IMG/VR virus record: IMGVR_UViG_3300042691_042285 | Span: 1-29,267 of that record | Reading direction: 5' to 3' (one strand) | Source of the DNA: a virus | DNA length: 29,267 bases | Shown: in pieces, positions 1-29,267 of the stretch | Layout: each line of letters begins with the position of its first letter | How positions within the stretch are numbered: the first letter of the stretch is position 1 | Translations under genes and position numbers: made by a program | The notes under the pieces: generated by a model | Databases searched by the model: none | Told to the model about the DNA's origin: nothing | The model's input: only the letters and a program-made list of their open reading frames with translations

Positions 1-56
1 CTGTATGTGCTATCGTCTAAGTTAAGTTTACCACCAAATGTTCTTATCTCTATCAT
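1..56 (-). CDS. Tail stabilisation-like protein, N-terminal fragment (cut by window edge)
   Basis: An ATG at 56-54 on the minus strand opens a frame that stays open to the window edge. It gives 18 complete codons, MIEIRTFGGKLNLDDSTY. A start of the form 'I-x-F-G-G-K-L-N-x-D-D' is, from memory, typical of the large tail or stabilisation proteins of Bacteroidota podovirus-like phages, where 'N-x-D-D' is followed by a conserved 'GDY' stretch. That continuation lies outside the window. The position after the ring protein and the homing endonuclease at the end of the late block fits a tail gene. Only the beginning is visible, so the function is an inference from a short motif and context. Confidence 0.5.
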   Translation of the reverse strand, partial: MIEIRTFGGKLNLDDSTY

Positions 57-66
57 TTATTACATT

Positions 67-606
67 TTAAACGTGCTGCCAAGTACTTCTATTCAAAACC
101 GCCCTAATTGTTTTGTGAGAAACATTGAATTTTTTAGCAATATCCATTTTTGTAAAAGAGCCTTGCATCTTTCTAATTTCTAAAACTTTCTCTTTTGTCA
201 AAACGCTATTCCCATGTTTTTCTCCTTTTGCAAAAACCCTTAAATTATTAATCAGCGCATGATTTAAATTTTCTTGTATCGTAAGCCATTCTAAATTTTC
301 TACTCTATTGTCATCCTTTACGCCGTTTATATGATTTATTGTTTTTTTGTTTTGTGGATTAGGTATAAACGCTTGTGCTACTAATCTATGCACTCTAAAA
401 TTTTTAGGTTCTCCATTTTTACATAACCAAACTTGCAAATATTTTTGTTTATTATGATGAAGTTTTGATATGGTTTCAGGTTTATTTTTTTTACTATTTC
501 TATCACCACAAATCCATGTTCTTGCAAAACTCTTTATTCTGCCTAAATTACTAACTTGATACAATCCTTCATAACCAACAATATCTTTCCAAATTTCTTT
601 TTGCAT
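67..606 (-). CDS. HNH homing endonuclease with NUMOD4 domain
   Basis: This 179-aa protein has the layout of a free-standing group I homing endonuclease, which cuts a specific DNA site and so spreads its own gene. Residues 4-30 match NUMOD4 (EIWKDIVGYEGLYQVSNLGR). Residues about 72-112 form an HNH_3-type nuclease core: HRLVAQAF, then 'INHINGVKDDNRVENLEW', which carries the His-Asn-His residues. The C-terminal third (GNSVLTKEKVLEIRKM, then DIAKKFNVSHKTIRAVL) looks like a helix-turn-helix DNA-binding segment. It lies 3 nt after the ring-protein gene and 10 nt before the next tail gene. No split gene is evident, so this is an intruder placed between structural genes and not an intron-encoded copy. 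Phage function probably does not depend on it. Confidence 0.9.
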   Translation of the reverse strand: MQKEIWKDIVGYEGLYQVSNLGRIKSFARTWICGDRNSKKNKPETISKLHHNKQKYLQVWLCKNGEPKNFRVHRLVAQAFIPNPQNKKTINHINGVKDDNRVENLEWLTIQENLNHALINNLRVFAKGEKHGNSVLTKEKVLEIRKMQGSFTKMDIAKKFNVSHKTIRAVLNRSTWQHV

Positions 607-609
607 ATA

Positions 610-1380
610 TTACATTTTTACTGTAAGCCTTTGCATTTCCATGCTCCATTGGTGAGCGGTGTGCAAATCTACTGGACGATAGCGAGCGTTAGCTAATCTT
701 CTTTCGTTGAAATACTGCCTTCTTCTTTGCTCTTTGTCGCCTAAACTACCCTTACGAGTATTAGGCATCATAGCTATGTCGTTGTATGCAATATACCACA
801 TTAATGCGGTCTTGAATTGAATTGGAATGTAATATTCTTCGCCTTGTTTTGGAGTGGCCACATATTCAAGCATCACGTATTCATAGCCATAGTTTTGGCT
901 CAATAACAAAACTCCATTGTGGTTATCTATCTTGAATGTTCCAATAAATGGTGAGCCACTTGGAAGTCCATATAATTGAGAAAAAACACCATTGTTCCAA
1001 TAGTTATACCAAATAGGTGTGTTGAATTGTGTGAGGTCAACTAATGTATCGTCTTGTGTAAGTTGTTCTCTGTTTGGAAGCAAGTCGGCATAAGTAGTCA
1101 AGTTGCTATTATATCCCATTGGGATGATTTCGCCTTGGCTATTTAATACTCCTACTTTAGAATAGTTGAGATAATCGTCAGGAAGATTGACTGTAAGATT
1201 GGAATTTACGGGTAGCTTTAAAGATTTTATCTGATAGAAAAAATCAAGGCCCAATTCCTCCATTCCCGAAAAAGCAAGTTGCCAACACTTGAAATATTTA
1301 TGAACGCTTTGTTCGGAGCGGTCAAGGTACAAGTTTATAACTGTATCTAAGGACGCATATTGCTGATGGGTATTGCTCAT
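610..1380 (-). CDS. Tail/ring protein, P22 gp4-like (podovirus head-tail connector)
   Basis: This 256-aa protein is probably a ring or tail-tube component below the portal. The N-terminal stretch 'YLDRSEQSVHKYFKCWQLAF' followed by GLDFFYQIKSLKLPVN and LPDDYLNYSKVGVLN resembles, from memory, structural proteins annotated as gp4-like tail accessory factors in crAss-like phages. There is no signal peptide and no membrane segment. The C-terminus (DKEQRRRQYFNERRLANARYR) is basic and helical, as is common in gp4-type proteins, which end in a long helix. It lies 12 nt after the co-chaperonin gene, in the same direction as all other late genes. Assignment to a particular ring of the connector cannot be made from sequence reading alone. 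Confidence 0.65.
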   Translation of the reverse strand: MSNTHQQYASLDTVINLYLDRSEQSVHKYFKCWQLAFSGMEELGLDFFYQIKSLKLPVNSNLTVNLPDDYLNYSKVGVLNSQGEIIPMGYNSNLTTYADLLPNREQLTQDDTLVDLTQFNTPIWYNYWNNGVFSQLYGLPSGSPFIGTFKIDNHNGVLLLSQNYGYEYVMLEYVATPKQGEEYYIPIQFKTALMWYIAYNDIAMMPNTRKGSLGDKEQRRRQYFNERRLANARYRPVDLHTAHQWSMEMQRLTVKM

Positions 1381-1392
1381 TTTGCATAGGTT

Positions 1393-1656
1393 TTAAATTA
1401 ATGCTAATATAGCACTATCTTCCATTAGATAGAAGGATTCTCCATCTTTTTCTACTAAAGTTCCCCAATCGTGAACACGATAACCTATTTGTCCCGCCTT
1501 GAGGTGCATTGGGTGTTCTTTTGTTCCGTTACCAACGGCTACTATTTCGCCTTTGTCGGATTCTCTTCTATAACTGTCTGGTACAAACAAGCCGCCTTGC
1601 GTAACTTCTTCTTGAAGAAATGGCTTGAATAAAATCTGATTTTTAATTGGTTTCAT
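1393..1656 (-). CDS. Phage-encoded GroES-type co-chaperonin
   Basis: This 87-aa protein follows the GroES pattern nearly end to end. It has the opening strand (KPIKNQILFKPF), the mobile loop that docks on GroEL (EEVTQGGLFVPDSYRRES), the 'GEIVAVGNGT' strand pair, a 'LKAGQIGYRVHDWGTLVEKD' segment in place of 'VKxGDxVLFxKYxGTEIKxDG', and the terminal ILALI, equivalent to DILAII. It would form a lid on host GroEL to help fold capsid or tail proteins, as T4 gp31 does. Its length is close to that of bacterial GroES (about 95 aa). The gene sits inside the structural cluster, one base after the preceding gene, so it is co-expressed with its probable clients. I leave the symbol empty because phage names for such proteins vary. 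Confidence 0.93.
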   Translation of the reverse strand: MKPIKNQILFKPFLQEEVTQGGLFVPDSYRRESDKGEIVAVGNGTKEHPMHLKAGQIGYRVHDWGTLVEKDGESFYLMEDSAILALI

Positions 1657-1657
1657 A

Positions 1658-2293
1658 TTATGCTGTTCTTATGGCATCTGAGCCATCGTTTGCTGCGTCT
1701 TGTATTTGTAATCTTGCTTGACTAAGTGATTTAACCACATAATCAACTATGCCCGGAATATAATCGTCCGGTACTGTCAATGTGCTTGACAAGTTTGAGC
1801 TATTACCTCCAGAAACAATTGTAACCGTTGCTGTGTATTGGTTTAACAAAAGGGTTGAATAGATATAAACAAACTCACCTTGCTGATATGCCAATATCTT
1901 GCTTACGGGCTGTTGTAGGGATTGAAAATAAGTTACTTGGTCTTGAGAAAGCCAAACTACGGGCTTTGATATTTCTCCGTTGCTTGATTTGAATTGAAGA
2001 GTAGATATGCCCTCGTTCTTACCTATCCCTATTGGCACTTGCGGAAGCGTTACTTTCCATGTAAAATTCTCATCCAATGAAACAGTCAGACCCTTAAAAG
2101 TAGAGTAAAAACTATTATTTACGTAACCAACGCCGTCAAGCTGAATAGCGTCCTTATAATTTTGCTTAACCATTAATCCAATGCCTTGGTTAATCATTTG
2201 ATTAACAAGATTTGGGGTTGCGCTTGCATCGTCAGAAGGCTGTGTGCCATAGACTTGACGAAGTATTTGCTCTATAAGGGCCTGACGTGTCAT
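1658..2293 (-). CDS. Probable head-tail connector/virion structural protein (211 aa)
   Basis: The first 55 residues are helical (MTRQALIEQILRQVYGTQPS, then LVNQMINQGIGLMVKQNY). A beta-rich middle with WKVTLPQVPIGIGKNEG and KPVVWLSQDQVTYFQSLQQP follows. The C-terminal helix is LTVPDDYIPGIVDYVVKSLS. This helix-sheet-helix plan and the gene position between capsid and ring genes suggest an adaptor or connector subunit. I recall similar proteins in Bacteroidota phages but cannot name a family. The start codon overlaps the stop of the upstream gene by one base (TAATG), which points to coupled translation. There is no membrane segment and no Cys-rich motif. Confidence 0.6.
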   Translation of the reverse strand: MTRQALIEQILRQVYGTQPSDDASATPNLVNQMINQGIGLMVKQNYKDAIQLDGVGYVNNSFYSTFKGLTVSLDENFTWKVTLPQVPIGIGKNEGISTLQFKSSNGEISKPVVWLSQDQVTYFQSLQQPVSKILAYQQGEFVYIYSTLLLNQYTATVTIVSGGNSSNLSSTLTVPDDYIPGIVDYVVKSLSQARLQIQDAANDGSDAIRTA

Positions 2294-2964
2294 TATTGTC
2301 CTTGATTTTTAATAGCCATAGAATATTGTTCCAATACATTCATCTGAAGATTTACTCCAATTATAGCCAATGCTCTAACTATTATTTCAAGCATTGCAGC
2401 ATCATCCCATACAGGTTGTTGGCTATTCACGCTATCATAAACAGGGATTCCATTAGGGTCTAATGTGTATGCCCATGTGATAGTTGGAGGATTTCTAACG
2501 TAGCTCAGTTTTGCTTGAGATATGTTTTCTGGGAAAAATCTAAACCCTGTATCTTCTAAAATATAAATTGGGTTGGTAGCTATTGGGTCTATTACTGAAT
2601 TGTAGTAAGAGTAAAGAGAATCTTGCTGTACCGACCTTATTCTTTGATAACCATAAATAGTAACCATGGCGTCCGTTTGCAAGTAATCGCCTGGGTATGC
2701 ACTAAAACCATAGGTATCAACGCTTAGCCCATACCAATAAATTATTGGCGCAAGCCTTGTCCTGATAATAGTATTTTGCCCAAACTCAACCCTTGCAATC
2801 GGGCGCCCTGGTGTATATTGTTGAAATGAACCAAGCAAATACGAGGTATAGCTTTTTTGAGCCTGATTGATTGTAACATTAAAATCATCGGGGCTTACAT
2901 AACCTTGTTGTAGGTTTTTTGCTGTGCTATAAAGTACAAGTTGGTAAACTTCGTCAACGGTCAT
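2293..2964 (-). CDS. Probable head-tail connector/virion structural protein (223 aa)
   Basis: The N-terminal helix (TVDEVYQLVLYSTAKNLQQG) is followed by a Tyr- and Pro-rich beta region that includes LAPIIYWYGLSVDTYGFSAY and 'FRFFPENISQAKLSYVRNPP'. The C-terminal segment (WDDAAMLEIIVRALAIIGVN, then LEQYSMAIKNQGQ) is a helical tail ending in '-YSMAIKNQGQ'. From memory, this pattern recurs in Bacteroidota phages next to the protein encoded at 1658-2293, with 'Y-x-R-x-P' and a terminal 'Y-x-A' helix. It is probably a connector or completion protein. It overlaps the upstream gene by four bases (ATGA) and the downstream gene by one (TAATG). No enzymatic motif is visible. Confidence 0.6.
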   Translation of the reverse strand: MTVDEVYQLVLYSTAKNLQQGYVSPDDFNVTINQAQKSYTSYLLGSFQQYTPGRPIARVEFGQNTIIRTRLAPIIYWYGLSVDTYGFSAYPGDYLQTDAMVTIYGYQRIRSVQQDSLYSYYNSVIDPIATNPIYILEDTGFRFFPENISQAKLSYVRNPPTITWAYTLDPNGIPVYDSVNSQQPVWDDAAMLEIIVRALAIIGVNLQMNVLEQYSMAIKNQGQ

Positions 2965-3863
2965 TTTATGGTTTCTTTAAGTTGCTGTTGGAATGTTCTT
3001 CCTTCTTCCGTATTTGTCAAAGCAAGCTCAGTAAGATAATCTATGGGTTGTCTGCTTGATGGAATGACACCTATCAATCCACCTCCGCCTGCCCAAAATG
3101 CTCTTCCCGGCTGACTTGCGACATCTACTTTAGCAGAAAGAATTGCTTTTTTAACAAGGTAACTGATTTCAATTTCCTTGGATTTGTTATTCACCAAATC
3201 TTGGAACTGATATGGATTCCTTTTGGCAAACAACATAAGTTCTTTTCTAAGCAAATCAGTTGTTTTGATTTCTCCAATCTCATCGTGCATAGGCATTTTC
3301 AAGAAGCTGATGTATTTTTTCAAACTGATTTCATCAAGCTCTCTTGCCACAATAGCCATGTCAATTTCAAGGCTTTCTCTTTTCAGAGCTTCTGCGGCTT
3401 GCTTTGCAGGGTCATATTCATAGAACTCAAACTTACTTCCTGATTTGCGATTTGGATTTCCGATGTTGTGTCGGCAAAGCCTTGCAAACTGCAATGCTGC
3501 TAAATCCCAATCTGGTACTCTCAAACACTTGGTTCCTCTTGGGAATGCCAAGCTTTTGGCGTTGTTTCTAACGTAATCTGGGTCAAGGTGCTTTTGGTCT
3601 TTTACCCATATTGAATCTACGCCTACCAATAGCCTTGCTCTTTCTTCTTTGCCCGTTTCGGGATTGATAATATCGTCAATATTAGGAATGTAAACACCAC
3701 CTTTCTTTTTTGTATCAACCAATTTGAAAATATGGTATTTTGTTTCCTTAGGAGCGGGCATTGTTTCAATCGTATGCCTTGTTACTTCTTCGCTGAATAT
3801 CTCCGTTGGAGATTTTTGTGTTTCTCCCGTTTGGGAAAATTGCACGTCTTTTAATTTTGCCAT
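2961..3863 (-). CDS. Uncharacterised late protein following the capsid gene (300 aa)
   Basis: I do not recognise a family. The first 40 residues are polar and likely flexible. They are followed by a short globular region (KYHIFKLVDTKKKGGVYIPN, then ERARLLVGVDSIWVKDQKHL) and a long helical stretch from about residue 150 to 240 (KQAAEALKRESLEIDMAIVA, RKELMLFAKRNPYQFQDLVN). A Gly-rich turn, FWAGGGGLIGVIP, lies near residue 260. The gene lies after the capsid-gene hairpin with no clear new promoter, so expression probably comes from read-through. Its position is where crAss-like phages keep capsid accessory or cargo proteins, which makes a virion role plausible but unproven. The start ATG at 3863 has a T/A-rich leader with no Shine-Dalgarno sequence. 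Confidence 0.55.
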   Translation of the reverse strand: MAKLKDVQFSQTGETQKSPTEIFSEEVTRHTIETMPAPKETKYHIFKLVDTKKKGGVYIPNIDDIINPETGKEERARLLVGVDSIWVKDQKHLDPDYVRNNAKSLAFPRGTKCLRVPDWDLAALQFARLCRHNIGNPNRKSGSKFEFYEYDPAKQAAEALKRESLEIDMAIVARELDEISLKKYISFLKMPMHDEIGEIKTTDLLRKELMLFAKRNPYQFQDLVNNKSKEIEISYLVKKAILSAKVDVASQPGRAFWAGGGGLIGVIPSSRQPIDYLTELALTNTEEGRTFQQQLKETIK

Positions 3864-3917
3864 TTTTTATTTTTTAATTTTAAGACCATTTAGGCCTCCC
3901 ACATACATGGGATAGTT

Positions 3918-3949
3918 TTAAAAGAGCCACGGAGTATTTCATCCGTGGC
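3918..3949 (-). terminator. Hairpin terminator behind the major capsid gene
   Basis: A perfect 8-bp stem pairs 3926-3933 (GCCACGGA) with 3942-3949 (TCCGTGGC) around an 8-nt loop. On the minus strand it begins 17 nt after the capsid stop codon and is followed by TCTTTTAAAA, a short U-tract. On the plus strand it is followed by CTTATTTTTTTT, so it could also stop antisense transcripts. The weak U-tract on the coding side suggests partial termination, which would lower expression of the connector genes relative to capsid protein. Confidence 0.75.
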
Positions 3950-3965
3950 CTTATTTTTTTTGTTC

Positions 3966-5399
3966 TTAGCTTGCTTGAACAATGATGAATTGGTTAGCAG
4001 CGCAAACACGAGTACCACGATAAGTGATAGTCTCTACGTGGTCAACCATTTGTCCACTTGTTGGATTCATGGAAGCACCACCCCATTGCCATACGCGGAT
4101 AGCATTACCAGTAGAGCCACCTTTTGGAGGTTGCTGATACATAACGGTAATGTTTTTGTAGGCTTTGGTTACGTCTTTCGCATCGCGAGTTTCACCTTGA
4201 GGGCAAATCATGCCGAAGTTGCGGAAGTAGTCATTCACAGGAGTAAGACCGGTGGTCATCTCTGTATTGAATTGCTTGTACTTCTTAACCTTGAACATAT
4301 AGCCATCAATGCGGAGGCTCTGAACACCGTAGTTTACTGCGGCATCTTCTGATTTTTCATTTGAACCCCAAACATAAGCACCAGCAGGGAACTCTTTAAA
4401 GATACCATCGCTGAAGTTTTGTCTTTGGTAAATGTCCATCAACCACATACACTCGTTAGCGCAACCATTCACGTCCATTACACGAGTAATTTCGTGAAGT
4501 TTAGCAATGTCAAGTGTACCTGGAGTGTAACCTACAGTTTCGCCATCGGCCAACACTTTTGGAATGATACCTTCTGAACCAACAGAAGATGATGTGCTCA
4601 AACCAGTGTTGTTTACGATGTTACCACGCATGAGTTTGAACTCTACGTTGTTGATGAAGCGTTGGTTGCTTTTCACAAGACCTTTGTATGTGAAATAGCT
4701 TGTTCCAGCTTGTGCTCCACCCGCCATTTCTGAACCACTAACACCGCTGTTGTAGAAAACCTCGGTCATTTCTGCCAAGTCGGTAGCAGCCCATGATTCT
4801 CTCATTTCAGTAATGTTGTTGTCATATCTTTCGTCAAGATGGATGAGCGGATTGATGCTATCTGAAGCTTCACCAGCATCCATATCACCACCCAACAAAA
4901 GCACGTCAGTAGCAAGCAAACTTGTTGAGCCTGCTGATGCAAGTGTTTGAGTAGAGATTTTTGGACGAACTGTGAAAGTGAATGCAAATGGAGTTGTGCC
5001 CGTAATTGCAAGGATTTCACCTTCTACGTTTGTTGAAGCTACACGTACAGTTTCACCCGCGCGAAGTGGAGATTCAGAGCCACCATTAAAGTGGTCGCCA
5101 GAAGCCAAAGTAACTGTGATAGTGCCACCTGGGGTAGCAGCAGACACGTTATTAGCAGCTTGAATACCAACCATCAACTTACCGCGGTTTTCAAACCAAA
5201 AGTAGTTACGGTTTTTAACTTCTTCCATTCCACCGTAAGTGGCTAACCACCAAGTGAAATCTTCGTTTCCGTATTTTTCCACGTACTGCTTGTAGTACTG
5301 TGGCGTGAGCAGTTGCAAATCGGAAATCAACTGCCTATTTGCATACTGGGATGCTATTGCACCCGGTTGCAAAATGTTTGATGTAGGAATACCTGCCAT
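3966..5399 (-). CDS. Major capsid protein
   Basis: This 477-aa protein follows a scaffold-like gene, is followed by a terminator, and has a codon choice that looks tuned for high expression. Segments such as RYDNNITEMRESWAATDLAE, GTSYFTYKGLVKSNQRFINN and DVNGCANECMWLMDIYQRQ resemble, from memory, HK97-fold capsid proteins of crAss-like and related Bacteroidota phages. Residues about 85-170 are Thr/Ser/Gly-rich (GGTITVTLASGDHFNGGSES, LRAGETVRVASTNVEGEILA), consistent with an inserted beta domain. No protease gene or cleavage site is obvious nearby. The start ATG is preceded by AT-rich sequence without a Shine-Dalgarno motif. Alternative structural roles are unlikely given size, position and neighbours. 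Confidence 0.85.
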   Translation of the reverse strand: MAGIPTSNILQPGAIASQYANRQLISDLQLLTPQYYKQYVEKYGNEDFTWWLATYGGMEEVKNRNYFWFENRGKLMVGIQAANNVSAATPGGTITVTLASGDHFNGGSESPLRAGETVRVASTNVEGEILAITGTTPFAFTFTVRPKISTQTLASAGSTSLLATDVLLLGGDMDAGEASDSINPLIHLDERYDNNITEMRESWAATDLAEMTEVFYNSGVSGSEMAGGAQAGTSYFTYKGLVKSNQRFINNVEFKLMRGNIVNNTGLSTSSSVGSEGIIPKVLADGETVGYTPGTLDIAKLHEITRVMDVNGCANECMWLMDIYQRQNFSDGIFKEFPAGAYVWGSNEKSEDAAVNYGVQSLRIDGYMFKVKKYKQFNTEMTTGLTPVNDYFRNFGMICPQGETRDAKDVTKAYKNITVMYQQPPKGGSTGNAIRVWQWGGASMNPTSGQMVDHVETITYRGTRVCAANQFIIVQAS

Positions 5400-5428
5400 T
5401 TTGTAAAAATTTGTGGGTTAAAAATAGG

Positions 5429-6592
5429 TTATTTTGCGAACATAATCGCAGCCAATTTATCCATTTCGGATTGTTTATTGTCTGGCGAAAAAGTACCGCT
5501 TGAGGTGCTCCCGCTAAAGTTGATGTTGCTATTGTTTTTTAAGTGCATAGCTAATCTTCTGTTAGCGGCTTCGTTCACATACTTTTGCGTTATCTTGCCT
5601 TCATTCTGAAGTAAAAACAAATCTTTTGTCATTTGCTTTACGTTAATAGTACCATCGTCATTCACCCATCTGTCGGCGAAAATCATGTTGGCATCTAAGT
5701 TGTTTTCGGCAAAATAATGCAATTGCTGAGCAACGGCTTGCTTTTCTTCATCGGACGGAACGTAGGCTACATTAAAATCTGCTCCTTCATCTTTTACTGC
5801 TGCCGTAAAACCATCAAATGAATTTATTGCTTCGTTTACTGAACCATAATAATAATCCATGTATTTCTTCTGCGCCTCCAATACTTCTGGAGTTGCTTCC
5901 GGTTCTTTATAGGATGGATTTATATCTGGTAATACTAAACTGCTTTTTAAATTTTCCAAATCAGGCCTTGCTAATTTGGCTTCAATAATCAATCTTTTAT
6001 CAACTTCGTTGATTTTGTTTTCCCAATCAGCAACTCTTCTTTCGTACTCGGAATCAAGTTCGTCAAATTGTTGCTCAGGCTTTGATGGCCTTGAAAACTT
6101 TTCATTAAAAAGAAAATCAATCTCTTCTTGTTCAAGAGATTTATTCTTTTGATACATACTATACTTTACTATTTCTGCCGCTGTGTTTGCGTCTTTTATG
6201 TCAGAAGTAGAAAGCTTTTCTATTTTCTTTTTTTCTTGCAAGAAGTTGATTAGCTCATCTTCTTTGTTTTCTTTAGCATACTCATAAAATTTTCTGCTAT
6301 CATCGTTTTCAAATTCAAATCCTTGCTTTTGTTTAAGCTCGTTGATTTGTTGTGCAGCCGAATCCCAGTCATCAAAGCCGAGCTTTAATTTAAGATACTC
6401 GTCTGCGTCATAAATTTCTTCTTCATCGTCTGATTGAGATGCGTGTGCGCTTGATTGTGCAAAAGATTCATTAGACGATTGCTCACCGGCGTTTACGGAT
6501 GCGTCCATCCAACTTCCCTCTGAGAAAGGATTGGCAAGGTTAATTCCTTGCTCAGTAGCCGTTTGTTGTTCGTTTGTTTGTTGTTCTGACAT
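5429..6592 (-). CDS. Probable capsid scaffolding protein
   Basis: This 387-aa acidic protein begins with about 60 low-complexity Gln/Ser/Glu residues (MSEQQTNEQQTATEQGINLA, then SDDEEEIYDADEYLKLKLGF). Long charged helices with coiled-coil character follow (QQINELKQKQGFEFENDDSR, ENKEDELINFLQEKKKIEKL, DSEYERRVADWENKINEVDK). The end (FSPDNKQSEMDKLAAIMFAK) is a short basic-amphipathic helix of the kind that contacts capsid subunits in scaffolding proteins. It lies 29 nt upstream of the capsid gene, the usual place for a scaffold. Composition and order are the evidence; no scaffold family was recognised by sequence. Confidence 0.7.
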   Translation of the reverse strand: MSEQQTNEQQTATEQGINLANPFSEGSWMDASVNAGEQSSNESFAQSSAHASQSDDEEEIYDADEYLKLKLGFDDWDSAAQQINELKQKQGFEFENDDSRKFYEYAKENKEDELINFLQEKKKIEKLSTSDIKDANTAAEIVKYSMYQKNKSLEQEEIDFLFNEKFSRPSKPEQQFDELDSEYERRVADWENKINEVDKRLIIEAKLARPDLENLKSSLVLPDINPSYKEPEATPEVLEAQKKYMDYYYGSVNEAINSFDGFTAAVKDEGADFNVAYVPSDEEKQAVAQQLHYFAENNLDANMIFADRWVNDDGTINVKQMTKDLFLLQNEGKITQKYVNEAANRRLAMHLKNNSNINFSGSTSSGTFSPDNKQSEMDKLAAIMFAK

Positions 6593-6607
6593 ATATCTAT
6601 TTGTTTT

Positions 6608-6991
6608 TTAGCTAAGCGTAAGCATATATTGAGTTCTTGCGAATATTCCGCTAAGGTCTTGTGCCTTATTAGACAAATCGCAATACTCCTTGCTTGATGC
6701 CCATTTCTCAAGCTCATAAGCAAACTGCATTCCTTCTTTTACTAAAGAAGATACTGCGTCAGCACTATAAGTTGGGAACTCATCAAGTTTTGCCTTCCCA
6801 ATTCTTTTGCCATTTTGATAGCCCATAAGGATTTCCAAGATGTCGTCTTTAATACCATCTATACCTTCATAAAGTTTTTGAAGTGCTTTATGTTCAGCGT
6901 AAGACCTTGTATCAAGGTGAAGGCTGTGCGCTGATGTTTGAAAAGAAAATAATTTACCCTTAATTACTTCGGGTGTGATTGTCATTGCCAT
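6608..6991 (-). CDS. Uncharacterised late protein (127 aa)
   Basis: I do not recognise this protein. It appears mainly alpha-helical. Examples are SAHSLHLDTRSYAEHKALQK, LYEGIDGIKDDILEILMGYQ and DAVSSLVKEGMQFAYELEKW. The 'H-x-L-H-L-x-T-x-S-Y-A-E-H-K-A-L' region near residues 20-35 resembles the helical pattern of small ferritin-like or Dps-like proteins, which carry His and Glu in such positions. The metal-site residues cannot be confirmed by eye. It lies 15 nt before the scaffold gene in the capsid assembly cluster. A virion or packaging-accessory role is possible. Confidence 0.55.
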   Translation of the reverse strand: MAMTITPEVIKGKLFSFQTSAHSLHLDTRSYAEHKALQKLYEGIDGIKDDILEILMGYQNGKRIGKAKLDEFPTYSADAVSSLVKEGMQFAYELEKWASSKEYCDLSNKAQDLSGIFARTQYMLTLS

Positions 6992-6992
6992 T

Positions 6993-7403
6993 TTATGATA
7001 TTTTAGCTAACATTACTAATAGTTTGTCTAAATAAGAATTTAATGATTGTCCAGATGAATTGGAAATAGCCAAATACTTCCCAACCACATTAAACTTTAT
7101 TGTGCCATCTCCATTTAATTCAGTTATTAAAGTATCTGTTGCCAAATCAGTTCCTGCAACTTGCGCAAAGTTGGTAAGAGATACTACATATCCATTACTT
7201 GCTGTTGCTGCGTTTCCATCGCTAACCCCCAATATTTCTCTGCTATCTAAAGACGCACTAAAAGCTATTGGAGTTACTGATGGGTTATCTATTTGAACTA
7301 AAACATAATCATAGTTGCTTATGTCAATAACAACGCAAGGATTAAGTGTGGTTTGCCCTGATTCGTTAAATTGATTTGTAAGGTCTAAATATTCTACTAA
7401 CAT
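6993..7403 (-). CDS. Beta-rich virion protein, paralogue 2 of a tandem pair
   Basis: The chosen start is the ATG at 7403, giving 136 aa (MLVEYLDLTNQFNESGQTTL...). The frame continues upstream to 7430, but that would run into the preceding gene and lose the shared N-terminus. It is clearly related to the upstream protein (7405-7755). Shared features are an ML-x-x-YL-x-L start, VVIDISNYDYVLVQ against VIIDVSNYDYCLVQ, SVSDG/GVSDG in the middle, VVGKYLAI against VVGRYIKI, and the same ending VMLAKIS. This copy is about 20 residues longer. The fold is probably beta-sandwich, rich in Ser, Thr, Asn and Gly. Position between portal and capsid genes suggests a head decoration or fibre component. One base separates it from its paralogue. 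Confidence 0.7.
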   Translation of the reverse strand: MLVEYLDLTNQFNESGQTTLNPCVVIDISNYDYVLVQIDNPSVTPIAFSASLDSREILGVSDGNAATASNGYVVSLTNFAQVAGTDLATDTLITELNGDGTIKFNVVGKYLAISNSSGQSLNSYLDKLLVMLAKIS

Positions 7404-7404
7404 T

Positions 7405-7755
7405 TTATGATATTTTAGCCAACATGACAAATAGTTTTGTAAACGCTCCGCTCACGCTTGTTATTTTTATATATCTACCTACTACACCAAGTCTAATTAT
7501 ATTTCCCGCTCCAATGCTTGTTGCAAAATCGCCCGTAAATAAACGAGTTCCGCCAACAGTATTAAAATTTATTGCAGAAGAAGCGCTACCATCACTTACG
7601 CTTGTTATTGCGCCACTATCAATTGTTGCTTGAAATTCAGCGTCAGCACCAATTGGTTGCACTAAGCAATAATCGTAATTACTAACGTCAATAATAACGC
7701 TGCCCGGATTGTTTAAATTCGCTTCTTCAGAAAGCTCTAAATATTGTGCTAACAT
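7405..7755 (-). CDS. Beta-rich virion protein, paralogue 1 of a tandem pair
   Basis: This 116-aa protein starts MLAQYLELSEEANLNNPGSV and ends FVMLAKIS. The core motif VIIDVSNYDYCLVQ is shared with the next gene, as are a mid-protein SVSDGS and a VVGRYIKITS strand near the end. The predicted structure is almost all beta, with no membrane segment or signal peptide, so surface attachment to the capsid is more likely than secretion. The gene end carries a 25-base sequence that recurs at the end of its paralogue with one mismatch (see findings). The function is inferred from position only. Confidence 0.7.
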   Translation of the reverse strand: MLAQYLELSEEANLNNPGSVIIDVSNYDYCLVQPIGADAEFQATIDSGAITSVSDGSASSAINFNTVGGTRLFTGDFATSIGAGNIIRLGVVGRYIKITSVSGAFTKLFVMLAKIS

Positions 7756-7765
7756 TTTTTATTTT

Positions 7766-8032
7766 TTAAATAGTTATAGTGTCGCTTACCGCCAAATAAC
7801 CAGGAGCAGAACCTACGCAAGTTTTGTCTGGCTGAATTGGAGTAATCTCAAAAGAGTTACCATACAAATCAATACTATAAACTGTTCCCGTATTACTGCT
7901 TGTGCTAATTGTGCAAACGTCTCCAATGTTAATATTGGCTAATTGCCCTGCATCTGAGCTATCAAGAGTAACTTTTACGTTTTGCCCTCTTAGTGCTTGA
8001 GATGCTACTTGGTTGGTTACTGTTATTGACAT
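7766..8032 (-). CDS. Small beta-rich late protein (88 aa)
   Basis: This 88-aa protein is rich in Thr, Ser, Val and Ile and looks all-beta: MSITVTNQVASQALRGQNVK, LDSSDAGQLANINIGDVCTI, YLAVSDTITI. The segment 'INIGDVCTISTSSNTGTVYS' reads as a beta-hairpin of the type found in decoration or head-fibre proteins. The start codon overlaps the stop of the 54-aa gene by one base (TAATG). No homologue was recognised. Its position between portal and capsid genes, next to two other beta-rich proteins, suggests a set of capsid surface proteins. Confidence 0.6.
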   Translation of the reverse strand: MSITVTNQVASQALRGQNVKVTLDSSDAGQLANINIGDVCTISTSSNTGTVYSIDLYGNSFEITPIQPDKTCVGSAPGYLAVSDTITI

Positions 8033-8196
8033 TATTTTTTATTTTTAATTTTTTGCTTTGCTTGTGTTATTTTGCCGGGCAACTTCATGCCCTTGCTTTC
8101 TTTATCCCATTCCGCAACTTTTTCCGCACCTCCCAACGCTTTCATTCCACTTTTAGTATGCGCCCATTTCCTTTGCTGTTCGGACTTGTACGGCAT
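8032..8196 (-). CDS. Small basic phage protein, MPYKSE-type (54 aa)
   Basis: An ATG at 8196-8194 opens a 54-codon frame ending TAA at 8034-8032. The protein begins MPYKSEQQRKWAHTKSGMKA and continues with KVAEWDKESKGMKLPGK and a Lys-rich end. From memory, proteins starting 'MPYKSE-x-Q-R-x-W/Y' of 50-70 aa are widespread in tailed phages next to portal and capsid genes. They are basic, and no role has been established. The stop overlaps the next ATG (TAATG), and the gene is separated from the upstream small gene by 3 nt. Tight packing and the recognisable N-terminus support it despite its size. Confidence 0.75.
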   Translation of the reverse strand: MPYKSEQQRKWAHTKSGMKALGGAEKVAEWDKESKGMKLPGKITQAKQKIKNKK

Positions 8197-8199
8197 GGT

Positions 8200-8403
8200 T
8201 TATTTTTTAGGACCAGTTAATACATTTTTTGCAAACATTGCTTGCTTCATGGCCTTTTTACCATAATCACCCTTTTCGGCTTCTTTCATTTTAGAAGCGG
8301 GAATCTTCTCGTCTTTTTTAACATTCAAAGATTCGTGAAGTCCACCTTCTTTAAATTTGATAGGCTTTTTGCCTGCCTTCTTAATGACTTTTAACTTTGG
8401 CAT
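8200..8403 (-). CDS. Small Lys-rich late protein (67 aa)
   Basis: The preferred start is the ATG at 8403, one base after the portal stop codon, giving 67 aa (MPKLKVIKKAGKKPIKFKEG...). The frame is open further upstream to 8520, but that part is a Lys/Arg-rich shadow of the Gln/Glu-rich portal tail. The protein is very basic and ends KKAMKQAMFAKNVLTGPKK. Small basic proteins after a portal gene may bind DNA or the packaging machinery, but that is inference. No family was recognised. Confidence 0.65.
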   Translation of the reverse strand: MPKLKVIKKAGKKPIKFKEGGLHESLNVKKDEKIPASKMKEAEKGDYGKKAMKQAMFAKNVLTGPKK

Positions 8404-8404
8404 A

Positions 8405-10858
8405 TTATTGTGGTTGTTCTGTTTCTGTAATTTGTTCTTCTTGCATTTCTTCTTGCGGAACCTCTTGTTCTTGCATCTGTCCTTCCATTCCTTCTTCCAT
8501 TGGCGCACCTTCTTCTCCACCTTGTTGTGCTTGTTGCATCATCATGGCCATTTGTTCCGCTTGACCAACTGCGTTCATGGTTTGTCCAAGATTCTCGCTA
8601 AATAAAGGTAGCGCAATATTTTTAATAACTTCAGTTTCAAGTGCCTTTAATTCTTCGGGAACCTCTAAGCCTTTTGCATAAATATTAAACAACCCGCTCA
8701 CCATCGCTTTCTTTAAATCGTTAGCGGTTTCCATGTCGCTAATTTGTTTTTTTACTTGCAGTTCAAGCTCAAGAGATTTTCTTCTTTCTTGCTCAGCCAA
8801 TTGGGCTGATTGCATTTGACCTTGTATAGTCATTTGCTGATTCATCATAGCTTGTTGTTGCTGAGCTTCCGCCATCTTCTTCATTGAAATTCTATAATAC
8901 TCTTCCGCAAGCTTTACGTCCTCTTTTGCTATCCTCATTATCTTAAATGTATCTACATATATTGCAAGCTGCGGATTGGATGCTATGGCTTGATTCATTA
9001 CTTGGTACAATGTCATTATTTCTTGACCGGTAGGAAGAATCTTTACGTCCGAATTAAATACTCTTGATTTTACATCTTTTAACTCAAGTAAATTTCTGTA
9101 AGCAGAAGCTCCATACTCTACTGATTTGTGCAATAGGCAACATATCTTTCTTGATGTTTGCTTCATGCACTCAACGTATGAGTTATACATATAGTCGGTA
9201 GCGTTTGCGGCTACTTGTTGCGCGGTATCTATGTTTCCAGATGTTACTCGTGGCTGTACTGCCATAGAAGCCAAGTTCGGGTCCTCGCCAAGCTCATCTT
9301 TTAGTACAGAATAGTGAAACTGATAGAGCTGAATAAGGCCTTGCATTTGTGGCAAAAATCCTGCGTTGCTAAGTTCTGTAATAGGAACAGGAACAGGATT
9401 ACCCTCGGCGTCTCTTCCTCTATAATAAAGCGTACCCGTTTGGTCGTATAGCTTCATTACGTCTATTGTTTTGTTTGCATCTCCCAAGCCATAATCTATG
9501 GATTGTAGCGCATCCCAATTTATCAAGGCTCCCGTTGGTCTCATCTTGGCAACAAGCTGTTGCATTTTAAGACGAGCAAGAATCATTTGGTCGGCAGGCT
9601 CTTCTATCTTTTCTGGTATCGCAAGATTCGTTAGCGAATAGTTTTGATACATATAGAAAGAATAAGAAAACTCTGCGTTTCCTGATTCTTTTGGGTCTTG
9701 CGGACGAATCATATTTCTCTTCAAACCCCACTCAAGCATAATCTGAGTAGTTCTAACCATTACGCCACGATAAATATTATATTTTGATTCGTCTATTGTT
9801 TCTTCGTTATCTGCTTTCTTTTCGTCAGCAGCTTTTTTAAGTATGGTGCTTTTGTTCTTTTTAGTTGTAACTACTTTGTACTTGTCGTTATCAACAGACT
9901 TAAATTCAAAGTCAAGAACATCTACGTTCCATTCATCGTATGGCCTAAAGAATGTTATATTCCAATTTATATCCCAACGGATTTTATCATAATATTGGAA
10001 GTCTTTTGATGTTGCTGCGATTTGCCAAAGCTCTTCTTCAGTCAAATGTCCTCCAAACTCTTTGCCGTATTTTCTACGTAGGTCGCTAATCTTCATTGAC
10101 TTAATTTGACCTCTCCATGTTGTATCTCTAAAATCAGAATATTCCGAATAAGAATAAATAGCGTTTTCTGGCTTTACATAATCAACATGAATAACTCCTT
10201 GTTCATCCATCCACGTATAAGTACCAACAAAACCAACCTCTGCGCTATCGTGCAACATCTTTTCTTTTAAGACGTCAAACCAGCCATTGCTATTTAAAAT
10301 GTCGTTGCAAGCTGTTTCGTAAAGTATTTCTTCAGGAAGTTTTTGGTGTTGCTTAACCCACAAATCAAGGTCGTCTTTTGTTTCGGGTATTTCCTTGTCA
10401 GGCATAATTTTTATTCCCGACTTTTGCTCAAGCCCCTCAATCATTTTTCTATTTGCTATAAGGAAATCAAGCTCTTTGTATTCTTCTATTTTTTCTTTTC
10501 TTGAAAGATTATCAACAGCAGTTATCTGCACTTTTTCGTTTCTCTGCATCCATCTTCCAACAAGCCCCGAAATAATTCTATTTACAATTCTAATAGATTG
10601 CCAATTAATATTAGCATAGTTCACCTTGCCGTTAAAGTCAAGCAAGTCTTGGAACTTGCCCATGTTAATTCTACCATTGGCTGAGTTCCTATTTAATTTG
10701 TATCTGTTATTTCTTGTCCAATAATATGAGCTTATACCTCCGCCAAGAGTTGAGTCAATGTATTGAGCAACTTTCAACCCATAACTCTTTTCTGATTTAT
10801 CTTTTATTGATAAATCATTTAATTGGAAGTCTTTGATTATTGTGCCTGTTCTTTCCAT
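8405..10858 (-). CDS. Portal protein
   Basis: The start is the ATG at 10858 (MERTGTIIKDFQLNDLSIKD), giving 817 aa. The frame runs 8 codons further upstream only through a TTG and the terminator-like hairpin. The protein would form the dodecameric ring through which DNA enters and leaves the head. Evidence is the large size, the place after TerL and before scaffold and capsid genes, and segments such as SSYYWTRNNRYKLNRNSANG, NINWQSIRIVNRIISGLVGR and DPNLASMAVQPRVTSGNIDT. From memory these resemble crAss-like portals. Residues about 665-730 form a long Gln/Met/Glu-rich helix (EAQQQQAMMNQQMTIQGQMQ). The last 45 residues are low-complexity Gln/Glu/Met (GQMQEQEVPQEEMQEEQ), probably disordered. Basic-helix content before the tail fits the portal crown or barrel. 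Confidence 0.82.
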   Translation of the reverse strand: MERTGTIIKDFQLNDLSIKDKSEKSYGLKVAQYIDSTLGGGISSYYWTRNNRYKLNRNSANGRINMGKFQDLLDFNGKVNYANINWQSIRIVNRIISGLVGRWMQRNEKVQITAVDNLSRKEKIEEYKELDFLIANRKMIEGLEQKSGIKIMPDKEIPETKDDLDLWVKQHQKLPEEILYETACNDILNSNGWFDVLKEKMLHDSAEVGFVGTYTWMDEQGVIHVDYVKPENAIYSYSEYSDFRDTTWRGQIKSMKISDLRRKYGKEFGGHLTEEELWQIAATSKDFQYYDKIRWDINWNITFFRPYDEWNVDVLDFEFKSVDNDKYKVVTTKKNKSTILKKAADEKKADNEETIDESKYNIYRGVMVRTTQIMLEWGLKRNMIRPQDPKESGNAEFSYSFYMYQNYSLTNLAIPEKIEEPADQMILARLKMQQLVAKMRPTGALINWDALQSIDYGLGDANKTIDVMKLYDQTGTLYYRGRDAEGNPVPVPITELSNAGFLPQMQGLIQLYQFHYSVLKDELGEDPNLASMAVQPRVTSGNIDTAQQVAANATDYMYNSYVECMKQTSRKICCLLHKSVEYGASAYRNLLELKDVKSRVFNSDVKILPTGQEIMTLYQVMNQAIASNPQLAIYVDTFKIMRIAKEDVKLAEEYYRISMKKMAEAQQQQAMMNQQMTIQGQMQSAQLAEQERRKSLELELQVKKQISDMETANDLKKAMVSGLFNIYAKGLEVPEELKALETEVIKNIALPLFSENLGQTMNAVGQAEQMAMMMQQAQQGGEEGAPMEEGMEGQMQEQEVPQEEMQEEQITETEQPQ

Positions 10859-10862
10859 ATAT

Positions 10863-10892
10863 AAAAAAACCACTAACCCCAAGGGCTAATGG
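10863..10892 (-). terminator. Intrinsic terminator-like hairpin in the portal leader
   Basis: On the minus strand, CCATTAGCCC (10892-10883) pairs with GGGTTAGTGG (10879-10870) through 10 bp, two of them G-U, around a TTG loop. Seven T residues follow at 10869-10863. This is a textbook intrinsic terminator for transcripts coming from TerL. The T-run ends 4 nt before the portal ATG, so no promoter fits between. Portal mRNA must read through the hairpin or form an alternative structure (see findings). Confidence 0.8.
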
Positions 10893-10970
10893 ATTTTGTT
10901 ATTTTAATTTTTAAAAAGCTTTCACAAGATTTTATTTTGGATTTCGCCTAAAATAACTTGATACACACGC

Positions 10971-10997
10971 CAAATATATTGTATTTTGAAATAACAA
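10971..10997 (-). promoter_or_regulatory. Bacteroidota-type promoter candidate for portal operon
   Basis: On the minus strand, TTG (10997-10995), 16 nt, then TATATTTG (10978-10971) matches the Bacteroidota sigma-ABfA form TTG-N(17-23)-TAnnTTTG, one base short in spacing. It lies in a 130-bp AT-rich gap after the TerL stop. A start site near 10964 would give a leader of about 105 nt before the portal ATG. No experimental evidence is available. The match is to consensus only. Confidence 0.5.
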
Positions 10998-11018
10998 TCA
11001 TTTTTTTATTAAATTAAA

Positions 11019-13088
11019 TTATCTAAGAGCTTGCGATGAATAAACTTTAATGAGCGGAGTTGTGGGCGATTTTGGAACTACTATTGGCTCAAGACTGCTC
11101 ACCAAGGTAATCATTGCGCTTACCGTTCTATCCGATGGCGTACGCTTATAGGGTCTAAATTTAAGCAAATCCTCTAAAAGTTCTTCGTAATATATTTTAT
11201 CGGAATGATGCTCTATGTATGTGGACATTGCGTCATTTTGTTTCGTAAGCGCAAATTCCGTAGTTGGAAAGCCAAAATGCCTGTCCACCTTGTCGTTTCT
11301 GAACTTTATGGGGTCTATTGAGTTCTTGGGAAAACGACCTAAATACGCAAGTCTGCCCCTATTTTTAAAGTAAGTGTAATAGTCGTCAGACACAAATTCA
11401 AAGTAAGTTGGGAAGCTCATGTACTCGGAACAAAGTAAGATTTGGTTATACATATCATCCTTTTCATTAGGCCTTCCGTAGATATGTCCACCAAAAAGAC
11501 CCGTATTTTCGGGGTCCATAACATCGTATTTAATAAAATACCATCCCGAAAGCTTAGACCCATATTCCTTTCCTCCTTGAGTGTTTGAGTAACCATCCAC
11601 CCCAATTACGCCTACGTTTGCCCTAACCGGTGTCCTAACCCCTAAGTCCATTCTAAACTTGTTGTCCTCGCCTGCTGGAGGAAGCACAAGCGTTTTCCAA
11701 CATAAATCCGTCTTGTCGGGGTCAACGTCTCTCCACTTTACTTTCTGCGTATCTAAGTCCCTATAAAAATGTATGTATCTAAAACGAGATATTGGATTTT
11801 GCCTTAAATAAGCTAATTGCGTGTTTATGTTTTGGCTATTAAATATGCAGTTGTCGGCATCTTGGCTAAACGCCTCTTCTATTGTCCTCGCTTCTTTTTT
11901 AATACGCTTGGCAAGTGAACGAGGGTTGTGCTTAACTGTTTCGCGGTCCGCAATTATTTCTTTGATTGTTTTTTCTACATCAGGGAATCCATATAAATCA
12001 AAGTTCCTTGCTCTGTCTGCGGTCATAAAGAACCGATACAGACCGCTTGGCGTTCTTCCGTTTTCTTGTTTACTTAGGTGGTCGCTATCGTTCCATAGGT
12101 TGCGAGCGGCGTCTTGTATTCCATCCCTTTCCGTTTCAAGCTTTTCTACGGTGCTACTATAAAGGGCCTTGCCTATAATTCTCCCCTCATCATCCACCAA
12201 GCAATAACGAATAACCTCATGCCTATCATAGATATTAACTTCGCTCGTCTTAGCCCACTCATCACTAAAATATCTTTGTATTTTTTGGCCATCATAATGA
12301 ATCGTATCGGCACTTCCCCAATCTATCATAGAGCCAAGTTCCTCTTTGTCAATATTGTCCTCGGCCTTTTTACCTCTTAGGTTTGTTTGTTGGAATCTAA
12401 TCTCTGACTTTGGGGTGATACCAAGGCTTGTATCATACTCTGGTCTAAAGAACTTGGGTAATTTTTTGAATGGAGAAACAAGGGCTTTTGCAAAAACCTT
12501 TTTAGCGTCATTCCCTGTTTTACTTTGGATGCCCGCGTTGGTCATTCTTGTTCTTGTAGTGTACTCGTATAAAAACAAGCCGCCGCGATATGTTTTACCA
12601 AATCTACGCTTGGTTATTTCAAGCATACCCATGCAATTTGGGTCCTCAATAACATACTGCAAAAAATAAAAATACTCTAAATCGGGTACGCGAAATCTTG
12701 GATAACCAACGTCAATCTGCCACCATTGCATATACATATAATGCGCTCCGGTTATGTAGGTAGCTTCGCCATTGTTCATAAACCAAAACCCATTCAATCG
12801 CCTATCCCATTCTTGTTTTTTGTATTCCTCTAACTTAGGGTCGTAAAAAGGAGGGTCATCTTCTTTTCTTTTTTTCTCATACGCCTCCTCCTTCTTCATG
12901 GTTTCTTTGTACCAAGAGGGCAAGGGAGTTCTTTCCCAATATTGTTCTTTTGGATTGTCAGAGCGCTTATGTACGCCTCTGTGTTCAAGAGACCTCGTTG
13001 CAAAATTAAAAACATACCCTTCGGGGGGTATGTTGCATTGTAATCCTTGAATGTCAATTAGTTTTCCACCTTCAATAGTATTAAACAT
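11019..13088 (-). CDS. terL: Terminase large subunit
   Basis: This 689-aa packaging motor has an N-terminal ATPase and a C-terminal RNase H-like nuclease. The chosen start is the ATG at 13088 (MFNTIEGGKLIDIQGLQCNI), which overlaps the upstream stop by 8 nt. The frame extends 7 codons further only by a TTG. The ATPase shows a deviant Walker A, EITKRRFGKTYRGG (about residues 157-170), and a Walker B, QRYFSDEWAKT (acidic pair near 276-277). Candidate nuclease acids are Asp in VGVIGVDGYSN (about 498), the DD of KDDMYNQIL (about 544) and the DD in EFVSDDYYTYF (about 568). The segment EATYITGAHYMYMQWWQID is, from memory, characteristic of crAss-like and related Bacteroidota-phage terminases. It is the best marker for the phage's affiliation. 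Confidence 0.9.
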   Translation of the reverse strand: MFNTIEGGKLIDIQGLQCNIPPEGYVFNFATRSLEHRGVHKRSDNPKEQYWERTPLPSWYKETMKKEEAYEKKRKEDDPPFYDPKLEEYKKQEWDRRLNGFWFMNNGEATYITGAHYMYMQWWQIDVGYPRFRVPDLEYFYFLQYVIEDPNCMGMLEITKRRFGKTYRGGLFLYEYTTRTRMTNAGIQSKTGNDAKKVFAKALVSPFKKLPKFFRPEYDTSLGITPKSEIRFQQTNLRGKKAEDNIDKEELGSMIDWGSADTIHYDGQKIQRYFSDEWAKTSEVNIYDRHEVIRYCLVDDEGRIIGKALYSSTVEKLETERDGIQDAARNLWNDSDHLSKQENGRTPSGLYRFFMTADRARNFDLYGFPDVEKTIKEIIADRETVKHNPRSLAKRIKKEARTIEEAFSQDADNCIFNSQNINTQLAYLRQNPISRFRYIHFYRDLDTQKVKWRDVDPDKTDLCWKTLVLPPAGEDNKFRMDLGVRTPVRANVGVIGVDGYSNTQGGKEYGSKLSGWYFIKYDVMDPENTGLFGGHIYGRPNEKDDMYNQILLCSEYMSFPTYFEFVSDDYYTYFKNRGRLAYLGRFPKNSIDPIKFRNDKVDRHFGFPTTEFALTKQNDAMSTYIEHHSDKIYYEELLEDLLKFRPYKRTPSDRTVSAMITLVSSLEPIVVPKSPTTPLIKVYSSQALR

Positions 13089-13422
13089 CGTGTGCTTTGT
13101 TATCTCCAAATTGGTTGGCTATGCTTTCGGGGGTCATAATAAGGTTGCCCTTATTGACGTCTTTTTCTTCGTTACCCGTAACGCCTATTGCCATGGCTAA
13201 GCCAGATATAGCCGTAATAATTGTAGATGCGTCATTCCAAATAATCTTCATCCTTTCAAAAGTCTTGTCTTTGGGGTCGCCAAGGTCAAGGCTGTTAAGG
13301 CTTCTGCTATTCAGCAATTCGGCCATTTCATTAGCCTTTCTATTTAAAGCATAGTAAAGCTTTGCGGGCCCATTTTGCTCATAAAGTTCAAGCCTCTTTC
13401 TAATGTCTTGAGTACTATCCAC
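13081..13422 (-). CDS. Possible terminase small subunit (113 aa)
   Basis: The protein is short, helical and lies directly upstream of TerL with an 8-nt overlap, which is the usual place of a DNA-recognising small terminase. The start is GTG at 13422 (DSTQDIRKRLELYEQNGPA...); no ATG occurs until codon 33. The sequence before that codon (RKRLELYEQNGPAKLYYALN) looks like a true amphipathic helix, so GTG is kept. Residues 55-85 (DKTFERMKIIWNDASTIITA, then ISGLAMAIGV) form one more long helix. No helix-turn-helix is obvious. Function is inferred from context. A packaging-accessory protein is the alternative. Confidence 0.5.
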   Translation of the reverse strand: MDSTQDIRKRLELYEQNGPAKLYYALNRKANEMAELLNSRSLNSLDLGDPKDKTFERMKIIWNDASTIITAISGLAMAIGVTGNEEKDVNKGNLIMTPESIANQFGDNKAHDV

Positions 13423-13440
13423 AAATAATAATTATGTTTC

Positions 13441-14145
13441 TTATCTACTTCTTACTCTTACTCTTGGCGTTCTTGCGGGCGCCGGAGTAACTACCGCTTG
13501 TGCTGTAATTGTTCTTGTTCCTGGTTGAATATTAAATTGATTGTCTCTTTGTCTTTTTAAATTTACATATTGATTAGTAATTGCATCAACTGTATTTTCC
13601 AACAAATTACTTCCGCCACCTGAAGATTGATTTGCAACTTGTAAAAATGCGGGGTCATTAAAAACTGTTCCTGCCAAATTTCTTTGTCTGCCTTGTTGGC
13701 TAAACCAGTCTTTTAATGTGGCCTTTACGACTCCAGGGTCGGAAGAAACACCACCCCTTTCAAGTTTATCAAAAACTTGACTAATTCCTGAATAATAACG
13801 CTGCGTAAGACCGCCACCAGGCGTCATTTCTTTTACTTCGCCGGTTGATTTAACCTCTTGCGTGTTTGGAGCTGTTGCTGTTCCAATATTTTTTGTATAA
13901 TCTCTATCTTGGCGGGCCATTTGAAAATTCGGAATATTCATAATAGCGGCTTCTGCATTTGGAGTTTGTAATTTCCAAAATTCAGATATAGTTGGAGTTA
14001 CCGTTGCCGCTCCGCCCGATGCCGCTCTCGCTCTTGTTGCTGCTTGCTGTGCTGCATTTGCGGCTTGGCCTATCATGCCGCCTACTTGAGCCATAGTTCC
14101 TGGTTGAACTCCGTTTGACTGTGCTGTTGTTGACCTTGTTCCCAT
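13441..14145 (-). CDS. Uncharacterised late protein, Ala/Gln-rich N-terminus (234 aa)
   Basis: I do not recognise this protein. Residues 1-50 are Gly/Ala/Gln/Thr-rich and end in an Ala-rich helix (GQAANAAQQAATRARAASGG). A central helical part follows (SEFWKLQTPNAEAAIMNIPN, SGISQVFDKLERGGVSSDPG), and the C-terminal tail is basic and Pro-rich (PAPARTPRVRVRSR). Such ends are common in ejected internal virion proteins and in proteins that touch DNA. The gene is between the sugar cassette and the terminase genes in the same transcription unit. A minor virion component is my best guess. Confidence 0.55.
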   Translation of the reverse strand: MGTRSTTAQSNGVQPGTMAQVGGMIGQAANAAQQAATRARAASGGAATVTPTISEFWKLQTPNAEAAIMNIPNFQMARQDRDYTKNIGTATAPNTQEVKSTGEVKEMTPGGGLTQRYYSGISQVFDKLERGGVSSDPGVVKATLKDWFSQQGRQRNLAGTVFNDPAFLQVANQSSGGGSNLLENTVDAITNQYVNLKRQRDNQFNIQPGTRTITAQAVVTPAPARTPRVRVRSR

Positions 14146-14156
14146 ATTTTTATATT

Positions 14157-14963
14157 TTATAGTGTAAATATAATATAATTTGCATCAGTTTTTGAAATAC
14201 CCACCATTAATTCCATTTTTTTTACCTTTTTTGTCAACTCCTCATCTATTGCAATTATTTCTTCTCTTTCGTTTATTTCGTTTTCATAGTGGCGACACCT
14301 AATAATCTTTTCCTCTTTTCCTTGGCTACCCATAAAAACTATTTCGTAATCACAAGCTTTTAGTGTTTTTACTACCTTGCCCTTGTATTCCCCAGAAGTT
14401 ATGTATAAAACGTCCTTTATTTTTTCAGGTTCAATTCCTACCAAAGAACCATTGTATTCCTTAAAAACTCTTAATGCAGTAGCAAATCCTTTTAGTGGCT
14501 GCCACATTCCTTCGGAATCTTTCCAAACAAAGCATTGAGATTCGGGTATAGAATAATACCTAACTGTTGTCATGTCCTCTCCAAATCCAAAAATCTTATT
14601 GCTATCGTGTATAGCATTTGGGTGTATTAATATTTCTACTCCCCTTGGCATATATTCCGCATCAACCACAACCGCATTTACCGGCTCCGTTTCTCTCCTA
14701 TTTAAGTTGTTATATTGCCTGCCAATGTATATTTTTTGACCATTGTTAAATGTATGACTATTCTTTTCTTCAAGGTTTATTGAAATAATAACCCTGTCTT
14801 TTACATGAAGAAGCTGTGGCAACTCCTTTAGCTTTTTCTTGTTTAGCTCGTCTATTTTTTTAGAATGTAGCCTAAGCTTGCGTTGCTTCTCGGCCTCCAA
14901 TCTTTTAATTTGGTCTTTTGTCAAAGATTGGGTTTCAATTAAATCAAAGTACTTCTTATTCAT
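14157..14963 (-). CDS. Uncharacterised protein with KOW-like segment (268 aa)
   Basis: The first 60 residues are a Lys/Leu/Glu-rich helix, probably coiled coil (QIKRLEAEKQRKLRLHSKKI). The middle contains beta segments (VIISINLEEKNSHTFNNGQK, VNAVVVDAEYMPRGVEILIH) with the striking IHPNAIHDSNKIF. Residues about 187-212, VLYITSGEYKGKVVKTLKAC, read like a KOW motif, a 27-residue beta element found in NusG and some ribosomal proteins that bind RNA or RNA polymerase. The C-terminus is charged and helical. Similar proteins occur, from memory, in Bacteroidota phage structural modules without assigned role. The KOW reading comes from motif shape, not from a profile search. Confidence 0.55.
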   Translation of the reverse strand: MNKKYFDLIETQSLTKDQIKRLEAEKQRKLRLHSKKIDELNKKKLKELPQLLHVKDRVIISINLEEKNSHTFNNGQKIYIGRQYNNLNRRETEPVNAVVVDAEYMPRGVEILIHPNAIHDSNKIFGFGEDMTTVRYYSIPESQCFVWKDSEGMWQPLKGFATALRVFKEYNGSLVGIEPEKIKDVLYITSGEYKGKVVKTLKACDYEIVFMGSQGKEEKIIRCRHYENEINEREEIIAIDEELTKKVKKMELMVGISKTDANYIIFTL

Positions 14964-14970
14964 GTTTTGC

Positions 14971-15735
14971 TTATTTATATACTCTTTTTTTTGCCCAGTC
15001 TTTAATTAGCGCAGGCAATGGCTCATCTATTGGTTTTAAATCTTCTTTGCTAAACCAAAGTTCGGGTTGGAATATGTCGCTACCATCAAGTTTAACATCA
15101 TGGCTACCCATTTCAAAAACACCTTCTTGCATATTAATAACCTTGGCTTTCATTACGCTTCTATCTCTAACAAATCCCATGTGATACATTCTTATGTCAT
15201 TCACACAAGAGTAGTCTGCCGTAGGAACTGCAAGGCTTTCTGCATCTCCATAAGACCTATACTCGGTTTTTGCAAGTCTTATTATTTCGCTTGAGCAAGG
15301 CTTTCTATTTTGAGGAACATTCAGCTGCAAATATGGACTCTCCCAAAGATTTATTCTTGTGCAAAAGTAAGCAGGCTCTCCCGATTTAATTACTTCTCTT
15401 ATTTTATCGTAACAACTTTCGTGCATTATTTCGTCAGCTTGCTGATAAAAATTATAGTCAGTATCAAGCCTTGAAATAGCTATGTCTGTAAAGTAGCAAA
15501 GTTTGCTTTGCGCTTTGCCTTGTTGCGCATCCCACTCGGTTTGTGGCAAATAGGTAACAAGTAAATTTTTGTTTTCTAACTCAAGCTGTCTTACTATGTT
15601 TTCTGTTTCGTCCTCTCCTTCTACAACAACACAACTAACCTTGTCGCAAAATTCAAGCAAAGATAAAATACTCTCTTTAAAACAATAATCATACTTTACG
15701 CCGTTTCTTACAAATATGCTTCCGCCAAGTGTCAT
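14971..15735 (-). CDS. GT2-like glycosyltransferase (GT-A fold) candidate
   Basis: This 254-aa protein begins with a strand typical of GT-A enzymes (TLGGSIFVRNGVKYDYCFKE), then ILSLLEFCDKVSCVVVEGED, as in family 2 proteins that start by describing a sugar donor loop. The segment RLDTDYNFYQQADEIMHESC stands where GT-A enzymes have '...D-x-D-E'. Here it reads Q-A-D-E-I, so only the second acid of the usual DxD is kept. It would move a sugar from a nucleotide donor to a glycan or protein. It overlaps the methyltransferase gene by four bases (ATGA). Family assignment is moderate; the general enzyme type is likely. Confidence 0.65.
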   Translation of the reverse strand: MTLGGSIFVRNGVKYDYCFKESILSLLEFCDKVSCVVVEGEDETENIVRQLELENKNLLVTYLPQTEWDAQQGKAQSKLCYFTDIAISRLDTDYNFYQQADEIMHESCYDKIREVIKSGEPAYFCTRINLWESPYLQLNVPQNRKPCSSEIIRLAKTEYRSYGDAESLAVPTADYSCVNDIRMYHMGFVRDRSVMKAKVINMQEGVFEMGSHDVKLDGSDIFQPELWFSKEDLKPIDEPLPALIKDWAKKRVYK

Positions 15736-16328
15736 AATAAATAATTTAATTCGTTAGATACTCTTTTAAAATCTTCTTCCAGGTTTTCGCAAGTCCAAAA
15801 GAAAAAAGCGCCAAGTCCATTGTCAGACAAAGATGGATGCCAATTAGGAAAAACAACAAAAGCCCATTTGCCAGGCATAATTTCTTCAAGCTTTTCGGGA
15901 GTCCAAGCTGATTTGTGAGAATCGGGATTGTTATCATTTGGGTCTGTGGTCATGCAATACTCTCCAAGTGGCGTAAACCAAACTTGTTTTTTTGCAACAT
16001 TTGAAGTTAGTTTTAAAAACTCAAGTGCTTCTTTTTCCCTAAAATGCTCAACTGTGTCTGTGCTGATAGAAACGTCATATTTTGTTTCTAATTTTTGGTT
16101 TGCTTTTAAATATTGTATTACGTCTGCGGTAATCATTTCTCCGCCACCAACAAGGTTTCTGCTAACGCAATCTACAAATGTCTTTTGCTTAAAATTCATA
16201 ATCCCGGTTTGTGGGGCTGAACCGCAGCAGAGGTCAATCATTGTTTGATTTTCCAAATCACCGCATATAGCCTTCATTACTTCTATTTGTAATTGGCCGC
16301 TTCCGTTTTGTTCAAATGTTAGTATCAT
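15732..16328 (-). CDS. Class I SAM-dependent methyltransferase
   Basis: This 198-aa protein has a Rossmann-type motif I, TMIDLCCGSAPQTG (about residues 29-42), which binds S-adenosylmethionine. DVSISTDTVEHFREKEALEF (about 85-104) follows, with the 'D-T-V-E-H' of Methyltransf_11-type enzymes, where DVxEH is usual. It has no DNA-target motif such as DPPY or PPC, so DNA is an unlikely substrate. It sits between two glycosyltransferases and overlaps both by four bases (ATGA at each end). A sugar or glycan O-methylation role is inferred. The last 60 residues (PNWHPSLSDNGLGAFFFW) are aromatic-rich. Confidence 0.75.
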   Translation of the reverse strand: MILTFEQNGSGQLQIEVMKAICGDLENQTMIDLCCGSAPQTGIMNFKQKTFVDCVSRNLVGGGEMITADVIQYLKANQKLETKYDVSISTDTVEHFREKEALEFLKLTSNVAKKQVWFTPLGEYCMTTDPNDNNPDSHKSAWTPEKLEEIMPGKWAFVVFPNWHPSLSDNGLGAFFFWTCENLEEDFKRVSNELNYLL

Positions 16329-17602
16329 ATTTTTGATTTTGGGTTTTCTACTATCCAGCTTGCAAAATCTTCTTTAACTCCTGTGGCAAACACTTCATTT
16401 ACGGCCATTTTAACATAATGATAATCATGGCCCGCCATTATGGATTCGTCTTTCATTTTTGGCAAAAACCCAAGTATATCAGCCTTAACATCTTCGTGCT
16501 TATGGCTTCCGTCTATAAAAATGAATTTTATTGTTTTGTTTTTAAACTTTGAGAGAGCCTCTTGACTTGTCATTTTTAAAGTTTTAACATAATGAGACAC
16601 CTCGTTTATCTCTAAGTTTGAAAGATATGATTCGTATAAATTATCTGTATTTTCAGTAGGCTCACCAACAAAACTGTCTATGGAGTAAAAGTTTATTTTT
16701 TTATTAGAACTTTTTATTTTCTCTGCCATATAAACTGTTGACTTACCCATAAATGCTCCTATTTCTACTATAACATCTCCATTGGATGCCTCGTCAACAA
16801 ACTTGTCGTATATGTTTTGAAAATCAAACCACCCGAATATTTTCTCCCATCCTTTTTCGTTTTTAATTAGGTGCTTTATCTTTTTCTTGTTTTCGGAAAT
16901 ATATTTTGGAAGAGATTCGTATGTGTTTAATTTTAAACAATTGCTCGCTTCTATTCTTTCTTTTATTTTTTCTATTGTATTTTGCTCTGGTGTGTTAAGC
17001 TCTTGATGAGAAAAGCTTTGTATTTTGTATTGAACTGCCTCTTCGCCGCCGATATAGCTGAAGTGCCACCCCGCGTTTAATATTGATTCTGAAGCGCCTT
17101 CATTTCTTATTTGGGTTACTGTACTTTTCTTTAGTTGCCCAAATGTGGTTATTTTGGGTAGTGTCCAATTTTGCTTTCCGCTTTGCCAATTCAAATAATA
17201 AAAATACAAGTCCATAACAAGCGACTTGGTTTCTTTACTATCGCCGTATTCAAATATTGAATTAGGATTAACTATCTCGTCTGCATCGGTTAAAATAACT
17301 ATATCATCATCTTTTGCATTCAGCTCTATTAGCGCGTTATAAATATAATTTCTTTGAGCAGATTCGTTATCCCAAGGGTTTCCATTATTTGGCATTTTGT
17401 CAAAAACAAAGTTCTTGATTCTCTTGTTTTTTATTGCCAACTTTTTTTCTTTAAAATAAAGAGGTTTTTTATTTCCGCTAAATGTGTAATCTGATTCAAT
17501 TAAAACATGAGTTACATCTAATTCAGAAAGCTCGTCTAATCTAATTTTTAATAAATCTAATTCATTAAAATAAGTAAAGCAATCAAATATCATTTTTTTC
17601 AA
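16325..17602 (-). CDS. GT17-type glycosyltransferase fused to a Methyltransf_24-type methyltransferase
   Basis: Residues 1-220 look like glycosyltransferase family 17 (beta-1,4-N-acetylglucosaminyltransferase, MGAT3-like). Seen are IFDCFTYFNELDLLKIRLDE, HVLIESDYTFSGNKKPLYF, the metal-binding ILTDADEIVNP near 106-109, and NAGWHFSYIGG near 176-186. Residues about 255-425 look like a class I methyltransferase of the CmcI/Methyltransf_24 type: VIVEIGAFMGKSTVYMAEKI (motif I), FIFIDGSHKHEDVKADI and MAGHDYHYVKMAVNEVF. One polypeptide would thus add a sugar and methylate a glycan. Its start overlaps the upstream gene by 20 nt. The domain calls are from recognisable motifs, but the sugar and acceptor are unknown. 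A sequencing error joining two genes is unlikely, since the frame runs through a normal linker. Confidence 0.8.
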   Translation of the reverse strand: MKKMIFDCFTYFNELDLLKIRLDELSELDVTHVLIESDYTFSGNKKPLYFKEKKLAIKNKRIKNFVFDKMPNNGNPWDNESAQRNYIYNALIELNAKDDDIVILTDADEIVNPNSIFEYGDSKETKSLVMDLYFYYLNWQSGKQNWTLPKITTFGQLKKSTVTQIRNEGASESILNAGWHFSYIGGEEAVQYKIQSFSHQELNTPEQNTIEKIKERIEASNCLKLNTYESLPKYISENKKKIKHLIKNEKGWEKIFGWFDFQNIYDKFVDEASNGDVIVEIGAFMGKSTVYMAEKIKSSNKKINFYSIDSFVGEPTENTDNLYESYLSNLEINEVSHYVKTLKMTSQEALSKFKNKTIKFIFIDGSHKHEDVKADILGFLPKMKDESIMAGHDYHYVKMAVNEVFATGVKEDFASWIVENPKSKI

Positions 17603-19007
17603 TTTTAGTATGTAGGTTATTAATTGCGTCTATAACTTGCTCGGTTTCTGCAACACAGCAAGGTGGCATATCTTTATTAAAAACACACTCAACCCCTGTT
17701 GTATTCCCATCCTTGCTATGATAACAATGCTGATATATGCAAGGTTGTTGTATAACTTGTAGCCCATTCATATCTGAATGAACATACTCTGGGTTTACGC
17801 TTCCAAAAAAACCAACGCATGGTTTATTGTATGCCATGGCTATGTTTAGCGGTCCGCTATCTATACCCAAAAACAAATCGCATCCCGCAATAAAAAACTT
17901 CAAAAAGGCAATAGATGCTGTGTTTATTTCTATTCCAACAACGGGGTGTTCTTCTTTGCCTATTTGAAATACCGTGTACCCATAAGCCTCAAGATGTCTT
18001 TTTACTGCTCGCCAATTTACGTTAAATATATTTCTGTGTGGCATATTTTTATTGTCTATGTGCAAAACGGCATACTTTTTAAATAGCTTAGTTTTTTCAT
18101 CAACAAGAGGAAAAAGTATAGGCCTTGATAGCTTATAATCTTTAATTCCGCAAAATTCAAAATAGCTTTTAAGTCTATTTTGCCTTGGCTTTACTTCATA
18201 AGCGTGGTCAAGATTTATTACCTTCTCTGGCGTTATTCTTCCTTTGTCAAACTTAGAGATATGCTTTACGGGGAAATAATGATTTGCAAACAAATCAAAA
18301 AACTCGGCGGGAATATCCAAAACAACATTATATCCTTTGTAAGCATAATACCTCATTACCGGCTCCGTTAAAAGAATGTCGCCAAGAGCTGCGGTTCTTT
18401 TAATAATCACGGTTGGAGCATATTCGGGATAAAAACCTCCGTGGAATCCAAATGTTTTTTGATTCGGCTCTCTTAATTCGTAAGAAAAAGATTCGGCAAG
18501 GTCTTGTGGCGCAAACTTTATTCCATAGGTTTCTTCAAGATATGGCCTATAAGTTCTGCAAATAGCATCATCTTCTGGATGAAGCGCAGAGATAAAATCG
18601 TCTTTCTCTAAAATTTCTAAGAGCGTTTTAGACCTCAAGCTGAAGCCACCATTACCTACGTTTCGCCCATCGGAGTATAACCATGGTGCGCCTATGTAAT
18701 CATAATCCAAAAATTCTTCGTTCCACAAATCGCCATTTAGTATATACCCATCCCATTGAACAACCAAGCAATGAGTAGTGTTTATGTATTTATTAAGCTC
18801 TTTAATACAGAAGTAGCTATACTCTTCTTTTGATTTTATTGAATCAATTATAATTGTCTCCACACCATCAACATAAATTTCAATGTCAGTTAAAAATAAA
18901 ACCCTGCCGGCGTTTACTTTTTCCTTACATTTTTGTAGTGCAGATATTGCTTTACCGTAGTTGTAACAATCAATACATACTATCGTCAGCTCTTCTATAT
19001 TTTTCAT
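17583..19007 (-). CDS. DUF5672-GT9 two-domain glycosyltransferase
   Basis: Residues 1-190 match the DUF5672 glycosyltransferase-like domain: LVVQWDGYILNGDLW, FLDYDYIGAPWLYSDG, VGNGGFSLRSKTLLEIL and HPEDDAICRTYRPYL. These are nearly the family signature, in which 'GNGGFSLRS' and 'ED' line a sugar-donor site. Residues about 198-474 look like GT9 (heptosyltransferase, GT-B fold): IIKRTAALGDILLTEPVMRY at its start and FLGIDSGPLNIAMAYNKPCVG near residues 385-405, which is the donor-binding 'D-S-G-P' loop. Two GT folds in one chain suggest sequential sugar transfers. The C-terminal ~45 residues are Cys-rich (QQPCIYQHCYHS, VECVFNKDMPPCC), possibly a metal site. The gene overlaps both neighbours (20 and 38 nt). 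Confidence 0.8.
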   Translation of the reverse strand: MKNIEELTIVCIDCYNYGKAISALQKCKEKVNAGRVLFLTDIEIYVDGVETIIIDSIKSKEEYSYFCIKELNKYINTTHCLVVQWDGYILNGDLWNEEFLDYDYIGAPWLYSDGRNVGNGGFSLRSKTLLEILEKDDFISALHPEDDAICRTYRPYLEETYGIKFAPQDLAESFSYELREPNQKTFGFHGGFYPEYAPTVIIKRTAALGDILLTEPVMRYYAYKGYNVVLDIPAEFFDLFANHYFPVKHISKFDKGRITPEKVINLDHAYEVKPRQNRLKSYFEFCGIKDYKLSRPILFPLVDEKTKLFKKYAVLHIDNKNMPHRNIFNVNWRAVKRHLEAYGYTVFQIGKEEHPVVGIEINTASIAFLKFFIAGCDLFLGIDSGPLNIAMAYNKPCVGFFGSVNPEYVHSDMNGLQVIQQPCIYQHCYHSKDGNTTGVECVFNKDMPPCCVAETEQVIDAINNLHTKIEKNDI

Positions 19008-19200
19008 CTTTTTTTATTTTATAAGTTCCGTTATTCCATATTCTTATTTGGTCGGTAGTAAAATGTTTGACTTCTCCGCCATTAACAAGAATAACGGCAA
19101 CTTCATCATTTTCTAAAAAACCATTTGATTTTATATACCAAACATATCCATCACCAAGGGGCGTAGCGCATGGTATTGGATTTTTTGGCTCGTGTATCAT
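18970..19200 (-). CDS. Small protein in the sugar cassette (76 aa)
   Basis: I do not recognise this protein. It is compact and probably beta-rich: PCATPLGDGYVWYIKSNGFL, ENDEVAVILVNGGEVKHFTT, DQIRIWNNGTYKIKKDEKYR. No enzymatic motif is visible. Its start overlaps the upstream GT9-like gene by four bases (ATGA), and its end runs 38 nt into the DUF5672-GT9 gene, so it belongs to the same operon. The 'DGYVWYIKSNGFLENDEVAVIL' part resembles a small barrel, perhaps a protein-protein module for the cassette enzymes. Confidence 0.65.
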   Translation of the reverse strand: MIHEPKNPIPCATPLGDGYVWYIKSNGFLENDEVAVILVNGGEVKHFTTDQIRIWNNGTYKIKKDEKYRRADDSMY

Positions 19201-19997
19201 TTATTAAAATGCTTGTGTGCAAAATATTCCAAGGCGGTTTGATGATAAAAAGCATATCCATTAGCGCCGGTTGGAAAGGTATTTGGGAATTGTTGGCAAA
19301 GCTCAAGTATTCTTGGCAACTTCATAGCGTCAGCCAAGTGCCACAAAAAACTTTGATTATACAATCCGATTTTATAGCACTTCATAAGTGTTGCAAGCTC
19401 AAGAAAATTCTTTGCTTCAAGGTGCTGAACTTTCAAATCAAATGATTTTTCAAATGTTTCTTTCTCTCCTTTTGTTCCAATAAAAACAAGATTATCGTCA
19501 TACTTTTTTAAGAAGTAGTAGTTGATGTATGCGTTGTTGTATCGCTGAGTTCTGTTTATTAATATTTTTTCTCTTTGGGTGTTTACTTGTGGCACATCTA
19601 TCCATGGCTTTGATAAATCACAGCTCATTTCAGGGAATATAGAAAAAGCGTAATGATGTATAAGACCCGCAGGCATTGGTATCATCCTGCTATCTCTTGT
19701 CAAGTCAATGTTGAAATCTATGTGTTGTCCACGAAAAACCTCAAAACTATCTATGTATTCTTGATATTCTATAAGCGGTTTGAGTCTGTCAAACATATCC
19801 TTGTTCATGCAAACTTGTTGCCCTGAATCATCAACCGTTGGACTTACTGCGCCTTGGTAATAAAAAGCAGGCAAGTCTAATACTTGATAAATTGTAACTT
19901 TTTTACCGAAATTTTTCCAAAGCTGTTTAAGGCCTGGCATCAATGCTATTAAATCACCCGCATTGTAGCTATGCTTTATCGTAATAGTATTACCCAT
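19197..19997 (-). CDS. GT9-like (heptosyltransferase-type) glycosyltransferase
   Basis: This 266-aa protein begins with TITIKHSYNAGDLIALMPGL, the 'GD-x-h-x-h-x-P-G-L' loop that opens GT-B-fold GT9 enzymes, and continues with WKNFGKKVTIYQVLDLPAFY. The second half has REKILINRTQRYNNAYINYY, LVFIGTKGEKETFE and NFLELATLMKCYKIGLYNQS, where GT9 proteins place the donor-binding half with a 'D-S-G' loop. Here that loop reads NQSFLWHLADAMKLPRI, a weak match. It is the first gene of the sugar cassette, divergent from the gene at 20065. Inactive or altered donor chemistry is possible. The fold call is moderate, the substrate unknown. Confidence 0.65.
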   Translation of the reverse strand: MGNTITIKHSYNAGDLIALMPGLKQLWKNFGKKVTIYQVLDLPAFYYQGAVSPTVDDSGQQVCMNKDMFDRLKPLIEYQEYIDSFEVFRGQHIDFNIDLTRDSRMIPMPAGLIHHYAFSIFPEMSCDLSKPWIDVPQVNTQREKILINRTQRYNNAYINYYFLKKYDDNLVFIGTKGEKETFEKSFDLKVQHLEAKNFLELATLMKCYKIGLYNQSFLWHLADAMKLPRILELCQQFPNTFPTGANGYAFYHQTALEYFAHKHFNK

Positions 19998-20064
19998 AAT
20001 TATTTACAAAAAAACACTATTTTTACAATCTAACAATCATTCTTTCACCCTTAAACCATTTTTT

Positions 20065-20304
20065 ATGGCACAAGCGATGTTCGCCGTTTCTATTTACGGT
20101 GCAAATCAAAACGATTGGAACAACAACAATGGAGTAACCTTAGGTTTCTCTCCAACGCAAGTTGTTCTTAGAGCTTTGCCTGCTGGTACAACTTACTCTG
20201 GTGTTACTTGTAACGCTCAGATTCAATTGTTGCCAACTGCGCCAAGCCCAATCCAACCGGTTTATTACACCGATAAAACGGTTGCGCAAATCATTGCTCT
20301 GTAA
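20065..20304 (+). CDS. Monocistronic small protein, possibly virion-associated (79 aa)
   Basis: I do not recognise a family. The protein has the composition of an outer-surface beta protein (MAQAMFAVSIYGANQNDWNN, then VVLRALPAGTTYSGVTCNAQ) and ends TDKTVAQIIAL. Codon choice is unlike the AT-rich small genes and resembles the capsid gene (many GTT, GCT, AAC, CCA), suggesting strong expression. The gene stands alone: a 67-bp leader, an ATG in a T-rich context and an intrinsic terminator 19 nt after the stop. It is divergent from the sugar cassette. A small decoration protein is the best guess from this arrangement. Confidence 0.6.
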   Translation: MAQAMFAVSIYGANQNDWNNNNGVTLGFSPTQVVLRALPAGTTYSGVTCNAQIQLLPTAPSPIQPVYYTDKTVAQIIAL

Positions 20305-20322
20305 AACAGAGTTAGATTTTGG

Positions 20323-20349
20323 AAAGCCCACCCAAAAGGTGGGTTTTTT
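20323..20349 (+). terminator. Bidirectional intrinsic terminator
   Basis: The stem AAAGCCCACC (20323-20332) pairs with GGTGGGTTTT (20338-20347) around a 5-nt loop, ten pairs with one G-U. T residues follow on the plus strand and, by symmetry, a T-rich run lies on the minus side. It separates the 79-aa gene from the convergent 75-aa gene, whose stop codon begins at 20348, so it probably ends both transcripts. Confidence 0.85.
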
Positions 20350-20575
20350 AATTTTCTCTCGCCCAAAATTCTTCAAATTTTTGCCAATTATTATTCCTTA
20401 TCATTAAAGGATAATCGTTTAGTGGGCATTCTTCAGGGGTTATTGGATTTTCTTCATCATCAATCTGTAAAAACAAATCTCCTTCATAAAACTGCGGGTG
20501 TCCACAATAATGAACAAAGCCTAAATCTACTTTATACATTGGGCAATCTATACATCCTGTTACCGTAAACTCCAT
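20348..20575 (-). CDS. Cys-rich small protein (75 aa), probable metal-binding
   Basis: A pair of Cys motifs, GCIDCPMYKVDLGFVHYCGHP and TPEECPLNDYPLMI, suggests one Zn or Fe site with C-x2-C, C-x-H and a final Cys. I recall similar small phage proteins ending in a 'CPL' motif but no assigned function. It is the last gene of the operon whose first gene is the winged-helix protein at 20780-21076. It ends at the bidirectional terminator. Start ATG at 20575 is preceded by an AT-rich leader without a Shine-Dalgarno motif. Confidence 0.65.
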   Translation of the reverse strand: MEFTVTGCIDCPMYKVDLGFVHYCGHPQFYEGDLFLQIDDEENPITPEECPLNDYPLMIRNNNWQKFEEFWAREN

Positions 20576-20608
20576 TGCAATTGAGGTTTATGATAACTAA
20601 ATTAACCA

Positions 20609-20776
20609 TTACCTTTTAAATTCTTGTATCTTTTTCGTGTCCATTTTGAAAACATAAGGAATCGGAGCAATAAACCTCCAATCCCTTACGTAGATGTATA
20701 TTCGGTTGAAATCGTTTATTACTTGCGCAGGAGGATTTTCTTCCGAATTTACGTGGTTTTTCTTTTTCTTTTTCAT
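20609..20776 (-). CDS. Small basic protein (55 aa)
   Basis: An ATG at 20776-20774 begins a 55-codon frame (MKKKKKNHVNSEENPPAQVI...) that ends TAA at 20611-20609. The body NDFNRIYIYVRDWRFIAPIP reads like a genuine folded segment, with a Trp/Tyr-rich core and no long hydrophobic stretch. It lies 3 nt after the winged-helix gene and 33 nt before the Cys-rich gene, so it is a middle member of a three-gene operon. No family was recognised. Confidence 0.6.
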   Translation of the reverse strand: MKKKKKNHVNSEENPPAQVINDFNRIYIYVRDWRFIAPIPYVFKMDTKKIQEFKR

Positions 20777-20779
20777 TGG

Positions 20780-21076
20780 TTAAAACAGCTCTAACACCAT
20801 TGCTTCTTGTTTAGTCAAAGCATAAACATAAGCGTTTCTTCCATGTTTGGTTTTTCTTTTTTCGCCGGGCTTATATATCACTTGATTTCTTTCTAACTCC
20901 GCCAATCTTCTTGACGCCCTATTCTTGTCATCCCAATCTAAAAAATTTGCAATCTCTTCGTAAGTCGCTTTTTTCAAGATTTTTAATGCGTCAATAATTT
21001 GTTGATGATGCTTAGATAGAATTTCACTTGTCATCATCTTGTGTGCTTCGTGTGATGTGTCAGGTAAATTGCTCAT
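20780..21076 (-). CDS. Winged-helix DNA-binding protein (98 aa), putative regulator
   Basis: Residues about 22-75 read as a winged helix: HHQQIIDALKILKKATYEEI, then ANFLDWDDKNRASRRLAELE and RNQVIYKPGEKRKTKHGRNAY, where the helix-turn-helix is followed by a beta wing. Similar small wHTH proteins (MarR/DUF-type) occur near phage control regions. It diverges from the HTH gene at 21190 with a 113-bp gap that carries an inverted repeat and a promoter box. The pair therefore looks like a regulatory switch. Operon partners downstream are two small proteins. Confidence 0.75.
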   Translation of the reverse strand: MSNLPDTSHEAHKMMTSEILSKHHQQIIDALKILKKATYEEIANFLDWDDKNRASRRLAELERNQVIYKPGEKRKTKHGRNAYVYALTKQEAMVLELF

Positions 21077-21115
21077 GTGTTTTGTTTGTGGGTTAAGAAT
21101 CTATGCGAAGATAAG

Positions 21116-21142
21116 TATTATTTTATTTTTAGCAAAATAATA
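21116..21142. promoter_or_regulatory. Candidate operator: 9-bp inverted repeat in the divergent control region
   Basis: TATTATTTT (21116-21124) is the exact reverse complement of AAAATAATA (21134-21142), with a 9-nt spacer, so half-site centres are 18 bp apart (about 1.7 turns). It lies between the divergent wHTH and HTH genes, as operators do. AT-richness makes chance symmetry more likely than usual, so confidence is low. Confidence 0.4.
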
Positions 21143-21165
21143 TTTTTTTATTTTCTGAATAAGTT

Positions 21166-21173
21166 TACATTTG
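21166..21173 (+). promoter_or_regulatory. TAnnTTTG box for the replication operon
   Basis: TACATTTG matches the Bacteroidota -7 element TAnnTTTG and lies 16 nt before the HTH gene's ATG at 21190. No good TTG is seen 17-23 bp upstream, so it might need an activator. The same eight bases occur in the promoter at 29026 on the other strand. Confidence 0.45.
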
Positions 21174-21189
21174 TGAAAAATGCAAGAAC

Positions 21190-21387
21190 ATGGAAAAAGA
21201 AAAAATTAAATTATCAATCCCAGAGCAAGTTAGATTGGCTCTTGATGGGAGAACGCAAAGGTGGTTATCCTTTGAGATAAGGTTGCCTGAACAAGAACTA
21301 TCTCAAAAAATGAAAGGTACTGTTCAGTTTACACAAGAAGAGTTAGATAAAATAAGCAATCGCCTAAACTTTAAATTTGAAATATAA
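21190..21387 (+). CDS. Cro/C1-like HTH regulator (65 aa)
   Basis: The sequence LSIPEQVRLALDGRTQRWLS, then FEIRLPEQELSQKMKGTVQF and TQEELDKISNRLNF, is a short helix-turn-helix protein of the kind found in Bacteroidota phage control regions. These have a helix-turn-helix near residues 16-45 and a second helix that recognises the 'TxEEL' stretch. It is the first gene of the plus-strand replication operon and overlaps the next gene's start by one base (TAATG). It may repress its own promoter and the divergent gene. Confidence 0.7.
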   Translation: MEKEKIKLSIPEQVRLALDGRTQRWLSFEIRLPEQELSQKMKGTVQFTQEELDKISNRLNFKFEI

Positions 21388-21911
21388 TGGCAAAACGCCT
21401 TACCGATACGGAAAAATGGAATGACGATTGGTACATATCATTAGATAATGATTACCGAATCATTTGGCAATGGTTATTGGATAATTGTAATCATGCGGGA
21501 ATATGCAAAAGAAGCATGAAGCTACTGAATTTGATGTGCAATACAAGAATTTCAGAAGATGATTTAGTGAGAGAAATGGGTGGTAGGCTTATTGTTGTTG
21601 ACAATAACTGGTTCATTCCCAAGTTTTTAAAATTTCAATATGCTTCGTTAAATAGCAATAGGCCAGTAATTATATCGGTCGTCAAAGAGTTAGAAAAAAA
21701 TAATCTTATATCAATGATTCCTGAATCATTTGGTAATGATTATAAAATCATTAAGGATAAGGATAAGGATAAGGATAAGGATGTATTTAACTCAAAAAAT
21801 GAAAAAAATGGAAAATTTAGCGGCAATTTTAAAGCACAATCAGAAGAGTTATTTGCTCAGAGATTTGCAAGACACCGTACAAATGACAGCGGCGGAAAAA
21901 AAGATTTGTAA
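21387..21911 (+). CDS. Replisome organiser-like protein (174 aa)
   Basis: Residues 1-115 have the pattern of phage replication-organiser N-termini: MAKRLTDTEKWNDDWYISLD, then YRIIWQWLLDNCNHAGICKR. In these, a winged-helix domain binds the origin. The segment at 120-130 is a run of Lys-Asp pairs (KDKDKDKDKD) encoded by (AAGGAT)5. The rest is a low-complexity tail ending in RTNDSGGKKDL. The last 113 bases overlap the next gene in another frame, if that gene starts at 21799. From memory, phage organiser proteins of Bacteroidota often carry such Lys-Asp repeats. Origin-binding would bring in the helicase-primase encoded at 22271. Confidence 0.7.
   Translation: MAKRLTDTEKWNDDWYISLDNDYRIIWQWLLDNCNHAGICKRSMKLLNLMCNTRISEDDLVREMGGRLIVVDNNWFIPKFLKFQYASLNSNRPVIISVVKELEKNNLISMIPESFGNDYKIIKDKDKDKDKDVFNSKNEKNGKFSGNFKAQSEELFAQRFARHRTNDSGGKKDL
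21753..21782 (+). repeat. Microsatellite (AAGGAT)5 in coding sequence
   Basis: Five exact AAGGAT units lie at 21753-21782 and encode a (Lys-Asp)5 linker. Because the unit is 6 bp, copy-number change keeps the frame and only shortens or lengthens a flexible linker. It ends at the ATG (21781) of a frame belonging to the next gene. Confidence 0.9.
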
Positions 21912-22281
21912 ATCAAGGCAAGTTGGATATTCGTTTTCGCAATTGGATGATGATGATAGAAGGGTAGCTGTGGACCAAATTATGATTAGGGCTGCGGCAA
22001 TTTGTGGATGCGTGTTGCCAACTACGGAATTTTTCGCTACTTTCATAGCTGAAGAAATCTCAATATTCCTCCTTGAATACGGATATGAAGAACTTACCCT
22101 TGAAGAAATACTGCTTTCATTTCGCCTAAACGCCAAAGAAAACACAGATGTTGACTATGTTCAGTTTTTTGGGAATTGCATTAATGTTGACTATGTGGCT
22201 AAAGTTTTAGGCCGATACATCATTCAGAGAAAACTATTAGACAGAAAATTTCAAAACAAAATAGACGGTTATGAACTTTGA
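21799..22281 (+). CDS. Replication-associated helical protein (about 160 aa)
   Basis: Three ATGs compete: 21781, 21799 and 21808. I choose 21799, in A-rich sequence typical of Bacteroidota starts, but 21808 is almost as good. The body is helical: VGYSFSQLDDDDRRVAVDQI, IMIRAAAICGCVLPTTEFFA, then IFLLEYGYEELTLEEILLSF and VDYVAKVLGRYIIQRKLL. I recall this order (a segment ending 'L-A-F-R-L/M-N-A-K' followed by 'DVDYVxxVL') from replication cassettes of Bacteroidota phages next to an organiser and a helicase. It overlaps the preceding gene by about 113 nt in the +1 frame and the next gene by 11 nt. Possible helicase loader, inferred from position. Confidence 0.6.
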   Translation: MKKMENLAAILKHNQKSYLLRDLQDTVQMTAAEKKICKSRQVGYSFSQLDDDDRRVAVDQIMIRAAAICGCVLPTTEFFATFIAEEISIFLLEYGYEELTLEEILLSFRLNAKENTDVDYVQFFGNCINVDYVAKVLGRYIIQRKLLDRKFQNKIDGYEL

Positions 22282-24334
22282 AGGTTTGCACGAAATAGAG
22301 GGCTTGCAATTCATTCCGGTGAATGCGCAAAAACAACCCATTGTAAAAGACTGGCAAAACTCGGTCAAGAAATATGATTTGAGCAATTGCGTAGCCGTAG
22401 GCTTAGTTTGTGGAAAGCCGTCAGGAAACGTAGAGGTGATTGACATTGACCAAAAGTACAGCCTTGATGGTAAGCTTTTTGAAAACTACAAGAGGCTAAT
22501 TCATGAAATGGATTCCAATTTACTCCAAAAGTTGGTTGTTCAAAAGACAAAAAACGGTGGATATCACTTCATCTATCGTTGTGCCACTATTGGCGGTAAC
22601 ACAAAACTTGCAAACAGGGGTACAACTGATGCGGAAAAGGAGGAAACTTTCCAAAAAACATACGAGGCGGAGGTAAGCAAGGGAAAGGATGACGCTGAGG
22701 CTCGCAGAGTTGCCGATAAATCAAAGATAAACGACAAGGTAAGGGTTCTTATAGAGACGCGCGGTTTAGGCGGTCAAATCGTCTGTAATCCATCCGTAGG
22801 GTACGAGATGATTTATGGCGATTTGTATAGCATAACCGAAATAACTTCAGAGGAAAGAGATACTTTGTTTGGAATAGCCCGACAATTTAACGAGGTGGTA
22901 GAAGAATTTGTGTTGCCAACACGCGGTGCGGGAATAAAAAAGACAAAGGGGTTATCATCTTTTGATGATTACAATAAACGTGGCGATGTAGTTGGACTTT
23001 TGCAGAGCCATGGATGGAAAGTTGTTAAGCAACAAGGTCAAAAAACAATATTTTTAAGGCCGGGTCAATCTTCGGCTGTTTCTTCAGGCAACTATGATGC
23101 AAGCCGAAATTGGTTTAGTGTTTTTACGACAAGCAGCGAATTTGAGCCCGAAAAAGCTTATTTGCCATACGCAGTTTTTGCTGTCTTGGAGTGTAATAAG
23201 GACTTTGCAGAGGCGTCAAGAAAATTGTATGATATGGGATTTGGAGATAGGGAAGAGGTAAAAAAAGAGGCGCCAAGCACAAGAGTTATCACGTCAAGAG
23301 TTGATGTTAATGATGAGGATTTTAGTTTTTTGGCAAAGCCAGAGGATTATGACGATTATTTGGCTTCGGTAAGAAACGGCACTTTGAAGATGGGATTAAC
23401 AACCGGTAGCCCGTACTTAGACCAATATTTTCTTTTCAAGGAAGGCAATTTGGTAATGACCAATGGTATAGACAATACTGGTAAATCCGTTTTTACTTGG
23501 TATTTGTGCTTATTGGCCGCTATGTATCATGGTTGGAAGGGAATCATATTCTCAAGCGAAAATACCCTTGGAGCATTTATGAGAAAGATGATACAGTTTT
23601 ATTGGGGAAAGCCATTGGTTGGGAAGGGGGCTATGAACGAAACAGAATACGCTATTGCCAAAGAGTTTGTAGAAAAGCATTTTGCGCTTATCAAGGCTCA
23701 AGAGGATTTGTTCAATTACAAGGACATAATCAATATGGTTAAAAAAGCCCGAAAGGTCAAGAAATATAACTACGGAATGATAGACCCCTACAACTCGCTC
23801 AAAATAGACCTAAGCGGATTTAGTAAGCTCAATACGCACGAATATCATTATGAGGCGCTTAGCGAAATAAAGGCATACGGCCAACAGAATAATTTTGGGT
23901 GGTTTGTTAATCACCACGCAGTAACAGCGGCCGCAAGAACAAAAGATGGAGAGAAAAAGTATCAAGCAGCTCCAAATAAAGCAGACACAGAAGGAGGGCA
24001 AAAGGTTGCAAACAAGGCAGACGATTTTTTAACTATCCACAGAATTACCCAACATCCTACCGATTGGATGGTAACTGAACTTCACGTCAGAAAGATTAAA
24101 GATACTGAAACTGGCGGCAGGCCAACACCACTTGATTTCCCCGTAAAGTTTGAGATGTATAGAGGTGGTTGTGCATTTATAGAAAGGCTTGAAGAGGGTG
24201 GGCAACCAATTGACCCGGTACACGCTTGGCACATGAAGAGAGAAAGTAAGCAATCAGAAATCAAAATATCCGAACCAATAGCAGAAAGACCTACCACATG
24301 GAAGCCGTATAAAGACAACGACATTAACTTTTAA
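22271..24334 (+). CDS. Primase-polymerase/RecA-type helicase fusion
   Basis: This 687-aa protein combines an N-terminal archaeo-eukaryotic primase-like domain with a C-terminal DnaB/RecA-fold ATPase. In the primase part, VGLVCGKPSGNVEVIDIDQK holds the catalytic D-x-D (residues 58 and 60), GGYHFIYR carries the conserved His (99), and RVLIETRGLGGQIVCNPSVG is the third motif. Residues about 110-152 form an extra charged helical insert. A middle domain (residues 230-330) resembles a primase C-terminal linker. The ATPase shows Walker A NGIDNTGKSVF (residues 398-408) and Walker B YGMIDPYNSL (Asp 505), then WFVNHHAVTAAARTKDGEKK. It would unwind and prime at the replication fork. Overlaps the previous gene by 11 nt. 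Confidence 0.9.
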   Translation: MNFEGLHEIEGLQFIPVNAQKQPIVKDWQNSVKKYDLSNCVAVGLVCGKPSGNVEVIDIDQKYSLDGKLFENYKRLIHEMDSNLLQKLVVQKTKNGGYHFIYRCATIGGNTKLANRGTTDAEKEETFQKTYEAEVSKGKDDAEARRVADKSKINDKVRVLIETRGLGGQIVCNPSVGYEMIYGDLYSITEITSEERDTLFGIARQFNEVVEEFVLPTRGAGIKKTKGLSSFDDYNKRGDVVGLLQSHGWKVVKQQGQKTIFLRPGQSSAVSSGNYDASRNWFSVFTTSSEFEPEKAYLPYAVFAVLECNKDFAEASRKLYDMGFGDREEVKKEAPSTRVITSRVDVNDEDFSFLAKPEDYDDYLASVRNGTLKMGLTTGSPYLDQYFLFKEGNLVMTNGIDNTGKSVFTWYLCLLAAMYHGWKGIIFSSENTLGAFMRKMIQFYWGKPLVGKGAMNETEYAIAKEFVEKHFALIKAQEDLFNYKDIINMVKKARKVKKYNYGMIDPYNSLKIDLSGFSKLNTHEYHYEALSEIKAYGQQNNFGWFVNHHAVTAAARTKDGEKKYQAAPNKADTEGGQKVANKADDFLTIHRITQHPTDWMVTELHVRKIKDTETGGRPTPLDFPVKFEMYRGGCAFIERLEEGGQPIDPVHAWHMKRESKQSEIKISEPIAERPTTWKPYKDNDINF

Positions 24335-24344
24335 AAAATCAAAA

Positions 24345-24542
24345 ATGGTCTGTAAAAAGTTTTCGGAAATGACTCCGGTAGAAAAGGTATTATTCATTGG
24401 AGAGCTTACCCACGCTTGCATGAGCGATGATGATTTGCATGATATGGGTAGCTCTTTGATAGAAATAGCCAAAGCAAAAGGCATATTTAACAATGTTAAG
24501 ATAAACCCACCCGCACCACCAAAAGATGATTCCAAGGACTAA
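24345..24542 (+). CDS. Small protein of unknown function (65 aa)
   Basis: I do not recognise this protein. It is mainly helical (KKFSEMTPVEKVLFIGELTH, then LHDMGSSLIEIAKAKGIFNN) and ends in a Pro-rich tail (KINPPAPPKDDSKD). It lies 10 nt after the helicase fusion and overlaps the NinG-like gene by 17 nt, so it is probably a replication-operon member. The A-rich leader TTAAAAAATCAAAAATGG is typical of Bacteroidota starts. Confidence 0.65.
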   Translation: MVCKKFSEMTPVEKVLFIGELTHACMSDDDLHDMGSSLIEIAKAKGIFNNVKINPPAPPKDDSKD

Positions 24543-25125
24543 GCACGGAGATTGCAGTAATCAAGATTGTGGAGCCACAAACACCAATGTCGTAAAAGTT
24601 GGAAGGGATTTGTTTTGCTTGAAATGCAGGCAAAAACAAAAGGCTACTGCTCAACTTAACAAGGCGCAAAAGAATGCCATATCAAGAAAAATATACAAAA
24701 CAATTGAGCCTATAAGAGATAAAGAAAAGTCTGAAAAAGCATATTTAATTGTTGACCTTGATGATGTAGTAAGCAAATACGTTAGGTCTAAGGAAGCAAA
24801 CAAGGACGGAGTTGTATATTGCTACACCTGCAATAAGGCTGGAGATTGGAAATCATTTGATTGCGGTCATTATGTCGGAAGGTCTTTTATGAAGCTTAGG
24901 TGGGATTTGAGAAACTTAAGGCCACAATGCGTAAATTGCAACAGGCATCTTTATGGCAACATTGAAATTTATGGCGAAAGGTTGGAGAAAGAAACGCCAG
25001 GGATAGTAGAGCTGTTGGTTGAGGAATCAAGAGACGCTCACAAATGGTCTTTGCAAGAGCTGAAAGAGATGCTTATAGATTATAGGTCTAAATTAAAAAT
25101 GTCGCAATTAAAGTTCAAAAAATAG
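24526..25125 (+). CDS. ninG: NinG-like HNH recombination nuclease (199 aa)
   Basis: The N-terminus has a zinc knuckle (CSNQDC, then CLKC at residues 31-34). The core, VVYCYTCNKAGDWKSFDCGHY, then VGRSFMKLRWDLRNLRPQC and VNCNRHLYGN, is the lambda NinG pattern. Seen in it are C-x2-C, 'DCGHYVGRS' with the conserved GH, and C-x2-C-N-x-H. Phage NinG-type proteins are HNH-fold nucleases linked to recombination or Holliday-junction handling. The length is close to lambda NinG (204 aa). It is the last full-size gene of the replication operon, after the primase-helicase. Assignment is firm at family level; the exact substrate is inferred. Confidence 0.88.
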   Translation: MIPRTKHGDCSNQDCGATNTNVVKVGRDLFCLKCRQKQKATAQLNKAQKNAISRKIYKTIEPIRDKEKSEKAYLIVDLDDVVSKYVRSKEANKDGVVYCYTCNKAGDWKSFDCGHYVGRSFMKLRWDLRNLRPQCVNCNRHLYGNIEIYGERLEKETPGIVELLVEESRDAHKWSLQELKEMLIDYRSKLKMSQLKFKK

Positions 25126-25127
25126 CC

Positions 25128-25238
25128 GTGAACAAAAAACACATATACTTGGTTTTGATAGTCTATTCAATTGTTATTGGAATGGCCTTATATATGCTTT
25201 TTAATATCCTAAGCCTTTTACGGTTCCTTTTGCAATAA
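25128..25238 (+). CDS. Tiny single-span membrane protein (36 aa)
   Basis: A GTG at 25128, two bases after the NinG-like stop, opens 36 codons to a TAA at 25236. The translation KKHIYLVLIVYSIVIGMALY, then MLFNILSLLRFLLQ is almost wholly hydrophobic after two Lys residues, one good transmembrane helix with a basic N-terminus. The 3' end overlaps the convergent gene at 25201-25458 by 38 bp. No ATG start is present, and the GTG has no upstream Shine-Dalgarno motif. It may be a lysis or membrane-anchoring peptide, or a chance frame. Confidence 0.4.
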   Translation: MNKKHIYLVLIVYSIVIGMALYMLFNILSLLRFLLQ

Positions 25239-25458
25239 CCTTGCTTTCTCCATTTTTAATCTTTATTATACGAAAGGCTTTTGATTCTTTTGATGGCCTA
25301 TTGTGAGCCATTTCTGTAAGTATGTTTATGCAGTCAGATTCAGTTCTTGTAGTAGTTACAAAAAAATAAGACAAGTAGGCGCCAAACCTTAGTTCATATT
25401 TGGCTTTTTTGTCTGTGCTCATTCCAATAGTCAATTCTTCTTGATTTATGATTTCCAT
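25201..25458 (-). CDS. Uncharacterised small protein (85 aa)
   Basis: I do not recognise this protein. It looks mixed alpha/beta: EIINQEELTIGMSTDKKAKY, ELRFGAYLSYFFVTTTRTES, CINILTEMAHNRPSKESKAF. It is the last gene of the leftward operon that begins near 28.9 kb and it meets the plus-strand operon head to head, its 3' end overlapping the tiny membrane frame. Basic residues near the end (KIKNGESKVIAKGTVKGLGY) do not form a known motif. Confidence 0.6.
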   Translation of the reverse strand: MEIINQEELTIGMSTDKKAKYELRFGAYLSYFFVTTTRTESDCINILTEMAHNRPSKESKAFRIIKIKNGESKVIAKGTVKGLGY

Positions 25459-25461
25459 GTT

Positions 25462-25812
25462 TTATTCTTTTACTACTTTAATTTCTTCTCCAGATATTAT
25501 TGAATCAAGTAAGTTTTCTATAAATTCCTTTTGCTCATCATTAAGATGTATAAGCTTATCATTTATAGCCTCTATAAATATTGATGAGGATAGCTCATCT
25601 TGAAGAGATTTTTTATTTTCAGGTCCAAGCCTATCCATTAGATTGGAAATTATCCATTCGCACTTTTGGATATACTGATTAAAAACAGCCTTGACATCTC
25701 CGGTTGTTCCAAGGCGAACATCCTCAAAATATTGTTTAGCAATGTTAATGTGATGTATTCCTTTTGCTAAAGAATATGTGTTGTCTGTAAATCTTTGTTT
25801 TTCTACGGGCAT
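25462..25812 (-). CDS. Uncharacterised helical protein (116 aa)
   Basis: No family was recognised. The protein is almost wholly helical: GIHHINIAKQYFEDVRLGTT, VKAVFNQYIQKCEWIISNLM, DRLGPENKKSLQDELSSSIF, LNDEQKEFIENLLDSIISG. It has no Cys cluster or membrane segment. It lies 3 nt after the preceding small gene in the leftward early operon. The LTTG/V region near residue 35 could be a helix break. Its size and place suggest an early host-takeover or accessory protein, but nothing in the sequence says which. Confidence 0.6.
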   Translation of the reverse strand: MPVEKQRFTDNTYSLAKGIHHINIAKQYFEDVRLGTTGDVKAVFNQYIQKCEWIISNLMDRLGPENKKSLQDELSSSIFIEAINDKLIHLNDEQKEFIENLLDSIISGEEIKVVKE

Positions 25813-25814
25813 GA

Positions 25815-26000
25815 TTAGTTATTTTCTCTTTGGATTATTGTGTTATTATCGCATTTTGGGCACTCTACTGATTCTATTAGCCTTATTTCTTTTTCTCCAT
25901 TACCCCAATCTATTTCATCTGTCTCTATGATTGCAACCCACTCGTGTGAGCATAAGTCGCAAACGACATCAACAACTTCATAGACTATCCCAACTCTCAT
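25815..26000 (-). CDS. Zinc-ribbon small protein (61 aa)
   Basis: Two C-x2-C knuckles, VCDLCSHEWVAIIETDE and ESVECPKCDNNTIIQ, with about 30 residues between them, are a classical zinc ribbon. The fold supports nucleic-acid or protein contacts in many phage and bacterial regulators. Its start overlaps the upstream gene by 23 nt. Function not assignable. Leader is AT-rich, without a Shine-Dalgarno motif. Confidence 0.7.
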   Translation of the reverse strand: MRVGIVYEVVDVVCDLCSHEWVAIIETDEIDWGNGEKEIRLIESVECPKCDNNTIIQRENN

Positions 26001-26235
26001 CTTTTTCTAATTCTTTTTTAACGGCTTCATAATATTCGCGAATGGTCAAAAAGTTCGTTCCTACTATTGACTTGTCAGATGGCGCAACTTTTATTATTTC
26101 GTCAACAGCTATTAATGCACAAGCTATTGCATTGCTCCAATTAACACAAAAATGCAAGCCAATCTTATCTTTCTTGGAATAAAAACCCTCAATCATTTCC
26201 AACGCCTTCTCCCTTGGACTTGGTAATTTCTTCAT
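25978..26235 (-). CDS. Small helical phage protein (85 aa)
   Basis: Residues 1-25 include REKALEMIEGFYSKKDKIGL, and the C-terminus YYEAVKKELEKDESWDSL echoes, from memory, a widespread small Bacteroidota-phage family with 'K-A-x-E-L-V-x-x-F-Y' and an ending 'Y-W-x-x-V-K-x-E-I'. The family is uncharacterised. Keeping the start at 26235 preserves that N-terminal motif, although an ATG at 26196 would reduce the overlap with the upstream gene from 47 to 8 nt. No enzymatic residues are evident. Confidence 0.65.
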   Translation of the reverse strand: MKKLPSPREKALEMIEGFYSKKDKIGLHFCVNWSNAIACALIAVDEIIKVAPSDKSIVGTNFLTIREYYEAVKKELEKDESWDSL

Positions 26236-26383
26236 TAAATTTCTTAATTAAATTTACTACATAAATTGCCGGAATCTTTACATCCCCACTATAAAAGTGT
26301 TTTTCAAATGATTCTCTATCGGAATAAAACTGCGTAATGTTATCGTACTCCTTATAAAGAAAGTCCTTTATTTGCTTTTCCAT
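26189..26383 (-). CDS. Uncharacterised small protein (64 aa)
   Basis: The 64-aa product MEKQIKDFLYKEYDNITQFY...EGVGND is helical, with a charged C-terminus. No motif was recognised. The last 47 bases overlap the next gene, an unusually long overlap for this operon; an internal start in that gene is the alternative. The T-rich leader and the ordered sequence support it as real. Confidence 0.55.
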   Translation of the reverse strand: MEKQIKDFLYKEYDNITQFYSDRESFEKHFYSGDVKIPAIYVVNLIKKFNEEITKSKGEGVGND

Positions 26384-26396
26384 GTTTGGGGGATTA

Positions 26397-26507
26397 TTAC
26401 CAGTATTTAACTATGAAATGAATAATAACATACAGGACCGTAATCGGTATGGCCCAAAATGCAGCAACTAATAAGTAAAGTAGAATTTCGTTTAATGTCT
26501 TTTTCAT
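26397..26507 (-). CDS. Tiny single-span membrane protein (36 aa)
   Basis: An ATG at 26507 opens 36 codons to a TAA at 26399. The product MKKTLNEILLYLLVAAFWAI, then PITVLYVIIHFIVKYW, is a hydrophobic helix of about 25 residues with basic ends, as in small membrane proteins. It sits alone in a 151-bp gap in the leftward operon. The A/T-rich leader and strong hydrophobic moment support it, but the length alone would allow chance. Confidence 0.5.
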   Translation of the reverse strand: MKKTLNEILLYLLVAAFWAIPITVLYVIIHFIVKYW

Positions 26508-26534
26508 TGTAGTGTAGTTTTTAAAAATATGAAT

Positions 26535-26765
26535 TTATTTAATGCGCCCAACGTATTTCTTGTTAAAATATTTTTCTCCATGTATTTTACTCATGGGTTC
26601 GTTTTCAATACCAGCACACCAAGCATCTACTATTTGGTCTCTTTCTTTTTCAAGATATGTTCTCAATAAAGCGGCTGCAAATTTTATATTAATAACATCT
26701 CCAAATGCTCCATATCCTTTAATATCTTCAATTGCTTTTTGAAGAGCCGTTTTTTCTTTTGCCAT
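26535..26765 (-). CDS. Uncharacterised small protein (76 aa)
   Basis: I do not recognise this protein. It looks helical (MAKEKTALQKAIEDIKGYGA, then FAAALLRTYLEKERDQIVDA) and ends EKYFNKKYVGRIK. No Cys cluster or membrane span. It follows the cytosine-methyltransferase-like gene by 54 nt. A 17-codon frame in that gap is listed among the rejected items. Confidence 0.6.
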   Translation of the reverse strand: MAKEKTALQKAIEDIKGYGAFGDVINIKFAAALLRTYLEKERDQIVDAWCAGIENEPMSKIHGEKYFNKKYVGRIK

Positions 26766-26819
26766 TTTTTTATTTTAAAATATTTTTTAATAATTCGTGT
26801 TTTCTTTTACGATGTTTTT

Positions 26820-27494
26820 TCATTTTTTATTTAACAAATAATCTCCCCATTGTTTTGCCATGGCTTTTGCTATACCAGGAAAAGTTTTACTTCTTATGGT
26901 GCTTCTTTCTTCTTTTGTTTTTGCCTTTAATAGTGCCTCATAATACCACATTTGCTGTCTTTTTATTTTGCCAGTTTTTTTGCACCGCCAAGTTTTATAT
27001 TCATTGTTTTTTTCTACGTGAGTTATATTGTTGTCAAATAAATTTATAGAGTTATTATGATATAGTTTCGGTAAATTTTTTAACCATAAACACGTAGTTT
27101 TTTGATAAGAATCGCCAAAAAAATATGGCTGAATTATTTGGTCGGGTTTTCTATACGTTTTGCTCATTATTCCTATTGGGTTTTCAACGGCTATGTGTTT
27201 TATTGGCGCATTTATCATCGCCATAAAAAAATCAATACCTTGTTGTTGACGACCGTCTTTTCTTTTTTGTTCAAAGTGCATTGCTCCGCTAACTGTCAAA
27301 TGCGTACACGGAGGGAATGCAATCATAACATCATACCCACCCTCGTTTATTACCTCTATAACATCTTTTTTTATATGCCACTCTGGATGCCCTCCGCTAC
27401 AATCTAAAATATCACAAGAATATGCTTCAAAACCAATTAGCCTAAACTCTTTGCATACCGCTTGACTTTCTTCGCAAGCAATTAATATTTTCAT
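26820..27494 (-). CDS. DNA cytosine methyltransferase-like protein (PPC motif)
   Basis: Residues about 55-70, DVMIAFPPCTHLTVSG, contain the PPC motif with the catalytic Cys 63 of C5-cytosine methyltransferases, and VENPIG (103-108) fits the ENx motif VI. The SAM-binding start is unusual: MKILIACEESQAVCKEFRLI in place of F-x-G-x-G. At 224 aa it is much shorter than bacterial C5 enzymes (300-400 aa), and no full target-recognition domain is visible. From memory, this phage family is often annotated as a cytosine methyltransferase without proof. Activity on phage DNA to block restriction is the likely role. Its start overlaps the upstream small gene by ATGA. Confidence 0.65.
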   Translation of the reverse strand: MKILIACEESQAVCKEFRLIGFEAYSCDILDCSGGHPEWHIKKDVIEVINEGGYDVMIAFPPCTHLTVSGAMHFEQKRKDGRQQQGIDFFMAMINAPIKHIAVENPIGIMSKTYRKPDQIIQPYFFGDSYQKTTCLWLKNLPKLYHNNSINLFDNNITHVEKNNEYKTWRCKKTGKIKRQQMWYYEALLKAKTKEERSTIRSKTFPGIAKAMAKQWGDYLLNKK

Positions 27495-27631
27495 TTATGT
27501 TTCTTGACTTTTAATATTATGTATGGCGTCCACAAATAACCCTTTTTATAGTATCTCTCCCATGTCCAAGACCTATTAAATCTACTTGAAAACTTATAGG
27601 AACTCCATCTCCCGAAATTCAGCCAAATCAT
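27491..27631 (-). CDS. Small aromatic, basic protein (46 aa)
   Basis: The ATG at 27631 opens 46 codons to a TGA at 27493-27491, which overlaps the next ATG (ATGA). The product MIWLNFGRWSSYKFSSRFNR...YIILKVKKHK contains five Trp, six Tyr/Phe-type residues and many Arg/Lys, unlike a random frame. It lies 2 nt after the stop of the 47-aa gene. I have no function to offer; RNA or protein contacts are possible given the composition. Confidence 0.6.
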   Translation of the reverse strand: MIWLNFGRWSSYKFSSRFNRSWTWERYYKKGYLWTPYIILKVKKHK

Positions 27632-27633
27632 TT

Positions 27634-27777
27634 TTACAATTTTATCTTTATAAATATAATCAAAGCTATTGTCTGAATAGCAAGAGGTATTAAACTAATA
27701 GGATATGGGAATAATATAGCAACCGGCAAAACGGATAAAAAAAAGAAAACCGATTCGTATTTATATAGTGTTTTCAT
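27634..27777 (-). CDS. Tiny membrane protein (47 aa)
   Basis: The ATG at 27777 overlaps the stop of the N4/N6 methyltransferase (ATGA). The frame ends TAA at 27636-27634. The product MKTLYKYESVFFFLSVLPVA...LIIFIKIKL has two hydrophobic stretches, about residues 10-24 and 26-43, split by a Pro pair, so two spans in a hairpin are likely. No signal-cleavage site is seen. The coupled start supports expression. Confidence 0.55.
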   Translation of the reverse strand: MKTLYKYESVFFFLSVLPVAILFPYPISLIPLAIQTIALIIFIKIKL

Positions 27778-28637
27778 TGTCTTTGTTTTAATTGAAATAG
27801 TGTTTGGGGAAGTTGTGATATTCTTTTATTTGCTATTTCACAATACTCTGATGATATTTCACTTCCTATCCAATTTCTATTATTAACTATACACATTTTT
27901 GCAGTAGTACCACTTCCCATAAAACAATCGTAAACTAAATCTACTTCATTACTCCAACTTATCAAATGGTCATTTGCAAGTTTTTCGGGAAACATGGCAG
28001 GATGTTTAAAAGCAAAATTATCAGATGTTGTATTACCCTTACCCGTCGCATATTCCCAAATATTATATCTAAAACCAAATTCTTCAACTAATATTTGTTC
28101 TCTATTTCCAAGTTCACCATTTTTTTCTCTAACTGATGTTTTGCCAAACGTATAAGTTCCACCATATTTATTTTTTTTGTCTTTAATTAAATTAATTGTC
28201 TTTGGTTTCCCTTTACTTAATACAAACATAAATTCTATGGCATCTCTATATCTATTATTATGTGGCAATCCACCACTTGTTTTACTATAAATCATAGTAT
28301 CATAAACATTAAAACCAATACTTTGAAAATACAATGCTTGTTTAAAAGAAGTTAGAGTTTTATTTCCATTAATTGTTGCATCTTTTACAACCCAAACAAC
28401 AACTCCCCCATTTTTAGTTACTCTAAACAATTCTTTTGCAACATTTTCAAAATCAAATGAATACCCTTTGTAATCCCTTAAATTATCGTATGGAGGTGAT
28501 GTTATAGTTAAGTCAATAAAATTGTCTGACATCTTCCCCATAGTAATCAAGCAATCCTCATTGTAAATTTTATTTATCTCTATCATTGTATTTGTTTTAA
28601 AGTGTTCTTGTAACCATTCTACTGCTGTTTGTTTCAT
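27774..28637 (-). CDS. Beta-class N4-cytosine/N6-adenine DNA methyltransferase
   Basis: This 287-aa protein carries the catalytic motif TSPPYDN (residues 46-52) and the SAM-binding FMGSGTT (residues 239-245), in that order, which is the beta-class arrangement (N6_N4_Mtase family). 'SPPY' is typical of N4-cytosine enzymes, 'DPPY' of N6-adenine ones, so N4-cytosine is favoured. KHPAMFPEKL near residue 215 is the family's 'HPA-x-FP' stretch. The first 16 codons (MKQTAVEWLQEHFKTN) do not belong to the methyltransferase fold; an ATG at 28589 would remove them (see findings). Likely role: modifying phage DNA against restriction. No restriction gene is nearby. Confidence 0.88.
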   Translation of the reverse strand: MKQTAVEWLQEHFKTNTMIEINKIYNEDCLITMGKMSDNFIDLTITSPPYDNLRDYKGYSFDFENVAKELFRVTKNGGVVVWVVKDATINGNKTLTSFKQALYFQSIGFNVYDTMIYSKTSGGLPHNNRYRDAIEFMFVLSKGKPKTINLIKDKKNKYGGTYTFGKTSVREKNGELGNREQILVEEFGFRYNIWEYATGKGNTTSDNFAFKHPAMFPEKLANDHLISWSNEVDLVYDCFMGSGTTAKMCIVNNRNWIGSEISSEYCEIANKRISQLPQTLFQLKQRQ

Positions 28638-28660
28638 CGTATTTGCTTTTTAATGTGCCA

Positions 28661-28915
28661 CTATAATTTATTTTCCCTCATTAATTTTAGCATATCGCCC
28701 TTAGATAGTTCTTTATCTGTCGCAATAGCTCGTTTTGCTTCTTCTGGTTTTGTCGGTTTTTGGTCGGTTTTTGGGCTTGATTGTGATTCAACATAGTTTC
28801 TCAACAATACATCAACAAGCTCTTGGGCAGATTCAAAATTACCCCTCTTCATTGCATTATTAAAATGCACTATATTGAATCTTATACTTTTTGGTGATGA
28901 CTTTTTTGCTTTCAT
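28661..28915 (-). CDS. Ribbon-helix-helix-like DNA-binding protein (84 aa), putative array binder
   Basis: Residues 9-45, KSIRFNIVHFNNAMKRGNFE, then SAQELVDVLLRNYV, have the pattern strand, helix, turn, helix of Arc/CopG-type ribbon-helix-helix proteins, and a similar 'SIRF-x-x-x...V-x-x-LL-x-x-Y' string occurs, from memory, in many Bacteroidota-phage small proteins. The remainder (SSPKTDQKPTKPEEAKRAI) is a Pro/Lys-rich flexible tail with a final helix (LSKGDMLKLMRENKL). It is the first gene after the promoter and lies just downstream of the 11-bp repeat array, so autoregulation is a reasonable hypothesis. The family call needs a structural or profile check. Confidence 0.55.
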   Translation of the reverse strand: MKAKKSSPKSIRFNIVHFNNAMKRGNFESAQELVDVLLRNYVESQSSPKTDQKPTKPEEAKRAIATDKELSKGDMLKLMRENKL

Positions 28916-28918
28916 TTC

Positions 28919-29036
28919 TTGTATTACTTTTGTAGCTCTTTTGTGTTTCGTTTGTAATTCATTTGTAATCTATCCGTAGTACTATTGTATTTCAGCTGTA
29001 ACTCAATAGTAACTCAATCGCAACACAAATGTAATA
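28919..29036 (-). repeat. Phased array of eleven 11-bp direct repeats
   Basis: On the plus strand GTA-type cores recur exactly every 11 bases, with the G at 28921, 28932, 28943, 28954, 28965, 28976, 28987, 28998, 29009, 29020 and 29031. A typical unit is TTTGTAATTCA. Read on the minus strand it is TGAATTACAAA. GT is kept in 10 of 11 units and surrounding bases vary. Read in three frames, the region hits stops quickly, so it is not a coding repeat. The 11-bp spacing is near one helical turn, so each unit faces the same side of the DNA. It occupies the leader between the promoter and the first leftward gene. Confidence 0.9.
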
Positions 29037-29053
29037 CTAATTTAAATTACCAA
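29026..29053 (-). promoter_or_regulatory. Promoter of the leftward early operon, overlapping the repeat array
   Basis: On the minus strand, TTG (29053-29051), 17 nt, then TACATTTG (29033-29026) matches the Bacteroidota form TTG-N(17-23)-TAnnTTTG fully. A second TTTG four bases further upstream gives a 21-nt spacing. The -7 box is inside the last repeat unit, and the predicted start near 29019 places the array in the leader of about 104 nt. Sequence match only. Confidence 0.65.
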
Positions 29054-29267
29054 CCAAAAATATTTTTTGCCAACTCCTTTCCAATAAAAAAATTACGCTG
29101 ATTTTTAGGCGATTTAAGGGCTTGTTTTTTGTCGGGTGGATAGTATGTACTGCTAATGGCAAGAAAAGGCTTCTATCCGCCTAAGAACGTGTTAACAATA
29201 CCCTAAAGATATGTTAATACATCCCGCCCGTTTTCGTACCATGGCTTGCAACATTCCGCCCCGCCCG
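29054..29267. other. Non-coding right edge with inverted repeat and GC-rich motif
   Basis: Together with the array, 28916-29267 is the only stretch over 300 bases without a gene. After the promoter I see no plausible gene: frames from ATG run to 16 or 20 codons. It holds GGTGGATAG (29135-29143) that pairs with CTATCCGCC (29173-29181), one G-U, around 29 nt. It also has TGTTAACA (29190-29197), and CCCGCCCG twice (29223-29230, 29260-29267), unusually GC-rich here. An origin, a packaging site or simply the window end are possible. Confidence 0.6.

Follow-up and report, generated by a model that had tools for sequence, protein, structure and literature searches.

An array of 11-bp units from the -7 box to the start codon of a small phage gene: a candidate multi-copy operator

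What might eleven short repeats, packed without interruption between a predicted promoter and a start codon, be doing in a phage genome, and which protein would read them? The repeats lie at the right end of a 29,267-base virus record, IMGVR_UViG_3300042691_042285, the whole of which was analysed and is called the window here. The order on the minus strand at that end is promoter, array, a gene for an 84-aa protein and DNA methyltransferase genes, one of which (Table 1) probably belongs to the same early operon as the 84-aa gene. Judged by its gene content, which is virulent-looking, the source is a podovirus-like phage of Bacteroidota, and its large terminase is 25-28% identical to those of the Flavobacterium elemo phages, Maribacter phage Panino and Podoviridae ctfjg026. 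Most of the window can be aligned collinearly with a 58.7-kb contig (L002/L123, G001), at 77-89% DNA identity in most blocks. At the left end of the window an HNH-type homing-endonuclease-like ORF (67-606) is unmatched at the collinear place of this relative, where the alignment skips about 70-604. A perfect 6-bp tandem repeat, TAAGGA in 5.2 copies at 21752-21782, codes KDKDKD in a 174-aa ORF before the primase-helicase, and this stretch is also kept in the 58.7-kb relative.

Table 1. Position and basis of the window features discussed in the text
Feature	Position	Strand	Basis and remarks
Array of 11 tandem 11-bp units (unit 11 truncated, 8 bp)	28916..29033	-	sequence and autocorrelation
-7 promoter element TACATTTG, also unit 1 of the array	29026..29033	-	sequence; identical in L002, L003 and L124; consensus TAnnTTTG
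-33 promoter element TTTG	29055..29058	-	21 bp before the -7 box; spacing 20-21 bp in relatives
84-aa protein gene, putative ribbon-helix-helix regulator	28661..28915	-	directly behind the array; alignment, AlphaFold2; weak VapB_antitoxin match
DNA N6/N4 methyltransferase gene	27774..28637	-	PF01555, 9.6e-42; phrog_67
65-aa protein	21190-21387		phrog_4583, transcriptional repressor, 7e-5
Primase-helicase	22271-24334		primase and initiator-like genes at 21387-24334, away from the array

The preliminary description of this DNA had read a GTA-type core at 11-bp steps, in 11 units with no slip, and a reading of the individual units bears this out. On the minus strand, counted from the -7 box, units 1-4 are TACATTTGTGT TGCGATTGAGT TACTATTGAGT TACAGCTGAAA, units 5-8 are TACAATAGTAC TACGGATAGAT TACAAATGAAT TACAAACGAAA, and units 9-11 are CACAAAAGAGC TACAAAAGTAA TACAAGAA, followed directly by ATG; the consensus unit is TACAAANGAAT. 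The TAC, TGC and CAC cores of this strand are GTA-type on the plus strand, the first at 28921 and the last at 29031, and the 11-bp register is exact, with zero slip from 29033 down to the base before the start codon (28915). The pooled 11-bp autocorrelation over 28919-29053 is 0.576, compared with 0.301 +/- 0.019 in dinucleotide shuffles, which places the array about 14 standard deviations above them (z 14.2). None of 5000 AT-rich shuffles gave the same signal, and the top shuffle value at any period from 5 to 20 was 0.402 (1000 shuffles). This is the strongest period-11 site in the whole window, and no second array of such kind was found in the window or in the 58.7-kb relative, a single one being seen in each. 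The units stand head-to-tail with no spacers between them, which rules out a CRISPR, and stops in all three sense frames leave no open frame through the leader, which rules out a protein repeat; on both points the preliminary description was right. Its further idea that phased A-runs could bend the DNA is weak, because the leader contains just two runs of at least four A, both of them A4.

The window promoter, TTTG-N21-TACATTTG, fits the Bacteroidota promoter consensus TTTG/TAnnTTTG (PMC7366714), and TTTG is present at N20-21 in all four of the loci that were found to encode the 84-aa protein. An overlap of the array with a promoter had been claimed before, and this part of the claim stands, the -7 box being unit 1; the TTG-N17 upstream element that went with it does not, as it is absent in L003 and TTTG at N20-21 is conserved instead. 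The promoter is a sequence prediction, and in 4/4 loci the repeated sites overlap what is thus predicted to be the 84-aa gene's own promoter. An operator that takes up the entire leader, -7 box included, as far as the ATG would be unusually placed. A sigma decoy made of tandem -7 boxes is not favoured, since the units hold TAC and G and not the TTT of TAnnTTTG. Further upstream, GGCGATTTAAGGGC occurs in the 29096-29121 region of the window and also at 3574-3587 of L124, on the opposite strand relative to the 84-aa gene, and AATCGCCTAAAAATCAGCG is identical between the window and L002; these conserved stretches may form a second conserved control site.

Related phages keep the array at the same place, from the -7 box to the ATG, in 4/4 loci, as the preliminary description had foreseen for a functional site. 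Counting the -7 box as unit 1 and including the cut last unit where one is present, the window (the reference, 100% protein identity) has 11 units in a leader of 118 bp (z 14.2), L002 has 9 units in 96 bp (z 12.6; 82% identity to the 84-aa protein), L003 has 14 in 151 bp (z 20.8; 62%) and L124 has 4 in 48 bp (z 5.1; 43%). Divided by 11, the leader lengths of the window, L002 and L003 all leave a remainder of 8; they differ by exactly 2 and 3 units, and the alignment of the window with L002 contains a single clean 22-bp (2-unit) gap inside the array, which indicates that units are gained or lost whole while the register to promoter and gene is kept. In L124 the last stretch has diverged and the mod-11 rule to the ATG is broken. 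Among the 31 pooled units that follow the promoter units, the C of TAC is unchanged in every one and the G of NNNG is kept in 28 (3 changes), compared with changes in up to 16 of the 31 at the middle positions. The genome is 63% A+T, and the permutation p of 5e-5 for this uneven mismatch serves as a guide only because units of related phages are not independent. The constancy of C and G within the units is as for protein-contact positions.

The contigs of the window (at 29267) and of L002 (at position 1) both stop in GC-rich sequence, 350-390 bp upstream of the ATG of the 84-aa gene, at either an assembly break or a natural end. L003 and L124 run on past that point into a divergent operon with a RusA-like resolvase, a small ribbon-helix-helix-like protein and other likely recombination genes.

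In principle, the array could be a neutral or mutation-driven minisatellite, in which slippage multiplies 11-bp units that nothing reads. Whole-unit indels between relatives would fit such an origin, as would the near-perfect 11-mer arrays that also occur in unrelated viral contigs and genomes. However, the units have diverged with their C and G positions held, the array and its promoter register persist down to 43% protein identity, and arrays of this kind are rare, a single one having been seen in 1.08 Mb of other viral contigs, and we regard this origin as quite improbable. About as improbable is a role of the repeats in the leader RNA, either as a long unstructured A-rich translation leader or as a repeated site for an RNA-binding protein. 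In favour of such a role, almost the entire array should be transcribed, given that it starts at the -7 box and reaches to the ATG, and Bacteroidota rarely use Shine-Dalgarno sites. An RNA site, however, leaves unexplained why the -7 box itself should serve as the first unit and keep in phase with the others; the number of units differs more than threefold between loci; and structure in the leader RNA is not significant (z -0.52), for which reason an RNA-structure reading was rejected. CsrA-like RNA sites were also rejected, as the units lack GGA.

The protein encoded directly behind the array has the predicted features of a DNA-binding regulator. An AlphaFold2 model of the monomer, built on a 4-sequence alignment (pTM 0.35), has a strand-like segment at residues 8-14 and helices at 15-24, 30-46 and 72-80, with pLDDT about 83-90 over 8-14, 15-24 and 30-46. 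In the alignment of the four proteins a variable linker separates two conserved parts, residues 1-42 and a C-terminal stretch, KELSKGDMLKLMR, and the strand KSIRFNI, with its alternating I/F/I, is identical in all four; the layout is thus a putative N-terminal DNA-binding domain, a linker and a conserved C-terminal helix (72-80). The modelled outline makes a ribbon-helix-helix fold quite probable. In this fold the strand pairs only in the dimer, and on the model of Arc and MetJ the residues turned towards the DNA would be S10, R12 and N14. The best Pfam match to the 84-aa protein is VapB_antitoxin at 0.0067, below the cut-off, and RHH_1 was not found in the window. Comparison with NCBIfam, PHROGs and PDB sequences gave nothing useful, Foldseek searches of PDB and viral models with the predicted structure gave only noise, and hhalign against the other ribbon-helix-helix-like protein of L003/L124 gave only 0.3%. 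Homologues outside the four loci were not found in the phages, plasmids and genome contigs searched. No period-11 array was seen in known phages whose terminases are related (elemo 6-3D, first 50 kb; Panino; ctfjg026), but as the phage collection yielded no homologue of the 84-aa gene either, these phages do not bear on the conservation of the array. The protein suggests that uncultured Bacteroidota podoviruses have a family of early regulators, one unnamed in the libraries searched.

With a little more than an even chance, in our estimate, the array is a multi-copy operator in the leader of the early operon and the 84-aa protein is its cooperative autorepressor, which is the simplest account to take in every observation. 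Cooperative coating by a small protein and silencing of the early operon had been proposed in the preliminary description, and it remains the best mechanism, with the 84-aa protein adjoining the array and having a ribbon-helix-helix-like predicted outline. From the array, its register with the -7 box, the whole-unit changes in copy number and the conserved protein, we infer the following steps of binding. The 84-aa protein would act as a ribbon-helix-helix dimer, one dimer reading one 11-bp unit (a C-N4-G core) through the strand residues S10, R12 and N14. The 11-bp spacing is close to one helical turn (compared with 10.5 bp, the drift is about 17 degrees per unit), so that successive units almost share a face of the helix. 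Such an arrangement favours contact between adjacent dimers, which would touch along the array and fill it. Because the -7 box is unit 1, in register, protein filling the array would cover it, and initiation by RNA polymerase would be blocked; occupation of the downstream units would extend the protein filament along the leader and form a roadblock there. The operon would fire at an early stage of infection, the 84-aa protein would build up and repression would set in steeply, and a change in unit number could tune the set point or the cooperativity with the register kept. The occurrence of a single array in the window and in the 58.7-kb relative is as expected of an autoregulatory site. The natural series of 4, 9, 11 and 14 units at one promoter offers a test of operator copy number against the steepness of autorepression.

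It is rather unlikely that the 84-aa protein coats the 4-14 phased units as a nucleoprotein filament whose C-terminal helix recruits a phage or host factor. If this were so, the recruited factor would serve segregation, DNA protection or polymerase control, unit number would be an evolvable dial, and the protein family would be one without known sequence relatives.

A different concern is that the array could be bound by another protein, either from the Bacteroidota host (a nucleoid-like or regulatory protein) or from the phage (another repressor), the 84-aa gene being only the first gene under its control. Within the window the 65-aa protein, with its match to a transcriptional repressor family (Table 1), is one candidate. 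In one Bacteroidota chromosome (G005; MEPC01, Bacteroidetes bacterium RIFCSPLOWO2_12_FULL_37_12) there are 46 matches of TTACANNNG repeated three times at 11 bp, compared with 0 for the reversed pattern and 0 for a 10-bp pitch. These arrays lie mostly in the sense direction and mostly end 1-80 bases before the start codons of unrelated genes, and a convincing 84-aa homologue was not found in that chromosome (best E 0.75). Since arrays exist there without an 84-aa gene, an array alone does not prove its partner, and the partner of the phage array is one that we infer. On the other hand, the TTACANNNG-type pattern occurs in 1 of 198 sampled Bacteroidota genomes and a period-11 array in none of 347 kb from 20 others, so that a general host system is not visible, and array and 84-aa gene occur together in 4/4 phage loci; we consider binding by another protein unlikely. 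Some of the pattern scans selected for TACANNNG, and the likeness of the units they returned to the phage unit is therefore partly circular. The many 11-bp arrays of the chromosome (GTATTACAACC) stand before unrelated genes (L213, L224, L238, L245, L256, L259, L262), and several open with GTAATACAATG units, in which the core is inverted, and then switch to GTATTAC units. Blastn of the array against phages returned chance-level or weak matches only. A 96.8-kb viral contig (L294:6330-6600) carries several short 11-bp arrays of TTACGATTGTG/TTTCATTTGTG units, as well as larger repeats, among unrelated genes.

The preliminary description had also raised a partition or origin role, which fared poorly. 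The array would then be a centromere-like site of the parC/parS type, with the 84-aa protein as an adaptor whose C-terminal helix recruits a motor, and the predicted arrangement of its parts, described above, would fit. The window also has direct repeats at a promoter, of the 10-11 bp typical of ParMRC-type systems; for ParR of R1 two 11-bp repeats are the minimum (PMC9426499), and for omega to activate its ParA the contiguous repeats must number four or more (PMC9499535). However, none of the four loci has a motor gene next to its array, the gene content is that of a virulent-looking podovirus, and a ParA-type ATPase (PF13614) is absent from the window and the 58.7-kb relative, contigs that may be incomplete, by a search whose control was detected in 14/14. 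A PF06406 (ParM) search gave 0 matches, but with its control silent too it carries no weight, and no actin-like gene was recognised among the ORFs read or the ten scanned. A partition site is, in our view, highly improbable.

Autorepression has precedents in known ribbon-helix-helix proteins whose own promoters carry tandem direct repeats to which they bind (omega, PMC9499535; ParR, PMC5016525, PMC9426499). Omega (ParB)/parS of pSM19035 likewise pairs a small DNA-binding protein with 7-10 contiguous short non-palindromic repeats over its own promoter, and its cooperative binding and repression (PMC9499535) would have their counterpart here. In contrast, its unit is 7 bp and not 11, its units are of mixed orientation and not of one, it has a ParA partner that was not found here, no sequence relation was found, and the phage array starts at the -7 box and extends downstream as far as the ATG. 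ParR of R1, pB171 and pSK41 combines a ribbon-helix-helix N-domain, a C-terminal interaction tail and repression (PMC5016525, PMC9426499), all of which the 84-aa protein may share, and the parC sites of R1 and pB171 are 10-11-bp direct repeats at a promoter (PMC5016525, PMC9426499; 11 bp in R1, PMC9426499). The differences are that a ParM-like gene was not seen here, that the R1 parC repeats flank the promoter and that an additional helical cap is present in ParR; a sequence relationship between ParR and the 84-aa protein was not found. Operators of the CopG, MobC and antitoxin type are usually present in one to a few copies and are often palindromic, unlike the 4-14 direct repeats here. Those proteins are ribbon-helix-helix autorepressors in which a small protein represses its own promoter, as the 84-aa protein would; MobC of RA3, for example, autoregulates its operon (PMC4175270).

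As for an origin, no initiator gene is found at the array, whose neighbours are the 84-aa gene and the methyltransferases, and this argues against origin iterons. Iterons of replication-initiator genes in phages and plasmids can resemble the array in being 11-bp direct repeats, with CACAAANG-type units in L182 and L183, but they lie inside initiator-like ORFs and not in a non-coding promoter leader. Direct repeats of this CACAAANG type and 11-bp period were seen inside ORFs at L182:5828-5880, L183:456-497 and L189:5373-5425 (reverse complement coordinates). Two of these ORFs look like replication initiators, and their repeats are possibly origin iterons in other phages or plasmids.
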